DNA from: Hymenobacter yonginensis
Lineage (GTDB): Bacteria; Bacteroidota; Bacteroidia; Cytophagales; Hymenobacteraceae
DNA length: 64,000 nt
NCBI RefSeq assembly: GCF_027625995.1
Contig: NZ_CP115396.1
Location: 1,178,001 to 1,242,000 of the forward strand
Direction: 5' to 3'
Every line of letters begins with the position of its first letter. Within the stretch, counting starts at the first letter, position 1. Under the pieces are notes generated by a model that had not been told where the DNA came from, did not search any database, and was given only the letters and a program-made list of their open reading frames with translations. Both the position numbers and the translations under genes were made by a program. Positions 1 through 64,000 of this stretch are shown here, one piece after another.

Positions 1-836
1 ACCTGGCCAAGCTGGGCGAGCAGGGCATCACCAAGGTGCTGCACGACGCCGAGCCTCGCCTCAAGGATTTCGTGAACGGTGCCTACACCAAGCTGATTGC
101 GGCCGCCGCCCAGAAGGAAGACGCCAAAATCATCGTGTTGGCTAACTCCAACATCGGTGCTTCGGTTGGTTCGCGTCTGTCGATTCGGCTGCAGGCCAGC
201 ATTGCCACCAACGTGGTAGAGCTGCCCAAAACCGACGGTGGTTCGTTCACGGTGAAGCGCGGTGCCTTCTCGGGCAAAGCCTTTGCTGATGTGAAGCTGG
301 ACGGCGACCGGAAAATCATTGCCGTTAAAAAGAACTCCATCGAAGCGCTGCACCAGGCTGGCAAAACCGCTCAAGTAGAGGCCTTCTCGGCCCAGCTGTC
401 GGATGCCGACTTCGCCGATGCGCCTAAGCAGGTGGTGATGCAGGATCAGGCCGGCGGCATTCTGCTGCCCGAGGCTGACCTCGTGGTATCGGGTGGCCGG
501 GGCATGAAAGGCCCCGAGAACTGGAACCTCATCGAGGATCTGGCGAAGGCCCTGGGCGCGGCTACGGCCTGCTCCAAGCCCGTATCGGACGTGGATTGGC
601 GCCCTCACCACGAGCACGTGGGCCAGACCGGCATCACCGTATCGCCGAACCTGTACATTGCCTGCGGTATTTCGGGTGCCATCCAGCACCTGGCCGGCGT
701 GAACTCGAGCAAGGTGATTGTGGTCATCAACAAAGACCCCGAAGCTCCGTTCTTCAAAGCGGCCGACTACGGCATCGTAGGCGACGTATTTGATGTGCTG
801 CCCAAGCTCACGCAAGCGGTAAAAGAGCTGAACTAA
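1..836 (+). CDS. etfA: Electron transfer flavoprotein subunit alpha (5' partial)
   Basis: The frame is open from the first base, so the start lies outside the window; the GTG at 36 is only an internal codon. EtfA pairs with EtfB to carry electrons from acyl-CoA dehydrogenases to the quinone pool. The C-terminal FAD domain is clear: [12 protein letters not shown], then [20 protein letters not shown], then [10 protein letters not shown] and a closing [14 protein letters not shown] stretch, all typical of the family. About 278 residues are visible, so only the N-terminal few dozen are missing. etfB is usually just upstream in this phylum but cannot be seen. The identification is firm. Confidence 0.96.
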
Positions 837-938
837 TGTGACTGAAATGTGCGAAATGCGGGAATTGTGCTGCGGCCGTTCCCGTATTTCGCACATTTTC
901 ACATTCTTCGCATTAGCAAATTCACCAAGACCCTACTT

Positions 939-1565
939 GTGAAAAAAATACCGCTCGAAATCCTGGGCCTCTCGTCCAGCCAGTCGCAGTCGGGTTCCTT
1001 TGCCCTCATCCTGGGGGAGAAGACCGGCAACCGACGCCTGCCGATCATCATCGGCATGTTTGAGGCGCAGAGCATTGCCATTCAGATAGAGAAAATTAAC
1101 CCGAACCGGCCCCTCACGCACGACTTGTTCAAGTCGTTTGCCGAGCAAGTGCACGTGGCCGTCCTGGAAGTGCTGATTTCCGACCTGAAGGAAGGCGTGT
1201 TCTACTCCAAGATTGTGTGCTCCGACGGGGCCACCACCTTCGAGCTGGACTCGCGCCCTTCCGATGCCATTGCCATCGGCCTGCGCTTCGGCGTGCCCAT
1301 CTTTACGGTGGAAAGCGTGCTGAGCGAAGCCGGTATCATTCTGTCGGACCTCGACGAAAACGCTGAAGACTCGGACGACGACGAGGATGATGACGACGAG
1401 GACGACACCAACGAAGGCCCGGCCAAGCCGGCTCCCACGCCCCGCGAGCCCAGCGGCCAGGTGTCCTTGGACGAGCTGACTAAGATGCTGGCCCAGGCCC
1501 TGGAGCGCGAAGACTACGAGAAAGCCGCCAAAATTCGCGACGAACTCAACAAGCGCGACAGCTAA
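939..1565 (+). CDS. Bifunctional nuclease family (DUF151) protein with UVR motif
   Basis: The protein has 208 residues from a GTG at 939, chosen because homologues begin KKIPLEILGLSSS; the longer frame from 849 adds a spurious leader. Residues 1-135 form the DUF151/BFN domain (GNRRLPIIIGMFEAQSI, SRPSDAIAIGLRFGVPI), a family tied to nuclease activity and stress response. An Asp/Glu-rich linker of about 20 residues follows. The C-terminus, LAQALEREDYEKAAKIRDEL, is a UvrB/UvrC-type UVR motif used for protein-protein contacts. This architecture is common in Bacteroidota. It lies about 100 bp after etfA and ends at a strong terminator. The biochemical role is unproven for this subgroup. Confidence 0.9.
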   Translation: MKKIPLEILGLSSSQSQSGSFALILGEKTGNRRLPIIIGMFEAQSIAIQIEKINPNRPLTHDLFKSFAEQVHVAVLEVLISDLKEGVFYSKIVCSDGATTFELDSRPSDAIAIGLRFGVPIFTVESVLSEAGIILSDLDENAEDSDDDEDDDDEDDTNEGPAKPAPTPREPSGQVSLDELTKMLAQALEREDYEKAAKIRDELNKRDS

Positions 1566-1590
1566 GCCGCGGCTTGTCTGAAATTAATGA

Positions 1591-1619
1591 AAGGCCTTCC
1601 TGCCCGGGAAGGCCTTTTT
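1591..1619 (+). terminator. Intrinsic terminator after the DUF151 gene
   Basis: AAGGCCTTCC and GGGAAGGCCTT form a stem of about 10 bp with a short loop, followed by a T run. It sits 26 bp after the stop codon. Confidence 0.85.
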
Positions 1620-1666
1620 CGTTCCTGAAATTTGGCCTGCCAAGATGCGGCTGCGCCCGGCTGCCG

Positions 1667-1673
1667 TACTTTG
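1667..1673 (+). promoter_or_regulatory. -7-like promoter box for the DinB-type gene
   Basis: TACTTTG, one base shorter than the Bacteroidota TAnnTTTG box, lies 21 bp before the ATG at 1695. No well-spaced TTG (-33) was found, so support is moderate. Confidence 0.45.
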
Positions 1674-1694
1674 CGCCCCCAACCCAACTTTACT

Positions 1695-2240
1695 ATGTCT
1701 GATTCTGCTTCTTTCGACCTCCGCTACCCCATCGGCCGGCCCGTGCTGCCTGAGGCGGCGCTGGACCATGGCCGCCGCACGGCTTACATCGCCCACCTGG
1801 CCACCCTGCCCGACCAGGTGCGGGCCGCCGTGGCCGGCCTCACGCCCGCCCAGCTCGACACGCCCTACCGCCCCGACGGCTGGACGGTGCGCCAGCTCAT
1901 TCATCACCTGCCCGACTCGCACCTGAACGCCTACACCCGCTGCCGGCTGGCCCTCACCGAGGACAACCCCACCATCAAGCCCTACGACGAAGCCGCCTGG
2001 GCCGAGCTGGCCGATGTGGAGGCTACGCCGCCGGCCGTGTCGTTGGCGCTGCTGGAGGCGCTGCACATCCGCTGGGTGCGGCTGCTGCGCAACCTCACCG
2101 AGGCCCAGTGGCAGCGCACCTTCCACCACCCCGATTCCGGCCGCAACTTCACCTTGGACCAGGCGCTGGCGCTGTATTCCTGGCACAGCCGGCACCATCT
2201 GGCCCATATCACGGAGTTCCGCCGCCGCGAGCAATGGTAG
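1695..2240 (+). CDS. YfiT/DinB-superfamily putative metal-dependent hydrolase
   Basis: A 181-residue protein, ATG at 1695 (the upstream extension in frame is not conserved-looking). It has the four-helix DinB fold signature: an early His pair in QLIHHLPDSH and a late WHSRHHLAHI, together giving the three-His metal site. The segment YRPDGWTVRQLIHHLPDSH is characteristic of the YfiT branch, members of which are annotated as metal-dependent hydrolases; some relatives are bacillithiol transferases. It has its own promoter box and converges on mlaF across a large hairpin. Family assignment is strong, substrate unknown. Confidence 0.88.
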   Translation: MSDSASFDLRYPIGRPVLPEAALDHGRRTAYIAHLATLPDQVRAAVAGLTPAQLDTPYRPDGWTVRQLIHHLPDSHLNAYTRCRLALTEDNPTIKPYDEAAWAELADVEATPPAVSLALLEALHIRWVRLLRNLTEAQWQRTFHHPDSGRNFTLDQALALYSWHSRHHLAHITEFRRREQW

Positions 2241-2308
2241 CTATCAGGGCGCGGATGAAGGACAGCTCACCCGTTGCTTTCGTCTGAGCCTGACAACGGT
2301 AATAGCAG

Positions 2309-2349
2309 AGCCCTCCGGCGGTAGTTCAGTGAACTACTGCCGGAGGGCT
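2309..2349. terminator. Large palindromic hairpin between convergent genes
   Basis: Two 20-base arms (2309-2328 and 2330-2349) are complementary with one wobble. There is no long T run, but the position between the convergent DinB-type gene and mlaF fits a bidirectional terminator. Confidence 0.6.
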
Positions 2350-2424
2350 TGCTTGTAAGGGTAATTCGGTTTGGCGCGGGGAAAGATTGTCTGATCTTCC
2401 GTCCATCCTCGCAACAACAGAAAG

Positions 2425-3234
2425 CTACACTTCTGAAAGCGGCTCGTTGGCCAACGCTTCCAGGCCGCCTTCCGATTCTTCGTCGACGCGCTTGGCGGCG
2501 CGCACGAGGCTGCTGCTGAAGATGAACTCGCGCAGCTCCGGCACCTTGGCGGTCAGGATTTCGTCCTTGGTGCCGTCCCAGAGCTTGAGGCCCTTGTGCA
2601 TGAAGATGATATGGTCGCCGATTTCCACCACCGAGTTCATGTCGTGGGTGATGACGACGGTGGTGATGCCGTATTCGTGGGTGATTTCGTGAATCAGCTC
2701 GTCGATTTTGATGCTGGTGGCGGGGTCGAGGCCGGAGTTGGGCTCGTCGCAGAACAGGTAGGTGCAGTTGGGGGCAATGGCGCGAGCAATACCCACACGC
2801 TTCTTCATACCGCCCGAAATTTCGGAAGGCATTTTATTGCCGGCGTTTTCCAGGCCCACGCGCTTCAGGCAGAACTCCACCCGGTCGCGGCGCTCTTCCT
2901 TGCTCATTTCCGGCGTGAGCATCTTCAGCGGAAACTCGGTGTTTTCATACACCGTCATCGAGTCGAACAGGGCCGAGCCCTGAAACAGCATCCCGATTTT
3001 GCGGCGGATTTCCTGCCGAATGTCCACCTTGTTGTTGGTAAACACCGTGCCGTCGAAGGTGATGCTGCCTAGGTCGGGCTTCATCAGCCCTACGATGCAC
3101 TGCAGCAGCACGCTTTTGCCGGTGCCGGAGCCACCCAGCAGCAGGTTGCACTTGCCGGTTTCGAAGGTGCAGGTGATGCCCTTCAGTACGGGGTTGCCGT
3201 TGAACGCCTTCTGGATATTATGAACCTCAATCAT
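2425..3234 (-). CDS. mlaF: MlaF-like ABC transporter ATP-binding protein
   Basis: ATPase of the Mla/MCE phospholipid transport system, which moves lipids between inner and outer membranes. The 269-residue protein has Walker A GGSGTGKS (about residues 34-41), signature ISGGMKKR, Walker B YLFCDEPNSGLDP and the H-loop VVITHD. The FCDEPNSGLDP form and the SGGMKKRVGIARA signature are typical of MlaF. It follows the permease mlaE on the same strand, separated by 92 bp of AT-rich inverted repeat. No MCE-domain (mlaD) gene follows in the window, so that partner is encoded elsewhere. Confidence 0.92.
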   Translation of the reverse strand: MIEVHNIQKAFNGNPVLKGITCTFETGKCNLLLGGSGTGKSVLLQCIVGLMKPDLGSITFDGTVFTNNKVDIRQEIRRKIGMLFQGSALFDSMTVYENTEFPLKMLTPEMSKEERRDRVEFCLKRVGLENAGNKMPSEISGGMKKRVGIARAIAPNCTYLFCDEPNSGLDPATSIKIDELIHEITHEYGITTVVITHDMNSVVEIGDHIIFMHKGLKLWDGTKDEILTAKVPELREFIFSSSLVRAAKRVDEESEGGLEALANEPLSEV

Positions 3235-3326
3235 GGGGTGAATGGCTTAATGGCTGTAGGGTTAAAGGATTGTCAGTCAGGCTTATCAAAACAGCCAGCC
3301 ATTTAACCATACAGCCATTCAACAAT
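3235..3326. repeat. AT-rich intergenic inverted repeat between mlaE and mlaF
   Basis: The words GAATGGCT, TGGCTGTA and GGTTAAA occur on one side and, inverted, on the other (3288-3323), with a spacer of about 20 bp. The same words recur at 37212-37303. It separates two genes expected to be co-transcribed. Confidence 0.7.
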
Positions 3327-4058
3327 TTAAAGTAGAATGGCGGCCAGCGCGTAGTCGGCCAGCAGAATGGCAATGATGGAGTTGGTAACCGCGCCCGTGC
3401 TGGCGGCGCCTACTTCCAAGGCGCCGCCTTCGGTGTAGAAGCCTTTGAAAGAAGAAATAGCCGACACTAGGAAGGCAAACACCACTGACTTGATCAGGGC
3501 GAAGAGAATGTTGTAAGGCACAAAATCGGAGCGGATGCCCTCAATATATTCCTGGGCCGACATGGCGCCAGAAAGCGTGCCCGCCAGGTAGCCGCCCATG
3601 ATGGAGAGGATCATGGCCAGAATCACGAGCAGCGGAAACATGAGCATGGCAGCAATGATGCGCGGCAGCACCAGATAGGAGGCCGAGTTGATGCCCATTA
3701 CTTCCAGTGCCGATACCTGCTCGGTGATGCGCATGGTGCCCAGGCCGCCGGCAATGCTGCTGCCCACCTTGCCGGCCAGCACGATGCTGGTGATGGTAGG
3801 CGCCAGCTCTAGAATAGTCATCTCGCGCACCATGAAGCCGATGGTGCTCTTCGGGATGAGCGGGTTGATGAGGTTGTAGGCAATCTGCACGCACGTTACG
3901 GCCCCGATGAAGGCTGACACGATGGACACGATGAACACCGAATCGATACCGATGAGGATGCACTCGTCGATGGTACGCTGCCAGAGCACGGCAAACCGCT
4001 CCTTGCGGGAGAGCATACTCTGGATAAACAGCAGGAAAGAGCCGAAGGTCTTAACCAT
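3327..4058 (-). CDS. mlaE: MlaE-like phospholipid ABC transporter permease
   Basis: A 243-residue integral membrane protein; the start MVKTFGSFLLF at 4058 was chosen because the 90-residue extension of the frame is Cys/His-rich junk. Features of the MlaE/YrbE family: SVFIVSIVSAFIGAVTCVQ, GFMVREMTILELAPTITSIV and the loop GKVGSSIAGGLGTMRITEQV, which contacts the ATPase, followed by several more membrane spans. It is first in a two-gene unit with mlaF and diverges from the dehydrogenase at 4161. It is likely the membrane component of a lipid-asymmetry system with a remote MCE protein. Confidence 0.92.
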   Translation of the reverse strand: MVKTFGSFLLFIQSMLSRKERFAVLWQRTIDECILIGIDSVFIVSIVSAFIGAVTCVQIAYNLINPLIPKSTIGFMVREMTILELAPTITSIVLAGKVGSSIAGGLGTMRITEQVSALEVMGINSASYLVLPRIIAAMLMFPLLVILAMILSIMGGYLAGTLSGAMSAQEYIEGIRSDFVPYNILFALIKSVVFAFLVSAISSFKGFYTEGGALEVGAASTGAVTNSIIAILLADYALAAILL

Positions 4059-4160
4059 GAGGTAAGGAGAATGAGAGGAAAAGCAGGAACTTGCGCAGCA
4101 GCGTGTATGGGGCATTTCGGCTCGCGTACTTACGTGAAAACCGAAATAACAACCAAAGGA

Positions 4161-4874
4161 ATGGAAAAATATGTGGTAGTAACCGGCGGAACCAAAGGAA
4201 TTGGCCGGGCGGTAGTGATGCGCTTTCTGCGAGCCGGCTGGCCGGTGGTTACGTGTGCCCGCTCTGCCGAGGATCTGGCGGCCCTGCAAACCGATGTGCG
4301 GCAGCAGTTTCCGCAGGCCGTGCTGCACACGCTGCCCGCCGACCTGAGTGAAACCAACGAGTGCCGCCGCTTCACGGATTTCGTGCTGGGCCTGGGCGGC
4401 GCCGTGGAGGTGTTGGTGAACAACACCGGCTCGTTTCTGCCCGGCCGCCTGCAGGACGAGCCCGCCGACGGCTCACAGCTGCGCCAGATGCTGGCCGTAA
4501 ACCTGCTCAGCGCCTACGACGTGACCCTGCCGCTGCTGCCCGGCCTGATTGCGCGCCGCCAGGGCCATATCTTCAACATATGCTCAACGGCCAGCATTGC
4601 GGCCTACGCCAACGGCGGCTCCTACGGCATCGCCAAGCACGCGCTGTACGGCTTCAGCCGCAACCTGCGCGAAGAGCTGAAGGAGCAGCAGATTCGGGTG
4701 ACGGCCGTGCTGCCCGGCGCCACCCTCACCGCCAGCTGGGAAGGCGTGGATTTGCCGGCGGAGCGTTTCATCCGGTCGGAGGACGTGGCAGAAGCCATTT
4801 TCGGCGCCTATAACCTCTCGCCGCAGGCCGTGATTGAGGAGCTGCTGATCCGCCCGCAGCTGGGGGACTTGTAG
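4161..4874 (+). CDS. Short-chain dehydrogenase/reductase
   Basis: A classical SDR of 237 residues, ATG at 4161 preceded by AAAGGA. It has the NAD(P)-binding TGGTKGIG near residue 8, a modified NNTGS in place of NNAG, the catalytic serine region ICSTAS and the active site YGIAKHALYGFSR (YxxxK). A following VLPGAT motif is typical. The substrate cannot be read from the sequence. It runs divergently from mlaE and convergently to the membrane protein at 4878, so it is probably a single-gene unit. Confidence 0.9.
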   Translation: MEKYVVVTGGTKGIGRAVVMRFLRAGWPVVTCARSAEDLAALQTDVRQQFPQAVLHTLPADLSETNECRRFTDFVLGLGGAVEVLVNNTGSFLPGRLQDEPADGSQLRQMLAVNLLSAYDVTLPLLPGLIARRQGHIFNICSTASIAAYANGGSYGIAKHALYGFSRNLREELKEQQIRVTAVLPGATLTASWEGVDLPAERFIRSEDVAEAIFGAYNLSPQAVIEELLIRPQLGDL

Positions 4875-4877
4875 GTG

Positions 4878-5315
4878 CTAGGCCGGCCGGGAGCGACGCA
4901 CGTACGTGACGTACACGAAGTCCAGCAAAACGCCCCAATAGCTGGCCGCCAGCAGCATTTTTATGGTGGGTAGCGCCGCCCTCACTGGTGTGCCCAGGCT
5001 TAATCCGAACAGAGCCAGAGAAGCAATCAGCAGCATCTTCAGGTAATCCAGTCGGGTCTTTTGTGGTTTTTGCACAAACCAGAATCCGTAGCTGAGCAGC
5101 AGTAGCACACTACTGCTGCTCAGCACCAAGCGGGCGCCTAGCCAATGCTGAATGTAGAAAAGCAACCCCACGAACAAGCCCAGCCATGACAGCAACACCG
5201 GCAGCAAAAAACGGCCAGTACGGATAAGACGGCCGCGCCACAATACAAGCAGAAAAAGACCTGCACAGACGAGGTTTAGGGCAGTTTCCAGCGGGCCGGG
5301 CAGTCCAATCATCAT
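4878..5315 (-). CDS. Hypothetical integral membrane protein
   Basis: I do not recognise this 145-residue protein. It has about five hydrophobic segments (ALNLVCAGLFLLVLW, PVLLSWLGLFVGLLFYI, LVLSSSSVLLLLSYGFW, LLIASLALFGLSL and LLAASYWGVLLDFVY), with Arg-rich ends suggesting a cytoplasmic C-terminus (VRRSRPA). The start is a double ATG at 5315/5312. It follows the GIN lipoprotein by 19 bp on the same strand, so the two are probably co-transcribed. Nothing indicates transport or enzymatic function. Confidence 0.65.
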   Translation of the reverse strand: MMIGLPGPLETALNLVCAGLFLLVLWRGRLIRTGRFLLPVLLSWLGLFVGLLFYIQHWLGARLVLSSSSVLLLLSYGFWFVQKPQKTRLDYLKMLLIASLALFGLSLGTPVRAALPTIKMLLAASYWGVLLDFVYVTYVRRSRPA

Positions 5316-5334
5316 GGGGTAGACGTTGCGAGTC

Positions 5335-6111
5335 CTAATTCAGCTTCACTACTTTGCCTTTGCCCGTCACTTGCACATTGGCGGTGGTGGGGTTGCCGGA
5401 GTAGTAGACGGTGGCGGGGCCGGCCAGCGTGCCGAGCACTTCCTCCGAACCGTTGACGTAGATGTCGTTGCCGGCGTAGATGCTCAGGTTGAGGTAGCAG
5501 GCGCGGGCCCGCATATCGGTGGCGTAGAAGCGGCCCAGCCCGCCGCCGGAGAGCAGCAGCTGGTCGGTGGTGCCACGCAGGCGGTAGTCGCCCAGCTCGT
5601 ACTGGTCGAGCCAGAGGTAGCGGCTCTGCAGGTCGAGGTCGTAGTCGCCGGTGCCTTTCATGTGGTAGTAGGCGGTGTCGGCCCGGAACCGGCCCTGGGT
5701 GCGCACGGTGCCTTGGCCGGTGTGGTCCATGTTGATGAGGCGGGGCAGGTGCAGCACCACGTCGTGGGCCACGTCGTAGCTGCGGGCCCAGTTGCAGCGG
5801 CTTTCGTTGCTGATGAACAGACGCGGGCCCCGCACTTCCAGCTTGAGGTCGGCCTGCAGATGGGAGCCGGTGCGCACCTCGGCGTAGGTGGCCGTGTCCT
5901 GCACCAAAGTCACGTTTACGTTGTCGGCCACGGTGAGGTCGTGGAAGGCGGGCAGCTCGCGGCGCTCGGTGGTTTCCTGGCCTGCACTGGTCAGGCAATC
6001 GTCGCTGCCGCACGACGCTAACAGCCCCACACTCAGCCCCAAGGCCAGCGCGACACGTAAAACCCCGCGGGGGCCACTAACTTGCACTCCAAACGTACGC
6101 CCAACCATCAT
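5335..6111 (-). CDS. GIN-domain (DUF2807) lipoprotein
   Basis: A 258-residue putative lipoprotein. A hydrophobic leader ends in LLASC, a good lipobox, followed by GSDDC. After it comes the DUF2807 'head GIN' region: ELPAFHDLTVADNVNVTLVQDT, then repeated short beta strands (LKLEVRGPRLFIS, VVLHLPRLINMDHTG, ADTAYYHMKGTGDYDLDL) and a final VYYSGNPTTANVQVTGKGKV. These are annotated as auto-transporter adhesin head-like and are expected on the outer membrane. The start is uncertain because the N-terminal 16 residues precede the hydrophobic core. The divergent SDR begins only 9 bp away. Confidence 0.82.
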   Translation of the reverse strand: MMVGRTFGVQVSGPRGVLRVALALGLSVGLLASCGSDDCLTSAGQETTERRELPAFHDLTVADNVNVTLVQDTATYAEVRTGSHLQADLKLEVRGPRLFISNESRCNWARSYDVAHDVVLHLPRLINMDHTGQGTVRTQGRFRADTAYYHMKGTGDYDLDLQSRYLWLDQYELGDYRLRGTTDQLLLSGGGLGRFYATDMRARACYLNLSIYAGNDIYVNGSEEVLGTLAGPATVYYSGNPTTANVQVTGKGKVVKLN

Positions 6112-6120
6112 TCTTCAGCT

Positions 6121-6813
6121 ATGGAACTCAGCGGCAAGGTAGCCATTATCACAGGCGTCAGCAAAGGAATCGGGCGCGCCACCGTCGAGGCGCTGCTGGC
6201 CAAAGGGGCCGAGGTAGCCGGCTGGGGCCGCACCGCCCCCGACGACTTCAAGCACCCACGCTTCCACTTCATCAAGTGCGACATCCGCAAGGAAGCCGAC
6301 GTGCAGAAGGCCTACGCCACCACCACCAAGCTGCTCGGCGACAAGGTGCACGTGCTGGTCAACAACGCTGGTATCGGCAACTTCGGCCCGATTGACGGCT
6401 TCGAGGCCGCCGACTGGCACGCCATGTTCGACACCAACGTGCACGGCCTGTTCTACTGCACCAAGGCCGTGCTGCCGCAGATGAAAAAGCAGAAGGAAGG
6501 CCACATCATCAACGTGGCGTCGTTGGCGGGCACGGCCGGCACGGCCAACCTGGCCGGCTACTGCGCCACCAAGTACGCCGTGCGCGGCTTCTCCGATGCC
6601 CTGTTCAAGGAAGTGCGCCCGCAGGGCGTGCGCGTGACGTGCGTGATGCCGGGCTCGGTGGAAACCAACTTTGGCGGCATAGAGCCGGGCGCTGAGCCCA
6701 ACCCGCACAAGATGCAGCCCGAGGACATTGCCGCTACCATCGTGCACACGCTGGAAGCCCCGCAGGCCACCATGATTTCCGAAATTCAGATGCGGCCCAC
6801 GCAGCCGAAATAG
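6121..6813 (+). CDS. SDR family oxidoreductase (FabG-like)
   Basis: A 230-residue classical short-chain dehydrogenase starting MELSGKVAIITG. It carries TGVSKGIG (residues 10-17), NNAGIGNFG (about 81), the catalytic region INVASLAG, YCATKYAVRG with Tyr147 and Lys151, and MPGSVETNFG. It resembles clade members annotated as 3-ketoacyl-ACP reductase-like, but nothing ties it to fatty-acid synthesis here. Its promoter must lie within the N-terminal codons of the divergent lipoprotein gene. A hairpin follows 7 bp after its stop. Confidence 0.9.
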   Translation: MELSGKVAIITGVSKGIGRATVEALLAKGAEVAGWGRTAPDDFKHPRFHFIKCDIRKEADVQKAYATTTKLLGDKVHVLVNNAGIGNFGPIDGFEAADWHAMFDTNVHGLFYCTKAVLPQMKKQKEGHIINVASLAGTAGTANLAGYCATKYAVRGFSDALFKEVRPQGVRVTCVMPGSVETNFGGIEPGAEPNPHKMQPEDIAATIVHTLEAPQATMISEIQMRPTQPK

Positions 6814-6819
6814 CAGCGG

Positions 6820-6839
6820 CGCGAAGCTTTTGCTTCGCG
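6820..6839. repeat. Short perfect hairpin (CGCGAAGC-TTTT-GCTTCGCG)
   Basis: An 8-bp stem with a TTTT loop, located between the SDR gene and gldA. The identical element recurs at 16282-16301, and a variant (CGCGAAG...CTTCGCG) at 6883-6902. It may end the SDR transcript, though there is no T tract. Confidence 0.7.
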
Positions 6840-6924
6840 TATCATGAAACGACGCGGCCGGTCGTTTATATCAGCAACGAAACGCGAAGTAAAGGCTTCG
6901 CGCAACAGCGCGCCTACACAGCAC

Positions 6925-7833
6925 ATGGTAGAAATTCAACATCTGACCAAACTCTTCGGCACCCAGGCGGCCGTGAATGATATATCCTTCACGGTGAGCA
7001 AAGGCGAGATTCTGGGGTTTCTGGGGCCGAATGGCGCGGGCAAGTCCACGACCATGAAGATGGCCACCGGCTACCTGCCACCCTCGGCCGGCACCATCGT
7101 CATCGAAGGCTACGACGTGCAGACGGCGCCGCTGGAAGTGCGCCGCCGCGTGGGCTACCTGCCCGAGCACAACCCGCTCTACCTCGATATGTACGTGCAC
7201 GAGTATCTGGAATTCATTGGGTCGGTGCACGGATTGGGCGGCAGCACGCTGCGCCAGCGGGTGCGCCAGCTGGTGGATAGGGTAGGACTGGGGCGCGAGC
7301 AGAACAAGCTGATCGGGGCGCTGAGCAAAGGCTACCGCCAGCGCGTGGGCCTCGCGCAGGCCCTCATCCACGACCCCGGCGTGCTCATCCTCGACGAGCC
7401 CACCACCGGCCTCGACCCCAACCAGATCAGCGAAATCCGCACCCTGATCCGGGAGCTGGGTCAGGACAAAACCGTCATTTTCAGCACCCACATCCTGCCC
7501 GAAGTAGCCGCGCTCTGCAGCCGGGCCATCGTCATCAACCGCGGCCAGCTCGTGGCCGACTCGCCGGTGGCAGAGCTGGGCGGCAAGGCCCTGCGCGAAA
7601 CCATCATCCGCGCCGAGTTTGAGCAGGCCATTGACCCCGCGCCGCTGCTGGCCCTGCCCGGCATCCGGAGCGTGGACGTAGAAACCGGCCACACCTACCG
7701 CATCCGGGCCGCCGCCGGCTCCGACCAGCGCGGCGCCATTTCGCGCCTGGCCGCTGCCCAGGGCTGGGTGCTGCTGGGGCTGCGTCAGGAAGAGCGGAAC
7801 CTGGAGCAGGTGTTTCAGGAACTGACCAAGTGA
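6925..7833 (+). CDS. gldA: Gliding motility ABC transporter ATP-binding protein GldA
   Basis: ATPase partner of GldF and GldG in the ABC complex needed for gliding in Flavobacterium. The 302-residue protein starts at ATG 6925 (MVEIQHLTKLFG); an in-frame ATG at 6844 lies upstream in repeat-derived sequence. Walker A GPNGAGKSTT is near residue 35, the signature reads LSKGYRQRVG, and Walker B reads VLILDEPTTGLD, with FSTHILPEV as the H-loop. A C-terminal regulatory region of about 90 residues follows, as in GldA. gldF and gldG follow on the same strand, which makes the assignment secure. Confidence 0.93.
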   Translation: MVEIQHLTKLFGTQAAVNDISFTVSKGEILGFLGPNGAGKSTTMKMATGYLPPSAGTIVIEGYDVQTAPLEVRRRVGYLPEHNPLYLDMYVHEYLEFIGSVHGLGGSTLRQRVRQLVDRVGLGREQNKLIGALSKGYRQRVGLAQALIHDPGVLILDEPTTGLDPNQISEIRTLIRELGQDKTVIFSTHILPEVAALCSRAIVINRGQLVADSPVAELGGKALRETIIRAEFEQAIDPAPLLALPGIRSVDVETGHTYRIRAAAGSDQRGAISRLAAAQGWVLLGLRQEERNLEQVFQELTK

Positions 7834-7906
7834 CGCTTGACCGTCATGCTTCGCTGCGCTCTGCATGACGTTCTTACAACCAATCATCACCTCATTACCC
7901 GCCTAG
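7834..7906. repeat. Repeat fragment between gldA and gldF
   Basis: Contains ACCGTCATGCTTCGC and GCTCTGCATGACG in inverted orientation (7842-7871), an abbreviated version of the 38-bp arms found at 12056-12159. Confidence 0.65.
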
Positions 7907-8632
7907 ATGCTCGCCATCCTTCGCAAAGAATTCAACAGCTTCCTCAACTCGCCTATTGCCTACGTGGTGATAGGGGTGTTTCTGGTGGCTACGGGCCTGT
8001 TCGTGTGGGTCTTTCCGGATAGCTCGGTGCTCGATTCGGGCTTTGCCGACCTGCAGACGCTGTTCAACATCGCGCCCTGGGTTTTCCTGTTCCTGATTCC
8101 GGCCCTCACCATGCGCACCTTCGCCGAAGAGAAGAAGGCCGGCACCATGGAGCTGCTGCTCACCCGCCCGCTCACCGACGGCCAGATAATAGGAGGGAAG
8201 TACCTGGCCTGCCTGCTGCTGGCCTTGCTGGCGCTGCTGCCCACGCTGCTCTACTACTACTCGGTGTACCAGCTGGGCGCGCCCGCTGGCAACATCGACT
8301 CGGCCGCTACGGTGGGCTCTTACCTGGGTCTGGGGCTGCTGGCGGCGGTGTTTGCGGCCATCGGCGTATTTGCCTCGGCCATCACCCGCGACCAGATCAT
8401 TGCCTTTCTGGTGGCGGTAGTCGGCTGCTTTCTGGTGTACTCCGGCTTCGATTCGGTAGCGTCGGTGTTCGATGGGGCGCCGGCCTACTACATCGGCCAG
8501 CTCGGCATTGCGGCCCACTACCGCGACATCAGCAAGGGCCTGCTCGACTCCCGCGACCTGCTGTACTTTCTCAGCCTCATTGCCGGCCTGCTGCTCGGCA
8601 CGCGGCTGGTGCTGCAAAGCCGCAACTGGTAG
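7907..8632 (+). CDS. gldF: Gliding motility ABC transporter permease GldF
   Basis: A 241-residue ABC-2 type permease with about six membrane spans. Diagnostic stretches are the N-terminal LRKEFNSFLNSPIAYVV, the conserved RTFAEEKKAGTMELLLTRP loop and a closing LLGTRLVLQSRNW. It is the membrane component that works with GldA and GldG. It begins 73 bp after gldA and is separated from gldG by a long inverted repeat. F. johnsoniae gldF mutants fail to glide; whether this organism glides cannot be told from the window. Confidence 0.93.
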   Translation: MLAILRKEFNSFLNSPIAYVVIGVFLVATGLFVWVFPDSSVLDSGFADLQTLFNIAPWVFLFLIPALTMRTFAEEKKAGTMELLLTRPLTDGQIIGGKYLACLLLALLALLPTLLYYYSVYQLGAPAGNIDSAATVGSYLGLGLLAAVFAAIGVFASAITRDQIIAFLVAVVGCFLVYSGFDSVASVFDGAPAYYIGQLGIAAHYRDISKGLLDSRDLLYFLSLIAGLLLGTRLVLQSRNW

Positions 8633-8642
8633 CAGGCCGTTT

Positions 8643-8761
8643 GCCTCATCCCCTAGCCCCCTCTCCTGCAGAGAGGGGGAACTAGCTCTAGTAAAATATG
8701 GTGCTAACAAGCTAAAAAATAGTCCCCCCTCTCTGCAGGAGAGGGGGCTAGGGGGTGAGGC
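8643..8761. repeat. 41-bp-arm inverted repeat between gldF and gldG
   Basis: The arms at 8643-8683 and 8721-8761 are complementary with two mismatches; the core reads CCTAGCCCCCTCTCCTGC. The spacer is 37 bp and AT-rich. It starts 10 bp after the gldF stop and ends 12 bp before gldG. Confidence 0.88.
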
Positions 8762-8773
8762 CCCCGACAGAAC

Positions 8774-10486
8774 ATGCCCGAAACACAATCCACCGCGCCC
8801 ATCCAAACCCGCAAACGCCGCGACCTGACCCGCTTTCTGCTGGTCATCGGCCTGCTGCTGCTGTTCAATTTTCTGGGCCAGCAGTTCTTTTTCCGGCTCG
8901 ATCTGACGGAGGAGAAGCGCTACACCATGGCGGAGGCCACCAAGGAGCTGCTGCAGAAGCTGCCGCAGCCCGTCACCGTGACGGTGTACCTCGACGGCGA
9001 CTTCCCGCCGTCGTTCCGGCGCCTGCAGCAGGCCGTGCGCGAAACCCTCAACGAAATGCAGGTCTATGGCGGCCAGAACCTGCACTATGTGTTCATCGAC
9101 CCCTCGGCGGCCGGCACCGAGCAGGCCCGTAACGCCTATTACGCCACGCTGCTCAAGAAAGGACTGCGCCCCACCAACCTCGGGGCCAACGAAAACGGTA
9201 AGCGGGTCGAGAAAATCATCTTCCCCTGGGCTACCGTATCGGCCGGGGGCAAGGAGCAGCAGGTGCTGTTGCTGCGCGGCAACCAGGCCGCCCCGGCCGA
9301 CGTGCGCCTCAACCAGAGCATCGAAGGGCTGGAGTACGAAATGGCCAGCGCCATCCGCCGGGTGGTGCCCGGCCAGCGCAAGCGCATCGGGGTGGTGGAA
9401 GGACACGGCGAGCTAAACAACGCCGAAGCCGGCGACCTGATTGGCTCGCTCAGCCAGTTCTACGACGTGTTCCGGGTGAACCTCGCCCAGACTCGCCCCC
9501 AGGATTTGCGCACGCTCAGCGCTTTGGTGGTGGCCAAGCCCGCCGGCACGTTCTCGGAGCCCGAGAAGTTCAAGCTCGACCAGTTCGTCACGCACGGCGG
9601 CAACGCGCTGTTTTTCGTGGATGCCATGCGCGTGAACCTCGACAGCGCCAGCCGCGGCGGCATGCTCTCGTTCCCGATCCAGACCAACCTCGACGACCTG
9701 CTGTTCAAGTACGGCGTGCGCGTCAACCCCGACCTGCTGCTCGACCTCAACTCCGGCGTCATCCCGCTCGTGACCGGCATGATGGGCAACAAGCCCAAAG
9801 TGGAGCCCATGCCGTGGCAGTTCTACCCGCTCATCAACAACTTCAGCCAGCACCCCATCACCCGCAACCTCGACGCGGTGTACACCAAGTTTGTGAGCAG
9901 CATCGACACGGTGAAGGCCGTCGGGATTCGTAAGACGCCGCTGCTGTTCACCTCGCGCTACACCCGCGTGCTGCCCTCGCCGGTGCCCGTCAACCTCAAC
10001 GACGCCCGCCTGGAGCCCAACCGCCAGCTCTACACCTCGCAGTTCAAGCCCGTTGGCTACCTGCTCGAAGGCCAGTTTCGCTCGCTCTACGCCAACCGCG
10101 CCGAGCCCGGCACGGCCCGCTTCCAGCCTGCCACCAGCCCCCAGGACCGCCCCGCCAAAGTGCTGGTGCTCTCCGACGGCGACTTCGTGCGCAACGACGT
10201 GGACCCCAAAACCGGCCGCCCCTTGCGCCTGGGCTTCGACCGCCTCGCCGCCACCGAATTCGCCAACCGCGAGCTAGTGCTCAACGCCGTCGACTACATG
10301 CTCGATGAAAGCAACCTGATATCGGTGCGCGGCAAGCAAATCACGCTCCGGCCCCTCGACAAGCTGCGCGTGGCCGAGGAGCGCCGCCAGTGGCAGCTGC
10401 TGAATCTGGTGGCCCCGCTGCTGCTGCTAGGCGTGTTTGGCGCCGTGCGGGCTTGGCGCCGGAAGCGGCGGTATGCACGGTTTTAA
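8774..10486 (+). CDS. gldG: Gliding motility-associated ABC transporter substrate-binding protein GldG
   Basis: A 570-residue protein with an N-terminal membrane anchor (FLLVIGLLLLFNFLGQQFFF, about residues 22-41), a large periplasmic region and a C-terminal anchor (LNLVAPLLLLGVFGAVRAW). Family hallmarks are RLDLTEEKRYTMAEATKELL, VTVYLDGDFPPSFRRLQQ, LNQSIEGLEYEMASAIRR and GVVEGHGELN, plus DGDFVRNDVDPKTGRPL near the end. It closes the gldA-gldF-gldG set. Length and domain order agree with GldG from other Cytophagales. Confidence 0.94.
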   Translation: MPETQSTAPIQTRKRRDLTRFLLVIGLLLLFNFLGQQFFFRLDLTEEKRYTMAEATKELLQKLPQPVTVTVYLDGDFPPSFRRLQQAVRETLNEMQVYGGQNLHYVFIDPSAAGTEQARNAYYATLLKKGLRPTNLGANENGKRVEKIIFPWATVSAGGKEQQVLLLRGNQAAPADVRLNQSIEGLEYEMASAIRRVVPGQRKRIGVVEGHGELNNAEAGDLIGSLSQFYDVFRVNLAQTRPQDLRTLSALVVAKPAGTFSEPEKFKLDQFVTHGGNALFFVDAMRVNLDSASRGGMLSFPIQTNLDDLLFKYGVRVNPDLLLDLNSGVIPLVTGMMGNKPKVEPMPWQFYPLINNFSQHPITRNLDAVYTKFVSSIDTVKAVGIRKTPLLFTSRYTRVLPSPVPVNLNDARLEPNRQLYTSQFKPVGYLLEGQFRSLYANRAEPGTARFQPATSPQDRPAKVLVLSDGDFVRNDVDPKTGRPLRLGFDRLAATEFANRELVLNAVDYMLDESNLISVRGKQITLRPLDKLRVAEERRQWQLLNLVAPLLLLGVFGAVRAWRRKRRYARF

Positions 10487-10513
10487 AGCATTATCTGATA
10501 ATGAGGCATTGCC

Positions 10514-10759
10514 GTGGAGGAATTACTCACGCTTTTATTTGAAGGCCTGATCGAGAGTGTATTCAGCGTTATCGTACTCTCCGTCATTGGCTTTCTATAC
10601 CTGTATCTGCGACATCGGAACCGGATGAAGGTGCGGCGTGCCCTAGTAAAGGAGTACGATAGCAGCTACGCCAATGCCGGTCAGGTAGTGGTATTGAATA
10701 CAGTAGCAGCCCTCGGAATTCTATTGGTGCTGGGTTTGCTGTGCGCCCTTGTCTTGTAG
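10514..10759 (+). CDS. Small hypothetical membrane protein
   Basis: 81 residues from a GTG at 10514, 27 bp after gldG. It has two membrane segments (SVFSVIVLSVIGFLYLYL and VLNTVAALGILLVLGLLCAL) around a basic cytoplasmic-looking loop, RHRNRMKVRRALVKEYDSS. I do not recognise the family. The position suggests transcription with gldG, but no functional link can be shown. Confidence 0.6.
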   Translation: MEELLTLLFEGLIESVFSVIVLSVIGFLYLYLRHRNRMKVRRALVKEYDSSYANAGQVVVLNTVAALGILLVLGLLCALVL

Positions 10760-10871
10760 AGATTTTGCGGACTGGCTAAGGGATTTTTTCCCCTGTCGCA
10801 ATAGTCGGACATACGATCAGCGAACTACACGCCAACCGGTTTTTGCACTAGAAAACCCCGCCCCGGTTTCC

Positions 10872-10879
10872 TATCTTTG
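10872..10879 (+). promoter_or_regulatory. Promoter -7 box of dnaN
   Basis: TATCTTTG matches TAnnTTTG exactly and lies 36 bp before the dnaN start. The nearest TTG (10843-10845) is 26 bp away, longer than usual. Confidence 0.65.
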
Positions 10880-10915
10880 TCTCCCTTCCAAAAACACTCC
10901 CGAACCCCATCCTTT

Positions 10916-12040
10916 ATGAAGTTCATCGTCTCGTCTTCCGCCCTGCTCAAGCAGCTTCAGAGCATCAACGGCGTGGTCACGAACAACCCTGTGGTGCCGA
11001 TTCTGGAGAACTTCCTCTTTGAAATCGAAGACGGCAAGCTGACGATTACAGCCTCCGATCTGGAAACGAGCATGATGACCGAGCTGCCCGTGGAAGCGCG
11101 CGAAAGTGGCCGCATTGCCGCGCCCGCCCGCATCCTGCTCGACACCCTGAAAAACCTGCCCGACCAGCCCGTGACCTTTACCCTGGACGAGGAAACCTAC
11201 AGCATCGAAATTGCCAGCTCCAACGGCCGCTACAAGCTGGCCGGCGAAAACGCTACGGACTTCCCTCGCGTGCCCGTCGTGAAAGGCTCTACGCCGGTGG
11301 AAATCCCGTCGTCGTCGCTGAGCCGCGCCATCAACAAGACCATCTTCGCCGTTAGCACCGACGAGCTGCGCCCAGCCATGACCGGCATTCTGGTGCAGCT
11401 GGCCGACAACCAGGTAACCTTCGTGGCCACCGACGGCCACCGCTTGCTGCGCTACCGCCGCTCCGACGTGGGCGCCGGCCAGACCGCCAACCTCATCATC
11501 CCGCGCAAAGCCTTCAACCTGCTGAAAGGCGCGCTGCCCTCCGAGGCTACGCCGGTGCGCGTGGAGTTCAACAACTCCAACGCCTTTTTCAGCTTCAACC
11601 AGATGCGCCTCGTGTGCCGCCTGATTGATGAGCGCTACCCCGACTACGAAAACGTCATTCCGGTCAGCAACCCCAACAAGCTCATCATCAGCCGCCAGGA
11701 GCTGCTGAACTCGGTGAAGCGCATCAGCATCTACTCCAACAAAACCACCCACCAGGTGCGCCTGCGCCTGGCCGGCTCCGAGCTGACCGTATCGGCCGAA
11801 GACCTCGACTTCTCGAACGAAGCCAACGAAAAGCTGGCCTGCCAGTACGACGGTGAGGACATGGAAATCGGCTTCAACGCCAAGTTCCTGCAAGAAATGC
11901 TCAGCAACATCGACTCCGAGGAAATCACGCTGGAGCTGAGCACGCCCAACCGCGCCGGCCTGCTCATGCCCACCCTCGCCGACGACAACGAAAGCATCCT
12001 GATGCTGGTGATGCCAGTGATGCTGAACAACTACGTTTAA
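10916..12040 (+). CDS. dnaN: DNA polymerase III sliding clamp, beta subunit
   Basis: A 374-residue ring-clamp subunit that tethers the replicative polymerase to DNA. Start at ATG 10916 (MKFIVSSSALLKQLQSING); the frame extends upstream into the promoter and that part is not coding. Three clamp domains are evident, with VVPILENFLFEIEDGKLTI, RPAMTGILVQL plus TFVATDGHRLLRYR, and a C-terminal LMLVMPVMLNNYV ending. It has its own promoter and is followed by gldC after a 38-bp-arm inverted repeat. There is no dnaA or recF nearby, as is common in Bacteroidota. Confidence 0.97.
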   Translation: MKFIVSSSALLKQLQSINGVVTNNPVVPILENFLFEIEDGKLTITASDLETSMMTELPVEARESGRIAAPARILLDTLKNLPDQPVTFTLDEETYSIEIASSNGRYKLAGENATDFPRVPVVKGSTPVEIPSSSLSRAINKTIFAVSTDELRPAMTGILVQLADNQVTFVATDGHRLLRYRRSDVGAGQTANLIIPRKAFNLLKGALPSEATPVRVEFNNSNAFFSFNQMRLVCRLIDERYPDYENVIPVSNPNKLIISRQELLNSVKRISIYSNKTTHQVRLRLAGSELTVSAEDLDFSNEANEKLACQYDGEDMEIGFNAKFLQEMLSNIDSEEITLELSTPNRAGLLMPTLADDNESILMLVMPVMLNNYV

Positions 12041-12055
12041 CTTTTGCACTACTTC

Positions 12056-12159
12056 AGCACGTCATGCAGAGCGGAGCGAAGCATCTCGCCAGTATAGTAA
12101 TTCACTAAATGAGTTTACTGCACTGGCGAGATGCTTCGCTCCGCTCTGCATGACGTGCT
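12056..12159. repeat. Perfect 38-bp inverted repeat between dnaN and gldC
   Basis: The arms 12056-12093 and 12122-12159 are exactly complementary, with a 28-bp AT-rich spacer. The core reads CATGCAGAGCGGAGCGAAGC. The element begins 15 bp after the dnaN stop and ends 18 bp before gldC. Confidence 0.92.
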
Positions 12160-12177
12160 TTTTCACCTTCTGAACCC

Positions 12178-12516
12178 ATGAAGAAATCCGAAATCCGCTT
12201 CAGCATTGCCCTCGACGACCAGAAAGTTCCGGAGGCCATCAGCTGGTCGGCCACTGACGCGGGCCCCGATATTCACTTTGCCAAAGCCATCAACATTGCC
12301 ATCTGGGACCGGGACCAGGACGGCACCATGAAAATTGACCTCTGGACCAAGGACATGCCCGTGGATGCTATGAAGTATTTCGTGGTCGATAACATCGGCG
12401 CCATGGCCGAAACCATCATGACGGCCACCAACGACGTGGTAATGGCCACCAAGATGCGCGACCTGTGCCGCGCCCTCACCGACCACATCGACGAAGAAAA
12501 CAAAAAGCAGAAGTAA
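12178..12516 (+). CDS. gldC: Gliding motility protein GldC
   Basis: A 112-residue soluble protein. It matches the GldC pattern: SEIRFSIALDDQKVPEAISWSA, DIHFAKAINIAIWDRDQDGTM, KIDLWTKDMPVDAMKYF and ending in LTDHIDEENKKQK. In F. johnsoniae loss of GldC only partly impairs gliding, and its biochemical role is unknown. There is no signal peptide, so a cytoplasmic location is expected. It is followed directly by a strong bidirectional terminator. The gene lies about 1.7 kb from gldG, separated by dnaN. Confidence 0.92.
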   Translation: MKKSEIRFSIALDDQKVPEAISWSATDAGPDIHFAKAINIAIWDRDQDGTMKIDLWTKDMPVDAMKYFVVDNIGAMAETIMTATNDVVMATKMRDLCRALTDHIDEENKKQK

Positions 12517-12530
12517 GGCTCCCAGCCCGC

Positions 12531-12570
12531 AAAAAAGCCCCGCTCAGCAACTGCTAAGCGGGGCTTTTTT
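12531..12570. terminator. Bidirectional intrinsic terminator
   Basis: AAAAAAGCCCCGCT (12531-12544) pairs with AGCGGGGCTTTTTT (12557-12570). It serves gldC on the plus strand and the convergent small secreted protein on the minus strand. Confidence 0.92.
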
Positions 12571-12584
12571 GTGAGAATAAACTA

Positions 12585-13097
12585 CTAGCGGGTGGTACTG
12601 GCCGGCTTGCGGGCCGGGGCAATCACGGCGCCACTGGAAGCGGGGGACGGGTTTTGCACCGAGTTTACGAAGTCGGAGTTGACATTGCCGGAACGCGAGG
12701 CGTAGTCTTTGTCATACTTGTAATACGCCGAACGGGAGCCGTAGTAGTTGCTGTACTGGTCGTTGGAAAGCACAGCCTGTAGCTCCCGGTCGCGCTCCTT
12801 GCACACGGCGCCGCACTGCTCGTCAATGAGCTTGGGGTTGCCGGCGTTGCGCTGCTCAATGGCAGCCATCTTGGCAATCTTGTCTTCGTTGATGGCGCGC
12901 AGGCGGGTGGCTTGGTAGCCGTTGAGGCGCAGCTCGCGAGCCATCTGGTCGGAGAGGCGGGCGGCGCGCACCTGCACCGGCGTCAGGCGCGGCGACGACT
13001 GGGTTTTATCTTTAGGAGCCAGGGCCGGCTTTTGCTGGGCCTGCGAGCCGAGCGTGGCGACCAGCAGCAGGGCAGCAGTAGCAAGTTGGTTTCTCAT
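12585..13097 (-). CDS. Secreted hypothetical protein, Spy/CpxP-like
   Basis: 170 residues with a signal peptide (QLATAALLLVATLGSQAQQ). The mature part is helical and charged: LTPVQVRAARLSDQMARELRLNGYQATRLRAI, then a KERDRELQAVLSNDQY motif. This layout, a helix, a turn and 'L..VLs.eQy', is that of Spy-like periplasmic proteins (DUF4890-type) common in Bacteroidota. The C-terminus is Ser/Ala/Pro-rich. There are two Cys residues (CGAVC) in the central region. Family placement is tentative and the function unknown. Confidence 0.65.
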   Translation of the reverse strand: MRNQLATAALLLVATLGSQAQQKPALAPKDKTQSSPRLTPVQVRAARLSDQMARELRLNGYQATRLRAINEDKIAKMAAIEQRNAGNPKLIDEQCGAVCKERDRELQAVLSNDQYSNYYGSRSAYYKYDKDYASRSGNVNSDFVNSVQNPSPASSGAVIAPARKPASTTR

Positions 13098-13215
13098 GGT
13101 AGACTTATCGTTGATCGTTCGAAAATCGGGAAAACCAGCGAAGCCAGAGGGAGAATCGGCAGCCAGTTGCTTCCTCCCTAACGAAAAACTGTGCCAAGGA
13201 GTTTATACCGAAAGC

Positions 13216-13262
13216 AAAAAGGCGTTTTGCTAAGCCTATATACAGCCTCAGCAAAACGCCTT
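13216..13262 (-). terminator. Intrinsic terminator after dcd
   Basis: AAGGCGTTTTGCT (13219-13231) pairs with AGCAAAACGCCTT (13250-13262). Read on the minus strand the hairpin is followed by a T run. It is 21 bp beyond the dcd stop. Confidence 0.85.
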
Positions 13263-13282
13263 ACGGCCAGGGTTCTGCTACG

Positions 13283-13819
13283 CTAGAACCGGTTTTTCCA
13301 CATCATCGACTCCACTGGCTTCACGGTCCGCTCGTTGTACTTGGCGTTGGGCTTGCGGTTGTAGAACGTCTCTACATCGCCTTGCACGCTGAAGTAAATC
13401 AGCTGGCCCACGGGCATCAGGTAGTACACGCGCACCGGCATCGACACGCTGATTTCCAGGGTCCAGGTGTTGCAGAAGCCGATGTCGCCTTTGCCGGCGG
13501 TGGCGTGGATGTCGATGCCGAGGCGGCCGACGCTGCTCTTGCCCTCCAGAAACGGCACATGGGCGTGGCTCTCGGTGTATTCCTCCGTAACGCCCAAGTA
13601 CAGCACGCCGGGCTGCAGCACAAAGCCTTCCTCCGGGATTTCGAATACGTCGATTTCGTTGTGCTTGCGGGCGTCCAGCACCTTGTCGCGGTAGGTGGCT
13701 AGGTAGCGGCCCAGGTGCACGTCGTAGGAATTGGTGCCGAGGCAGCTCCGGTCGTAAGGTTCGATGACGATGTTGCCGCGCTCAATCTCGGCGAGAATCT
13801 GCTGGTCGGTCAGGATCAT
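13283..13819 (-). CDS. dcd: dCTP deaminase
   Basis: A 178-residue enzyme that deaminates dCTP to dUTP (or, in bifunctional forms, dUMP) for thymidylate synthesis. Recognisable motifs are MILTDQQILAEIERG, TNSYDVHLG, the core FLEGKSSVGRLGIDIHATAG with the catalytic Glu in the following NTWTLEIS region, and PVGQLIYF. Length is normal. It is followed by a clear terminator, and its upstream region is an AT-rich inverted repeat. No deoxynucleotide genes sit beside it. Confidence 0.95.
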   Translation of the reverse strand: MILTDQQILAEIERGNIVIEPYDRSCLGTNSYDVHLGRYLATYRDKVLDARKHNEIDVFEIPEEGFVLQPGVLYLGVTEEYTESHAHVPFLEGKSSVGRLGIDIHATAGKGDIGFCNTWTLEISVSMPVRVYYLMPVGQLIYFSVQGDVETFYNRKPNAKYNERTVKPVESMMWKNRF

Positions 13820-13826
13820 GTAGGGG

Positions 13827-13948
13827 GTGAATTAGCAATTAGGAATTAGCAAGTAAGAATTAGCGATAATGAGTTGGCGTTGACGTGAGGCGAAAAAGCC
13901 ACCCATTCAGCACACTTACTCATTACTAATTCTCAATTACTAATTATA
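13827..13948. repeat. AT-rich inverted repeat with AATTAG words
   Basis: The left arm (about 13827-13875) has AATTAG four times; the right arm (about 13911-13948) holds CTAATT words in inverse order. The right arm contains the stop codon of the gene at 13944. Confidence 0.75.
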
Positions 13949-14795
13949 CCTCTTCCTCGTCGTAGCGGTCTTTGGGCAAGGCGTTGGAGCGGGAGCGGGG
14001 TTTGGTGGGCTGCTGCTCCAACTCCTCGGCTAGGCCATCGAGGCGGGCGCGCAGGTCGGGCAGCACGCTGGTTACGAGCAGCAGCAGCAGCAGCGTGGAG
14101 GTGGCCGCCAGCAGCAGCGTCAGGTAGTCGAGCCAGTCGTGGCGCACGGGCACGTCGAGGGGGCGGGGGCCGGTGCTGACGGAAGTAGTGACCGTGGTGA
14201 GCGGCGCTTCGGGCTGCGGCGACGGGTCTTCGGTAGCGGCCGAGGTGGTGGCTGGCGCATCGACATCCGCAGGCGGCACGGCCGCACCATCAGCCGACAG
14301 CTCTTCTGGCACAGGGTCTTCGGAGGCGTTGAAACGGGCGGCGCCCTGAGAAATCACGCGCTGCAGCGCCCGGATGAGGGCTACCCGCTCGTCGCGGGGC
14401 AAGACCCGAATGAAAAACTCGAAGTTCTTGTCTACCAGTATGCTGCCCAACTGCTTTTCAAACTCGGCCAGATCGGTGCGGCCTTTGCCGAAGCGGCTTT
14501 TGTAGCGCTCCGATACGCCATTGTAGTTCTGAAACAGCGTCTGCAGGTCGGTGCGGCCGTTGAAGTCGGTGAAGTCGCGGCGGGCCTTGGCCGTGCGCAT
14601 GGAAGCCGGGAACTTGCGCCGCGTAAACGACTTGTCGTACACGGTTTCCATGGTGCGGAAGTTGAGCTCGTCTACGGTGCGGTCGAAAAGCTGCTTGTTG
14701 GCGGCGGCCGGGGTGCTGTTCTGGGCCGGCAGCGCAACCGGCACGGCTAGCCACAGCAACAGGAAAAGAGGCAGCAACAAACGAAATCGGGACAT
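13944..14795 (-). CDS. Hypothetical protein, signal peptide and C-terminal membrane anchor
   Basis: A 283-residue protein I cannot place in a family. A signal peptide (LLLPLFLLLWLAVPVALPAQ) leads to a folded region of about 120 residues (LFDRTVDELNFRTMETVYDKSF, FNGRTDLQTLFQNYNGV, FEFFIRVLPRDERVALIRALQR). A Pro/Ala/Thr-rich stretch follows, then a membrane span near residues 220-245 (YLTLLLAATSTLLLLLLVTSVL) and an acidic/basic tail ending DRYDEEEV. The topology suggests a periplasmic domain tethered to the inner membrane. The stop codon lies inside a repeat arm. Confidence 0.6.
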   Translation of the reverse strand: MSRFRLLLPLFLLLWLAVPVALPAQNSTPAAANKQLFDRTVDELNFRTMETVYDKSFTRRKFPASMRTAKARRDFTDFNGRTDLQTLFQNYNGVSERYKSRFGKGRTDLAEFEKQLGSILVDKNFEFFIRVLPRDERVALIRALQRVISQGAARFNASEDPVPEELSADGAAVPPADVDAPATTSAATEDPSPQPEAPLTTVTTSVSTGPRPLDVPVRHDWLDYLTLLLAATSTLLLLLLVTSVLPDLRARLDGLAEELEQQPTKPRSRSNALPKDRYDEEEV

Positions 14796-14876
14796 GGCAG
14801 CGCAAATGGTTACCGCAAAGGTAACACGTTGCCCATACGCTTGCGCGGGTTTTTATCCACCACTGCCAGCAAAGGA

Positions 14877-14907
14877 AAAGCCTCCCCACAGATAGTAGGG
14901 AGGCTTT
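14877..14907 (-). terminator. Intrinsic terminator after hemL
   Basis: AAAGCCTCCC (14877-14886) pairs with GGGAGGCTTT (14898-14907). On the minus strand a T-rich stretch follows. It separates hemL from the membrane-anchored protein gene. Confidence 0.75.
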
Positions 14908-14945
14908 CCGGGTTTCGCATGAATACCTGAGTAGAGAGGCTGGTA

Positions 14946-16268
14946 CTACAGGCCGTGGGCTTCGCGCATGGCTTCGCGGCAGGCCGTGAGGTAGTGGTCC
15001 ACCAGCTCGTCGGTAATGGCGGTGCTCACGAACAGGGCCTCGTACTGCGCCGGCGCCAGGTAGATGCCGCGGTGCAGCATGCCCTGGAAGTAGCGGCCAA
15101 ATGCCTCAGTATCGGAGGTTTTGGCGTCTTCGAGGTTGTGCACCAGCTTGTCGGTGAAGAACACGCTGAACATCGAGCCCACCTGGTTTACAGTGTAGTT
15201 CAGGCCCAGCTCCTGGCAGATCTGGCGGGTGCCGTCGGCGAGGCGGGTGGTGATGCGGTTCAGCTCGTCGTAGAGTTCGGGGTGCTGTTGCAGGTAGGTG
15301 AGCTGGGCAATGCCGGCGGCGGTGGCAATGGGGTTGCCGGAGAGCGTGCCCGCCTGGTATACCTTGCCGGCGGGGGCCACGTTGTCCATGATGTCCTGGC
15401 GGCCGCCGTAGGCGCCCACGGGCATACCGCCGCCAATGATTTTGCCCAGCGTCGTCATGTCGGGCGTGATGCCGTAGAGCTCCTGCGCGCCGCCGCGGGC
15501 CAGGCGGAAGCCGGTCATCACCTCATCAAAGATGAGCACGATGCCGTGCTGGATGCACAGCGCGCGCAGGCCCTGCAGGTAGCCTTCGGCCGGAGCCACT
15601 AGGCCCATGTTGCCTACTACGGGCTCCAGAATCAGGGCTGCAATCTGGCCGTCGTTGGCGGCAATGGCCTGTTCTACGGCGGCCAGGTCGTTGTAGGGCA
15701 CCGTGAGGGTGTCCTGGGCTACGCCGGGCGTCACGCCGGGCGAGTCGGGGGTACCCAGGGTGAGGGCGCCTGAGCCGGCTGCAATTAGGAACGAGTCGCC
15801 GTGGCCGTGGTAGCAGCCTTCAAACTTGAGGATTTTGGTGCGGCCCGTGTAGCCGCGCGCCACCCGGATGGCCGACATGGTGGCCTCGGTGCCGGAGTTC
15901 ACCAGCCGTACTTTCTCGATGCTGGGCACCATCTGCTTGATGAGTTCGGCCATTTCCACCTCGCGGCGGGTAGGCGCGCCAAACGACAGCGAGTTGCCGA
16001 TGGCTCCCTGCACGGCATCCAGCACAATCTGCGGCGCGTGGCCCAAAATCATCGGCCCCCAGGAGTTGATGAAGTCCAGGTAGCGGTTGCCGTCCACGTC
16101 GGTGAGCCAGGCGCCCTGCGCCGACTGCATGAACACGGGGTGCCCGCCCACGGCGCGGAAGGCCCGTACCGGCGAGTTCACGCCACCTGGAATGTGGTCT
16201 TTGGCGCGCGTAAACAGCGCATCAGAAGTGGAAAGGTTGAGGGCAGGGGTGAGGGTAGCTTGCGACAT
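14946..16268 (-). CDS. hemL: Glutamate-1-semialdehyde 2,1-aminomutase
   Basis: This PLP enzyme converts glutamate-1-semialdehyde into 5-aminolevulinate for heme. The 440-residue protein starts MSQATLTPALN at 16268; a longer frame is not conserved. Motifs: PGGVNSPVRAFRAVGG, ATMSAIRVARGYTGR, KFEGCYHGHGDSFL, LIFDEVMTGFR and the PLP lysine in TLGKIIGGGMPVGAYGG. Length equals the family norm. It follows the LpoA-like gene on the same strand, with a 100-bp gap that holds a short hairpin. No other hem gene is nearby. Confidence 0.96.
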   Translation of the reverse strand: MSQATLTPALNLSTSDALFTRAKDHIPGGVNSPVRAFRAVGGHPVFMQSAQGAWLTDVDGNRYLDFINSWGPMILGHAPQIVLDAVQGAIGNSLSFGAPTRREVEMAELIKQMVPSIEKVRLVNSGTEATMSAIRVARGYTGRTKILKFEGCYHGHGDSFLIAAGSGALTLGTPDSPGVTPGVAQDTLTVPYNDLAAVEQAIAANDGQIAALILEPVVGNMGLVAPAEGYLQGLRALCIQHGIVLIFDEVMTGFRLARGGAQELYGITPDMTTLGKIIGGGMPVGAYGGRQDIMDNVAPAGKVYQAGTLSGNPIATAAGIAQLTYLQQHPELYDELNRITTRLADGTRQICQELGLNYTVNQVGSMFSVFFTDKLVHNLEDAKTSDTEAFGRYFQGMLHRGIYLAPAQYEALFVSTAITDELVDHYLTACREAMREAHGL

Positions 16269-16281
16269 AAGGGGTATGTAG

Positions 16282-16301
16282 CGCGAAGCTTTTGCTTCGC
16301 G
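16282..16301. repeat. Second copy of the CGCGAAGC hairpin
   Basis: CGCGAAGC-TTTT-GCTTCGCG, identical to the element at 6820-6839, here flanked by GTAG on one side and GTAGCG on the other. It lies between the LpoA-like gene and hemL. Confidence 0.72.
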
Positions 16302-16368
16302 TAGCGTTGAGTGACAGTTTTCAAACAGGCCAGAAGCTGGCCAAGAGTTTGTGGTTTCAGGTAACAAC

Positions 16369-18336
16369 CTACCGGATACCTACGGGGTTCAGCACTTCCA
16401 CTTCCAGCCGCTCCAGCTTGGTGATGGGCACGTACTGGTTGTCGTGGGTGCCGCCAGGGTAGCCGATGCCCTGGAACACGGCGCCGGACACCGGGCCGCT
16501 GGCTGCCAGATTCTGCTGAAAGGCCGGGCCGTACTGATGCAGCTGCGAGCCGAAGTAGTAGAGCAGCTCGAAGCCGGTGAAAGCAAACACGGAGGGCGGC
16601 AGCTTCTGGCGCTGCAGGTAGAGCTGCCGGAAGCGGCGCACGCCGGGGTTGGTGCGGTCCAGAAACTTGGAATGCACGAAGTACACGTCGCGGGCATCGA
16701 GCTGCGACAGGCCCACGCGGCTGTTATCGAGCCAGGATGCGTAAGTAATCAGCGGCACGCGGGCTTCCTGGGTTTTCATGACCCCAAACGTGTAGGGCCC
16801 CGCCTTTTTGGCGTCGGAGGCCACCACCAGGTGCCCCACGGACTTCAGGTCCAGCCCGGCAAAGCCGGTGCTGAGCGACTCGTCCACATCGGAGTTGATG
16901 CGGCGCAGCTGCAGCACGCGGCCACCGAGGGCCTCGTAAGCCTGCTTGTAGGCCAGGCCGAACGCGGCTTCATCTTTGGTGTCTTCGTAGAGAACCACGG
17001 CCGTGCGCGGGCCCCCGAGGCGGGTGAAGGCAAACTGCGCCGCCTGCCGGGCCTGGGTGGCCGTGCTGGGCTCGTAGAGGTAGTGCCACGGGTTGTCCAG
17101 CACCAAATCGGCATCCTGCGACAGGGGGTTGACGCACAGAATCTGGCGCTGCTGAGCGTAGCGGGCCAGAATCTTGGAGCCCGACTTATACACTGGCCCG
17201 ATGAGCATGTCCATGCCGGCCAGCTCGGGCAACGCCAGCACCTGCTTGAGTTGCAGCGTATCGGCGCCGGTATCGTAGGCAAACAGCTGCACCGGCCGGC
17301 CCTCGCGCTGCAGCGAATCCTGGGCCAGGCGCAGGCCGGCGTACAGGTCCGTCACGAACTGGTTTTTGCGGCGCGTTTCCCAGCTCGGGTCGTTGAACTC
17401 GAAGGGCAGCAGCACCCCGATGTTGTAGGTGCTTTTGCGCTGGGCCCGGGGGCGGGGCGTGTAGCGGGTGCGGTCGAGGGCAAACTGCGTAATCAGCTGG
17501 TCGAGCTGGGGCTTGTCGGCGTCGGTGTACCAGCCGCCGTTGGCCAGCTTGCTGGCGTAGGCCTTGCCGAGCGCCGCTTCCTGCGGATAGGTCTGGAGCA
17601 GATTCTGGAAGGTGGCCTTGTCCTTAATGCGCGGCAGGTACACGGCCTTCATGTTCTCGCGCTCCGTGGTGAGGCGGTCGGGCGGCAGCTGGGCTAGCAC
17701 GCGCAGGGCGTTGTCGAAGTCGCCCTGCTCAAACGACACCTGCCCCTGCAGAAAGAAGGCTTCCGGCAGGTTGGGCCACTGCGGATACTCGCTGCGCAGC
17801 AGATTCAGCATCTGCTCGGCCTCGGGCCACTTGGCGGCTTTGGCGGCGGCCACGGCGTAGAGGTAGGCCGCTTCCGGAGCCCGGTTGAACTTGTTGCCCG
17901 GAGCGGTGAGGGGCTCCAGCTCCTGCAGGGCTAGGTCGTAGCGGGCCTGGCCGATGAGGGTTTTGCCGTTTTTGTAGCGCGTGTTGAAATCCGTGGAGCC
18001 TAGGTTGGCGGGCAGGGGCGGGCCCTGCGGCCGGGGTGGGGCCGGCGTAATGGGTTTGGCAGCCGTAGGCGTAGCCGTGGTTTTGGCCGGCGTGGCGGTT
18101 TTGGCGGGCGTAGGGGTAGTCGTGGCTGGCTTGGTGGCCGGCGCCGCCGGCTTACCGGCAGCAGGAGCAGCAGGTTTGGTTGCCGCAGGCTTGGCCGGGG
18201 CTTTGGCGGGCGTAGTGGCCGGCCGGGCAGCCGCTGGGGTGGTAGTCGGGCGAGCGGGCTGCTGGGCCAGGGCCGGACCAGCCAGGGCCAGACCCGTGCT
18301 CAGGCAAGCCAACCGAAGAGCAGAAAGATACCGCAT
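16369..18336 (-). CDS. LpoA-like protein: TPR plus periplasmic-binding fold
   Basis: 655 residues from ATG 18336, with a signal peptide (MRYLSALRLACLSTGLALAG...ALAQ). Residues about 25-115 are an extreme Ala/Pro/Thr/Lys run (PAPAKTA-type repeats), suggesting an extended linker. About 120-300 is TPR-like (YDLALQELEPL, AAYLYAVAAAKAAKWPEAEQ). From about 325, a type I periplasmic-binding fold: YNIGVLLPFEFND, MDMLIGPVYKSGSKILA, VNPLSQDADL and FVHSKFLDRTNPG. Annotators call such proteins ABC substrate-binding proteins, but the TPR plus PBP-I layout is that of LpoA, an activator of penicillin-binding proteins. No transporter genes are adjacent in its operon, which favours the latter. Confidence 0.75.
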   Translation of the reverse strand: MRYLSALRLACLSTGLALAGPALAQQPARPTTTPAAARPATTPAKAPAKPAATKPAAPAAGKPAAPATKPATTTPTPAKTATPAKTTATPTAAKPITPAPPRPQGPPLPANLGSTDFNTRYKNGKTLIGQARYDLALQELEPLTAPGNKFNRAPEAAYLYAVAAAKAAKWPEAEQMLNLLRSEYPQWPNLPEAFFLQGQVSFEQGDFDNALRVLAQLPPDRLTTERENMKAVYLPRIKDKATFQNLLQTYPQEAALGKAYASKLANGGWYTDADKPQLDQLITQFALDRTRYTPRPRAQRKSTYNIGVLLPFEFNDPSWETRRKNQFVTDLYAGLRLAQDSLQREGRPVQLFAYDTGADTLQLKQVLALPELAGMDMLIGPVYKSGSKILARYAQQRQILCVNPLSQDADLVLDNPWHYLYEPSTATQARQAAQFAFTRLGGPRTAVVLYEDTKDEAAFGLAYKQAYEALGGRVLQLRRINSDVDESLSTGFAGLDLKSVGHLVVASDAKKAGPYTFGVMKTQEARVPLITYASWLDNSRVGLSQLDARDVYFVHSKFLDRTNPGVRRFRQLYLQRQKLPPSVFAFTGFELLYYFGSQLHQYGPAFQQNLAASGPVSGAVFQGIGYPGGTHDNQYVPITKLERLEVEVLNPVGIR

Positions 18337-18399
18337 GGCAGAGAAGCCAGAAGTGAGAGGCGGGAGAGAGGAACAACAGGCGGGCCGAAACCCACGCGG

Positions 18400-18407
18400 C
18401 AAAGGTA
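18400..18407 (-). promoter_or_regulatory. Promoter -7 box of the LpoA-like gene
   Basis: On the minus strand this reads TACCTTTG, an exact TAnnTTTG, 64 bp before the start codon at 18336. No convincing -33 TTG was located. Confidence 0.6.
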
Positions 18408-18557
18408 CGCAGGAACGCCGGGGAAGATGTGGCGCGGCCGCTACTACGCTCTCGAATGCCCCAAAACCGGGGCCCCGGCCACCCTCAATCAGCCGCCGCC
18501 GAAACACGCGTCCGCCGCTGGCAGTTTAAGGACGGCGGCGCTTACCGCTGCTGCTTC

Positions 18558-18601
18558 TTTAATGTAAAGTTAAGCTCCATTTAATGCAGGTTTAAGTCCC
18601 A
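18558..18601 (+). promoter_or_regulatory. Four direct repeats with 11-bp period (OmpR/PhoB-type operator)
   Basis: TTTAA, GTTAA, TTTAA, TTTAA start at 18558, 18569, 18580 and 18591, exactly 11 bp apart, each followed by 6 variable bases. The array ends about 22 bp before the -7 box, so it covers the -33 zone. Direct repeats of one helical turn are how OmpR/PhoB-family response regulators bind, usually as activators. Confidence 0.6.
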
Positions 18602-18617
18602 GCCTTGCAGCCCGCCG

Positions 18618-18625
18618 TAATTTTG
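18618..18625 (+). promoter_or_regulatory. Promoter -7 box of the exporter operon
   Basis: TAATTTTG fits TAnnTTTG. There is no TTG at the usual distance, consistent with a promoter that depends on an activator bound at the adjacent 11-bp repeats. Confidence 0.6.
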
Positions 18626-18751
18626 CGGCGGGTACTGCCTGTGGTCAGCCCCGGCGAAACGCACGTGTAGTGCGCAATCCGGAGCGCGCCGGTCGGGCTG
18701 GCTCATCCTGTTCTGCTTTCCACTCTCACACTTACTTCCTGACCTCCTGCT

Positions 18752-20482
18752 ATGGCAGATTCTTCTGCTGCTGCTCTCAGCCCCAGCCAGCGCCTCTGGC
18801 GCCTGCTGACCTCTGAGAAGCGCGACATCACCTACCTATATGTGTACGCGGCCCTGGCCGGACTCATCAACCTTTCCTTGCCGCTGGGCGTGCAGTCCGT
18901 TATCGGCTTTGTGAGCAGCGGCGACGTCAGCACCTCGCTGGTGGTGCTTATCAGCTTCATCGTGTTAGGCACGCTGCTGGTAGGTGGCCTGCAGGTGATG
19001 CAGGTGTACTTAGTCGAATTCATTCAGCAGCGCCTGTTTGCGCGCATCAGCCTCGATTTTGCCGTGCGCCTGCCGCGCGTACGCACCGAAAGCCTCGACG
19101 GCGAGTACCTGCCCGAGCTGATGAACCGCCTGCTCGATGCGCCCACCCTGCAGAAGGGCCTGGCCACCATTCTGGTAGAGTTTTCGGCCGCCGCCCTGCA
19201 GATTCTGTTCGGCGTGATTCTGCTTTCGTTCTACCATCCCATCTTCATTGCCTTCGGCGTATTGCTGGTGCTGCTGCTGGCCCTGATGCTGCGTGTTACC
19301 GGTCCCAAAGGCCTGAGCAGCAGCCTGCAGGAGTCGAAGTATAAATACAAGGTGGTGGCCTGGCTGGAAGACGTGGCCCGTACCGTGCAGACCTTCCGGC
19401 ACCCACCCCGCCAGGAGCTGGCCCTGGAGCGCACCGACAAGCTGGTGCAGGGCTACCTGAACGCCCGGCAAACCCACTTCAAAGTGCTGCTCACCCAGTA
19501 CTGGGGCTTCGTGGCCTTTAAAACACTCATTACGGCCGGCCTGCTCATCATCGGCTGCTGGCTGCTGATTGACCGGCAGATCAACATCGGGCAGTTTGTG
19601 GCCGCTGAAATCGTCATCATCCTCACGATTTCGGCCGTGGAGAAAGTGCTGCTGAAGCTGGACGTGGTGTACGACGCCCTGACCTCGCTCGACAAGATTG
19701 GGCACGTGCTGGACCTGCCGGTGGTGAACCCGCACGCGGGCACCAACCTGCCGCTGCCTGCCGTGCGCAAGGGCCTGCGGGCCGAGCTGCGCCACCTGGG
19801 CTACCAGTATCCGCAGGGGCAGAAAGAGCCGTTGCAGGGCATCACCCTCACCATCGAGCCCGGCGAGCACCTGGGGCTGGCCGGCTACGACGGTTCGGGC
19901 AAAACCACGCTCCTGCGCATCATGGCTGGCCTGCTCACCGACTACACCGGCGTTATTGCCTACGATGGCCTGGCCCTGCAGGACTTGTCGCCGGAGTCGT
20001 TGGGACAGCACGTCGGCGACAATATCTCGCACCAGCACCTGTTCGATGGCAGCATCCTCGACAACATCACGCTGGGGCAGGCCGGCATTGGGTCCGATGA
20101 TGTGGCCTGGGCGCTGGAGCTAGTGGGTTTGCGCGACAACGTGTACTCTCGGCCGCAGGGCCTCAATACGCCGCTCGGCGCCGGCACGCCGCTGGCCGAC
20201 AGCACCCGCCAGAAGCTGCTGCTGGCCCGCGCCCTGGTGCGCCGCCCGCGCTTGCTGCTGCTCGACGGCTTCCTGCCCGGCGTAGAGCCGGTGGAACGGC
20301 TGAACATTCTGCGCCGCGTACTGGACCCGGACAATCACTGGACTATCGTGCTGGCCTCCAACGACCTGCGCCTGGCCGCGCTGTGCCCGCGCCTGGCCGT
20401 GTTGCGCGAAGGCCACCTGGTAGCCAACGGCTCATTTGAAGTTGTGGCAGCCCAGCCCGACGTGCAGGAGCTGATGGCCTGA
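18752..20482 (+). CDS. ABC exporter (TMD-NBD) with degenerate catalytic motifs
   Basis: A 576-residue fused exporter half, type I secretion-like, with about six membrane spans in residues 20-310 and a nucleotide-binding domain from about 345. Walker A is intact (GYDGSGKTT) and an aromatic A-loop Tyr is present. Other sites are altered: the signature reads LADST instead of LSGGQ, Walker B is LLLLDGFLPG with Gly in place of the catalytic Glu, the H-loop reads LASNDL (Asn for His) and the Q-loop reads ISHQHLF. It should bind ATP, but a homodimer would hydrolyse it poorly if at all. It heads an operon with a membrane fusion protein and a TolC protein. Confidence 0.88.
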   Translation: MADSSAAALSPSQRLWRLLTSEKRDITYLYVYAALAGLINLSLPLGVQSVIGFVSSGDVSTSLVVLISFIVLGTLLVGGLQVMQVYLVEFIQQRLFARISLDFAVRLPRVRTESLDGEYLPELMNRLLDAPTLQKGLATILVEFSAAALQILFGVILLSFYHPIFIAFGVLLVLLLALMLRVTGPKGLSSSLQESKYKYKVVAWLEDVARTVQTFRHPPRQELALERTDKLVQGYLNARQTHFKVLLTQYWGFVAFKTLITAGLLIIGCWLLIDRQINIGQFVAAEIVIILTISAVEKVLLKLDVVYDALTSLDKIGHVLDLPVVNPHAGTNLPLPAVRKGLRAELRHLGYQYPQGQKEPLQGITLTIEPGEHLGLAGYDGSGKTTLLRIMAGLLTDYTGVIAYDGLALQDLSPESLGQHVGDNISHQHLFDGSILDNITLGQAGIGSDDVAWALELVGLRDNVYSRPQGLNTPLGAGTPLADSTRQKLLLARALVRRPRLLLLDGFLPGVEPVERLNILRRVLDPDNHWTIVLASNDLRLAALCPRLAVLREGHLVANGSFEVVAAQPDVQELMA

Positions 20483-20599
20483 GGGAAACTGGTGTAGCGG
20501 GTGCTGTGTTAAAGGGCTGGCTGTATGGCCACAGAAACTTGCCGGCAGCTGCTCGCCAGAGCACCCATTCAACAATTCAACAATTAAGCAATTCACTAA
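20483..20599. repeat. AT-rich repeat words before the fusion-protein gene
   Basis: CATTCAACAATTCAACAATT and related words (20566-20600) run up to the ATG at 20600. They resemble the words at 3301-3326 and 37286-37304. A paired left arm is poorly defined here. Confidence 0.45.
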
Positions 20600-22003
20600 A
20601 TGGCTTTTGCCGAAAATCCGCTTGCTGAAACCAACCCGCTGACTGGGCGCTTTCGCTCGTTTGCGCAGGTCCAGACGCCTCAGGCCGGCCGTACGCTGGC
20701 CCGCTGGGCGGCCGGCCTGGGGCTGCTGGTGCTGGTAGCCGGCTTTCTGCCCTGGACCCAGAACATCCGTTCCACCGGCTCGCTCACCACGCTACGCCCC
20801 CAGGACCGCCCCCAGACCGTGCCCAGCACCATTGCCGGCCGCATTGAGCGCTGGCGCGTGCGCGAAGGCCAGCGCGTGCGCAAAGGCGACACGCTGGTAG
20901 ACATTGCCGAAGTCAAGGAAAAATACTTCGATCCGCAGCTGGTGCAGCGCACCGGCGAGCAGCTCAACGCCAAAATCGGGGCGCTGGGAGAGAACCGCGC
21001 CAAAGACCAGGCCCTGCTCAACCAGCAGGTGGCCCTGCGCCAGTCTCTGCGCGTGAGCCTCGACAAGGCCCGCAACAAAGTAGAGCAGAGTCGCCTGAAG
21101 GTGAACTCCGACCAGGCCGACCTGCGCGCCGCCCAGAACGATTTCACGATTGCCGAGCGCCAGCAGGAGCGCCAGGAAGCCCTGTACCGGCAGGGGCTGA
21201 AGTCCTTGACCGAGTTGGAGCAGCGCCGCCTGAAATTCCAGGAAAGCACTGCCAAGCTGCAGTCGGCCCAGAACAAGCTCGACGCCAGCCGCCAGGAGCT
21301 CATCAACTCGCAGCTGGAGTTGTCCTCGCTGAACGCCGAATACCAGGACAAGCTGGCCAAGTCGGAATCCGACCGGCGCTCCGTGACGGCCTACCAGTTC
21401 GATACCGAAGGCCAGATTGCCAAGATGCGCAACGAGCTGGCCAACCTGAGCATCCGCTCCGGCTACTACCAGATTACGGCCCCGCAGGACGGTTATGTGG
21501 TGCGGGCCCTTAAGGAAGGCCTGGGCGAAATTGTGAAGGAAGGCGAGCCGATTGTGACGGTGATGCCGATTGCGCCGGCCCTGGCGGCCGAGCTCTACGT
21601 GAAGCCCATGGACATTCCGCTGCTGAGCGTGGGCCGCAAGGTGCGGCTGCAGTTTGATGGCTGGCCGGCGCTGGTGTTCAGCGGCTGGCCCGGCACCAGC
21701 TTCGGCACATTCGGCGGCGTGGTGGCTGTCATCGACAACATCGACTCGCAGGGCCAGTACCGCGTACTCGTGACGCCCGATCCGGAGCAGGAAGCGTGGC
21801 CCCGGCCGCTGCGCGTAGGCTCCGGCGTGTATGGCTGGGCCCTGCTCGACGACGTGCCAATCTGGTATGAACTCTGGCGCCAAGTGAATGGCTTCCCACC
21901 GAACTTCGTGGGCAAGCCCGTGAAAGCCAAGGCCACGTACGGCAAACCCGACAAGGGCGGCAAAGCCGAGGCTGCCAGCGAAGAAGAAGAAGAAGCCAAA
22001 TGA
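20600..22003 (+). CDS. HlyD-family membrane fusion protein
   Basis: A 467-residue periplasmic adaptor linking the ABC exporter to the outer-membrane channel. One membrane span (about residues 34-51, GLGLLVLVAGFLPW) is followed by a split lipoyl domain (VPSTIAGRIERWRVREGQRVRKGDTL) and a long coiled coil of about 170 residues rich in Gln/Leu/Arg. The second lipoyl half follows (ITAPQDGYVVRALKEGLGEIVKEGEPI), then a beta-barrel domain. The C-terminus is a low-complexity Lys/Glu tail. The ATG lies within repeat sequence. The gene overlaps the TolC gene by 4 bp (ATGA), so the two are translationally coupled. Confidence 0.92.
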   Translation: MAFAENPLAETNPLTGRFRSFAQVQTPQAGRTLARWAAGLGLLVLVAGFLPWTQNIRSTGSLTTLRPQDRPQTVPSTIAGRIERWRVREGQRVRKGDTLVDIAEVKEKYFDPQLVQRTGEQLNAKIGALGENRAKDQALLNQQVALRQSLRVSLDKARNKVEQSRLKVNSDQADLRAAQNDFTIAERQQERQEALYRQGLKSLTELEQRRLKFQESTAKLQSAQNKLDASRQELINSQLELSSLNAEYQDKLAKSESDRRSVTAYQFDTEGQIAKMRNELANLSIRSGYYQITAPQDGYVVRALKEGLGEIVKEGEPIVTVMPIAPALAAELYVKPMDIPLLSVGRKVRLQFDGWPALVFSGWPGTSFGTFGGVVAVIDNIDSQGQYRVLVTPDPEQEAWPRPLRVGSGVYGWALLDDVPIWYELWRQVNGFPPNFVGKPVKAKATYGKPDKGGKAEAASEEEEEAK

Positions 22004-23568
22004 GCCAGCGTCTGCATCTGAATCCGGCCCCGCTGCGCCGGCAGCAGAGGTGGGCCGGTTGGGCACTGCTGCCCGCGCTGCTGCTGGCTTTGCTGAGCGC
22101 GCCCACCGTGTGGGGGCAGAGCCGCGCCGTTCGGTCGCCGGTAATCAGCGCCCCGGCGCTGGTGGCCCGCCCCATAGAGCTGCCTGATACCGGCCGCGTG
22201 TTCGGCCTTAACGACCTGCTGACCTACGTGGCCCTGCGCCACCCTGTGGCCCGGCAGGCCGGCCTGCTGCCCGAGCGCGCCCTGCAGGAGGTGCGCTACG
22301 CCCGCGGTCTCTTCGACCCCACCGCCACCAGCAAATACTACGGCAAGACGTTCAAAGGCAAAGAGTATTTCCACGACTGGGACTCGCAGCTGCGGATTCC
22401 GGTCTGGTACGGGCTGGATATAAAGGCCGGCTTCGAGCGGGGCGTGGGCACCTACGTCAACCCCGAAAATTACACTGCCCCGGCGGGCCTGAGCTACGTG
22501 GGCCTCTCGGTGCCGTTGGCCCAGGGCCTGATCATCGACGAGCGGCGGGCGGCCGTGCGCCAGGCCCAGGCCCTGCAGGGCTTGGCCGAGGCCGAACGGC
22601 GCTCGGCCCTCAACAAGCTGCTGCTGCAGGCCGCTAAAGACTACTGGGACTGGACCCTAAACTTCCGCCGCCGTGAGCTGCTGCGCCAGAACGCCGAGCT
22701 GGCCGACATCCGCTTCCGGGCGGTGCGCGAGCGGGTGCGCCTCGGCGACCTAGCCGCCATCGACTCGGTGGAGGCCCTGACGGAGCTGCAGAACCGGCTG
22801 GCTACGCTCAGTCAGGCGCAGGTGCAGTGGCAGAACGCCACCCTGCAGCTCAGCAACTACCTCTGGGATGAGCAGCAGCAGCCGCGCGAGTTGCCCGTTG
22901 GCGTGCGCCCCCAGGCCCTGCCCGGTCCCACCGACTGGCGCTCATTGCCGCCTGACACCCTGGCGGCTCTCACGGCGTTGGCCCAGCAGATTCATCCGGA
23001 GTTGCAGAAAAGCCGCGCCAAGCTGGCCCAGTTGGGCATCGAGCGGCGCCTGCTCAGCAACAAGCTGCTGCCCAAGCTCACCCTCGACTACAACTTGCTG
23101 CAGGCCGGCCAGCCGTTCAACCCCGAAAAGGCGGCCAGCCTGAGTGGCACCTACCTGCAGAACAACTACAAGCTGGGCGTGAGCTTCGCGTATCCGCTGC
23201 TGCTGCGCCAGGAGCGGGCCAAGCTGCAGCTCAACCGCCTCAAGCTGCGCGAAACCGAGCTGGACTTGCAGCAGGATAGCCGCGAAATCCAGACCGGCGT
23301 GCGCGCCGCGGCCAACGACTGGGAGGCGCTGCGGGAGCAGCTGCGTCTGCAGGAGCAGGTGGTGCAGAACGCCGGCCGTCTGCGCAACGGCGAGCAGATC
23401 CGCTTCGAAAACGGCGAAAGCTCGGTGTTCCTCATCAACACCCGCGAAGCCAGCCTGGTGAGTGCCCGCGTGAAGCTGGCCGAGCTGCAGGCTAAATACG
23501 CCCAGACCCAAGCCACGCTACGCTGGGCCGCCGGTGGTATAGATGGAGCGGATGGAATAGACCAGTAA
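22000..23568 (+). CDS. TolC-family outer membrane efflux protein
   Basis: A 522-residue outer-membrane channel component. A signal peptide (residues about 18-40, WALLPALLLALLSAPTVWGQ) is followed by the paired helical repeats typical of TolC: AVRQAQALQGLAEAERRSALNKLLLQAAKDYWDW in the first half and LNRLKLRETELDLQQDSREIQTGV in the second, and a conserved RFENGESSVFLINTREASLV motif. The C-terminal segment GGIDGADGIDQ is repetitive. It completes the tripartite exporter. A double inverted repeat follows its stop codon within 13 bp. Confidence 0.92.
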   Translation: MSQRLHLNPAPLRRQQRWAGWALLPALLLALLSAPTVWGQSRAVRSPVISAPALVARPIELPDTGRVFGLNDLLTYVALRHPVARQAGLLPERALQEVRYARGLFDPTATSKYYGKTFKGKEYFHDWDSQLRIPVWYGLDIKAGFERGVGTYVNPENYTAPAGLSYVGLSVPLAQGLIIDERRAAVRQAQALQGLAEAERRSALNKLLLQAAKDYWDWTLNFRRRELLRQNAELADIRFRAVRERVRLGDLAAIDSVEALTELQNRLATLSQAQVQWQNATLQLSNYLWDEQQQPRELPVGVRPQALPGPTDWRSLPPDTLAALTALAQQIHPELQKSRAKLAQLGIERRLLSNKLLPKLTLDYNLLQAGQPFNPEKAASLSGTYLQNNYKLGVSFAYPLLLRQERAKLQLNRLKLRETELDLQQDSREIQTGVRAAANDWEALREQLRLQEQVVQNAGRLRNGEQIRFENGESSVFLINTREASLVSARVKLAELQAKYAQTQATLRWAAGGIDGADGIDQ

Positions 23569-23580
23569 GCGGCGCTAGCT

Positions 23581-23738
23581 GTGGCACGGACTTCAGTCCG
23601 CAGCCCGTCAGCAGCGACAGTACTGACTAACAAACCCCGGCGGGGTTGGGCTACGGACTGAAGTCCGTGCCACTGGCTGGTAATGAACATCGACGCGGAC
23701 TGTGGCGTGGACGGAAGTCCGTGTCACAGTCCGCGTCG
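23581..23738. repeat. Two adjacent inverted repeats sharing a core
   Basis: Repeat one has perfect 20-bp arms (23581-23600 and 23654-23673; core ACGGACTTCAGTCCG). Repeat two is a hairpin with 22-bp arms around GGAA (23691-23738), containing GGACGGAAGTCC and CGCGGACTGTG. Both share GGACT/AGTCC words. Confidence 0.88.
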
Positions 23739-23798
23739 TTTGGCGGAACAGAGCGGCGGGCGTACGTGTTAAGGCCCCGATACCAATCTTATATCGTC

Positions 23799-23936
23799 AT
23801 GGGTCTGCTTCCGGAACTCAAGCGCCGCCCGCGCCTGCACAACGACACCTCACGCGAATCGGCCAAGTGGGGCTGGTACATCATGGTCATCTTCGTGGTG
23901 GCGTGGTTCGTTTATTCGCTGTGGTTTGACAAGTAG
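23799..23936 (+). CDS. Small single-pass membrane protein (45 aa)
   Basis: MGLLPELKRRPRLHND begins the protein, with a charged basic N-terminus and one membrane span near the C-terminus (WGWYIMVIFVVAWFVYSLWF). The start at 23799 is chosen over an upstream in-frame ATG because that extension runs through repeat DNA. I do not recognise it; similar 40-50 residue proteins are common and unstudied in this phylum. It lies between the exporter operon and the DUF1361 gene on the same strand. Confidence 0.6.
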   Translation: MGLLPELKRRPRLHNDTSRESAKWGWYIMVIFVVAWFVYSLWFDK

Positions 23937-23996
23937 CCCGGGCAATACCCGGTCGGGTTGGTCGTTTCCAAGCCCGGAAATTCCGTACTTGTAGCT

Positions 23997-24689
23997 ATGT
24001 CGATGCCCATAACTATTGCCTTGCCGCAACTGCGGCAGCGCCTGAGCCTGCTGCTGGTGCTGGGCGCGTCGCTCACGCTGAGCGTGGTGCTCATCACGTT
24101 TCGCGTCTTCCTGACGCACCAGATAACCTTCGTCTTCCTGCTCTGGAACCTGTTTCTGGCGCTGATTCCGTTTGGGTTGAGCACCATGCTGGGGCTGTCG
24201 GCGGGGCGGCTGAAGGCGCGGGTGTTGCTGCCGGTAGGCGCCGTGTGGCTGCTGTTTTTCCCCAACGCGCCCTACATTCTCACCGACCTGTTTCACTTGG
24301 AGCCCCGCGCCGGCGTGCCGTATTGGTTCGACCTGGCCCTGCTGCTGAGCGCGGCCTGGAATGGCCTGATGCTGGCCTACGCCTCCCTCACCGATATGCA
24401 GGGGCTGGTAGCGCGTCGGCTTGGCTGGGGTGCCGGCTGGGCGTTTGCCACCGTGGCGCTGCTGCTGAGCAGCTTCGGGGTGTACCTGGGCCGCTACCTG
24501 CGGTTCAATTCCTGGGACATCGTCACCAATCCGCTCACCCTCTTCTACGACATCGTGCACCGGATTCTGCACCCGATGGCCTTTTCCGGCACCTGGGGCG
24601 TGACGTTGCTCTACGGTGTGTTTCTGCTGCTTGGCTATGCCACCGTGCGCCTGCTGGGCCCGGCCGACGAAACCCGGGAACGGGCGTAG
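23997..24689 (+). CDS. DUF1361 integral membrane protein
   Basis: About 230 residues with about seven membrane spans. The family signature is present: FLLWNLFLALIPFGLS early, then LLFFPNAPYILTDLFHL, DLALLLSAAWNGLMLAYASL, and the loop FGVYLGRYLRFNSWDIVTNP. DUF1361 proteins have no known function. The start at 23997 follows TACTTGTAGCT closely; a GTG at 23958 is less likely. It may be co-transcribed with the small membrane protein just upstream. Confidence 0.82.
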   Translation: MSMPITIALPQLRQRLSLLLVLGASLTLSVVLITFRVFLTHQITFVFLLWNLFLALIPFGLSTMLGLSAGRLKARVLLPVGAVWLLFFPNAPYILTDLFHLEPRAGVPYWFDLALLLSAAWNGLMLAYASLTDMQGLVARRLGWGAGWAFATVALLLSSFGVYLGRYLRFNSWDIVTNPLTLFYDIVHRILHPMAFSGTWGVTLLYGVFLLLGYATVRLLGPADETRERA

Positions 24690-24860
24690 CCACTAAAGCC
24701 GCCGGCTTAGCCGTCCAACCCGGTGCCGGATGCCGCTAGCGCGCCTGCCGGAAGCAGCGAAGCTTCGCGCCAGCCTATGGCCGCGCGCATTTCTGGCCCC
24801 GCTCCGCTACCTTGCCGTTCCATGCTGCACCTCACGCCCGACCCCGCCGATACCGCCACC

Positions 24861-26243
24861 ATGACCTGGGAGCAGCTGCTCAGCCGCCGCCGCTACCCCG
24901 AGCAGCCCCAGCTCCACGTCGTGACCGACGCGCCGCCCGTGCGCGGCGCCTTCGTGGCCGACTACGACCGGGTGGTGTTCAGCTCGGCGTTTCGGCGGCT
25001 GCAGCGCAAAACCCAGGTGATGCCGCTGCCCGAAACCGACTTCGTGCACACCCGCCTCACGCACTCGCTGGAAACGGCCTGCGTGGGCCGCTCCCTCGGC
25101 CGCCTCGGGGGCCGGCTGCTGCTCGAAGAAACAGATGGCCTGGCCGAGTGCCTGCCCCACCTTGATTCCGACTTCGGCGACATTGTGGCGGCCGCCTGCT
25201 TGGCCCACGACATCGGCAACCCGCCCTTCGGCCACTCCGGCGAAGACGCCATTTCGGCCTACTTCCGCAGCGCTGCCGCCGAGCCGTTTGTGCGTATGCT
25301 CAACCCCGCCCAACGTGCCGATCTGCAGCAGTTTGAAGGCAACGCCGCCGGCTTTCGGGTGCTGACCCACACCTACGCGGCGCACAGCAGCGGCTCGGCT
25401 GGTTTGGGCCTTACGTATGCCACGCTGGGCGCTTTCACGAAGTATCCGCGGCCCTCGGTGGTGGAGGAAGCCAGCCGCACGCACGGCAGCAGCGAAAAGA
25501 AATACGGTTACTTCCAGACCGAAGCCTCCCGCTTTCAGGACGTAGCCCGCGAGCTGGGCCTGCTGCCCAAGGTCGCCGCCTCCGACCAGGGTGGCTTCTA
25601 CCACCGCCACCCGCTGGCCTTCTTGGTGGAAGCCGCCGACGACCTCTGCTACCGCATCATCGACTTCGAGGATGGCCTGAAGCTGGGGCTGATTCCGTGC
25701 GAAACTGGCTTGGCGCTGCTGCGCGCCATGCTCGGCGACGCGCCCGGCCGCCGTGGCTCGGTGGAGTGGCGCGACTGGCGCGAGGAGCTGGGCTACCTGC
25801 GCGCCCGCCTCATCAACCAGCTGGTGCAGCAAACCGCCCGCCTGTTCGCCGACCGCGCCCCCGACCTGCTGCGCGGCCGCGCCGACGAGCCGCTGGTGCA
25901 GCAGCTCGACTGCTGGGAGCAGCTGCAGGAAATCCACCGCCTCACCGTGGAGCATCTCTACCAGAGCCGCCCGGTGCTGGAAATCGAGGCCGCCGGCTTC
26001 GAGGTGCTGGCCGGCCTGCTCGACGCCTTCCTCTACGCCACCTTCGACCCCCAGGCTGGCCCCCGTTCGCGCAAATTGCTGCAGCTGCTGCCCGACCAGT
26101 TTCGGGCGTCGGGCCCGCAGGAAGGAGCCTCGGCCTACGAGCAGATTGTGCTGCTCACCGACCATATCGGGGGACTCACCGACCAAAATGCACTTAGCCT
26201 GTTCCGTACCATTCGCGGCATCGATTTGCCGAAGGGTTTCTGA
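24861..26243 (+). CDS. dgt: Deoxyguanosinetriphosphate triphosphohydrolase (dGTPase)
   Basis: An HD-domain enzyme of 460 residues that hydrolyses dGTP to deoxyguanosine and triphosphate. Motifs: DYDRVVFSSAFRRLQRKTQVMPLP, HTRLTHSLETACVGRSLG (first His), AACLAHDIGNPPFGHSGEDA (HD pair) and ADDLCYRIIDFEDGLKLG (the later metal Asp). Start at ATG 24861 (MTWEQLL) matches the usual N-terminus; an in-frame ATG at 24822 lies only seven bases after a TACCTTG box and would give a near-leaderless alternative. The downstream kinase gene overlaps only through frame shadows, not real coding. Confidence 0.94.
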   Translation: MTWEQLLSRRRYPEQPQLHVVTDAPPVRGAFVADYDRVVFSSAFRRLQRKTQVMPLPETDFVHTRLTHSLETACVGRSLGRLGGRLLLEETDGLAECLPHLDSDFGDIVAAACLAHDIGNPPFGHSGEDAISAYFRSAAAEPFVRMLNPAQRADLQQFEGNAAGFRVLTHTYAAHSSGSAGLGLTYATLGAFTKYPRPSVVEEASRTHGSSEKKYGYFQTEASRFQDVARELGLLPKVAASDQGGFYHRHPLAFLVEAADDLCYRIIDFEDGLKLGLIPCETGLALLRAMLGDAPGRRGSVEWRDWREELGYLRARLINQLVQQTARLFADRAPDLLRGRADEPLVQQLDCWEQLQEIHRLTVEHLYQSRPVLEIEAAGFEVLAGLLDAFLYATFDPQAGPRSRKLLQLLPDQFRASGPQEGASAYEQIVLLTDHIGGLTDQNALSLFRTIRGIDLPKGF

Positions 26244-26311
26244 GCAGTCGGCCGCAAGGTGTGCAGGTGGCCGGATAGGCGGCAAGCCGACTACTTCCAG
26301 CAAGAATATAG

Positions 26312-26319
26312 TAGCTTTG
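26312..26319 (+). promoter_or_regulatory. Promoter -7 box of the histidine kinase gene
   Basis: TAGCTTTG matches TAnnTTTG exactly, 39 bp before the proposed TTG start. Confidence 0.6.
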
Positions 26320-26358
26320 CCAGGTTCCGCGCCCCTACATCCAGCCCACCTGTTTGCT

Positions 26359-28452
26359 TTGAAGTTCTGGCTCTTTCTGTTTCTGCTGCTGCCTTCCAGT
26401 CTGGCATTGGGAGCTGAGTCGCCGGCGCTGCTGCAGGCGCTGACCCGGGTGCGCAACCACCCGCAGCTGGATACGGCCCGCGTGAACCGCCTCAACGAGC
26501 TGGCCTTTGTGCTGCGCTCCACCGCTCCGCGCGACTCACGGGTGCGCTTCGAGGAGGCGCTGGAGGTGGCCCGGCTGATTGGGTATCGGTCCGGCGAGGC
26601 GAAAGCGCAGCTTGGCTTGGGCTTCTACTACCGCAAGCGCAATGAATACGGTCCGGCCCAGGCGTACACCGAGCAGGCCCGCCAGACCTTTGCCCGCCTC
26701 CGCGATCAGCGCAACCAACTGGCCTGCACCTACAACCTGGCGTACATCTACTCCGGCCAGGGCAACTATCTGCAGGCGCTGACCTACGCCCAGAAGGCCC
26801 TTACGCTGGCTGAAACCCTGAACGATCCGCATTGGCTGGTGCTGATGAACGCGCAGATGGGCATTATCAGCACCGAAGTAGGCGAGTATGCCCAGGCCCG
26901 CCGGCATCTGGAAAAATGCCTGCGGATTGCAAAGCAGCACCAAAACCAGCCCGGCGTGTCGCAGGGGCTGCGTGGCCTCGGCGACCTGTACCGCACGCAG
27001 CAGCAGTGGGATACCGCCCGCCGCTACTACGAGCAAGATGCCGCCCTCACCCGCCAACTGGGCGACGAGCCCGGCTTTCTGGTGGAGGAGCTCAACGTGG
27101 CCGACATGGCCGAGCACCAGGGACGCTTCCCTGAGGCTTTTGCCTACACCTACCGCGTACTGCGCAACATCCAAAAGCTGGATGTAGTGGGCTACCTGCC
27201 CTGGGCCCAGCTGGTGTTAGCCCGCACCCACCTGCACACCCGCCGCCCGGACAGCGCATTCTACTATGGCCAGGCTAGCCTGCAGGCCAGCCTGAAAAGC
27301 GGCGTGAAGGAAAGCATCCGCGACGCCAGCCAGGTGCTGACGCAGGCCAGCGTGCAGCAGGGCCGCTTTGCCGATGCCTACCGCTACCAGCGCCTCTACA
27401 GCCTGTACCAGGACAGCCTCAGCAGCCGCGACCTTATCCGGCGGCTGGCGGCCCAGCAGTACGCTGCTCAGCTCGCCCGCCAGCGGGCCCGCATCAGCCA
27501 GCTAACCCGCAACGCGCAGCTCATCCGGCAGCAGAACCGGCAGCAGCAGTGGCTGCTGGGCGTGACGCTGGGCGGGCTGGTGCTGGTGGGCGGGCTGAGT
27601 ATGGTGCTCTGGCGCAGCAACCAGCTGAAAAAACGCGCTTACGCCCGCCTGGAGCAGCAGCAGCAGGAGCTGCTGGCCACCCAGAAGCAGCTGGTGGCTG
27701 CCGAAAAGTGGGCGTTTGTGGGCGAGCTGTCGGCGGGCATTGCGCACGAGCTGCAGAACCCGCTCAGCTTCATGAAAAAGTTTGCTGAGGTGAGTGTGGA
27801 GCTGCTCGACCACGACAGCACCCGGGCCCCGGGCGCATCGCCGGGCCTGCAGCAGGAGATTCTGAGCGGCCTCAAGCAGAATCTGCAGGAAATCAGCCAG
27901 CACGGGCAGCGGGCCTCGTCCATCATCACCGACATGCTCACGCACGCCCGCACCGGCACCAGCCAGCAGGAAGCCACTGCCCTCAATGACATGGTAGCCA
28001 ACGCCCTGAGGCTGGCCTACGAGGGCCTGCAGGTGCAGCGCCCCGGCTTCCGGGCCACGCTGCACACTCAGCTGGACGCGGCAGTGGGGGAGGTGCTGCT
28101 GGTGCCCACCGAGATTGAGCGGGTGTTTCTGAACCTGTTCACCAATGCTTTCCACGCGCTGGCCGAGCGGGCCCGGCAGCAGCCCGCCAACTACGAGCCC
28201 ACCCTGCACGTGAGCACCAGCCGCGAGGCCGGGCAGGTGTGCATTCGGGTGCGCGACAACGGCACCGGCATGGAGCCGCATGTGCAGCAGCAGATTTTCC
28301 AGCCGTTCTTCACCACCAAGCCGCTGGGCGAAGGCACCGGCCTGGGTTTGTCTTTGGCCCACGACATCGTTACGAAGGCCCACAGCGGCACACTCACGGT
28401 GGCCACCCAGCCCGGCAAATACACCGAGTTTGTGGTTTGCCTGCCTGCCTGA
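26359..28452 (+). CDS. TPR-containing sensor histidine kinase
   Basis: 697 residues from a TTG at 26359, chosen because it begins a proper signal peptide (MKFWLFLFLLLPSSLALGAE) and the earlier frame is a shadow of dgt. TPR repeats cover about 50-370 (LGLGFYYRKRNEYGPAQAYTEQA, NLAYIYSGQGNYLQALTYAQKA). A membrane span lies near 397-417, then a Gln-rich coiled coil. The kinase core has the H-box GELSAGIAHELQNPLS (His463), N-box NLFTNAFHAL, G1 RDNGTGM and FFTTKPLGEGTGLGLSLAH. The TPRs are likely periplasmic sensor repeats. No response regulator is adjacent, so its partner is unknown. Confidence 0.88.
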   Translation: MKFWLFLFLLLPSSLALGAESPALLQALTRVRNHPQLDTARVNRLNELAFVLRSTAPRDSRVRFEEALEVARLIGYRSGEAKAQLGLGFYYRKRNEYGPAQAYTEQARQTFARLRDQRNQLACTYNLAYIYSGQGNYLQALTYAQKALTLAETLNDPHWLVLMNAQMGIISTEVGEYAQARRHLEKCLRIAKQHQNQPGVSQGLRGLGDLYRTQQQWDTARRYYEQDAALTRQLGDEPGFLVEELNVADMAEHQGRFPEAFAYTYRVLRNIQKLDVVGYLPWAQLVLARTHLHTRRPDSAFYYGQASLQASLKSGVKESIRDASQVLTQASVQQGRFADAYRYQRLYSLYQDSLSSRDLIRRLAAQQYAAQLARQRARISQLTRNAQLIRQQNRQQQWLLGVTLGGLVLVGGLSMVLWRSNQLKKRAYARLEQQQQELLATQKQLVAAEKWAFVGELSAGIAHELQNPLSFMKKFAEVSVELLDHDSTRAPGASPGLQQEILSGLKQNLQEISQHGQRASSIITDMLTHARTGTSQQEATALNDMVANALRLAYEGLQVQRPGFRATLHTQLDAAVGEVLLVPTEIERVFLNLFTNAFHALAERARQQPANYEPTLHVSTSREAGQVCIRVRDNGTGMEPHVQQQIFQPFFTTKPLGEGTGLGLSLAHDIVTKAHSGTLTVATQPGKYTEFVVCLPA

Positions 28453-28456
28453 GGAC

Positions 28457-31400
28457 TTAGCGGAGCAGCCGCAGTGTTGTGTCGAGCTGTTGGGTGCGGA
28501 GCAGCGTCTGGTACTGCTGCTGAATTCGTTGCTGATTCTGGCGCTGCTGCTGCTTGCGAAACGGCTTCACCTGGTAGCGGCGGGCGCCGGCTGGCCGGCT
28601 CAGCCCCACATACACCAGGCCGCGACTGGGCTGCCGGGTGGCCTCGCCGCTCCGGATCCGGGCAATCCGCTTTTCGTTGTTACCAAACAGGGTCTGCAGA
28701 GGGCTCAGGCCCACGTACAGGTTGGCTTGGCCGTTGAGGTAGTACTCGCCGCTGATGTTGAGGTCGGTGAGGTTGCTGTTGAGGTGCAGGTCTGGAATCA
28801 AAAGCCGCCCGCCCGCCAGTACAAAACGGGGGCTTACGGGCTCGAAATACAGATGGCTGGTGCGCTCTTCCCGCATAAAACGTAGGGCCTGCATCAGAGC
28901 CTCCACGTTCAGCAGCTCCAGATTCTGCAAATCGGTTTTCAGGAAGGCATAGGTCTGCGCGATGTTGGGCAGGAAGGTGTCATCCAGGTCGGTGCGCAGG
29001 TCGGTTTCGCCGTTTAGTGTGCCCCGGATATTGTCGGCGCCCAGCACGTCAAACCCTACCGCGCCGGCCAGCCCGAAGAGCTGGCTGAGCTGAATCTGGT
29101 GCAGCCGTAGCTGGGCCCGCAATGGGTGGTGGCCCGCGGCAGCATCGGTCTGCAAAGCGCCCCGCAAGGAAATATCACCCCCAAAAGCCTGCAACGAGCA
29201 CTGCTGTAGCCGTACCTGGCCAGCTTCCAGGGTGCTGCCCAGTACAAACCGGCCGCCGCGTAACGCACCGTACTTCACCTGATCGGCCGTCACGTTCACG
29301 CGGCCCGTCACGGTACCATCCAGGAAGGGCGAGGGGCGCGTGCCGGCCGGGGCCCGCAGGCGCGAGTGGGCCTCTTCGGGCGGCGTGGGCATCGAACTCA
29401 GCGCGGCCAGCAGCTGCAGCAGGTGCTGAATATCGAGGGTGGCGTAGTGCAGGTCGAGGTCGGCGCGGGCGCGGGCCAGCCGGCTGCCATCCAGCAGCGC
29501 CGTCGCACTGATACGGCCTTTGCCGCCCGTGGAAGAGCGGAAGGTGAAAGCCGGAATCAGGAAGCGGCGCCCGTTTTTGTCGATGCGCAGGCGCAGCTGC
29601 TGCAGGGCCGCGGAGCCGGGCAGCACCAGCTGGTCCACGGCCACCGTCGCCTGACCGTTGGCAGCCAGCAGCACCTCGCGCAGCGTCGGGTCTTTGGGCG
29701 CGGTGCTGGCCCGGCGGGCGGGGCGCATCACGCGGGCCAAGAGCTGCTGGTAGCTGAGGGTAGGGAAATGCACGGATAGCTGCGCAGCCACGGGCTGCAG
29801 GTTGAGCGTATCGGTGGGCCAGCTGACGGTGCCGCGTACCTGGCCACCCCACACCTGCACCCGTAGGTCGCGCAGCTGCACGTAGCGGCCGTTGTGGCGC
29901 ACGGTGGCCGCCAGGCGCTCCAGCGTATCGGCCGCCACCACCAGCCGGCCGCACCGCAGCTGAATGTTGAGGCGCAAGCCGGGCGGCAGCAGGTTCAGCG
30001 CCTGCGCCGCCAGCCGCTGATTGGGCGTGCGGCCGGTATCGGTAGGAGCCATGGGCCGCCGGCGGCGCTGGCCACTGCGCGGGGCCGCCAACAGCCGCCG
30101 CATCTCGCTCAGGCGCAGCTCATCCACCTCAAAAGTGCCGGCCACGTTCGTAATGGGGTGCTGGCCGCTGAAGTAGGCCAGCAGGTAGGTGGTGGTGGCG
30201 TTGGCGCGCAGGCGCATGCCGTTGATGCGTCCGGTAAGGTTTTCCAGCGTCCAGAGGCTGTCGTGCAGCCGGATGTTTACGTTCAGGCCGTTCATGTCGG
30301 CGTGGCGGCGCGGAATGGCGAAGGAGGCGTTTTCGAGGCGCACGGTGCCGCGGGCGGCAATGGGCGGCAGCAGCGTATCGGCCCGCGCCGCCCGCCGCCC
30401 GGCCCGGTCGGGGATGGTGGGCAGTACGCCGTTCAGCTCCAGGTTGATGGCAGCTTCGCCCTGGCGGGCCTGCCAGAAATTGGGCACCACCACGGCGGCC
30501 AGGGTCTGCAGGTCGGTGCGGCCGCGCACGTGGCCGTTGAAGCGGGGCTTGGTGAAGTCCGTGACCGACAGCACGGCGTCCAGCTCGCCGGCCCGGGAGT
30601 AGAGGCGGCACTGCTCAAACGTAAGGCTGGTAGTGCGCGGCGAGTGAGCCGGGCCGTTGTCGAAGGTGCCGCGGGCGTCCCAGCGCCGGATGCGCCGCGC
30701 CGAGTCGGCCCACTGCACCTGGGCGTTGCGCATGGCGAAGTGCAGGATGGTGCGCGGCCGCGTGGTGGGCCCGCTCACGCCCCGGATGCTGTAGCGGATG
30801 AAGGCGTGGCTGGGGCTGCGGGCGTCATCCAGAAAACGCTCCAGGCCGGTGGGCAGCGCCACCCGCAGCACCTCCAGCAGCGGCTGCCGGCCGGCAAAGC
30901 GCAAATCGAGGCGGGTGCCGCGGGTTTCGTTGGGTGCTGCGCCCCGGTGGGTGCCGCGCACCAGCACCGTGTCGTTGTTGAGCGTGACGCGGGTGCTGTG
31001 GAAACGGCCTTCGCGCTGCCGGAAGTTGTAGCTGTAGCGCACCTGCGCCACTACCGGCTCGTTGGTGAACAGGTTGCCGCGCCCACTACGCAGGTACACC
31101 AGCCGGGCATCAAGCCGCCCCCGTACGTGGGCCACTCCTTCCCGCACCCGCGCCGACAGCCGCCCCTGCCGCACGTACGCCGAAAAGCCACTCTGGTGCA
31201 GCTCGTTGCGGTCCGTAACGCGCACGTTGTAAAGCAGCAGCGAGTCCAGGTTGAAATCGGGCGGGCCTTTGGGCGTGGCATTGCGCGGGCCTTTGCCGCG
31301 CAGGCCCCAGTCGCGGCCCTGCCGGTCGGTAAGCTGCCGGAACTCGCCGTTGCGCAGCGTCAGGCGGCTCACCCGAAACTCGCCGCGCCAGATGCGCGAC

Positions 31401-31702
31401 AAATCCAGGCGGGCATCCAGCTCACCTACGTGCAGCACGGGTACGGCGCGGCGGTAGGAGGTATCCGTGAGCTGCACGCCCTGCAGGGAGGCCGACAGGT
31501 GCGGGAAGTGGCGCAGCGCCGAGATGCTCACCGAAAACGGCGCCAGTACCAGATCGGAGTTGCGCGTAAGCCGTTCCCGGATGAGCTGTTCCAGGCGGCG
31601 CTGGCCCCATTCGGTGCCGATCAGCCAGGCGCCGCCCAGCACCGCCACCACCAACCCCAGCACGGCAACGGCCAGAAATTGGCGAAAGGACGGTCGTTTC
31701 AT
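28457..31702 (-). CDS. AsmA-family large membrane-anchored protein
   Basis: 1081 residues from ATG 31702 (MKRPSFRQFLAVAVLGLVVAVLGG). One N-terminal span anchors a long beta-rich periplasmic region. The AsmA pattern is seen at both ends: VSISALRHFPHLSASLQGVQL near the start and LRFMREERTSHLYFEPVSPRFVLAGGRLLIPDLHLNSNLTDLNISGEY at the end. AsmA/TamB-like proteins bridge the periplasm and are linked to lipid transport to the outer membrane. The C-terminal segment is unusually Gln/Arg-rich (QQQRQNQQRIQQQ). It is convergent with the kinase gene, whose stop lies 4 bp away. Confidence 0.88.
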   Translation of the reverse strand: MKRPSFRQFLAVAVLGLVVAVLGGAWLIGTEWGQRRLEQLIRERLTRNSDLVLAPFSVSISALRHFPHLSASLQGVQLTDTSYRRAVPVLHVGELDARLDLSRIWRGEFRVSRLTLRNGEFRQLTDRQGRDWGLRGKGPRNATPKGPPDFNLDSLLLYNVRVTDRNELHQSGFSAYVRQGRLSARVREGVAHVRGRLDARLVYLRSGRGNLFTNEPVVAQVRYSYNFRQREGRFHSTRVTLNNDTVLVRGTHRGAAPNETRGTRLDLRFAGRQPLLEVLRVALPTGLERFLDDARSPSHAFIRYSIRGVSGPTTRPRTILHFAMRNAQVQWADSARRIRRWDARGTFDNGPAHSPRTTSLTFEQCRLYSRAGELDAVLSVTDFTKPRFNGHVRGRTDLQTLAAVVVPNFWQARQGEAAINLELNGVLPTIPDRAGRRAARADTLLPPIAARGTVRLENASFAIPRRHADMNGLNVNIRLHDSLWTLENLTGRINGMRLRANATTTYLLAYFSGQHPITNVAGTFEVDELRLSEMRRLLAAPRSGQRRRRPMAPTDTGRTPNQRLAAQALNLLPPGLRLNIQLRCGRLVVAADTLERLAATVRHNGRYVQLRDLRVQVWGGQVRGTVSWPTDTLNLQPVAAQLSVHFPTLSYQQLLARVMRPARRASTAPKDPTLREVLLAANGQATVAVDQLVLPGSAALQQLRLRIDKNGRRFLIPAFTFRSSTGGKGRISATALLDGSRLARARADLDLHYATLDIQHLLQLLAALSSMPTPPEEAHSRLRAPAGTRPSPFLDGTVTGRVNVTADQVKYGALRGGRFVLGSTLEAGQVRLQQCSLQAFGGDISLRGALQTDAAAGHHPLRAQLRLHQIQLSQLFGLAGAVGFDVLGADNIRGTLNGETDLRTDLDDTFLPNIAQTYAFLKTDLQNLELLNVEALMQALRFMREERTSHLYFEPVSPRFVLAGGRLLIPDLHLNSNLTDLNISGEYYLNGQANLYVGLSPLQTLFGNNEKRIARIRSGEATRQPSRGLVYVGLSRPAGARRYQVKPFRKQQQRQNQQRIQQQYQTLLRTQQLDTTLRLLR

Positions 31703-31852
31703 AAGGGCAACGTGGGCAGGGAACTTGGGCAGAGAGTTGGGGCCTATTACGTAGAATCTGCCATTGTGATACGCAAGCCGGCCGCGCGGCCACATAAATC
31801 TGCGGCAAGTCCGGGAAGTCCGTTACTTGCGGGCCCTATTCTATCGGTATCC

Positions 31853-33730
31853 ATGAAACTTCCTTCCCTGCAGCTGCTGGCGGCCGAAGCGGCCCGCGCC
31901 GTGCGGCGCTTCCCCCTGACGCTGCTGTGCAGCCTGCTGCTGGGCGCGGCCGGCATCTACTACCAGCGGCTCAGCTACACTGAGAAAAACCACGCCGATT
32001 GGCTGTTTCCGCTGCTGTCGGCGGCCGGGCTGGGCTTGACGCTTACGCTGAACGTGGCGCTGGCCGGTGAGCGGTACCGCTGGCCGGTGCGGCGGAAGGC
32101 TATGGCCGCGGCCGGGGCGGTGGGGCTGCTGGGGCTCTGGTACGTGCTGTGCCCCGTCGAGCCGACCATCGTGTGGGGACTGCGGCTGCTGCTGTTGCTG
32201 CTGGGCCTGCACCTGCTGGTGGCCGTGGTGCCCTACCTGCCGCAGCTGCGCCACCGCACCGACACGCCCGGCTTCTGGCGCTACAACGAAACCCTGTTTC
32301 TGCGGCTGCTTACGGGTGGCCTCTACTCCGGCGTGCTCTACGTGGGTTGCGCGCTGGCTTTGACGGCCATTGAACAACTGTTCGAGCTGAAGCTGGACCG
32401 CCACGTCTACGAGCACCTGTTCATGGTGCTGGCCACGGGCTTCAATATCTGGTTTTTTCTGGCTGGCGTGCCCCGCGACTGGGTTGCGCTGGAGCAAGAA
32501 GCCCCGTATCCAAAGGGCCTGAAGCTGTTCACGCAGTTTGTGCTGCTGCCGCTGGTGGTGCTCTACCTGCTGATTCTCTACGCCTATCTGGCCCGGATAG
32601 TAGTGCGCTGGGAGCTGCCCGAAGGCTGGGTGTCCATCCTGATTCTGGCGTTTTCGGTGGCCGGCATCTTCGCCCTGCTCCTGATTCATCCCATCCGCGA
32701 CGCCCCCGAAAACACCTGGCTCCGTACGTTCGCGCGCTGGTTTTACCGGGCGCTGTTTCCGCTGCTGGGGCTGCTGTTCGTGGCCATTGGCACCCGCGTG
32801 GGCCAGTACGGCATCACCGAGGAGCGCTACTTCGTGCTGCTGCTGGCCGCGTGGCTGGCGGTAGTGGCGGCCTACTTCCTGTGGCGGCAGGGGCAGGGCA
32901 TCATCCGGATTCCGGCCTCCCTGGCCGTGGTGGCGTTTCTGTCCGCTGGTGGGCCCTGGGGTGCCTTTGCCGTGGCCGAGCGCAGCCAGCTCAACCAGCT
33001 GCGCGAAATCAGCAAGCAGTACGCGCTGCTGAAGGATGGCAAGCTGGACGGGGCCGGGCAGCGGGTGCCCGAGATTCCCGAAGAGGCCCGCAAGCGCATC
33101 AGCTCCATATTCGACTTTTTCGCGGATCGGGAAGCGGTTAAAGAGCTGCAGCCATTCTTCGCCACAAAGCTTACCATGCCGGATTCAATCCGTAGTATGC
33201 CCCGGTGGTCACGCAGTCATCAGCTAACCGAGGAGTTGTATGACATCAGTAACTTATCCGAGTGGAATAAATACGCTGTCGATGCCCAGGAAACCTCAGA
33301 TATCGTGTCTTTCCACGCCGAAAATTCCGCCGTACAGTCTTTAGGTAACGGTCGTTATTGGGTCCAAAACGTCAATTCGAGTATGGCGGAAGGTGGCGGT
33401 AGCATTCCGCTGACCCTGCTGGAAGGTAACTTCCGCCTGCGTGTTCCGGATTCCGGAGCGGCGGTAATTCTGGAGCAGGAACGTGCAACGGGGCCATGGC
33501 ATCCGCAGCTTACAGCTCCTCTCAACCGGCTGGCCGACTCATTGGTGGTACGAACCAGCGCTGAGCGAAACACATCCCAGGAGCTGCCGGCCCGGTCACT
33601 GACGCTGCGCACAACCAAGGGGCGTTACACTCTGCACCTATATCTGCAACGGCTGACCTGCAACATCCAGCACAGCAACAGCTACACCTTCGAGGGTAAC
33701 GCGTTGCTTGAAATATTGCCTGCTCCTTAA
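31853..33730 (+). CDS. DUF4153 domain-containing membrane protein
   Basis: 625 residues from ATG 31853; the frame runs nearly 2 kb further upstream but that part is antisense to the AsmA gene. The N-terminal 420 residues hold about eleven hydrophobic spans (RFPLTLLCSLLLGAAGIYY, LLLGLHLLVAVVPYL, GLYSGVLYVGCALALTAI), with the DUF4153 element NETLFLRLLTGGLYSGVLY. The last 200 residues are soluble and less GC-rich, with polar content (AVDAQETSDIVSFHAE). Function is unknown. It diverges from the AsmA gene and ends at a bidirectional terminator shared with guaA. Confidence 0.85.
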   Translation: MKLPSLQLLAAEAARAVRRFPLTLLCSLLLGAAGIYYQRLSYTEKNHADWLFPLLSAAGLGLTLTLNVALAGERYRWPVRRKAMAAAGAVGLLGLWYVLCPVEPTIVWGLRLLLLLLGLHLLVAVVPYLPQLRHRTDTPGFWRYNETLFLRLLTGGLYSGVLYVGCALALTAIEQLFELKLDRHVYEHLFMVLATGFNIWFFLAGVPRDWVALEQEAPYPKGLKLFTQFVLLPLVVLYLLILYAYLARIVVRWELPEGWVSILILAFSVAGIFALLLIHPIRDAPENTWLRTFARWFYRALFPLLGLLFVAIGTRVGQYGITEERYFVLLLAAWLAVVAAYFLWRQGQGIIRIPASLAVVAFLSAGGPWGAFAVAERSQLNQLREISKQYALLKDGKLDGAGQRVPEIPEEARKRISSIFDFFADREAVKELQPFFATKLTMPDSIRSMPRWSRSHQLTEELYDISNLSEWNKYAVDAQETSDIVSFHAENSAVQSLGNGRYWVQNVNSSMAEGGGSIPLTLLEGNFRLRVPDSGAAVILEQERATGPWHPQLTAPLNRLADSLVVRTSAERNTSQELPARSLTLRTTKGRYTLHLYLQRLTCNIQHSNSYTFEGNALLEILPAP

Positions 33731-33743
33731 AACCAACCAAACA

Positions 33744-33778
33744 AAAAGGGCCGCCGGCGTAATGCCGGCGGCCCTTTT
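33744..33778. terminator. Bidirectional intrinsic terminator
   Basis: AAAAGGGCCGCCGGC (33744-33758) pairs with GCCGGCGGCCCTTTT (33764-33778), lying between the convergent DUF4153 gene and guaA. Confidence 0.92.
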
Positions 33779-33797
33779 CACGAAAAGGCTTCGGGAC

Positions 33798-35330
33798 TTA
33801 TTCCCACTCAATGGTTGCTGGTGGCTTCGAGCTGATGTCGTACACCACGCGGTTGATGCCGCGTACCTGGTTGATGATTTTGTTGCTGATCTCGGCCAGG
33901 AACTCGTAGGGCAGGTGGGCCCAGTCGGCCGTCATGCCGTCCACGCTGGTTACGGCGCGCAGGGCTACTACCCGCTCGTAGGTGCGCTCGTCGCCCATCA
34001 CGCCCACGCTCTGCACCGGCAGCAGCATCACGCCGGCCTGCCACACTTTCTCGTAGAGGCCATGCTCCTTGAGGCCGTTGATGAAGATGGCGTCGGCGCG
34101 CTGCAATAGGTCCACTTTCTCGGGCGTAATGTCGCCGAGGATGCGGATGCCCAGGCCGGGGCCGGGGAAGGGGTGGCGGTGCAGGATGTGCTCGGGCAGC
34201 TCCAGCGTGTGGCCTACTTCGCGCACTTCGTCCTTGAACAAAGCCCGCAGCGGTTCCACAATCCGCAGGTTCATCTTCTCGGGCAGGCCGCCCACGTTGT
34301 GGTGGCTCTTGATGGTCACGGCCGGGCCCTTCACCGATACCGACTCAATCACGTCGGGGTAGATGGTACCCTGGGCCAGCCAGCGGGCGCCTTCCACTTT
34401 CTGGGCTTCGCGGTCGAACACCTCAATAAAAGTGCGGCCGATGGCCTTGCGTTTCAGCTCGGGGTCGGTGAGGCCCGCCAGCGAGTCGTAGAACTCCTGC
34501 GAGGCGTCCACGCCGCGCACGTTCAAACCCAGGCCCTGGTAGGAGTGGAGCACCTGCTCGTACTCGTCCTTGCGTAGCAGCCCGTTGTTCACGAAGATGC
34601 CGTGCAAACGCGTGCCGATGGCCTTGTGCAGCAGCAAAGCCGCCACCGACGAGTCCACGCCGCCCGAAAGGCCCAGAATCACCTGGTCTTCTTTCCCGAT
34701 GGTGCGCTGCAGGGTTTCCACCATGCTATCCACGAAATGCTCCGGGGTCCAGCTCTGGTCGAGGCCGCAGATGTTCACTACAAAGTTCTGGAGCAGCGTT
34801 TTGCCGTCCGTCGAGTGCGTTACTTCAGGGTGGAACTGAATCCCGTAGGTTTCCTGCCCCTGAATTTTGAAAGCCGCCACGGCCACTTCCGGCGTGCTGG
34901 CCACAATATCAAAGCCCTCCGGCAGCGTCTTAATTGTGTCGCCGTGCGACATCCACACCTGCGACTCGGTGGGCACGCCGTGCAGCAGCGGCGAGTCATG
35001 GTGCACGTGGCTGAGGCGGGCGCGGCCATACTCGCGGATGGTGGCCGGCAGCACTTCGCCGCCCTGCTGGTGGGCCAGCAGCTGCGCGCCGTAGCACACG
35101 CCCAGCACCGGCACCTGGCCCAAGTAGGCGCTCAGGTCGGGGTCAGGCGAGTCGGCGTCGCGCACGGAACACGGGGAGCCCGAAAGCACAACGCCCCGGA
35201 TATCCTCAGTGAGGGCCGGGGCGTGGTTATACGGATGAATTTCGCAGTAGACATTCAGCTCCCGGATGCGCCGGGCAATGAGCTGGGTGTACTGCGACCC
35301 AAAATCGAGAATCAGGATTTGTTGAGGCAT
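33798..35330 (-). CDS. guaA: GMP synthase (glutamine-hydrolysing)
   Basis: A 510-residue enzyme making GMP from XMP, ATP and glutamine. The N-terminal class I amidotransferase has the catalytic Cys in [13 protein letters not shown] and the His/Glu in [11 protein letters not shown]. The ATP-pyrophosphatase domain has the P-loop [14 protein letters not shown], and the C-terminal dimerisation domain has [14 protein letters not shown] and ends PPATIEWE. Length and order are standard. A perfect -7 box sits only four bases before the ATG, suggesting a leaderless mRNA. Confidence 0.97.
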
Positions 35331-35334
35331 ACTG

Positions 35335-35342
35335 CAAAGCTA
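35335..35342 (-). promoter_or_regulatory. Promoter -7 box of guaA, adjacent to start codon
   Basis: Read on the minus strand this is TAGCTTTG, then CAGT, then the ATG of guaA. Transcription should start at or inside the first codon, so the mRNA may be leaderless. Confidence 0.6.
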
Positions 35343-35608
35343 CTCACGGATTTTGCGGAATAGGAAACTTCCGGCACATTAAATCCATTTGCAGGCCATA
35401 GGCACCAAGGCCCGTCGGCCGGCTGCCAGTGCGTGTTGGCCGTGCGCAGGCAGCCATTCCCCGTATCTGTGGCGGCCTGAAACGGGTTTGGGTAGTAGGT
35501 TTGCGCCAACGAAGGTATTTTTCACCAACCGTGGGCTGTACCATGCCGTAGTAGAGCACAGAGGCCGTTTTTGGGCTGTGCTTTTAGGATTAATCTTTTG
35601 TATCTGCC

Positions 35609-36010
35609 ATGTTTTTCAAAGTTTTACTTCTGGGGGTGTTGGGTGGAGGAGTAGGCGCCGGACTGGCACCGGGCGCGGCACCAGTGCACGCCGTGCCGCA
35701 GCAGACGGCCCCGCACCAGCTGGTGGGCACCGTGGCCAGCCGCAGCGGCGAACCCCTGGCCGGGGCCACCGTCATGATAGTGGCCAACCGCAACTCCTCG
35801 GTCATCACCAACTCGGCCGGCCGCTTCCTGCTGCCCAGCCCGCAGCCCACGCCCGAGCTGCACGTCAGCTTCGCCGGCTACTACGATACCACCGTGGTGA
35901 TGCCGCCGGCCGGCCAGCCGCTGGTAGTGGAGCTGCGCCCGGTGGCCCGCTACAAGAAGCAGCTCAAGAAACAGCTGAAGTCGGCCGACAAGGCGTGGCG
36001 TAAGAACTAG
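35609..36010 (+). CDS. Secreted protein with carboxypeptidase-like regulatory domain
   Basis: 133 residues. A Gly/Leu-rich leader (FKVLLLGVLGGGVGAGLAPG) acts as signal peptide. Residues about 38-112 form a CarboxypepD_reg-like beta sandwich: LVGTVASRSGEPLAGATVMI, VITNSAGRFLLP, HVSFAGYYDTTVVM and LVVELRPV. The C-terminus is strongly basic (YKKQLKKQLKSADKAWRKN). Such domains usually head TonB-dependent receptors, but here it stands alone, so it may be a small periplasmic or surface protein. Function unknown. Confidence 0.75.
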   Translation: MFFKVLLLGVLGGGVGAGLAPGAAPVHAVPQQTAPHQLVGTVASRSGEPLAGATVMIVANRNSSVITNSAGRFLLPSPQPTPELHVSFAGYYDTTVVMPPAGQPLVVELRPVARYKKQLKKQLKSADKAWRKN

Positions 36011-36223
36011 CGCCATCAGGCCCGGCACCGGCCATCTTTCGCCAATCTCCCGAAGGGCGGCCGGTGCCCTGCTCCGCAGTAGCAAGCCGTGTGCTGCGCT
36101 GGCTGGATTTTTTTTGGCCACGCAGCATAGGCAGCAGCGCTTTGGATACGAACCACTTACTGCGTGGGTACCGAACCGGAAAGGGCTCTGGATGCAGAAA
36201 TTCCAGGAAAATAGTTGCCACAG

Positions 36224-36256
36224 TTGGCGCAATAGCCAAATCTGTGCGTACCTTTG
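36224..36256 (+). promoter_or_regulatory. Promoter of the SRP RNA gene
   Basis: TTG at 36224-36226, a 22-bp spacer and TACCTTTG at 36249-36256 fit the Bacteroidota TTG-N19-23-TAnnTTTG promoter. The RNA should start about six bases later. Confidence 0.75.
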
Positions 36257-36261
36257 ACCCG

Positions 36262-36349
36262 GCGAGTCAGAACGACCAGCTCCTGTTGAACTCCCCCAGG
36301 ACCGGAAGGTAGCAAGGGTAGACGGTTGAGCGGTGCGATTTTGGCTCGC
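36262..36349 (+). ncRNA. ffs: Signal recognition particle RNA (bacterial small type)
   Basis: An RNA of about 88 nt. The Ffh-binding domain is unmistakable: CCAGGACCGGAAGGTAGCA, with the GGAA tetraloop and the asymmetric loop. The ends pair: GCGAGTCA (36262-36269) with TGGCTCGC (36342-36349). A run of eight T residues (36350-36357) ends transcription. With Ffh it targets nascent membrane and secreted proteins to FtsY. Promoter, fold and terminator agree, so the identification is strong. Confidence 0.93.
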
Positions 36350-36415
36350 TTTTTTTTCACGGATTGCGCCGGCCCAGCCGGATTTCACGGTTGCGTGACC
36401 AATTCGCCAGTAAGC

Positions 36416-36443
36416 AAAGAGCGGCTCCCAGGAGCCGCTCTTT
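36416..36443. terminator. Strong symmetrical hairpin
   Basis: AAAGAGCGGCTCC and GGAGCCGCTCTTT form a perfect 13-bp stem with a 2-nt gap, about 60 bp beyond the SRP RNA T run. It probably works as a backup terminator. Confidence 0.75.
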
Positions 36444-36492
36444 GTGTTTCCGGCCCGTGAGCCGCGGCCGGCCGCTGGCCTGTTGGGTACAA

Positions 36493-36528
36493 AATCCGTG
36501 CAATCCGAGAAATCCGCTTAATCCGTGA
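36493..36528 (+). repeat. Four tandem 9-bp repeats (AATCCGnnn)
   Basis: AATCCG begins at 36493, 36502, 36511 and 36520, exactly 9 bp apart. The array ends 2 bp before the -7 box of the transaldolase promoter. Confidence 0.8.
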
Positions 36529-36529
36529 T

Positions 36530-36537
36530 TAGCTTTG
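36530..36537 (+). promoter_or_regulatory. Promoter -7 box of the transaldolase gene
   Basis: TAGCTTTG, exact TAnnTTTG, 28 bp before the ATG. The -33 zone is filled by the AATCCG tandem repeats and has no TTG. Confidence 0.6.
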
Positions 36538-36565
36538 CAGCCATTGTTGTCCCCAACCTACCCGC

Positions 36566-37222
36566 ATGAAATTCTTCATTGACACCGCCAACCTGAAAGA
36601 AATTCAGGAGGCCGTAGAACTTGGCGTCCTCGACGGCGTGACTACCAACCCTTCGCTGATGGCCAAAGAGGGCATCCGCGGCACCGATGCGGTGCTGAGC
36701 CACTACAAGCAGATCTGCGAGCTGGTGGATGGCGACGTGTCGGCCGAGGTAATTGCCACCGATTTCGAGGGCATCATCCGGGAAGGCGAGGCCCTGGCCG
36801 ACCTGCACCCCAACATCGTGGTGAAGGTGCCCATGATCCGGGACGGCGTGAAAGCCATCAAGTATTTCTCGGAGAAAGGCATCAAAACCAACTGCACGCT
36901 GATTTTTTCGGCCGGGCAGGCACTGCTGGCCGCCAAAGCCGGGGCCACCTACGTGTCGCCGTTTGTGGGCCGCCTCGATGACATCGGGCACGACGGCCTG
37001 CAACTGGTGCAGCAGATCGTGGACATCTTCAGCAACTATGGCTACCCCACGCAGGTGCTGGCCGCCTCCGTGCGCCACGTGCCGCACCTGCTGCAGTGCG
37101 CCGAGCTGGGCGCCGACGTGGTAACCTGCCCGCTCAACGTCATCACGGGCCTGCTCAACCACCCGCTCACCGACAAAGGCCTGGCCACCTTCCTGGCCGA
37201 CCACGCCAAGGTGAATGGCTAA
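36566..37222 (+). CDS. Transaldolase / fructose-6-phosphate aldolase family (TalC-like)
   Basis: A 218-residue single-domain TIM-barrel aldolase. Motifs: [29 protein letters not shown], the Schiff-base lysine in [34 protein letters not shown] and [11 protein letters not shown]. Small members act as transaldolase in the pentose phosphate pathway or as fructose-6-phosphate aldolase; residue-level discrimination was not attempted. The last codons and stop (NG*) fall in an AT-rich repeat arm. The small conserved-looking gene at 37305 follows on the same strand. Confidence 0.92.
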
Positions 37223-37303
37223 ATGGCTTAATTGTTAAATGGTTGGCTGTTCAGGTATCTGCACGGCCAACCGTTTAACCATTTGACAAGTAAGCCATTC
37301 AAC
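37212..37303. repeat. AT-rich inverted repeat after the transaldolase gene
   Basis: GAATGGCT...AAATGGTTGGC (left) mirrors GCCAACCG...AAGCCATTC (right, ending 37300) with a few mismatches. It uses the same words as 3235-3326 and includes the transaldolase stop codon. Confidence 0.75.
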
Positions 37304-37304
37304 T

Positions 37305-37508
37305 ATGTACATCATCAAAGTAAAAGGCAAGGCCAAGATTCCGGACTATATCCAGCTGCGCGACGAGGAGTTTGTGCTCATCGCCTACTTCCGCGCCGAC
37401 CGGCCCCTAAAAGACCTGCACCGCTATGGTCTGGAAGGCAAGGAGGCGCCGCTGGCGGCCGTTATTGAGGGCCTGGAGTTCGGCAAGCTGCAGAAGCTGG
37501 AAGTCTGA
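37305..37508 (+). CDS. Small hypothetical protein (67 aa)
   Basis: MYIIKVKGKAKIPDYIQLRDE begins the protein, which continues FVLIAYFRADRPLKDLHRYGLE and ends FGKLQKLEV. It has no signal peptide or membrane span, and the charged composition suggests a small soluble domain. I do not recognise the family. Third-position GC and the position 82 bp after the transaldolase gene support it as real and perhaps co-transcribed. Confidence 0.65.
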   Translation: MYIIKVKGKAKIPDYIQLRDEEFVLIAYFRADRPLKDLHRYGLEGKEAPLAAVIEGLEFGKLQKLEV

Positions 37509-37530
37509 GCTGCCGCGCCGCGTTGTAGCG

Positions 37531-37609
37531 TTCCGGATGAAGTGAAGCTGTGGGGCTGACCGGGTTTGCCGGCGGCCGGCAGCGCGCTTCATCCGGAATT
37601 CTGTTTTTT
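37531..37609 (+). terminator. Long-loop hairpin with T run
   Basis: TTCCGGATGAAG (37531-37542) pairs with CTTCATCCGGAA (37587-37598) across about 44 bases, which contain their own GC-rich hairpin; a T run follows at about 37604. It probably ends the transaldolase unit, and it has the same wide-loop shape as the repeats elsewhere. Confidence 0.65.
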
Positions 37610-37641
37610 CTGGAAGTCCCTCTGCCCCGTATCTTCGCCCC

Positions 37642-38355
37642 ATGCCTACTGCCACCAACCCCGTTATCGAGCTCCACGACGCCTACATCATGCAGGATGT
37701 GAACACCGTGCTGCAAAAGGTGACATTCACGCTCGACAAAGGCGAATTTGCGTATCTGGTTGGCCGCACCGGCTCCGGCAAAAGCTCGTTGTTGAAAACC
37801 CTGTACGCCGATCTGGCCCTGGGCGGCGGCACGGGCACGGTGGTAGGGTTTCCGTTACCCAAGCTGAGTAGCGGCAGCAAAGTGCCGTTTCTGCGGCGCA
37901 AGCTGGGTATCATCTTCCAGGATTTCCAGCTGCTGTTCGACCGCACGGTGGCCGAAAACCTGCTGTTTGTGCTGAACGCCACCGGCTGGAACGGCAAAGC
38001 CCGCAAGCAGCAGCGGATTTCGGAGGTGCTCATGCAGGTAGGTTTGGCCAACTCGGCCGCCAAGATGCCGCACCAGCTGTCCGGCGGCGAGCAGCAGCGC
38101 GTGGTCATTGCCCGGGCCCTGCTCAACGAGCCGCTGTTGCTGCTCGCCGACGAGCCCACCGGCAACCTCGACCCCGATGTGGCCGACAGCATCATGCGCC
38201 TGTTTGTGGAAATCAACAACTCCGGCACGGCCGTGCTCATGGCCACCCACAACTACCAGATCATCCAGCAGTACCCCAAGCGGGTGCTCAAATGTGAAAA
38301 AGGGCAGCTGGTAGACTCCGCCACCACGCCGTTTCAGCTCAATTCCTTAAACTAG
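37642..38355 (+). CDS. ftsE: FtsE-like cell division ABC ATP-binding protein
   Basis: 237 residues. Walker A GRTGSGKSSLLKTLY, signature LSGGEQQRVVIARALL, Walker B LLLLADEPTGNLDP and H-loop MATHNYQII match the FtsE/LolD class; the segments KGEFAYLVGRTGSGKSS and FRRKLGIIFQDFQLLFDRTV favour FtsE. FtsE with FtsX regulates peptidoglycan hydrolases at division. ftsX is not adjacent, a split arrangement that I understand is usual in this phylum. A glycosyltransferase follows 67 bp downstream on the same strand. Confidence 0.87.
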   Translation: MPTATNPVIELHDAYIMQDVNTVLQKVTFTLDKGEFAYLVGRTGSGKSSLLKTLYADLALGGGTGTVVGFPLPKLSSGSKVPFLRRKLGIIFQDFQLLFDRTVAENLLFVLNATGWNGKARKQQRISEVLMQVGLANSAAKMPHQLSGGEQQRVVIARALLNEPLLLLADEPTGNLDPDVADSIMRLFVEINNSGTAVLMATHNYQIIQQYPKRVLKCEKGQLVDSATTPFQLNSLN

Positions 38356-38422
38356 GCTGCTATCAGGCTCCGTTGCGGGGCCAGTGCTGCCAAGCAGTAT
38401 TGAACGGACGGACGGTTTCTAC

Positions 38423-39334
38423 ATGCGCAAATCTGAGGTGAGCTTTCCGGGCCTTTCGGTGCTGATTCCGGTGTATAACCGTGACGTGACGCCGTTGGTA
38501 AGCGCCCTGCTGGCCCAGGCCGCCGACTGGAGCGGGCCGGTGGAAATCCACTGCCTCGACGACGCCTCCGAGCCCCGGTACCGCCGCCTCAACCAGGCGC
38601 TGGCCGATTTGCCGGGTGTCTGCTACCAGGAGCTGCCGCACAATGTGGGGCGCGCCGCCATCCGCAACCAGCTGGCCGCCGCCGCCCGCCACGAGTGGCT
38701 GCTGCTGCTCGACAACGATAGCCTGCTACCCGACGACCAGTTTCTGGCCCGCTATGCCGCGGCCCGGCTGCTGGCGCCGGTGCTGGTGGGGGGCACCACC
38801 TACGAAGCCCAGCCGCCGGCCGAGCCGGCTTTGTACCTACGCTGGCTCTACGGGCGCCGCCGCGAGGCCCGGCCGGCAGCCCTGCGCCAGCGGGCCCCGC
38901 ACGGCCAACTCACCCTCAACAACATGCTGGTACAGGCCGCCGTGTTCCGCCGCTTCGGCCTCGATGAAACCCTGACCCGCTACGGCCACGAAGACACCAA
39001 GTTCGGGTGGCTGCTGCGGCAGGCCGGCACCGCCGTGCACCACCTCGACAACCCCGTGCTACACGACGGCCTGGAGCCCGCCGCCGTGTTCTTGGGCAAA
39101 ACCCACGATGCCGTGCGCAACTTGGCCCGCCTCTACCACGCCGAAGGCCTGGGAGCCGATACCAAGCTGCTGAAAGCGGCCTTGCAGTTGCGCCGCTGGG
39201 GCTTGGGCGAGGCCGTGCGTGTGGCCTTTGCACTCCGGCAGCAGCAGGTGCGCCGCAACTTGCTTTCCGGCCAGCCCAGCCTGCGCCAGCTCGACGCCCT
39301 GAAGCTCTACTGGCTGCTGACGGAACTGAAGTAA
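38423..39334 (+). CDS. Family 2 glycosyltransferase
   Basis: 303 residues from ATG 38423. The GT-A fold is shown by LSVLIPVYNRDVTPLV, a nucleotide-site aspartate in CLDDAS, and the DxD-type metal site LLLLDNDSLLP. GHEDTKFGWLLRQAG matches the acceptor-side ED motif of GT2 enzymes. There is no membrane span, so it is cytosolic. The sugar donor and acceptor cannot be told, and no neighbouring glycan genes clarify its role. A terminator follows within 60 bp. Confidence 0.88.
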   Translation: MRKSEVSFPGLSVLIPVYNRDVTPLVSALLAQAADWSGPVEIHCLDDASEPRYRRLNQALADLPGVCYQELPHNVGRAAIRNQLAAAARHEWLLLLDNDSLLPDDQFLARYAAARLLAPVLVGGTTYEAQPPAEPALYLRWLYGRRREARPAALRQRAPHGQLTLNNMLVQAAVFRRFGLDETLTRYGHEDTKFGWLLRQAGTAVHHLDNPVLHDGLEPAAVFLGKTHDAVRNLARLYHAEGLGADTKLLKAALQLRRWGLGEAVRVAFALRQQQVRRNLLSGQPSLRQLDALKLYWLLTELK

Positions 39335-39386
39335 TAGTCAGGTTAGTCAGCTGCTGCCGGTGGAATGTTGCGACGATTTAGTGCAT

Positions 39387-39422
39387 AAAAAAGGCCCCTT
39401 CTCACGTGAGAAGAGGCCTTTT
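39387..39422. terminator. Bidirectional intrinsic terminator
   Basis: AAAAAAGGCC-C-CTTCTCA pairs with TGAGAAG-A-GGCCTTTT. It lies between the convergent glycosyltransferase and lipoprotein genes. Confidence 0.88.
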
Positions 39423-39439
39423 GACCCGGGTGGGTGCGC

Positions 39440-40339
39440 TTAGTCGTTGTCGGTGTTTTTCACTTCCGACTTCGCTTCCTTGAAAGCGCCTTTCACGGCG
39501 CTGCCTACTTTCTTGCCGGCATTTTTTACGTCAGTGGCAGTGTTGCTAGCGGCCTGGCCCACTTTGCTGCGCTCGTCGGCGGTTTCTTCCTTCACGTCGT
39601 TGGCACCGCGGGCTACGGCATCAGCGCCCTGAGCAGCGCGGGCTTCCGACTTGTCAAACGACTTGAAGGCGGCGTACTTCAGTTTTTCCTTCTGAATCTC
39701 GGCCAGGTCTTTGGCTGGAATGTCGCCTTTCACCTTGTCGTATGCTTCGTCGAGGGCGCGCCATTCGGAGTTGATGTAACGCCAGTCTTCGATGTCGTAC
39801 TTGTCTTCGTTCTGCTTCACGTTGGCCACGAATTTCTCGTACGTTGCGCGGGCATTAGCAGCGGTAATCTGGGCGGCCGGGCTCATGGGCTTATAGTACT
39901 TGCCCGGTTTCATGGTGCTCATGTCGGTAGAGGCAGCCGTACCTGCTGCGGCGGTAGCCATGCCAGCGTCGGCGCGGTTTTTCCAAGCCATTTCGCGCTT
40001 GTCGTAAGCGGCGGTATAACGGGTGCGGAGGGCCTCAATTTCTTGGCGACGGGCGTCGTCGTAGCCATCGGCGTACTTATCGACGGCCGCTACTTTGGCG
40101 TCGAAATCGGCCTTCATTTGTGCGGTTTCGCGGTCGTAGTCGGCTTCAGCCTGGGTAGCTACGGCATCGGCTTTGGCTTCAGCATCCGAAACGAAGGTGG
40201 CGAAGTCGTTGTAAGCCTGGTCGCTTTCGGCCGAAATTTCCTTCTGCTGGCTTTGGTTGCAGCTGGTCTGGGTGAAGGCGGCACCGCCCATCAGCAGCAT
40301 GGCCGACAGAGCGTGGAGGGTGAGTTGTTTCTTGAACAT
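39440..40339 (-). CDS. Hypothetical lipoprotein, charged coiled-coil
   Basis: 299 residues. A signal sequence ends AAFTQTSC, a plausible lipobox, followed by NQSQQKEIS. The mature protein is highly charged and helical with heptad-like stretches (AEAKADAVATQAEADYDRETAQMKAD, FKSFDKSEARAAQGADAV). Its C-terminus, ATDVKNAGKKVGSAVKGAF, has the amphipathic look of YtxH/stress-type repeats. No enzyme motif is visible. It is probably an abundant envelope protein. The start codon follows a TACATTTC box by roughly 30 bp. Confidence 0.65.
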   Translation of the reverse strand: MFKKQLTLHALSAMLLMGGAAFTQTSCNQSQQKEISAESDQAYNDFATFVSDAEAKADAVATQAEADYDRETAQMKADFDAKVAAVDKYADGYDDARRQEIEALRTRYTAAYDKREMAWKNRADAGMATAAAGTAASTDMSTMKPGKYYKPMSPAAQITAANARATYEKFVANVKQNEDKYDIEDWRYINSEWRALDEAYDKVKGDIPAKDLAEIQKEKLKYAAFKSFDKSEARAAQGADAVARGANDVKEETADERSKVGQAASNTATDVKNAGKKVGSAVKGAFKEAKSEVKNTDND

Positions 40340-40500
40340 GGCGGGAGAGAGAGTAGTAGAAATGTAGGGCCGCTGGCAGGTGGTGCATCGGCTTTGGCGG
40401 ATATAACGCAGGCCTAATGCCCGGGGTTACGCTACCAGCCCGGCAGATGGCGCGGGTGGCCGGGTTTCTTTCTTAAGCGCTTATTCGTTTGCTTTGCCCC

Positions 40501-41676
40501 GTGCCCACTGCCTCCCAGCCCCCGCAACCTATTCAACTTCTCGATCTGCCCGCCCAGCATGCCCCCATCCGGGCCGAGCTGGAAGCCGTGCTACACTATT
40601 CGCTGGATGAATCGGCCTTCATTCAGGGGCCGGCCGTGCAGCAGTTTGCCCGGGAGCTGAGCCGCTACCTCGGCGGGCCGCACGTGGTGCCCTGCGCCAA
40701 CGGCACCGACGCCCTGCAGCTGGCTTTGATGGCGCTGCGTCTGTCGCCCGGCGCCGAGGTCATCGTGCCGGCTTTCACCTACGTAGCCACGCTGGAAGCC
40801 GCCGCTGTGCTGGGGCTGGTGCCCGTGCCGGCCGACGTGCTGCCTGGCACCTTCAACCTCGATCCGCAGGCTGCCGCCGCGGCTATCACGCCTCGCACCG
40901 GAGCCATTGTGGCCGTGCATCTGTTTGGGCAGTGCGCCGACCTGCAGGCGCTGCGCAGCTTGGCCGACCAGCACGGCGTGGCGCTGATTGAAGACAACGC
41001 CCAAGCCATCGGGGCCACGTTCCAAACCAGCCGGGGCGAAACCTGGGTGGCCGGCACGGTGGGGGAGGTGGGCACCACCTCGTTTTTTCCCAGCAAAAAC
41101 CTGGGCGGCTTCGGTGATGGCGGCGCGTTGTTTACCCGCGACGAAGCCCGCGCCACCTATCTGCGCCAGCTCGCCAACCACGGCCAGGACCGCAAGTACC
41201 ACCACGCCCACATCGGCCTCAACTCCCGCCTCGATACGCTGCAGGCCGCGCTGCTGCGCGTGAAGCTGCCGCACCTGCCCGCCTGGACCGCCGCCCGCCA
41301 GTATGTGGCCGCCCGCTACGATGCCGCCCTGGCCGACGTGCCCGGCGTGGCGGTGCCAAACCGCGACCCACGCAGCACCCACGTCTTTCACCAATACACG
41401 CTTACTGTTGCCGAGGACGTGCCCGGCCGCCGTGACGCGCTGCAGCAGCATCTGGCGGCGCACGGCGTGCCCAGCGCCGTGTATTATCCGCTGCCCACGC
41501 ACCTACAGCCGGCCTATGCCCACCTGGGCTACCGCGCCGGGCAGTTTCCGGTGGCCGAGCGGCTGTGCCGCACGGTGCTGTCGCTGCCGATTCATCCAAC
41601 GCTTAGCGACGAGCAGGTAGCCTACATAGCGGCCGTGGTGCGGGCCGGCTATCATTCCGACGAAGGAGGAAGCTGA
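40501..41676 (+). CDS. DegT/DnrJ/EryC1 sugar aminotransferase
   Basis: A PLP-dependent enzyme that transaminates nucleotide-linked keto sugars. Motifs: VVPCANGTDALQLALMAL, EVIVPAFTYVATLEAAA, LIEDNAQAIGA and the PLP lysine in FFPSKNLGGFGDGGALF. About 391 residues. The start is unclear: GTG 40501 gives MPTASQPPQPIQLLDLPAQ, and TTG 40489 is the alternative. The last residues (YHSDEGGS) are encoded by a single arm of the CATTCCGACGAAGGAG repeat. The sugar is unknown and there are no sugar-nucleotide partners nearby. Confidence 0.9.
   Translation: MPTASQPPQPIQLLDLPAQHAPIRAELEAVLHYSLDESAFIQGPAVQQFARELSRYLGGPHVVPCANGTDALQLALMALRLSPGAEVIVPAFTYVATLEAAAVLGLVPVPADVLPGTFNLDPQAAAAAITPRTGAIVAVHLFGQCADLQALRSLADQHGVALIEDNAQAIGATFQTSRGETWVAGTVGEVGTTSFFPSKNLGGFGDGGALFTRDEARATYLRQLANHGQDRKYHHAHIGLNSRLDTLQAALLRVKLPHLPAWTAARQYVAARYDAALADVPGVAVPNRDPRSTHVFHQYTLTVAEDVPGRRDALQQHLAAHGVPSAVYYPLPTHLQPAYAHLGYRAGQFPVAERLCRTVLSLPIHPTLSDEQVAYIAAVVRAGYHSDEGGS
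41648..41674 (+). repeat. Solo repeat arm inside the aminotransferase 3' end
   Basis: TATCATTCCGACGAAGGAGG matches, in all but its first bases, the arms of the inverted repeat at 45312-45390. Here only one arm exists and it is translated. Confidence 0.75.
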
Positions 41677-41798
41677 GTGGAAATCGTCTGGGTTCTACCT
41701 CAGATACTTCCTTTGTCAGAATGGCAATTGCGTACTGGCACTGTTTTTTCTTTTTGCCGTATAGACACCACTTTCCACGACTCCAGATTCTCTGATTT

Positions 41799-42605
41799 AT
41801 GCGCCGTTCCTTCCTGACGCTGCTTCTGCCACTGGCCGGCGTAGCCGCCCTAACTACCGCCGCCATCAACAAACCCGCGCAGTTCAGCCTGTTCTCCATC
41901 CAGCAGGACATTGAGCTGGGTGCCCAGGTGGCCCGCCAGACCGACTCCACCTACCGCGCCAAAGGCCAGCTGATGGAGCGCAGCCGCAACGCCCGCGCCT
42001 ATCAGCTGCTTGATGGCGTGGTGAAGCGCGTGCTCGACAACGGCAACCTGAAATACCGCACCCAATTCCCGTGGGATGTGCAAATCATCAAGGACGACCA
42101 GATCCAGAATGCCTTTGCTACCCCTGGCGGCCACATCTACGTGTACTCAGGCCTGATTAAGTTCCTGGATAATGAGAGCGAGCTGGCCGGCATCCTGGGC
42201 CACGAAATTGCCCACGCCGACCGTCGCCACAGCACCCAGATGCTGCAGAAGCAATATGGCACCAGCCTGCTGCTGGGCATCGTGCTTGGCAACCGTTCCA
42301 ACAGCCAGCTGGTGCAGCTGGCGGCAGGCGTGGGCCAGCTCAAGTTCAGCCGCGACTACGAGCTGGACGCCGACAAATACTCCACCATCTACCTCAACGG
42401 CACCCGCTACTACGACTGCGACGGGGCCGCCGGCTTCTTCATTAAGGCTGAAAAGCAGGGGGGAGGCGGCACGCCCGAGTTCCTGAGCACCCACCCCAAC
42501 CCCGGCTCGCGCATCACCAACATCCAGAAAAGCGCCCAGTCGCTGGGCTGCGCCAGCCGCTCGGTCAGCAACACTAATTTCACGGAGCTGAAGCGGCTGC
42601 TGTAA
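41799..42605 (+). CDS. M48-family zinc metallopeptidase
   Basis: A 268-residue secreted protease. A signal peptide (FLTLLLPLAGVAALTTAA) is followed by the peptidase domain with DDQIQNAFATPGGHIYVYSGLI, the zinc motif HEIAH in LAGILGHEIAHADRRHS and the third ligand Glu in YELDADKYS. It resembles periplasmic LoiP/BepA/YcaL-type proteases that act in outer-membrane protein quality control. No TPR domain follows, unlike BepA. A strong terminator follows the stop. Confidence 0.92.
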   Translation: MRRSFLTLLLPLAGVAALTTAAINKPAQFSLFSIQQDIELGAQVARQTDSTYRAKGQLMERSRNARAYQLLDGVVKRVLDNGNLKYRTQFPWDVQIIKDDQIQNAFATPGGHIYVYSGLIKFLDNESELAGILGHEIAHADRRHSTQMLQKQYGTSLLLGIVLGNRSNSQLVQLAAGVGQLKFSRDYELDADKYSTIYLNGTRYYDCDGAAGFFIKAEKQGGGGTPEFLSTHPNPGSRITNIQKSAQSLGCASRSVSNTNFTELKRLL

Positions 42606-42631
42606 GGGCTGCTACCGTTTGCATCGGTATG

Positions 42632-42673
42632 AAAAGCCGGTTCCAGTGCCTCAGCAGGCCGGAACCGGCTTTT
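42632..42673 (+). terminator. Intrinsic terminator after the M48 gene
   Basis: AAAAGCCGGTTCC (42632-42644) pairs with GGAACCGGCTTTT (42661-42673). Confidence 0.88.
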
Positions 42674-42696
42674 TGGCGTTTCTAAACAGCCCGTGG

Positions 42697-42794
42697 CAGT
42701 AGCGCGAGCTTTGTGGTTTGCGCCCGCGCGCCGGCAGAATTACCTGAATAGGGCAAACGGCGTGGGGGGGCGAACTACAAAGTTCGCGCTACTG
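42697..42794. repeat. Inverted repeat of the AGTAGCGCGA family
   Basis: The arms at 42697-42725 and 42766-42794 are about 29 bp with a few mostly wobble mismatches; the right arm contains ACAAAGTTCGCGCTACTG. Each arm also contains a smaller palindrome similar to the hairpins at 6820 and 16282. Confidence 0.82.
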
Positions 42795-42900
42795 GTGGCT
42801 GCGTGCCACGTGCCTGAAACGAGCGGCAGGATAGGCGCAGGAGAAACCCGCGTTTTTTCGGAGCTTGCCGAACATTCCCGTGCTCTGAACCCTGCTTGCC

Positions 42901-43926
42901 TTGGCTGATTCTTCTGCTGCCGTTCGTTTTGCCATTTGCGGCGTGGGCCACATCGGGCGCCGCCATGCCGCGTTGGTGGCGCGCCACCCCGGCGCCCAAC
43001 TCGTGGCCCTCATCGACACAAACCCCGAAGTGCATTCAGAGCTGGCAGCCGAGTTTCCCGGCGTGCCGTTCTTCGTGTCCCTCGATGACTACCTGACCCA
43101 TGGCCCCGCCGCCGACGTGCTGACCATTGCCACGCCCAACGGCCTGCACGCCCCGCAGGCGGTGCGCGGCCTGCGCGCCGGCTTGCACGTGGTGGTAGAA
43201 AAGCCGCTGGCCCTGAGCAAAGCCGACGCCGAGCAAATTGTGCACACAGCGCTGCAAACCGGCCGTTTTGTGTTTGGGGTGATGCAGAACCGCTACTCGC
43301 CGCCGGCCGCCTGGCTGAAGCAGGTGATGGACGAAGGCCGCCTGGGGCAGGTGCATCTGGTGCAGCTCAACTGCTTCTGGAACCGCGACGAGCGGTACTA
43401 CACGCCCGGCAGCTGGCACGGCACCCGCGCCCTCGACGGCGGCACGCTCTTCACCCAGTTTAGCCATTTCGTGGATTTGCTGTATTGGGTGTTCGGCGAC
43501 ATCACGAACATCTCGGCCCGCTTCCGCGACTTCAACCACGCCGGCCTCACCGAGTTCGAGGACAGCGGCCTCGTCACGTTCGACCTGCTGCGCGGTGGCA
43601 GCGGCACCCTGCAATACAGCACCGCCGTCTGGGACCGTAACCTGGAAAGCTCCCTCACGGTGGTGGCCGAGCGCGGCAGCCTGCGCCTCGGCGGCCAGTA
43701 CATGGACAAAGTAGATTACTGCCACCTGCGCGACTACACCATGCCCGAACTTGCGCCCACCAACCCCGCCAACCAGTACGGCCCCTACCAGGGCTCCGCC
43801 GCCAACCACGTCCACGTCATCGACAACGTAGTCGACACCATCCAAAAGCGCGGCGTAGCCACTACCAACGCCCTAGAAGGCCTGAAAGTGGTGGAGATGA
43901 TTGAGCGGATTTACGCGTTGAAATAA
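42901..43926 (+). CDS. Gfo/Idh/MocA-family oxidoreductase
   Basis: 341 residues from a TTG (MADSSAAVRFAICGVG). The Rossmann motif GVGHIGRRHAA is followed by the family hallmark HVVVEKPLALSKADAE, and the C-terminal domain holds GGGTLF-type residues (ALDGGTLFTQFSHFVDLLYWVFGD). The family uses NAD(P) on sugars and sugar nucleotides; WlbA/WbpB-type UDP-sugar 3-dehydrogenases are one possibility, given the FWNRDERYYTPGSWHGT segment. No aminotransferase partner sits beside it, but a DegT gene lies 1.2 kb upstream. The substrate remains inferred. Confidence 0.88.
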   Translation: MADSSAAVRFAICGVGHIGRRHAALVARHPGAQLVALIDTNPEVHSELAAEFPGVPFFVSLDDYLTHGPAADVLTIATPNGLHAPQAVRGLRAGLHVVVEKPLALSKADAEQIVHTALQTGRFVFGVMQNRYSPPAAWLKQVMDEGRLGQVHLVQLNCFWNRDERYYTPGSWHGTRALDGGTLFTQFSHFVDLLYWVFGDITNISARFRDFNHAGLTEFEDSGLVTFDLLRGGSGTLQYSTAVWDRNLESSLTVVAERGSLRLGGQYMDKVDYCHLRDYTMPELAPTNPANQYGPYQGSAANHVHVIDNVVDTIQKRGVATTNALEGLKVVEMIERIYALK

Positions 43927-43939
43927 GATAGGAGCAGGT

Positions 43940-44530
43940 ATGGGTTATTTTATTGGGGGGATAAGGTTGTTTTATAAGATTTTATTAGTTGAGTGTATTG
44001 TGTTTTGTGTGAATATTTCTCTATTGTTTTCAATAAATGCGTTCGATACGTTGAATAAACTAAGAGGAAGTATTTCTCTTGAACCAACTTTATTTATTGT
44101 ATTCTATGGGAGTGTTATAGTGCTTGGGCTGTGGGCGCTCAGTGAACTTGTTTTACCCCGTGAAGTGAGCTTAATAAGCGGAGGGATGGTCATAAAGAGA
44201 GGATTTATTGTCGTCAACAGAATACCGTACGATTCAATAAGTACTTTAACTTTCGGCAAGGCCAATATTGAAAAGAGTCGCGCCGGGTCGCTCAAGAACG
44301 ATACTGTGGCCAAGGGTGAGAAGGTACAAATTCAGGTACATAATAAGACGGTGCAGGTATATTCCTTTCAGATAAACGGGTATGCTGTTTTCAGGCAGAA
44401 ATTAATTAATCTGTCTGTCAAAGCAAAAATCGTAGGCGCCCGTAGATATTCTGACGATGTGGGCTATGGATTTCTAACCGTAGGTGGTTTGTTCCTGCTG
44501 GCAATGACTTACATTGTTGTGCTCAAGTAG
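43940..44530 (+). CDS. AT-rich orphan membrane protein
   Basis: 196 residues, unrecognised. It has two membrane spans at the N-terminus (FYKILLVECIVFCVNISLLFS, LFIVFYGSVIVLGLWALSEL), a soluble central part with PH-like strands (VSLISGGMVIKRGFIVVNRI, IPYDSISTLTF, VQIQVHNKTVQVYSF) and a final span (FLTVGGLFLLAMTYIVVL). The layout suggests a bacterial PH-type (YdbS/YdbT-like) membrane protein. Its DNA is far richer in A and T than all neighbours, with TTA, ATA and AAT codons common, suggesting recent acquisition. It starts 13 bp after the oxidoreductase gene. Confidence 0.7.
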   Translation: MGYFIGGIRLFYKILLVECIVFCVNISLLFSINAFDTLNKLRGSISLEPTLFIVFYGSVIVLGLWALSELVLPREVSLISGGMVIKRGFIVVNRIPYDSISTLTFGKANIEKSRAGSLKNDTVAKGEKVQIQVHNKTVQVYSFQINGYAVFRQKLINLSVKAKIVGARRYSDDVGYGFLTVGGLFLLAMTYIVVLK

Positions 44531-44561
44531 ATACTCATCCTGCTAAATCAATAAACCGCGG

Positions 44562-45311
44562 TTGAACTCCCCCGACCAACAAGCCCTCCACGACCTGCAG
44601 GCCTGGCAGCGCCGGATGCAGCAGCAGCCCACGTGGCTGAACCAGGTGGCGCGGCGCGTGCAGGCGCGGCTCAATGCCCTGCTGCCGGAAAAGGTGCACG
44701 TGGCCATCACCGCAGCCATTCAGAAGATGGTGCAGGGCGTGCTGTTTGGCTCCACGCACACCACGCAGAAGCCGGTTTCGGAGGGCACGCTGCAGGAGCG
44801 GGAGGCGCGGGTGCGGGCCCGCATCCGGGCGTACCGCAACACGGCAGCCGTGGAAGGCGGCGTGACCGGGGCCGGCGGCTTCCTGCTGGGCCTCGCCGAT
44901 TTTCCGCTGCTACTCAGCATCAAGCTGAAGCTGCTGTTTGATATTGCGGCCCTCTACGGCCACGATGTGCGCAGCTTCCCGGAGCGGCTCTACCTGCTGC
45001 ACATCTTCCAGTTGGCGTTCAGCAGCCAGCACACCCGCCGCGAAACCTACCGCCAGCTCGCCGCTTGGCCCGAAACGCAGCAAACCGTTACGGCCGAAAC
45101 CTTCGACTGGCGCACCTTCCAGCAGGAATACCGCGACTACATCGACCTGGCCAAGCTGGCCCAGCTGGTGCCCGTCATCGGGGCGGCCGTGGGGGCCGTG
45201 GCAAACTACCGCCTGCTGGCCCAGCTTGGCGAAACGGCTATCATGTGCTACCGCCTGCGCTGGTTTGCCGAGCACGGCCGCATTACCGGTGAGGCGGATT
45301 CCGCACAGTAG
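44562..45311 (+). CDS. EcsC-family protein
   Basis: 249 residues from a TTG (MNSPDQQALHDLQAWQRRM). Diagnostic features are INALL/MVQGVLFGS, TAAVEGGVTGAGGFLLGLADFPLLLSIKLKLLFDIAALYGHD and, near the end, LAQLVPVIGAAVGAVANYRLLAQLGETA. EcsC proteins are membrane-associated and of unknown function; the Bacillus namesake sits with an ABC transporter, but none is near here. Codon use returns to the high-GC norm. The stop codon directly abuts an inverted repeat at 45312. Confidence 0.88.
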   Translation: MNSPDQQALHDLQAWQRRMQQQPTWLNQVARRVQARLNALLPEKVHVAITAAIQKMVQGVLFGSTHTTQKPVSEGTLQEREARVRARIRAYRNTAAVEGGVTGAGGFLLGLADFPLLLSIKLKLLFDIAALYGHDVRSFPERLYLLHIFQLAFSSQHTRRETYRQLAAWPETQQTVTAETFDWRTFQQEYRDYIDLAKLAQLVPVIGAAVGAVANYRLLAQLGETAIMCYRLRWFAEHGRITGEADSAQ

Positions 45312-45390
45312 GTGTCATTCCGACGAAGGAGCAATCTGGGTAAGCACATGCAGCGTCAGCACCCAGATTCCTCCTTCGTCGGAATGACAC
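45312..45390. repeat. 30-bp-arm inverted repeat (GTGTCATTCCGACGAAG family)
   Basis: Arms 45312-45341 and 45361-45390 are complementary with one mismatch around a 19-bp spacer. It starts at the base after the EcsC stop codon and abuts a terminator at 45393. A solo arm lies at 41648-41674. Confidence 0.92.
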
Positions 45391-45392
45391 AA

Positions 45393-45430
45393 AAAAAACA
45401 GCCCTGACGGAAAAGTCAGGGCTGTTTTTT
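45393..45430. terminator. Bidirectional intrinsic terminator
   Basis: AAAAAACAGCCCTGAC pairs with GTCAGGGCTGTTTTTT around a 6-base loop, between the convergent EcsC gene and the Spy-like gene. Confidence 0.92.
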
Positions 45431-45445
45431 TAAGCGCTGGGATGC

Positions 45446-45883
45446 TTAGCCTTTGGCCTGCTTGGGGCCCTGGTGGGCTTTGCGCTTGGCCATGCGGTCC
45501 GACTGCATCTGGGTGTACTTGGCGTACTGGTCGGCGCTCAGGATTTGCTTGAGCTGGGCGTCGTACTGGGCTTTTTTGCCTTTCATGGCCTCATGGTGCT
45601 GGCGCTTGGTAGCAGGCGTGGTGCCGGCCTGGGCTTTGTAGGCCTGCATTTCCTTGGCGCGGCTCAGGTGCAGCTGGCGCACCTGCTCAGTCTGGGTGGC
45701 CGACAGGCCGAGCTGCTTGGTGAGGCTCTTGGCGGCGTGGTCGGCGCGTTGCTCGGGCGTTTTGGCGGCTTTGTCGCCTTTCATGCGGTGCTGGCCGTGA
45801 GGCGCTTTGGCGGGCAGCGTCTGGGCCGAAACGGCGGCGGCAGAGAACGAGAAAGCGGCGAGGATGACGAGGAACTTCTTCAT
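45446..45883 (-). CDS. Spy/CpxP-like periplasmic protein
   Basis: 145 residues with a clear signal peptide (FLVILAAFSFSAAAVSAQ). The mature protein is basic and helical, with the Spy-like pair LTKQLGLSATQTEQVRQLHLSRAKEM and LKQILSADQYAKYTQMQSDR. Such proteins (DUF4890-like in Bacteroidota) are thought to sense or chaperone in the periplasm. An intrinsic-terminator-like hairpin lies in its own 5' region, about 28 bp before the start, which could attenuate expression. Related in pattern to the protein at 12585. Confidence 0.75.
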   Translation of the reverse strand: MKKFLVILAAFSFSAAAVSAQTLPAKAPHGQHRMKGDKAAKTPEQRADHAAKSLTKQLGLSATQTEQVRQLHLSRAKEMQAYKAQAGTTPATKRQHHEAMKGKKAQYDAQLKQILSADQYAKYTQMQSDRMAKRKAHQGPKQAKG

Positions 45884-45912
45884 GGCTATGATTGGAAAAT
45901 TTATGACGGGTG

Positions 45913-45950
45913 AAAAAAGCCCGCTGCCGTCCGGACTGGCGGCCGGGCTT
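45913..45950 (-). terminator. Terminator-like hairpin in the 5' region of the Spy-like gene
   Basis: On the minus strand AAGCCCGGCCGCC...GCAGCGGGCTT forms a stem followed by six T residues, ending 29 bp before the start codon at 45883. It could attenuate that gene or end an upstream minus-strand RNA. Confidence 0.55.
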
Positions 45951-46221
45951 CTGCAGGGTCATTTGCAACTCCGGTGCCAGTTTTCGGTGCCAAGCCTGAA
46001 ACTGGGCCTCTTGAAAAATTTAAATTTTTCGGTTAAACCTTCGTTTGCGGGCTCGGTCGCGGGCTTTTATCGGGGCTGACGCCTTGGAATCGGCCGGTTC
46101 CAGCACTGGCGGGCGAAGGCCGAGGCCCCGGCTTCAGGCTGGCGGGGTCGGGCAGCCAGGGGCGAGGAAAGAACCGCCGGCCGCAACAAAACGGGGCGGT
46201 CGGGGCTTTGTACAGTCCGGG

Positions 46222-46252
46222 TTGCGGGGGCAGCAATCCGGTTTTACCTTTG
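46222..46252 (+). promoter_or_regulatory. Promoter of the riboswitch-controlled operon
   Basis: TTG (46222-46224), a 20-bp spacer and TACCTTTG (46245-46252) match the Bacteroidota primary-sigma promoter. The start site should fall near 46258, about 20 bases before the aptamer. Confidence 0.78.
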
Positions 46253-46280
46253 CCCTATCAATTCTTTCTAGCCCGAAGGA

Positions 46281-46380
46281 TTGTTTTTATACAGAGGCGC
46301 TGAGAGACAGGCTCGATGAAGCGTCGGCAACCACCCGGAACCCTCCGGAACGGTGCCAATTCCTGACCATATAAAAACAA
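46281..46380 (+). promoter_or_regulatory. SAM-clan (S-box-like) riboswitch aptamer without P4
   Basis: P1 is a perfect 11-bp helix: TTGTTTTTATA (46281-46291) with TATAAAAACAA (46370-46380). Inside lie AGAGG, P2b GAG/CUC with loop ACAGG (a covariant form of GGG/CCC in known S-boxes), GATGAAGCGTCGGCAACC, a P3 with CCGGA/TCCGG, and GGTGCCAATTCC. These are the conserved SAM-I core residues, with a possible loop-to-junction GGC/GCC pseudoknot. The usual P4 helix after TTCC is absent, as in SAM-IV and the SAM-I/IV variant. It is read from a canonical promoter and precedes an ATP-grasp/monooxygenase/permease gene set. Confidence 0.85.
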
Positions 46381-46398
46381 GTTGCCGTGGACGCTTCC
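46381..46398 (+). promoter_or_regulatory. Anti-aptamer strand (likely expression platform)
   Basis: GTTGCC (46381-46386) and GACGCTTC (46390-46397) are exactly complementary to GGCAAC (46326-46331) and GAAGCGTC (46318-46325) of the aptamer core, separated by a 3-base bulge. Pairing here would destroy P2 and the SAM site, so it is an alternative fold to the ligand-bound state. Confidence 0.7.
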
Positions 46399-46806
46399 AA
46401 CAACCTCCTGCATTCAACCTCCGCTTTTTTGGCTCCGGCTGCCGCGTTGCGGCTGGCGGGCCGGGGCTGTTGTTGCTGTTGTTGTCGGGCGTAGCTAGCC
46501 CTTTCTCTGTTTTTGCGGGTATGCGCCCGCCGGCGCTGCACGTCGGCCGGCTGCTGCACTGAGCGGCTTCGCGCCTGCACCTCCTCTTTTTCTCGGATTG
46601 TCGCCCGATGGCCGGGCCGGGCGCAGACTTTGCGCTCCGTTTGGCGGCCTGCGGTGGCTGCTGATTCGCTCGTTGCGCGGCTTGTGGGCGGCGTAATCGG
46701 TTAGGCCGGACTTCCGTCCCTGCGTTGTTTTTTCCCGGGAGCCGGTGGCGTTGCGCTGCTGCCGGCGCCGTTTCGTTTTTCATTTTCCGTCTTTTTGCTT
46801 CTGACT

Positions 46807-47796
46807 ATGTCATCCCTCCAAAAGCCCATTGGTATCTATTTCGAGCACCCCGAGTGGTTTAAGCCGCTGTTTGCGGAGCTGGACCGCCGCGGCCTGCCCT
46901 ACGAGAAAATCGACGCCGCCCACCACCTGTTCAACCCCTCGGAAAAGGAAAGCCGCTACAGTTTGGTGGTGAACCGCATGAGCTCGTCGGCGTACCTGCG
47001 CGGGCACGGGCAGGGCATCTTCCACACGGCCGGCTACGCCACGCATCTGGAGCGTATCGGCACGCGCATCATCAACGGCTCGGCGGCCACGGCCATCGAA
47101 ACCAACAAGGCCCGGCAGCTGTCGTTGTTTGAGTCGCTGGGGCTGAAATACCCGGCTTCGCGGGTTATCAACCACGCCTCGCGGGCCGTGGACGCCGCGC
47201 GTGAATTGCGCTTTCCGGTGGTGGTGAAGGTGAACATTGGCGGCAGCGGCGCCGGCATTATCCGCTTCGATACGCCCGAAGGCCTGCAGGCCGCCGTCGA
47301 CAACAACCAGATTGACCTGGGCATCGACCAGACGGCGCTGGTGCAGGAGTACGTGACGCCCCGCGGCGGCCATATTCACCGCGTGGAAACGCTCAATGGC
47401 AAGTTTCTCTACGCCATGAAAGTGTACACCACCGGCGAGAGCTTCAACCTGTGCCCGGCCGAAATCTGCCAGATTCCGGAAGAGCAGTCGGCCGAGTTCT
47501 GCCTGACCGAAGCCCCGAAAAAGGGCATCCAGGTGGAAGCCTTCACGCCACCCGCCGACGTAATTGAAGCCGTGGAGCGCATCGTGGCGGCCGCCAAAAT
47601 CGACGTGGGCGGCATCGAATACCTCATCGACGACCGCACCGGCGACGTGCTGTTCTACGACATCAACGCTCTGTCCAACTTTGTGGCCGACGCCGTGAAC
47701 GTGGTCGGCTTCGACCCCTACGCCCGCTTCGTGGACTACCTGGAGTCGCAGTTGCCAGTGGCGGCGGTGGCGCGGGAAGAAGTAGCCACGGTGTAG
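46807..47796 (+). CDS. ATP-grasp ligase (RimK-like), SAM-riboswitch controlled
   Basis: 329 residues from ATG 46807. An N-terminal domain (IGIYFEHPEWFKPLFAELDRRG, then LVVNRMSSSAYLR) precedes the ATP-grasp fold: nucleotide-binding VVVKVNIGGSGAGIIRF near residue 137-153, ALVQEYVTPRGGHIHRVE, and the metal site VLFYDINALSN. RimK-like enzymes join a carboxylate to an amine, often amino acids. It is the first gene after the riboswitch and is followed by an SfnG/SsuD-type monooxygenase. Its substrate is unknown; the context suggests a sulfur or methionine metabolite. The TAG stop lies within an inverted-repeat arm. Confidence 0.85.
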   Translation: MSSLQKPIGIYFEHPEWFKPLFAELDRRGLPYEKIDAAHHLFNPSEKESRYSLVVNRMSSSAYLRGHGQGIFHTAGYATHLERIGTRIINGSAATAIETNKARQLSLFESLGLKYPASRVINHASRAVDAARELRFPVVVKVNIGGSGAGIIRFDTPEGLQAAVDNNQIDLGIDQTALVQEYVTPRGGHIHRVETLNGKFLYAMKVYTTGESFNLCPAEICQIPEEQSAEFCLTEAPKKGIQVEAFTPPADVIEAVERIVAAAKIDVGGIEYLIDDRTGDVLFYDINALSNFVADAVNVVGFDPYARFVDYLESQLPVAAVAREEVATV

Positions 47797-47893
47797 AGAC
47801 GCAATATTTTGCGTCTCGTCGATGAACGATCTGCATCGCGCAGATCAAGCAACATCAGCAACGGCGAGACGCAAAATATTGCGTCTCTACATC
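47793..47893. repeat. Inverted repeat whose arms are themselves palindromes
   Basis: Arms of 27 bp (about 47793-47819 and 47867-47893) are complementary, and each holds GAGACGCAATATTTTGCGTC or its complement, a 9-bp stem with a short loop. The left arm includes the stop codon of the ATP-grasp gene. Confidence 0.88.
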
Positions 47894-47965
47894 GCAGACC
47901 GTCCCAACGATTCATATTCCACTTTATAGTCGGCCCTGCTGGCGGTAAGAGCCGCAACGAAGCGG

Positions 47966-47998
47966 TAGAGATGCTTCGGCTTCGCTCAGCATGACGTT
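47966..47998 (+). repeat. Solo GATGCTTCGGCTTCGCTCAG repeat arm
   Basis: GAGATGCTTCGGCTTCGCTC then AGCATGACG resembles the right arm of the repeat at 12122-12159. Only one arm is present. Confidence 0.65.
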
Positions 47999-48022
47999 CT
48001 ATCAATCTCAACTCAACGAACC

Positions 48023-49042
48023 ATGAAATTTGGCTATTGGATGCCCATTTTCGGGGGCTGGCTGCGCAACGTCGAGGACGAGCAGATGCCCACCGACTGG
48101 AGCTACGTGAAGCAGCTGGCGCAGCGCAGCGAAGCCCTGGGCTACGACCTGACGCTGATTGCGGAGCTGTACCTGAACGATATCAAAGGCACCGAAGCCC
48201 CGTCGCTGGAGGCTTGGAGCACGGCCGCCGCGCTGGCCGCCGTGACCGAGCAGCTGGAAATTATGGTGGCCGTGCGCCCCACTTTCCATAACCCCGCGCT
48301 GCTGGCTAAGCAGGCCGCCAACATCGATTTGATTGCGCCCGGGCGGTTGTCGCTGAACGTGGTATCGAGCTGGTGGAAGGATGAGGCCACCAAGTATGGC
48401 CTGCACTTCGAGCAGCACGACGACCGGTACGCCCGCACCCGCGAGTGGCTGGACGTGGTGACCAACGTGTGGAAGCAGGACCATTTCAGCTACGACGGCA
48501 AGTATTACCAGGTGGCCGATAACGTGCTGCAGCCCAAGCCAGCCAAAGTCCCGTTCCTGTACGCCGGCGGCGAATCGGAAGCGGCCAAGGACTTGATTTC
48601 GACCCAGTGCGACGGTTACGTGATGCACGGCGACTCGCCGGAGCTCATCGGCGCCCGCATTGCCGACATGCGTCGTCGCCGCGAACAGAAAGGCCTGCCG
48701 CCCATGAAGTTTGGCGTGGCCGGCTATACCATCGTGCGCGACTCGGAGCAGGATGTGAAAAAGGAGCTGGACCGCATCACCAACGTGAAGGCCTCGGCCT
48801 CGGGCTACGGCAACTACCAGCAGTGGCTGGCCGGCACCCAGCTGGAGCAGCAGGTGTCGCTGCACGACTACTCGGTGTCCAACCGTGGCCTGCGCACCGG
48901 CCTGACCGGCACGCCGGCCCAGCTGCAGGACCGGATTGGCGCTTTCGAGGACGTAGGCGTGGATTTCTTCCTGTTGCAGGCTAGCCCGCAGCTGGAGGAA
49001 ATGGAGCGTTTCTCCGAATCCGTTATCCAGACGCTGGTGTAG
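48023..49042 (+). CDS. LLM-class FMNH2-dependent monooxygenase, SfnG/SsuD-like
   Basis: 339 residues of the bacterial-luciferase TIM-barrel family. MKFGYWMPIFGGWLRNVED at the start, VAVRPTFHNPALLAKQAANI, DLIAPGRLSLNVVSSWWKDE, EQHDDRYARTREWLDVV and the C-terminal LTGTPAQLQDRIGAFEDVGVDFF follow the pattern of dimethylsulfone monooxygenase SfnG and alkanesulfonate monooxygenase SsuD. Such enzymes release sulfite or sulfinates from organosulfur compounds. The family call is secure; the sulfur substrate is inferred from resemblance and from the upstream SAM riboswitch. The partner flavin reductase is not in view. Confidence 0.88.
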   Translation: MKFGYWMPIFGGWLRNVEDEQMPTDWSYVKQLAQRSEALGYDLTLIAELYLNDIKGTEAPSLEAWSTAAALAAVTEQLEIMVAVRPTFHNPALLAKQAANIDLIAPGRLSLNVVSSWWKDEATKYGLHFEQHDDRYARTREWLDVVTNVWKQDHFSYDGKYYQVADNVLQPKPAKVPFLYAGGESEAAKDLISTQCDGYVMHGDSPELIGARIADMRRRREQKGLPPMKFGVAGYTIVRDSEQDVKKELDRITNVKASASGYGNYQQWLAGTQLEQQVSLHDYSVSNRGLRTGLTGTPAQLQDRIGAFEDVGVDFFLLQASPQLEEMERFSESVIQTLV

Positions 49043-49168
49043 CGTCGTTACTTTCAAACGTCAATCTCTCACGTACTGGCGGGCAGCCTGCCCCTAACCA
49101 GTTGCCTATCACCCCACTACCAGCAAGGCGCCGCTACACAACGGCTGCGTGCGTCTTCACCCTCTTTC

Positions 49169-50620
49169 ATGCTTAGAAAATCACTGGAACTGCTGCGGCA
49201 GGAGGCGGCCGAAACCGGCGCCGGAACGCTCAAACGAAGCCTGAATGGCTTCAACCTCATTACCATCGGCATCGGCGTAATTATCGGGGCGGGCCTGTTC
49301 TCGCTCACGGGCATTGCCGCCGCCAACAACGCCGGCCCGGCCGTAACGCTGTCGTTTGTGGTGGCGGCGGTGGGCTGCGCCTTCTCGGCGCTGTGCTACG
49401 CCGAGTTTGCCTCCATGGTGCCGGTGTCGGGCTCGGCCTATACTTACGCCTACGCCACCATGGGCGAGCTGTTTGCCTGGATTATCGGCTGGGACTTGGT
49501 GCTCGAATACTCGGTAGGCGCGGCCACGGTGGCCATCAGCTGGTCGCAGTACCTGCTCAAGTTCCTGAGCAAGTACGGCATCATTGTGCCGCCGCAGCTG
49601 GTGATGTCGCCGTTTGAAACGGCCACGCTGGCCGACGGCAGCACGGTGCACGGCTTTGTCAATATTCCGGCCATGCTGATTGTGCTGGCCATCACCATGA
49701 TTATCATTCGGGGCACGTCGGGCTCGGCGTGGTTCAATGCGCTGGTCGTGACGCTGAAGGTGTCGGTGGTGCTGGTGTTTATCGCGCTGGGCTGGCAGTA
49801 TATCGATCCGGCCAACTACCAACCATACATTCCGCAGAATACCGGGGTGTTTGGTGAGTTTGGCTGGAGCGGTATTCTGCGTGGGGCCGGGGTGGTGTTC
49901 TTCGTGTTCATCGGGTTTGATATCGTGGCCACCATGGCCCAGGAAACCAAGAATCCGCAGCGCAATATGCCCATCGGCATCATTGGCTCGCTCGTTATCT
50001 GCACCATTCTATTCGTGCTGTTCGGGCACGTGATGACCGGCTTGGCCAATTACACCGAGTTCAAGAACAGCGCCGCGCCGGTGGCTATTGCCATTGAGAA
50101 AACGCCTTACGCCTGGCTGTCGTCGGCCGTGATTCTGGCCATCATCATCGGCTATACCTCCGTAATTCTGGTGGACTTGCTAGGCCAGAGCCGGGTGTTT
50201 TTCAGCATGGCCAAAGACGGCCTGCTGCCCCCGGTTTTCGCCCGGATTCACGAACGGTTCCGCACGCCGCTGCAGTCAAACCTGCTGCTGGGGCTGTTCA
50301 TTGCGCTGTTCGCTGGCTTCGTGCCGATTTCGGTGGTGGGCGAGATGACGAGCATCGGTACGCTGCTGGCCTTCGTGATGGTGTGCGTAGGCATCCTCAT
50401 CATGCGCAAGCGCGAGCCCGACGCCCCGCGCGGGTTCCGCACGCCCTGGGTGCCGCTGGTGCCCATTCTCGGCATCCTGACCTGCGTGCTGATGATGGTG
50501 TCGCTGCCCTGGGAAACGTGGCTACGGCTGGCCGTATGGCTGGCTATCGGCCTGGCCATCTACTTCGGCTACGGCCGCAAGCACAGTAAGCTGGGAAATG
50601 AATTAAAAATCAAGAATTAA
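49169..50620 (+). CDS. APC-family amino acid permease
   Basis: 483 residues, about twelve membrane spans. The APC signature IGIGVIIGAGLFSLTGIAAA lies in the first span, followed by YAEFASMVPVSGSAYTYAYATMGELFAW and FVFIGFDIVATMAQETKNPQRNMPIGI, typical of the CAT/YfnA branch for cationic or neutral amino acids. It begins 126 bp after the monooxygenase gene with no terminator between them, so it may share the riboswitch-controlled transcript. A methionine or sulfur amino-acid substrate would fit but is inference. The C-terminus (LGNELKIKN) comes from AT-rich repeat-like sequence. Confidence 0.9.
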   Translation: MLRKSLELLRQEAAETGAGTLKRSLNGFNLITIGIGVIIGAGLFSLTGIAAANNAGPAVTLSFVVAAVGCAFSALCYAEFASMVPVSGSAYTYAYATMGELFAWIIGWDLVLEYSVGAATVAISWSQYLLKFLSKYGIIVPPQLVMSPFETATLADGSTVHGFVNIPAMLIVLAITMIIIRGTSGSAWFNALVVTLKVSVVLVFIALGWQYIDPANYQPYIPQNTGVFGEFGWSGILRGAGVVFFVFIGFDIVATMAQETKNPQRNMPIGIIGSLVICTILFVLFGHVMTGLANYTEFKNSAAPVAIAIEKTPYAWLSSAVILAIIIGYTSVILVDLLGQSRVFFSMAKDGLLPPVFARIHERFRTPLQSNLLLGLFIALFAGFVPISVVGEMTSIGTLLAFVMVCVGILIMRKREPDAPRGFRTPWVPLVPILGILTCVLMMVSLPWETWLRLAVWLAIGLAIYFGYGRKHSKLGNELKIKN

Positions 50621-50747
50621 AAATTGAGCATTGGGCCGGTATGGCCCGCCGCAACAGCCGGGGCCGGGAGGTTCCGGCTGTTTGCGTTATGGGGTGGCTT
50701 GCGGAGAAAAAACCGGTCGGCGCCGGGTTTCTGCGTATAACGAGGCT

Positions 50748-51506
50748 ATGTCTACTCGTCGCACGTTCCTTTCTTCGCTCGCGCTGGCTGCCACGGCGGC
50801 CGCGCTGCCTTCTTCGCTTATGGCCATGCCCCTCGCCGCCCGTCCCAAAGTGCTGTTGTTCGATGTCAACGAAACCCTACTCGACCTGCGCAAGCTGCAG
50901 AGGGCCATCAACGAGGAGTTTAAATGGGAGTTTGCCTTCAAGCAGTGGTTTTCGCTGCTGCTGCAATACTCGCTCGTAGATACCACCACGGCCGCTTACC
51001 ACGATTTCGGGCAGATTGGGGCCGCCGCCCTCGATATGCTGGCGCAGTCCTTGGGCCAGTCGGCCCGCCCCGAAGCGCGCAAGAAGGAGCTGCTGGCCCT
51101 CATCACCGAGCTGCCACCGCACCCCGACGTAGTGCCCGCCCTCACGCGCCTGCAGAAAGCCGGATTCCGCATGGCCACGCTCACCAACTCATCGGGCCCG
51201 GCCGTGAAAAAGCAGATAGCCTACGCCGGCCTCGGCAGCTTCTTCGAGCAACTGCTGAGCGTGGACGTTGTGCAGCGCTACAAGCCCCACCCCGACACCT
51301 ACCGCATGGCCTGCCAGAAGCTCCAGGTGGCTCCCGCCGACACGTTGCTGATTGCGGCCCACGGCTGGGATACGGCCGGAGCCGTGCGCGCCGGCCTGCA
51401 GGCGGCCTTCGTGGCACGCTCTGGCCAAGCGCTGTACCCGCTGGCCGCCGCCCCCGCCTACACCGGCCCTACTGTAGCGGATATTGCCCGGCAGTTGGGC
51501 GCGTAG
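50748..51506 (+). CDS. Haloacid dehalogenase type II with Tat signal
   Basis: 252 residues from ATG 50748. The N-terminus STRRTFLSSLALAATAAALP is a twin-arginine signal, so the folded enzyme should be exported. The HAD core has the nucleophile in LLFDVNETLLD, motif II ATLTNSSGP, the lysine in VVQRYKPHPDTYRMA and motif IV IAAHGWDTAGAVRAG. The family removes halide from 2-haloacids, with water as acceptor; an Asp-based phosphatase activity is an alternative. It is a single-gene unit between the permease and a CPBP protease. Confidence 0.87.
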   Translation: MSTRRTFLSSLALAATAAALPSSLMAMPLAARPKVLLFDVNETLLDLRKLQRAINEEFKWEFAFKQWFSLLLQYSLVDTTTAAYHDFGQIGAAALDMLAQSLGQSARPEARKKELLALITELPPHPDVVPALTRLQKAGFRMATLTNSSGPAVKKQIAYAGLGSFFEQLLSVDVVQRYKPHPDTYRMACQKLQVAPADTLLIAAHGWDTAGAVRAGLQAAFVARSGQALYPLAAAPAYTGPTVADIARQLGA

Positions 51507-51544
51507 GAGGTGCCGTTAAGCAGTGGAATTGGGGGTTTCTGCGG

Positions 51545-51575
51545 TTGGGATTAGGCCTGCTGACACGTAGCTTTG
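51545..51575 (+). promoter_or_regulatory. Promoter of the CPBP protease gene
   Basis: TTG (51545-51547), a 20-bp spacer and TAGCTTTG (51568-51575) match the Bacteroidota promoter. The GTG start lies 28 bp downstream. Confidence 0.75.
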
Positions 51576-51603
51576 AGCCCGTATCCAGCTTATTCTATCT
51601 TCT

Positions 51604-52485
51604 GTGGAAACTATAGTTGCGCTTCCCGTCCCGGCCGTTCAAGCCAAATCAGTCTATCCCACCATCAAAGAAAGCTGGGGTTTTCTGGGGTGGTATTTGT
51701 TGTTTTCATTAGTGGTGGGAGTGCCGGTTCTGCTGATAGTGGAGAAGCTGCTTTCCTTGCCCACGGCCGTAGCGCTATTGCTGTTTGCGGTAGCTGGCAA
51801 CGGTACGCTGCTGTGGTTTCTGCGGCGGCGGTACTCCGGCCGCTGGCCCGGTATCAACATGCACGGGCGGGTGCCCGGCTGGCTGATTGTGGCGCTGCCC
51901 GTGCTGGTGCTGGCGGCTGATATGGTGCTTTCGCTGATAGACCTGCTGCACCTGCCGGCCTTCGTGTCAGAATCCACCTACCAGAAATTGCTGCAACTGC
52001 CCGTTGCCGCGTTTTTGATTTTGTGCGTGGCGGCTCCGGTGCTGGAGGAGCTGTTGCTGCGGGGCGTGGTGCTGCAGGGGCTGCTGCGCAACTTTCCCGA
52101 CCGGCCGTGGGTGGCCATCGGGCAGTCGGCTCTGGTTTTTGGGGTGATGCACTTCAATCCGCCGCAAAGCCTGGCCACATTTCTGCTGGGGGTGCTGATG
52201 GGCTGGCTGTATTACCGCACCCGCTCGCTGTGGCTGTGCATAGGCGTACATTTTCTCAACAACCTGTTCGCTTCCACGTCCATGCTGGCTAACAAAGGAG
52301 TTTCCAGGCATGAAGAGGTTACGGCTGCGTTTGGGGCGCCCTGGATATACACCGCGGTGGTGGCCCTGAGCGTTCTGGTACTGGCTGGGCTGTTGTGGCG
52401 CGTGCACCAGACCACTACGCCACCAGCCGAACCCGTTTCGAAGGAAGCGCAACCAATGGTAGAGGCACGCAGCCCAGCTGAGTAG
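51604..52485 (+). CDS. CPBP-family intramembrane glutamic protease
   Basis: 293 residues from a GTG at 51604, with about seven membrane spans. The Abi/CAAX protease motifs are all present: EELLLRGVVLQGL (EExxxR), ALVFGVMHFN (FxxxH) and LCIGVHFLNNLFA (HxxxN/B). Bacterial members serve in bacteriocin self-immunity or membrane-protein processing; the function here cannot be told. The C-terminal tail is Pro/Glu-rich and soluble. It has its own strong promoter, and the adjacent flippase is convergent. Confidence 0.9.
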   Translation: METIVALPVPAVQAKSVYPTIKESWGFLGWYLLFSLVVGVPVLLIVEKLLSLPTAVALLLFAVAGNGTLLWFLRRRYSGRWPGINMHGRVPGWLIVALPVLVLAADMVLSLIDLLHLPAFVSESTYQKLLQLPVAAFLILCVAAPVLEELLLRGVVLQGLLRNFPDRPWVAIGQSALVFGVMHFNPPQSLATFLLGVLMGWLYYRTRSLWLCIGVHFLNNLFASTSMLANKGVSRHEEVTAAFGAPWIYTAVVALSVLVLAGLLWRVHQTTTPPAEPVSKEAQPMVEARSPAE

Positions 52486-52576
52486 CCTGGCAGCCAGCAG
52501 GTAATTTGGGGGAACTCCTACACCGGTCTGTGCCGGCAGGAGACATTTTCAGGTAATGAGCCGCAACTCAGGCTAC

Positions 52577-54055
52577 TTAAGCCGCCCCTCGTTTCAGCAG
52601 CTTCTGCATCGTTTCGCGTACCTGGGGCTCGGCGTTAGTGAGCAGCAACAGGCCGCCGTACACGGCCGTCAGCAGGGTGGAGCGCAGCAGCATCGTGACG
52701 AACAGGGAGTGCACGAATGGCACCAGCCACGCCGTCAGCCCCGCCACGGCCGCCAGCAGCAGAATCAGCGGTACGCGTTTATCAAACGGCTGCAGCCCGA
52801 AGCTGTGCCACACAAACCAGGTGCGCGCAATATTGATGAGCACCATGGCTACGGAAGCTGCCACGGCAGCGCCCGTTAGGCCGAGGCGCGGAATCAGCAG
52901 CAGATTCATGAGCACCGTGGCGCCGGCCAGCGAGGCATTGAACACCAAGTCGTAGCGGTAGCGTGGCGACGTGACGACGATGAGGCCGTTGACGCCGGTG
53001 ATGCCATCAAACAGCCGGCCAGCCAGTAGAATGAGTACCGAGGTGGCGCCGGCGGCGTAGGCCGGCTTCATCTGGGCAAAGATGAAGTCGAGGTTGAGGC
53101 CGATGCCCAGCGCCAGATAGCAGCCCAGCAGCGTATTGAGGCGGGTGGTGCGCTGGTAGAAATCGGCCATGCGGGCGTGGTCGTTGTCTTTCCAGTAGTC
53201 GGCCAGCAGCGGGAAGGCAATTTTGTACAGCGCCCGAAACGGCAGCACCAGCGCCGTGCTGATGAAAAACGCCACGCTGTAGATACCGGCCCCATCAAAA
53301 CTGACCTTGGAGCCGACCATCAGCGAGTCGATGGTGGTGATGATGACGCCCGACACGTTGCCGAGCAGCGCGAAGGCCCCAAAGCTGAGCATTTCGCCGA
53401 GTGGCCGCACCCGTAGCGCCGCCCGCGTGGGCCGCAGGTGCAGCTCGCCGATGTAGGCCGTGTAGAGCGTGAGCAGCAGCGCAATGCTACTGCTGGCCCC
53501 GATGTACCATAGCACGTAGCCGTGGAAGTTGAGGTAGCCGCCGCCAAACAGCAGCGCCCCGGCCGTAATCAGCAGCCGCAGGATGATTTCCTGCGCAAAC
53601 GACGAGAAGGCCGTGTGGTAGAGCGACTTCAGGTAAGTATCCTGCAGGTTGAGCAGCAGCGTGAACAAGGCCAGCACCAGCCCCCAGATGTAATACTCGC
53701 GCAGCAAATCGGCGTCCTTGGCGTACCAGCTCAGCACCAGCGGCTTGCCCGCCAGGTACACCGCCGCCACCAGCCCGAAACCCAGCAGCGGCACGCCTAG
53801 CAGAAACGGCAGAAACCCCCGGTGCCCGGTTTCGGGCTGCCGGAAATACGGGAAAAACCGGACGCCCATGTTGCCGAACCCAAACGCCGATACCTGCGCA
53901 AACATGGTGGCCAGTGCCACCAGTACGCTGGTCAGGCCAATCTGGCGCGGCTCCAGCACTTTGGGCAGCACCAGCACCGTATTCACAAAGCCCAGCGCCA
54001 GGCCCGCGTAAGAAATAACCGTGTTGCGCAGCCCCTGCCGCCGAACGATACCCAA
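52577..54055 (-). CDS. Polysaccharide flippase (Wzx/MATE-like)
   Basis: 492 residues, about fourteen membrane spans. GLRNTVISYAGLALGFVNTVLVLPKVL is the usual start of Wzx-type flippases, and FGFGNMGVRFFPYFRQPETG, TAFSSFAQEIILRLLITAGAL and FALLGNVSGVIITTIDSLMVG support it. These proteins move lipid-linked oligosaccharides across the inner membrane. It is the last gene of the long minus-strand surface-glycan operon (63040-52577), which fits export of a nonulosonic-acid-containing glycan. No polymerase or ligase gene is visible. Confidence 0.9.
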   Translation of the reverse strand: MGIVRRQGLRNTVISYAGLALGFVNTVLVLPKVLEPRQIGLTSVLVALATMFAQVSAFGFGNMGVRFFPYFRQPETGHRGFLPFLLGVPLLGFGLVAAVYLAGKPLVLSWYAKDADLLREYYIWGLVLALFTLLLNLQDTYLKSLYHTAFSSFAQEIILRLLITAGALLFGGGYLNFHGYVLWYIGASSSIALLLTLYTAYIGELHLRPTRAALRVRPLGEMLSFGAFALLGNVSGVIITTIDSLMVGSKVSFDGAGIYSVAFFISTALVLPFRALYKIAFPLLADYWKDNDHARMADFYQRTTRLNTLLGCYLALGIGLNLDFIFAQMKPAYAAGATSVLILLAGRLFDGITGVNGLIVVTSPRYRYDLVFNASLAGATVLMNLLLIPRLGLTGAAVAASVAMVLINIARTWFVWHSFGLQPFDKRVPLILLLAAVAGLTAWLVPFVHSLFVTMLLRSTLLTAVYGGLLLLTNAEPQVRETMQKLLKRGAA

Positions 54056-54057
54056 GA

Positions 54058-54170
54058 TGGTGGATTAGTGGATTGGTGAATTAGTGGATTGAGTGGGGAA
54101 GAGTGGGCTAGAATGCAGCGTCAAAACGCTCAATCCACCACCCCAGCATCCCACCAATCCACCACATCCG
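54058..54170. repeat. GTGGATT-word repeat overlapping the deacetylase 3' end
   Basis: The left part (54059-54095) has GTGGATTAG, TGGATTGG and GTGGATTGAG; the right part (54130-54166) has the complements CAATCCACC and CCAATCCACC within the last codons of the deacetylase gene. Confidence 0.65.
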
Positions 54171-55515
54171 TGCCGTTGACGAAGGCCGTGTTGCGGCTGC
54201 GAAGGTAGTGCATCAGCTCGGCGAACTGGCGCGGGCCGGTGGCGGTATTGGCGGGGTCGAAGTGGTCGTTGTGCCAGAGCAGCGTGCAGACGCCGCCGAA
54301 CCGCCCGATTTCCCGGAACATGGGCGTCAGGGCCGGCAGGATTTCGTCGGGGGCCAGCTGCAGATAGTTGGGGTGGTGCAGCGTAGCATCCATGACGTTG
54401 AGCGGGATTTCCAGGAAGTCGAACCGCTTGCCGGTTTGGAAGTCGAATGGCTGGAACGGCAGGCAGTAGGAGTTGCGGAAGCCGTAGTGCTCGGCAAAGC
54501 CCAGCGTGGAATCGTACTCAAAAGCCAGATCATCCACCAAAGCCGGCGTAATGCGTGGCTCCCATTGCAGATAGTGGAAGCGCACCCCTGGGACATTGTC
54601 GGGAGTGCAGAAGCCAATGGATGCTTCCTGCATCAGCTGGCTGGCATTACTGGAAGTGCCGATGCTGGCGTGTAAGCGAATTTCAGCTCCAGCAGCTTCC
54701 AGTGCCCGGATACGGGGCAGCACAGTTATAAGTTTATAATCCGCATTGGGTGTACTGTCGGCTGCTTTCCGGTGCTCAGGCAGAAAGAAAAACGTGCTCT
54801 TCGCCCCGAATTCCGCCACTGTGCGCTGCACCAGCTCCAGGTTGTTCCAGGCGTCGGGCTGCGTGAAATGCCGCCACAGCTGCCGCCCGAAATTCAGCAG
54901 CCGGCCACTGCGAAGAGCGACTTTAGCCGGCGCCTTCCAAGCGCCGTGCAGGCTGTCGATATCGTGCGTGACGAAGGTGGCAAAGGGCGCGCCACCCGCC
55001 CAGCGGCGCGGCGCCAGCGGCTGGTCCGTGGCGTGCTCCACGGCCGTTTTCAGCACCTCAAAGTAATAATTGACGACGGGCACGGCCACGAAGCCGTAGC
55101 GGTGCTGCACGCTGGCCGCAAACGGAAAGCGTCCGTGCCGGTCCCGCTCGTCGGAGAAGAACTCCTGCCAGCCGCTGAGCAGGTAAAACGCCACCGACAC
55201 GATATCAGCATTGATGCGCGCCCGGCCGGCCGGCAACAGCTCCAGTAGCGGCGCTTTGGGGTTCGGGTCAAAGAAAAACGGCAGTTGCTGCCCGTGCCAG
55301 TCGCGCCAGTTAGGCGGGGCGGGGTAGGGGCAGGTTTCGGTAAAGAAAGTGCCGGCCGCCTCCGCAATTTCCACCTGCGGCTGCGTGGCGGCATAGCCGA
55401 TGGCCATCTTTGGTACGCCGTCGTAGGCCTGCCGGAAATGGTGCAGCACGTATGCCAGCCGGCTTTCGGGCGTGGTGGCAACGGTGGGAGGTAGCAGCGG
55501 CAACGTGTGTAGCAT
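54130..55515 (-). CDS. Polysaccharide deacetylase-like protein
   Basis: 461 residues from ATG 55515 (MLHTLPLLPPTVATTPESR). The N-terminal part is the conserved region found ahead of Bacteroidota deacetylases (FYLLSGWQEFFSDERDRHGRFPF). The NodB-type core starts FVTHDIDSLHGAW, with the catalytic/metal HDID motif, then AKSTFFFLPEHR and a late LLWHNDHFDPAN. It may remove acetyl groups from a lipid-linked or surface sugar. Both gene ends are built from repeat arms: the C-terminal VDWWDAGVVD and the start region at 55509-55531. Confidence 0.8.
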   Translation of the reverse strand: MLHTLPLLPPTVATTPESRLAYVLHHFRQAYDGVPKMAIGYAATQPQVEIAEAAGTFFTETCPYPAPPNWRDWHGQQLPFFFDPNPKAPLLELLPAGRARINADIVSVAFYLLSGWQEFFSDERDRHGRFPFAASVQHRYGFVAVPVVNYYFEVLKTAVEHATDQPLAPRRWAGGAPFATFVTHDIDSLHGAWKAPAKVALRSGRLLNFGRQLWRHFTQPDAWNNLELVQRTVAEFGAKSTFFFLPEHRKAADSTPNADYKLITVLPRIRALEAAGAEIRLHASIGTSSNASQLMQEASIGFCTPDNVPGVRFHYLQWEPRITPALVDDLAFEYDSTLGFAEHYGFRNSYCLPFQPFDFQTGKRFDFLEIPLNVMDATLHHPNYLQLAPDEILPALTPMFREIGRFGGVCTLLWHNDHFDPANTATGPRQFAELMHYLRSRNTAFVNGTDVVDWWDAGVVD

Positions 55516-55606
55516 ACGCTTTAGCTTGTGCCGGATTTCTGGTGAAAAATAGAGCGGCGTACTGATTTTGGGGCGTGTTCCGCGCACAAGCTAAAGCTTA
55601 TGCTAC
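55509..55606. repeat. Inverted repeat spanning a gene start and a gene stop
   Basis: Arms 55509-55531 and 55584-55606 (23 bp, one mismatch; core GCTTTAGCTTGTGC) enclose 52 bp. The left arm contains the ATG of the deacetylase, the right arm the stop codon of the preceding transferase. Confidence 0.85.
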
Positions 55607-56902
55607 ATCTTCCAGCCACTCGTCGAGCAGGCGGGCGGCGCGCTGCTGGCTACGGCCTTCGTCGGGCGTACCCAGCGTGGCGTTGTAATAAGTGGCCCGC
55701 TGGTATAAATCCAGCGGTTTGTGCTGCTGGTAGCCACGTAACAGCGCCGCCAGCTCTGGCAGGGTGGCGGCGCGTGGTACCAGGCCGTGGGCCACGTAGC
55801 CGTAGTAGTCGTCGGCCACGGCGTGGGTGCCGAAGCGGAAGTACAGGCTGGCCAGGTTCAGCAGCGTAGCTTCGAGGTGGGTACTGGTATCGGCCGCAAT
55901 CAGCGCATCCTGCTGCTGCAGAAACTCGAACACGTTCTGCTGCCGCGCATCCGAAAACTGCAGCTGCGGGTTTTGCTGGCGCAGAAACGAGAAGTCGCGC
56001 GAGTCGCCGGGGTGGGGGCGGAACGTGAAGATGAGGTCCGGAAACTCGCGCAGCAAGTAGGCAATGGTTTCGGTGATGGCCTCGGTGGTATCCAGCGTGT
56101 TGCAGGCCACGCCCACGCGCCGCACGGCCGGGTGCTGGTTTTTCTGACCAAGAAACGCGTCGGCTTTGGGCATGCCTACCAGCGCCACCTGGCCGCGTAC
56201 AGTGCCGCACTGCCGGTACTTGTCCAGCGCATCCTGGCCTTCCAGCAAGCTAAGGTCGAAGCCCAGGGGCGGGAAGTTGGTGCTGACGCTGGCGTGCTGC
56301 ACATAGGCCGTGGGCACGCCCTCGGCGTGGCAGGCCAGCAGCAGGGCGCGGGCGTCGTCGTTGTGGTCGTTGGCAAACACCACGGACCGTGGCCGGTAGT
56401 GGCGCAGGGCCCTCCGGTACACCTCGTAGTAGCCGATGGCGTTGAAAATCAAATCAAAAAACCGCCAGGCCTGCAGGCCTTCCGTGCGGCGCATCGCCCG
56501 GTACACACCCGGCAGCTGCCCATAATACAGCAGTTTGCGCCGCAACGACAGCCGGTTCACCTGCCCATTGTAGCGCCCGATTTCCTTGCTCTGCCCGGCC
56601 ACCAGCACGGCATCAGATCGGGCTTCGCGCAAAAAGTGTAGGGCGTCGTAGTTGTTCTGGCTCACCACGTACAGCCACACTTTGCCGTGTAGCTGCTCTG
56701 GATTGTGGATGGGCCGAAACACATTGCCCACCAGCCGTACGGCCGCGTAGCCCGCCACCTTCAGCAGCCGCTTCCAGGGGCTAACTGGGGAAATGGGTTC
56801 CAGCATACGGGCCGGCAGCGCTGCAAACAGCGGCGTAAACCGCAGCTGCAACATGTCGCGTAGGCGGGCAGCGGAGGTAGGCGGGACAGCAGAATCAGGC
56901 AT
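55598..56902 (-). CDS. Putative GT-B-type surface-glycan transferase
   Basis: 434 residues from ATG 56902. No family is certain. It has two Rossmann-like halves: KVWLYVVSQNNYDALHFLRE and SVVFANDHNDDARALLLACHAEGVPTAYVQHASVS in the first, and VGVACNTLDTTEAITETIAYLLREFPDLIFTFRPHPGDS plus DALIAADTSTHLEATLLNLASLYFRFG in the second. RPHPGD and the D-S/T-E pattern occur in polysialyltransferase, KpsC/KpsS and CDP-glycerol glycerophosphotransferase-type GT-B enzymes. Its place next to pseI suggests a nonulosonic-acid (NulO) transferase. The stop codon lies in a repeat arm. Confidence 0.7.
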   Translation of the reverse strand: MPDSAVPPTSAARLRDMLQLRFTPLFAALPARMLEPISPVSPWKRLLKVAGYAAVRLVGNVFRPIHNPEQLHGKVWLYVVSQNNYDALHFLREARSDAVLVAGQSKEIGRYNGQVNRLSLRRKLLYYGQLPGVYRAMRRTEGLQAWRFFDLIFNAIGYYEVYRRALRHYRPRSVVFANDHNDDARALLLACHAEGVPTAYVQHASVSTNFPPLGFDLSLLEGQDALDKYRQCGTVRGQVALVGMPKADAFLGQKNQHPAVRRVGVACNTLDTTEAITETIAYLLREFPDLIFTFRPHPGDSRDFSFLRQQNPQLQFSDARQQNVFEFLQQQDALIAADTSTHLEATLLNLASLYFRFGTHAVADDYYGYVAHGLVPRAATLPELAALLRGYQQHKPLDLYQRATYYNATLGTPDEGRSQQRAARLLDEWLEDVA

Positions 56903-56910
56903 GGCTAAGG

Positions 56911-57954
56911 CTACAGCGCGTCCCAGGTAAGGGCGGTGCCGGCCGCTAGTGCGTGAGAGGCCTGTCGACCAAGTACCTGCTCCCAATGACGAGGTTCCAG
57001 GCCGTCGCCGGGACGAATAATGCGCAGGTTGTCAGGCGTAAATTCTTCGCCAGCTGCAATAGGCTTTGAAACGTAAATGCTACGCTTATAAATGCGGCTT
57101 TTCTCCTCGGTTGCCTGGACGCACAGTTGTACGTGGCCCAGCGCCTGCCAGGCTCGCTCAGTTTCCGTCACAATGCTGGCCATTTCGGCTGGTTCCATAG
57201 AAAAGGCCGAGTCTACGCCCCCTTCAGCCCTGCTCAGCGTAAAATGCTTCTCGATAACACATGCCCCCAACGCCACTGCTGCCACCGATGCCCCGATACC
57301 CATGGTGTGGTCGGAGAGGCCAACTGGGCAGTTGAAGATGTCTATCAGGGTAGGAATAGTGCGCAGGTTGGTGTTCTCGGGCGAAGCTGGGTAAGTACTT
57401 GTGCACTTAAGTAGTACCAACTCCCGGCAGCCCGCCGACCGGAGTACGCGCACAGCCTCGTCTATTTCAGCCAACGTAGCTACCCCGGTGCTCATGATTA
57501 CAGGCTTACCAGTGGCAGCTACCTTGCGTAGCAGCGGGTGATGCGTATTTTCGAAGGAGGCAATTTTGTAGGCAGGCGCGTCCAGCGTTTCCAGAAAGTC
57601 TACCGCTGTTTCGTCGAAAGGGGAACTGAACACGAGCAGGCCCTTCTGCCGGGCATATGCGAAAATCTCGGCGTGCCATTCCCACGGAGTGTAAGCCTCC
57701 TGATAGAGCTTGTAAAGGCTGCGCCCCTCCCACAGCGACTGGCCTTCTTCCCGAATCACAAAACCAGTATCCATGGTAATGGTATCGGCAGTGTATGTCT
57801 GAAGCTTAATGGCATCTACTCCAGCAGCGGCAGCGGCATCCACGATGCGCAGGGCACGCTCCAGCGACTGGTTGTGGTTGCCGGACATCTCGGCAATGAT
57901 AAACGGTTTGTGTGCGACGCCAATAGGACGGCCGGCGATGGTAATTTCAGTCAT
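56911..57954 (-). CDS. pseI: Pseudaminic acid synthase (NeuB family)
   Basis: 347 residues from ATG 57954 (MTEITIAGRPIGVAHKPF). The TIM barrel condenses a hexose with PEP; motifs are FIIAEMSGNHNQSLERAL, DAIKLQTYTADTITMDT, FSSPFDETAVDFLE, IFNCPVGLSDHTMG and CVIEKHFTLSR. A C-terminal SAF (antifreeze-like) domain (RSIYVSKPIAAGEEFTPDNL) follows. MSGNHN and the length favour PseI over NeuB or LegI. It sits mid-operon. Its substrate would come from PseC-PseH-PseG, of which only a PseC and a GNAT domain are visible here. Confidence 0.9.
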   Translation of the reverse strand: MTEITIAGRPIGVAHKPFIIAEMSGNHNQSLERALRIVDAAAAAGVDAIKLQTYTADTITMDTGFVIREEGQSLWEGRSLYKLYQEAYTPWEWHAEIFAYARQKGLLVFSSPFDETAVDFLETLDAPAYKIASFENTHHPLLRKVAATGKPVIMSTGVATLAEIDEAVRVLRSAGCRELVLLKCTSTYPASPENTNLRTIPTLIDIFNCPVGLSDHTMGIGASVAAVALGACVIEKHFTLSRAEGGVDSAFSMEPAEMASIVTETERAWQALGHVQLCVQATEEKSRIYKRSIYVSKPIAAGEEFTPDNLRIIRPGDGLEPRHWEQVLGRQASHALAAGTALTWDAL

Positions 57955-58041
57955 GGAAGCAGCAAGGAAAAAGTCCTGCAAAGGTCGCAAATCTAGTGCA
58001 AGCAGCCGCAAAGCACGCCGGGCCATAGCAAGAGCGCGCAA

Positions 58042-58719
58042 TCAGCTTTGAAACAGAGTAGTCAAAAAGTCCTCTGTCAGTTCATCCAGCGAGTCTATTT
58101 CGTGTTCGGCGGCGTGGGAGGCCGCGTGAGGCAGGTGCGCATAGTTGCCGCGCCTGATCCGAACAGTACGGAAGCCAAGCGGCCGGATTCCTACAAAGTC
58201 CTTGCTAGGGTTGTCGCCTACATATAACACTTGGGCAGGCGGCACCTGCTCGCGTCGGCAAATCTGCTCGAAGCAATAAGGAGAGGGCTTGGCCCGGTGC
58301 GCGCCATAGCGGTTGGTGATGTAGGCATGGCGCATCCGCTCAAACAGACCCAATGCTGCTACTTTGCGGGCCTGTACTCCTTTGTGGCCATCTGTAACAA
58401 GATAAAGTGGCCAATCGGCGAACCGTGTCAGGCAGCGCTCGGCATCTGGATGAAGGTGTAGTGTGGGTGTATGCTGGCGGTAAGTACGTAAGCACGCATG
58501 CACCATGCCCGCCGACAGGCAGCCGTGCGTCCGCAACACTTCGTTGAATACCTTTCCCCGGCCCTGCGTGGCTTCCGTCATCAGCATCTCGCGCACTAGC
58601 GTATTTGCATCGGTACCGGTGCGCTCAGCCAGCATGGCAGCCACGGCCTGAAACCCGCTGTGCACATAGGTAAGCTCTGGGTAAAGCGTATCGTCGAGGT
58701 CGAAGACAAGTACTGGCAC
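58042..58719 (-). CDS. HAD-superfamily hydrolase in the glycan operon
   Basis: 225 residues. HAD motifs: PVLVFDLDDTLYPELTYV (nucleophile and general acid), YLVTDGHKGVQARKV (motif II), AKPSPYCFEQICRRE (Lys, motif III) and VLYVGDNPSKDFVGIRPLG (motif IV). It is a class I phosphatase-type protein. A phosphatase is not part of standard pseudaminic acid synthesis, which uses a UDP-sugar hydrolase, so it may act on a modified intermediate or a second sugar. It begins 4 bp after the GNAT-ATP-grasp gene, so coupled expression is likely. Confidence 0.85.
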   Translation of the reverse strand: MPVLVFDLDDTLYPELTYVHSGFQAVAAMLAERTGTDANTLVREMLMTEATQGRGKVFNEVLRTHGCLSAGMVHACLRTYRQHTPTLHLHPDAERCLTRFADWPLYLVTDGHKGVQARKVAALGLFERMRHAYITNRYGAHRAKPSPYCFEQICRREQVPPAQVLYVGDNPSKDFVGIRPLGFRTVRIRRGNYAHLPHAASHAAEHEIDSLDELTEDFLTTLFQS

Positions 58720-58723
58720 AGGA

Positions 58724-60292
58724 TTAAGTAGTTGAAAGTGGAGCTGGGCGCAATAGGTCAGCGGGGTAGCGCACTTGGCGTAGGCCGCCTACATGGGGCT
58801 TAAATGGGAATGCACTGAGGCTGTGACCGGCTGACTCCAGAAAAAACCAAAAAAATGAGTCAAGCCCCTGCGCCACTGCCACCGACGAGGCCCCGCCGAA
58901 GCGGCAGTTGCACTCAATAATATGCGGCTGCCGTCGGTCATCCAGAATAGCCTGCATAACCACATGGCCCCGTATGCCGAGCGCCTCAATAGCGGCCTGT
59001 AGCTGCGCCGCCAGCACCGCATCCTCAAATGTCGTCGTAACCTGAGACTCGCCCTGCAATACGACGTCACGGGTGCGCAGTACCAAACCATGTACACGGC
59101 CTTGCCGGGTCACGTAAGCATCAACACTAATTTCGGTACCAGCTACATAGGGCTGAAAAATGGGCTCCTGCAACGTGCCAGCGTGCGCCGCAGCCTCGGG
59201 GGGAGAAAGGCGCAGCCCTAGTGACCGGGAGCCCGCACCACGTCGTTCTTTCACCACCAGCAACTTGGCTCCTATATCCTCAAGGCGCGTAGCTGCCGGA
59301 ATAACGGGCAGGCCGTGCTGCCGACCAACTTCTGCGAACCGCAGCTTATCGAGACAGGTTTCCACGCCTTGCATCGGGGCAACCAACACGGAAATGCCGT
59401 GCTCCGCTAATTGCTCGTGGTGACGGCTCCAAAAAAGCAATTCCCCATCACGGGTGGGAATTAGGTGAGTGACCTGCCGCTCCTGACACCATGCCAGGAT
59501 TGCGGGTAGGTTTTCCTCACTAATGATAGGCATGTGCCAGAAATCATCCGTGAAATATCGGCCAATACAAGCTGGATCAGAGTCGGCCCCAAGCAACTGG
59601 CCCCCATTATGAAATCGGCGGAGCGCATTTCGCACGGCCTGAATAAGCGGTACTTTGCGGGCGATGCTGGTAATGAGCACCACCGGTGCCGGGGTGCCGG
59701 CTGGCTGCGTCGGCCGAAAGCAGGAGTGGATAAGCGTATCTACGCGCCGTCCTGCCACCGATACGTGCTCGTGCAATCGGGCTTCCAGCACGAAGCCTTC
59801 GGCCTCCAATACCTGGGTTAGGTAAGGCCGGATGTCGTAGGCTTCCGTGTTGAGCTTGCACAGGCTGGTAGCCTCAAAAGCGGCCTCACGCAACAGGCGC
59901 AAATACACCGTAAAATCCTGTTGGAACTGCGCTACGTGCTGGTTGCGGGAAGTTTCGAGCAGAAAGGAAATTTCGGCCCGCCCAGCTTGCCAATCTATAT
60001 GTACCAAGCCCCCGTAGCCAATCAGTCGGCCTCCTTGTAGAAAGGAGAACAGGAGTTGGCTGGGTTCCGGCTGCGCAAACAACGGCCGCACTACCTGTGT
60101 GAAATACTGTGCCTGAGCTTGCGCCGTAAGAGGCTCCCGCTGGCGCAGAATGTCAATCTGGTCGTTGCGCCATTGTCGAATGGCTTCCTGATCGGTATCA
60201 CGAATTGGGAGTAGGGTGTAACCCTGGTGCTCAAATTGCTGCCGGCTTAGGGCCTGGTAGGCTGTCGGCCACTGTGAAGACGTGCCGTTCAT
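58724..60292 (-). CDS. GNAT acetyltransferase fused to an ATP-grasp ligase
   Basis: 522 residues. About 1-190 is a GNAT domain (YTLLPIRDTDQEAIRQWRND, GGRLIGYGGLVHIDWQ, RAEISFLLETSRNQ). From about 200 a carbamoyl-phosphate-synthase-like pre-ATP-grasp (VVLITSIARKVPLIQAVRNAL) leads to the ATP-grasp: DKLRFAEVGRQHGLPVIPA, KLLVVKERRGAGSRSLGL, PIFQPYVAGTEISVDAYV and the metal site HIIECNCRFGGASSV. PseH is a GNAT, so the first half may supply that step, while the second half could add an amino acid or similar group to the sugar. Starts with a 1-base overlap with the upstream methyltransferase stop. Confidence 0.85.
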   Translation of the reverse strand: MNGTSSQWPTAYQALSRQQFEHQGYTLLPIRDTDQEAIRQWRNDQIDILRQREPLTAQAQAQYFTQVVRPLFAQPEPSQLLFSFLQGGRLIGYGGLVHIDWQAGRAEISFLLETSRNQHVAQFQQDFTVYLRLLREAAFEATSLCKLNTEAYDIRPYLTQVLEAEGFVLEARLHEHVSVAGRRVDTLIHSCFRPTQPAGTPAPVVLITSIARKVPLIQAVRNALRRFHNGGQLLGADSDPACIGRYFTDDFWHMPIISEENLPAILAWCQERQVTHLIPTRDGELLFWSRHHEQLAEHGISVLVAPMQGVETCLDKLRFAEVGRQHGLPVIPAATRLEDIGAKLLVVKERRGAGSRSLGLRLSPPEAAAHAGTLQEPIFQPYVAGTEISVDAYVTRQGRVHGLVLRTRDVVLQGESQVTTTFEDAVLAAQLQAAIEALGIRGHVVMQAILDDRRQPHIIECNCRFGGASSVAVAQGLDSFFWFFLESAGHSLSAFPFKPHVGGLRQVRYPADLLRPAPLSTT

Positions 60293-61044
60293 CAGAGCAC
60301 GATGTAAGAAATGAGTGGGTTGAGCGGACTGCGGCGGATGGCGTAGTTACGCAGACCCAGCACCTCATCAAATGCGAGAGTCTCACCCGGAAACTCAGGG
60401 GAGTTCAGTTCATCGAAGGCCAGAATGGCGCCTTTGGGCATTCGGGGTAGAATAGCTTCTAGACACGCCTTGGTAGGCGCATTGATATAGAAGTCAAAGT
60501 ACGCGAATGCTACTACCGTTTCTGGGTGAGCCTGCAGGTAAGCGGGCACAGTTAGGGTAGCATCGCCAGCTACTAGCTCAAACTTGCGCTTGTGCGGGAG
60601 CGGGCTTTCTGCTTCGTGTAGGGCCAGTAGCTCGTTCAGATACTGCTGGTAGTTAGCCGGTACGCTGTAGTGACCGGGGTGGGCCTGCCCTCCATCTTGG
60701 GTGCTCACTGCCGGAAACCCGTTGAATGTATCGAACCCGATGATGCGGCGGTTATAATTGTAGGGCTCGTACATACCGCGCAGAGCGTGCAGCACTGCCA
60801 GGTTCTGGCCCCAGCGGACGCCAAACTCCATCACCACGCCATGTACCGGCACAATCTGCTGGTACAACTCATGCAGGAATAGTAGCCGCGAGAAGGTCTG
60901 GCGCGACAGATACAGGCCCAGATTATGTGGCAGTTCAGCATCCGGCAAGGGCGTATTGCGAAGGTGCTGTGCCAACTGCTGCACGCGGTTTTGCTGCTCA
61001 GGAGCAGCATTGGAGAGTATACGAGGTGAAGAACCGGCAGACAT
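60292..61044 (-). CDS. TylF/MycF-like sugar O-methyltransferase
   Basis: 250 residues from ATG 61044; an upstream in-frame ATG at 61095 would overlap the preceding gene. The SAM-binding region reads VVMEFGVRWGQNLAVLHALRG, with FDTFNGFP, then FELVAGDATLTVPAYL and AFAYFDFYINAPTKACLEAIL, and a FDELNSPEFPGE metal-type segment, as in TylF/dTDP-deoxyhexose O-methyltransferases. Some databases mislabel this group as carnitine CoA-transferase-like. It probably methylates a surface sugar. The operon context (pse genes) supports this; the acceptor is unknown. Confidence 0.8.
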   Translation of the reverse strand: MSAGSSPRILSNAAPEQQNRVQQLAQHLRNTPLPDAELPHNLGLYLSRQTFSRLLFLHELYQQIVPVHGVVMEFGVRWGQNLAVLHALRGMYEPYNYNRRIIGFDTFNGFPAVSTQDGGQAHPGHYSVPANYQQYLNELLALHEAESPLPHKRKFELVAGDATLTVPAYLQAHPETVVAFAYFDFYINAPTKACLEAILPRMPKGAILAFDELNSPEFPGETLAFDEVLGLRNYAIRRSPLNPLISYIVL

Positions 61045-61066
61045 GAGGAGGGTCAAAGGACGCGTG

Positions 61067-61801
61067 CTAACCAGCTTTTTGCTCGATGTGGGCATTGAGC
61101 GCCATCAACTCTGGTTGGGCCAGTAGCAACCTAATAAGGTCGGCGCAGGGCAGGTCGGCTGCCTGGTGCTGCTCAATGAGGGCTTGAATAACGGCGTAGT
61201 CTTCTGGCGTGTCGAGCGTAATTCGGAACTGGCTGAAGTCGCCCTCGGCGTATATTTCGTCGCGGAAGATTACTCTGGGAAGCGCCGCCGGGTTGGTTTT
61301 GAGGTACGGGGTGACATGTTCCCGCTCGTAGGGCGAAGTTGCTTGCTCGTACGCCTCCTGTAGCATCTGAAACGAGAAGATTTCGAAGTCAAGGCCACGG
61401 GGGAAGCTACGCACTATGGAGTTGGACCGGTAAACTAACGGGTTTTGCTCGGCCATAAACCGTTCGGCCGCTGCTCCCACCAGTTCGCCATCTATCAGCG
61501 GGCAGTCGCTGGTGACGCGCACGACTGCATCAAGGCCAACCTGTAGGGCGGCCTCGTAGTAGCGACTCAGCACGTCGGTTTCGCTGCCACGGTAGCAGGG
61601 CAGGTTGTGCTCATGCGCATACGCTGCTAGCACGTCGTCAACAGGTTCCGTGGTAGTGGCCAGAATGATGGGCAACCGACTTTGCCGGAGGCGCCGGACA
61701 TGGTGGGTGAGCAGTGGTATGCCGGCAGCCGGCAGCAGCACTTTGCCAGGCAGGCGGGTACTGCCCATCCGTACCTGCGAGATGATACCTATGTTTTTCA
61801 A
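61067..61801 (-). CDS. SpsF/PseF-like cytidylyltransferase
   Basis: 244 residues from a TTG at 61801 (MKNIGIISQVRMGSTRLPGK), chosen because homologues begin just before this nucleotidyltransferase signature; the ATG at 61876 would add an implausible hydrophobic leader. Motifs: RMGSTRLPGKVLLPAAGIP, DDVLAAYAHEH, VVRVTSDCPLIDGEL and ITLDTPEDYAVI. SpsF/PseF enzymes activate pseudaminic acid to CMP-Pse or make related nucleotide sugars. It fits as the CMP-NulO synthetase of the operon. SpsF and PseF cannot be separated by eye. Confidence 0.8.
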   Translation of the reverse strand: MKNIGIISQVRMGSTRLPGKVLLPAAGIPLLTHHVRRLRQSRLPIILATTTEPVDDVLAAYAHEHNLPCYRGSETDVLSRYYEAALQVGLDAVVRVTSDCPLIDGELVGAAAERFMAEQNPLVYRSNSIVRSFPRGLDFEIFSFQMLQEAYEQATSPYEREHVTPYLKTNPAALPRVIFRDEIYAEGDFSQFRITLDTPEDYAVIQALIEQHQAADLPCADLIRLLLAQPELMALNAHIEQKAG

Positions 61802-61882
61802 GAAAGCAGCGATGAAAAGGTAGCTGAAACCAGTCTGTACGGCAACAGGTAAGAAATTGTAGAACCTATTAATCACCGAGTA

Positions 61883-63040
61883 CTACCGCGCCACAAACTC
61901 CTGGATGCAGTCGATGACGTACTGCTGCTCGTCGTCGGTGAGGCTCGGGAACAGCGGGATGCTGAGGCAGTGGGCGTAGTAGGCTTCGGCCAGCGGGAAG
62001 TTGCCGGGCTGCCAGCCCAAGCCTTGGTAATAGGGCATGGTGTGCACCGGAATGTAGTGCACCTGCGCAAAGATCTCCCGGGTCCGCAACGCGTCGTAGA
62101 GCCCTTTGCGGTCGGGCACCTGAATCACGTAGAGGTGGTACGCGTGGCCGGAGGCGCTGGCCAGCGGCCGCACGGCGGGCATTTCCGCAAAAGCGGCATC
62201 GTAGCGGGCGGCCAGCTGTCGTCGGCGGGCCAGGCCCTCGTCTGCGCGGGTCAGCTGGCTTATTCCCAGCGCGCAAAGCATGTCGGGCATGCGGTAGTTG
62301 TAGCCCAGCTCCTGCATTTCCATGTACCAGCCGCCGTCGTTGCGCTGCATCTGGGCGGGGTCTTTGGTGATGCCGTGGGTGCGCAGCTTCAGCAACTCCC
62401 AGTACAGGTCTTCGCGGTTGGTGGTGATCATACCGCCCTCGCCGGTAGCAATGTGCTTGACGGGGTGGAAGCTGAAGATGGCCAGATCGGCAAACTGCCC
62501 GTTGCCGCAACGCTGCTCCCGGCCCTGCGAGTCCAGGAAAAAGCCGCCCGGCGCGTGGCAGGAGTCCTCAATCAGCCACAAACCGAACTCGTTGCAGAGC
62601 TGGCGGGCGGCTTCCAGGTTCACGGGCAGGCCGGCGAAGTCCACCGGAATCAGGCCGTGGAAGTGGCCCCGGGGGTGGCTTTCCAGCAGTCGGCGTACCT
62701 GCTGCAGATCTATCAGGGCCGAGGCCGGGTCAATGTCGGCGAAATGCACCTCGCCGCCGCAGTAGCGCACGCAGTTGGCCGACGCTGCGAAGGTGATGGG
62801 CGTGGTAATGACCCGTTGGCCGGGCTGCACGCCCAGCGCCAGCGCGCACAGGTGCAGCGCCGCCGTGCCGTTGCTCACGGCCACCGCGTACCGGGCCCCC
62901 ACGTAGGCGGCAAACTTCTCCTCGAACTCCGCCACTTTCGGGCCCTGCGTGAGGTAGTCGGAGTGCAAGGTTTCCACCACGGCCCGCACATCGTCGTCGG
63001 TGATGTGCTGGCGGCCGTAGGCGATGGGGCGGGTAGGCAT
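61883..63040 (-). CDS. pseC: UDP-4-amino-4,6-dideoxy-N-acetyl-L-altrosamine transaminase
   Basis: A PLP sugar aminotransferase of about 385 residues acting on the 4-keto sugar made by PseB. Motifs: LTQGPKVAEFEEKFAAYVGARYAVAVSNGTAALHLCAL, PITFAASANCVRYCGG, LIEDSCHAPGG, the PLP Lys in FSFHPVKHIATGEGGMI and YNYRMPDMLCALG, as in PseC. It heads the surface-glycan operon. Start options are ATG 63040 (MPTRPIAYGRQHIT) and ATG 63058; a TACTTTTG -7 box ends at 63064, so 63058 would give a leaderless message. pseB is not in the window. Confidence 0.88.
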   Translation of the reverse strand: MPTRPIAYGRQHITDDDVRAVVETLHSDYLTQGPKVAEFEEKFAAYVGARYAVAVSNGTAALHLCALALGVQPGQRVITTPITFAASANCVRYCGGEVHFADIDPASALIDLQQVRRLLESHPRGHFHGLIPVDFAGLPVNLEAARQLCNEFGLWLIEDSCHAPGGFFLDSQGREQRCGNGQFADLAIFSFHPVKHIATGEGGMITTNREDLYWELLKLRTHGITKDPAQMQRNDGGWYMEMQELGYNYRMPDMLCALGISQLTRADEGLARRRQLAARYDAAFAEMPAVRPLASASGHAYHLYVIQVPDRKGLYDALRTREIFAQVHYIPVHTMPYYQGLGWQPGNFPLAEAYYAHCLSIPLFPSLTDDEQQYVIDCIQEFVAR

Positions 63041-63063
63041 TGGGGGAACATCGGGCATAAAGG

Positions 63064-63071
63064 CAAAAGTA
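63064..63071 (-). promoter_or_regulatory. Promoter -7 box of the glycan operon
   Basis: On the minus strand TACTTTTG fits TAnnTTTG, ending 24 bp before the ATG at 63040 and 6 bp before the ATG at 63058. No -33 TTG was found at a usual distance. Confidence 0.5.
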
Positions 63072-63141
63072 CGTACTGTGCGTGGTGCTTTGCATAGTGT
63101 GATTCACTAGTTTAGCAACACACTTTAGTAGAGTCCGCTAT

Positions 63142-64000
63142 ATGTTGATTATGTGCTTGCTACGTCGTGGTAGTGTATTCATCTTATTCATGCTTCTGGT
63201 GGCCCACCCAAGAGCATGGGCGCAGCGCGAGGCCTACAACTGGCGGTTTGGGAGCGGAGCCGGGCTGCGCTTTGGCCCGGTTGGTAGTCCTCGCCCCGTC
63301 ACCTTGCCAACGCTTACTCCCGCATCCGTTTTTTATGCCAACGAAGGCTGTGCTGTGCTTTCCGACGAAGAAGGCAATCTGCAATGCTACTCCGATGGGG
63401 AGCGGGTATATAACCGGCAGGAGCAATTGATGGGGGTTGTACTGCCACGCGGAAGTCGGGCCTCAAGCATGCAGGCGGCACTGCTCCTGCGGGCACCTGG
63501 CGATGCCAATCGTTGCTACCTGTTTACCATAGATCAGGCTGAAAACAGCTTGCAGGGTGGACTGCGCTACTCTGTTATTGATCTGCGGCTAAATAATGGG
63601 CTGGGTGGGCTAACCTCCACGTTAGATCAGGCGGTACCAACTCCGGCCACCACACAGCTGCTTGCTGAAAAGCTGACAGCAGTGCGCCATGCCAACGGGC
63701 GTGATTACTGGGTGCTGGTACACGGCTGGAACGATGATGCTTTCTATGCGTATTTGCTAAGCCCGGCGGGCCTGGCCAGTGCCCCAGTGATGAGCCGTGC
63801 CGGCCGGCCACATATAGACCCGAATGGTGCTACCAATTTCCAATCAGCCCTTGGCTATCTGCGGGTCTCCCCCAACGGGCTTCGCATTGCGGCCGCAATC
63901 AGTGGCCTGGGAGTCGACTGTGGTGCTTTCAACCCGGCCACCGGCCGCGTCAGCAATGTGGCCGCTCTACCTGTGATTCCCTTTTTAGGATATTCCGGTC
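63142..64000 (+). CDS. Surface/secreted protein N-terminus, PKD/T9SS-cargo type (3' partial)
   Basis: The frame is open from ATG 63142 to the last base (286 codons seen). A signal peptide (SVFILFMLLVAHPRAWAQ) is followed by YNWRFGSGAGLRFGP, SVFYANEGCAVLSDEEGNLQCYSDGERVYNR, MQAALLLRAPGDANRCYLFTID and GLRYSVIDLRLNNGLG. This beta-propeller-like N-terminus is common in Bacteroidota proteins with PKD domains and C-terminal type IX secretion or gliding-motility tails. The rest is outside the window, so that tail is not seen. An in-frame ATG at 63151 is the alternative start. It diverges from pseC. Confidence 0.82.
   Translation, partial: MLIMCLLRRGSVFILFMLLVAHPRAWAQREAYNWRFGSGAGLRFGPVGSPRPVTLPTLTPASVFYANEGCAVLSDEEGNLQCYSDGERVYNRQEQLMGVVLPRGSRASSMQAALLLRAPGDANRCYLFTIDQAENSLQGGLRYSVIDLRLNNGLGGLTSTLDQAVPTPATTQLLAEKLTAVRHANGRDYWVLVHGWNDDAFYAYLLSPAGLASAPVMSRAGRPHIDPNGATNFQSALGYLRVSPNGLRIAAAISGLGVDCGAFNPATGRVSNVAALPVIPFLGYSG

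Follow-up and report, generated by a model that had tools for sequence, protein, structure and literature searches.

The window, a stretch of 64,000 nucleotides from Hymenobacter yonginensis, carries on one strand a promoter, a predicted SAM-I riboswitch, a Cys-rich leader ORF, an ATP-grasp ligase gene, an LLM monooxygenase gene and an APC permease gene, in that order (Table 1). The three large coding regions are those claimed in the initial annotation, with Pfam matches to RimK, Bac_luciferase and AA_permease_2. The nearest relative found for the window is Hymenobacter sp. BT190.

Table 1. Features of the locus; positions are counted from the first letter of the window.
Feature	Position	Strand	Basis
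Bacteroidota-type promoter, TTG-N20-TAccTTTG	46222..46252	+	pattern match
Predicted SAM-I riboswitch aptamer, P4-less variant	46284..46377	+	RF00162, 70.9 bits
Leader ORF, GTG start, 35 codons + stop, peptide VDASNNLLHSTSAFLAPAAALRLAGRGCCCCCCRA	46387..46494	+	ORF comparison
Six consecutive Cys codons inside leader ORF	46468..46485	+	
ATP-grasp ligase, 329 aa, ArgX/LysX/RimK-like fold, own family	46807..47796	+	
Inverted repeat, 36-nt arms, covering ligase stop codon and part of ligase-oxygenase gap	47789..47894	+	
LLM flavin-dependent monooxygenase, 339 aa, nearest solved relative 3rao	48023..49042	+	
APC amino-acid permease, 483 aa, BcaP-like, optional partner	49169..50620	+	

Promoter, riboswitch and leader ORF

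We compared the window with the best 80 of 525 relatives, a set skewed to Hymenobacter, in which a SAM aptamer lies directly upstream of the ligase at 43 loci, giving 44 ligase aptamers with that of the window. The pattern TTG-N17to23-TAnnTTTG, which we take to be the Bacteroidota promoter consensus, occurs no more than 100 nt ahead of 31 of these 44, against 0.34% of shuffles. A canonical promoter had been claimed; a promoter is indeed there, but it is of the Bacteroidota type and not sigma-70-like, the scan having found no sigma-70-like site on the + strand and its sole promoter-like site on the - strand. The claim that no terminator is evident holds in that no + strand terminator is called between ligase and oxygenase, but their 226-nt gap contains the inverted repeat, and this gap with its repeat could mean weaker co-transcription in the window. 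A weak terminator-like site (49030-49046) overlaps the end of the LLM gene; the 4 such sites found are close to the 3.2 expected by chance.

The aptamer exceeds the RF00162 gathering score of 44.4 (E 1.4e-14), in agreement with the SAM riboswitch placed there earlier, and it resembles the SAM-I (S-box) riboswitch in score, core sequence and helices P1-P3. It differs in having a Cys leader ORF 3' of the aptamer and in lacking the P4 helix, CCTGACC joining the 3' strand of P1 directly, and because of the latter we describe it as a P4-less SAM-I variant. Among the 44 ligase aptamers P4 is absent in 30 and an alternative hairpin is present in 4, and none of the aptamers examined at ligase, SusC, cysH and APC genes of Hymenobacter/Solirubrum has a normal P4. 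The score, together with recurrence at 43 relatives, rules out a spurious or chance match, and we regard the element as a SAM-I riboswitch predicted from sequence.

The initial annotation overlooked the leader ORF, which starts 9 nt 3' of the aptamer. A Cys-rich leader follows 43 of the 44 SAM aptamers preceding the ligase (best 80 of 525 relatives, plus the window) and 6 of 6 metY aptamers, whereas none of the 7 metH aptamers has one and shuffles give one in 0.7% of cases, in a test on 79 SAM sites, duplicates removed, that excludes the weak L025 (32.5 bits) and several other matches. Since the leader is found at the ligase and at metY but not at metH, the locus groups with sulfur-acquisition genes. 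One of three SusC sites passes the Cys-run test, the other two being Cys-rich yet below it, and a leader ORF is absent from the SusC-like site L145. Further Bacteroidota SAM sites gave 0 passes in 70 (70 of the 111 matches listed; two of the 70, L178 and L206, have 2 Cys each), which argues that the SAM/Cys leader device is lineage-restricted. Poly-Cys matches in L033 and L050 (in the latter 760 nt upstream) were set aside as unrelated.

In a polycysteine attenuator a short ORF, its Cys run close to the stop codon, lies between promoter and operon, and this is the arrangement found here. Leaders were compared in a hand-chosen set of 12 (L006, L007 and L012 omitted, the last two having shorter ORFs). 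AACAAC codons are predicted to pair with the Cys codons; this pairing is near-invariant and hence without covariation. No consistent intrinsic terminator was found among leaders, 19 of which were scanned in one set. We interpret the leader as a putative polycysteine attenuator, probably reading cysteine, such that the signals at the locus are probably SAM and cysteine.

Polycysteine leader peptides of cys operons were reportedly described by Canestrari in 2020. An excerpt of one paper places such peptides at cys operons of Mycobacterium and Propionibacterium (PMC1262725); they have in common with ours a short upstream ORF, a Cys run by the stop codon and no obvious terminator, whereas ours lie in Bacteroidota with the ORF 5-12 nt 3' of a SAM aptamer. 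The uORFC-8-2 motif, which precedes cysS in Rhodobacterales, is likewise an upstream ORF with Cys codons, but an excerpt of its description gives it two Cys codons and an intrinsic terminator and in that portion mentions no riboswitch (PMC8632094), compared with six Cys codons and a SAM aptamer in the window. Among the matches listed in the openly licensed literature, we found no description of a SAM riboswitch combined with a Cys leader, a weak absence.

The enzymes and the wider SAM regulon

The ligase has the ATP-grasp superfamily fold. Its description as RimK-like survives at the level of Pfam RimK (24.7 bits, cut-off 21) but not at that of the RimK family itself (TIGR00768; 62 against a curated cut-off of 143.4), and LysX was rejected in the same way (TIGR02144; 38 against 275.6). 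Identity to LysX, ArgX and RimK is 16-20% in the listed rows, far under family cut-offs, and the window ligase differs from them in a low-confidence loop (216-240) holding conserved cysteines, of which C216, C221 and C232 are invariant across 25 ligases.

The monooxygenase falls within the LLM superfamily (Bac_luciferase, 198.3 against a cut-off of 27.9). The resemblance to SfnG and SsuD claimed for it stands in that the SfnG/SsuD/MsuD group contains its best-scoring named families, with near full-length alignment, but it misses the curated cut-offs of both SfnG (TIGR04021; 238.9 against 382.95) and SsuD (TIGR03565; 171.4 against 518.2), and neither identity was accepted. Its nearest named solved relatives are dimethylsulfone and alkanesulfonate monooxygenases, while the closest solved sequences are 3rao, of unnamed function and presumably from Bacillus cereus, and 8vw6, deposited as an alkanesulfonate monooxygenase. 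The sulfonate-binding R/H pair of SsuD (numbered, we assume, R226 and H228) is replaced in the aligned LLM, and more distant LLM relatives, RutA for example, attack other bonds; both points count against the scavenging reading proposed below. Viral contigs scanned with the LLM alignment held no relative.

The permease matches AA_permease_2 (189.6 bits) and was rejected as a BcaP transporter (NF053761; 560.8 against a curated cut-off of 690). Its claimed membership of the pathway is only partly upheld: an APC permease is a frequent neighbour, and a SAM riboswitch precedes one copy that is unlinked to the pair, but it is not obligate, lying beside the pair in 19 of the best 80 of 525 loci. SAM aptamers also precede metY, cysH, SusC, M14 and APC genes, most of them with a Cys leader, so the regulation of the pair is common to metY, cysH and uptake genes; SusC/SusD, M14 peptidase and APC genes are under SAM-riboswitch control even when unlinked to the pair. 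Candidate MetN proteins in L026, L032 and L033 are merely 32-35% ABC ATPases and were discarded.

Pairing of ligase and oxygenase across genomes

The ligase lies directly upstream of the LLM gene in 79 of the 80 loci (best 80 of 525 relatives), with a gap of 12 nt or less in 52 of the 79 pairs, 17 of those overlapping. Among 100 family genomes, the two genes occur in the identical 25, so that presence or absence is concordant in all 100; G088 has two LLM copies, one with an in-frame stop. In L076, a Gemmata MAG, the LLM has no ligase found beside it. Failure of the pair to be conserved had been named as grounds for refutation; instead, the pair is close to obligate. It is also rare, being found in 6 of 296 genomes of a Bacteroidota sample (the query genome one of the 6); in a Planctomycetota sample, the sole match among 246 was the query's own genome. 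Beside divergent Bacteroidota LLMs (49%) a ligase (32%) adjoins in 3 of 3, and the ten ORFs around one such pair, L129 (photolyase, histidine kinase, outer-membrane protein and others), give no sulfur hint. ATP-grasp matches in Mesorhizobium (L135) and Pediococcus (L217) have no LLM in the listed annotation. A further match is in Acetoanaerobium (L134), whose record is unannotated; a tblastn search for the window LLM listed no match in L134 or L135. The openly licensed literature gave no description of the pair among the matches listed, again a weak absence.

SAM riboswitches co-occur with the pair across genera, as had been proposed for checking, and in one Deinococcus with a different ATP-grasp. 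Against this, a SAM aptamer immediately ahead of the ligase is lacking in 37 loci (best 80 of 525 relatives), although in 6 of them the upstream side is truncated, L076 is without a ligase, and in L030 the aptamer precedes a co-directional SusC. At the Rfam gathering score a SAM riboswitch is absent from L111, L129-L131 and L133, and from L216, L042, L055, L056, L075 and L080 (upstream partial in L056 and L080). In Deinococcus peraridilitoris, a SAM riboswitch (60.6 bits), with no Cys leader by our test, precedes an ATP-grasp gene and an LLM of the same type; this ATP-grasp has 22% identity to the window ligase and belongs to a different family, so that the design is repeated with an ATP-grasp of another kind. 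Of the two Deinococcus records, only D. deserti, which has no SAM riboswitch, carries cysteate genes, CuyA and CuyB (cysteate lyase, racemase; over cut-off) lying directly upstream of the pair and giving it a sulfonate context. In Spirosoma oryzicola this ligase is accompanied by two permeases and an LLM that resembles SsuD.

A possible organosulfur-scavenging route

We consider it reasonably likely that the locus is an organosulfur-scavenging module, a sulfur-acquisition operon whose ligase conjugates and whose LLM cleaves a C-S bond. Beyond the anatomy, pairing, common regulation and recurrence shown above, we infer in which direction and order the reactions would run, which compound they would act on and how SAM and Cys would gate expression. 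When SAM, and probably charged Cys-tRNA too, is low, the leader would permit operon expression. The permease, and in related loci MetNIQ or SusC/SusD plus an M14 carboxypeptidase, would import an amino-acid-like or peptide-like organosulfur compound, our first guess being an amino-sulfonate or sulfone-like amino acid. The ligase would conjugate substrate or product as an amide, likely masking an amine or carboxylate by analogy with its structural relatives LysX and ArgX, and the LLM, with reduced flavin and O2, would break the C-S bond to give sulfite or sulfinate, feeding MetY. In S-alkylcysteine salvage in Bacillus, N-acylation precedes C-S cleavage by an LLM; the likeness is that the amine is masked before cleavage, but Bacillus uses an acetyltransferase and a different LLM subfamily where the window locus has an ATP-grasp ligase.

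Alternatively, the import genes could serve Met-peptides, taken up by SusC/SusD, M14, APC and MetNIQ, with the pair handling damaged Met such as methionine sulfone. Like the SfnG substrate this compound is a sulfone, 13 loci (best 80 of 525 relatives) have SusC/SusD/M14 next to the pair, and MetN, MetI and MetQ (over cut-offs) directly follow the LLM in L056, with a convergent MetQIN in L078. We nevertheless think this unlikely, as MetNIQ is confined to those 2 of the best 80 of 525 loci, the Cys leader suggests general reduced-sulfur supply, and the D. deserti context is cysteate. A little less likely still is that the two enzymes together make a peptide-like metabolite containing sulfur (thiol, osmolyte or storage compound) under sulfur amino acid shortage: biosynthetic pathways often combine an ATP-grasp enzyme with a tailoring oxygenase, and the three invariant ligase cysteines favour it, but the leader is of the same kind as at metY and cysH, and part of the loci link import genes and a carboxypeptidase to the pair. 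Finally, the 226-nt gap with its long inverted repeat might mean that in the window strain only the ligase is under the riboswitch and leader, the LLM being transcribed separately for another pathway, which is very improbable given the close or overlapping genes of the relatives and the full concordance among the 100 genomes.

As to the SAM-controlled pathway first proposed, pairing and riboswitch co-occurrence endure, while by curated cut-offs the enzymes fall outside RimK, SfnG and SsuD; that the locus forms and then oxidatively cleaves a sulfur compound is plausible, and no support was found for storage. Under the scavenging reading, a broader claim is more doubtful: that an undescribed two-enzyme route of ATP-grasp conjugation and oxygenolytic C-S cleavage by an LLM came together on two or more occasions from different ATP-grasp families, and that in Cytophagales and some Flavobacteriia it is controlled by a two-input RNA leader whose SAM aptamer (P4-less in Hymenobacter) governs use of the poly-Cys ORF, a single transcript thereby sensing both SAM and cysteine.

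The locus thus presents a conserved enzyme pair whose regulation points to its purpose, sulfur gain. If the model is true, the leader would be a natural two-input device of riboswitch and leader peptide, of which we found none described in the phylum, a ligase-dependent step would join the few known routes that open organosulfur compounds, and the SAM regulon would reach past methionine synthesis and transport.

The operon and its conservation

The promoter, SAM aptamer and three ORFs of the initial annotation proved real, and the locus is richer than was stated there.

Features of the operon in the window
Feature	Position	Strand	Remarks
Bacteroidota-type promoter	46222-46252	+	
SAM-I aptamer	46284-46377	+	70.9 bits
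Leader ORF	46387-46494	+	35 codons; GTG start; peptide end ...GRGCCCCCCRA
ATP-grasp ligase ORF	46807-47796	+	
Inverted repeat between ligase and LLM	47789-47894		36-nt arms
LLM flavin monooxygenase ORF	48023-49042	+	
APC permease ORF	49169-50620	+	

The inverted repeat looks like an intergenic repeat element. By eye, it is not in the corresponding gap of Hymenobacter sp. BT190, the closest relative found (LLM identity 99%), where there is another repeat-like stretch. Elsewhere in the window lies a small SRP RNA of Bacteroidales type (36253-36355; RF04183, 72.5 bits).

The LLM is directly preceded by the ligase in 79 of 80 loci (the best 80 of 525 relatives), the sole exception being a Gemmata MAG contig (L076), and both genes occur, adjacent, in the same 25 of 100 family genomes. 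Across a Bacteroidota-wide sample the LLM is present in 6/296 genomes; three of these six are divergent (49%), each adjoined by a 32% ligase. The pathway reading proposed for ligase, LLM and permease is partly supported: the pair is conserved, and the permease flanks it in 19 of the same 80 loci. In a Planctomycetota locus (L075:6265-6858), a nitroreductase-family protein is encoded closely 3' of the LLM, and is possibly its flavin reductase.

A cysteine leader behind the aptamer

The window leader starts nine nucleotides 3' of the aptamer. In a hand-picked set of 11 Hymenobacter relatives it likewise has 35 codons, and both ends are conserved whereas the middle varies; two leaders outside that comparison (loci L007 and L012) are shorter. 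We scored 79 SAM sites for a Cys leader, defined as an ATG or GTG ORF starting at most 15 nt from the aptamer whose final 12 residues include three or more Cys. Of the 44 ligase sites 43 passed, and 30 of 4400 dinucleotide-shuffled ligase leaders passed as a chance control. Also passing were metY (6/6), cysH, APC, M14 and PhyH-family dioxygenase (1/1 each), SusC (1/3) and others (4/7), two of these four preceding Cys/Met PLP enzymes, one a sulfatase and one a 157-aa ORF that belongs to no Pfam family. None passed for metH (0/7), metB/C-like and thrC-like (0/2 each), or iscS-like, SusC-like, glutamate-dehydrogenase-family and D. peraridilitoris sites (0/1 each), and when the test was extended to 70 more SAM sites, sampled across Bacteroidota, no site passed. 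NCBIfam was used to check the labels metY, cysH and metH, on a single example of each: the cysH and metY-type examples exceed a cut-off, and the metH example, truncated by its locus end, reaches 733 of 1011 bits, below the full-length cut-off. The metB/C, iscS and thrC labels came from reading the sequence, and the remainder from blastp clustering or Pfam.

By these outcomes, SAM riboswitches in these lineages form two classes, one serving methionine synthase and the other, of Cys-leader type, serving mostly sulfur acquisition; the ligase-LLM operon belongs to the latter. In Chryseolinea, a sulfatase, a further sulfur-acquisition gene of this class, stands behind a SAM aptamer and a Cys leader ending CCC (L057:11593-14348). 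A PhyH-family dioxygenase in the same position (L108:1501-2806, also Chryseolinea) is possibly another sulfur-releasing oxygenase.

Exchanged partners and uptake genes

The same LLM type (58-60%) occurs on two Deinococcus plasmids, where the preceding ATP-grasp is just 22-23% identical to the window ligase. The D. deserti ATP-grasp has no Pfam match at 1e-5, and directly upstream lie genes for two cysteate enzymes, CuyA (D-cysteate sulfo-lyase; 535 bits against a cut-off of 450) and CuyB (cysteate racemase; 271 bits against 190); the D. peraridilitoris ATP-grasp has a SAM riboswitch upstream (60.6 bits). A haloarchaeal plasmid (L133:5935-8609) pairs a Deinococcus-type ATP-grasp (34%) with an NtaA/DmoA-family LLM (541 bits, cut-off 279.7), which suggests that the pairing extends beyond bacteria. 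In Spirosoma oryzicola, two permeases and an SsuD-like LLM, 22% identical to the window LLM, come after a ligase of the window type (77%), and S. validum (L042) holds both LLM types within one cluster. Individual ligases and LLMs are swapped; the combination persists.

SusC, SusD and an M14 zinc carboxypeptidase adjoin the pair in 13/80 loci, and in H. rigui all five genes are co-directional after one SAM aptamer. When unlinked, such uptake and peptidase genes can retain an aptamer of their own, as in H. roseosalivarius (SAM-SusC-SusD-M14 and SAM-APC, the APC being 83% identical to the window permease) and Rufibacter (SAM-M14 and SAM-SusC-SusD). An aptamer also precedes cysH in Hymenobacter sp. 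BT190. MetN, MetI and MetQ, each over its cut-off, directly follow the LLM in one locus (L056), and homologues are convergent in another (L078).

A proposed two-input switch and the aptamer's P4

SAM would bind the aptamer beside the leader start codon, the Cys run would stall ribosomes when Cys-tRNA is scarce, and the leader's AACAAC codons are predicted to pair with the Cys codons, both being near-invariant and hence without covariation support. Together these features suggest a switch with two inputs, SAM and Cys, of either OR or AND logic. The leaders scanned showed no consistent intrinsic terminator, as was also reported of actinobacterial Cys leaders (PMC1262725). At low sulfur, a compound would be imported by the permease or an outer-membrane system, conjugated by the ligase and then cleaved at its C-S bond by the LLM. 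The individual parts are of known kinds; no description of their combination was among the matches listed in the openly licensed literature searched.

P4 is absent from 30 of 44 ligase aptamers, every one from Hymenobacter or Solirubrum; four have an alternative hairpin, and P4 is present in the other ten (Rufibacter, Pontibacter, Nafulsella and three Flavobacteriia genera). It is kept in the metH and metY aptamers examined in three Hymenobacter genomes. In Hymenobacter, P4-less aptamers stand before genes of three kinds, ligase, SusC and cysH (that of the window, L001:6324-6417, L136:9418-9509 and L138:10320-10411). The P4-less and P4-bearing aptamers of Hymenobacter amount to a natural test of the role of P4.
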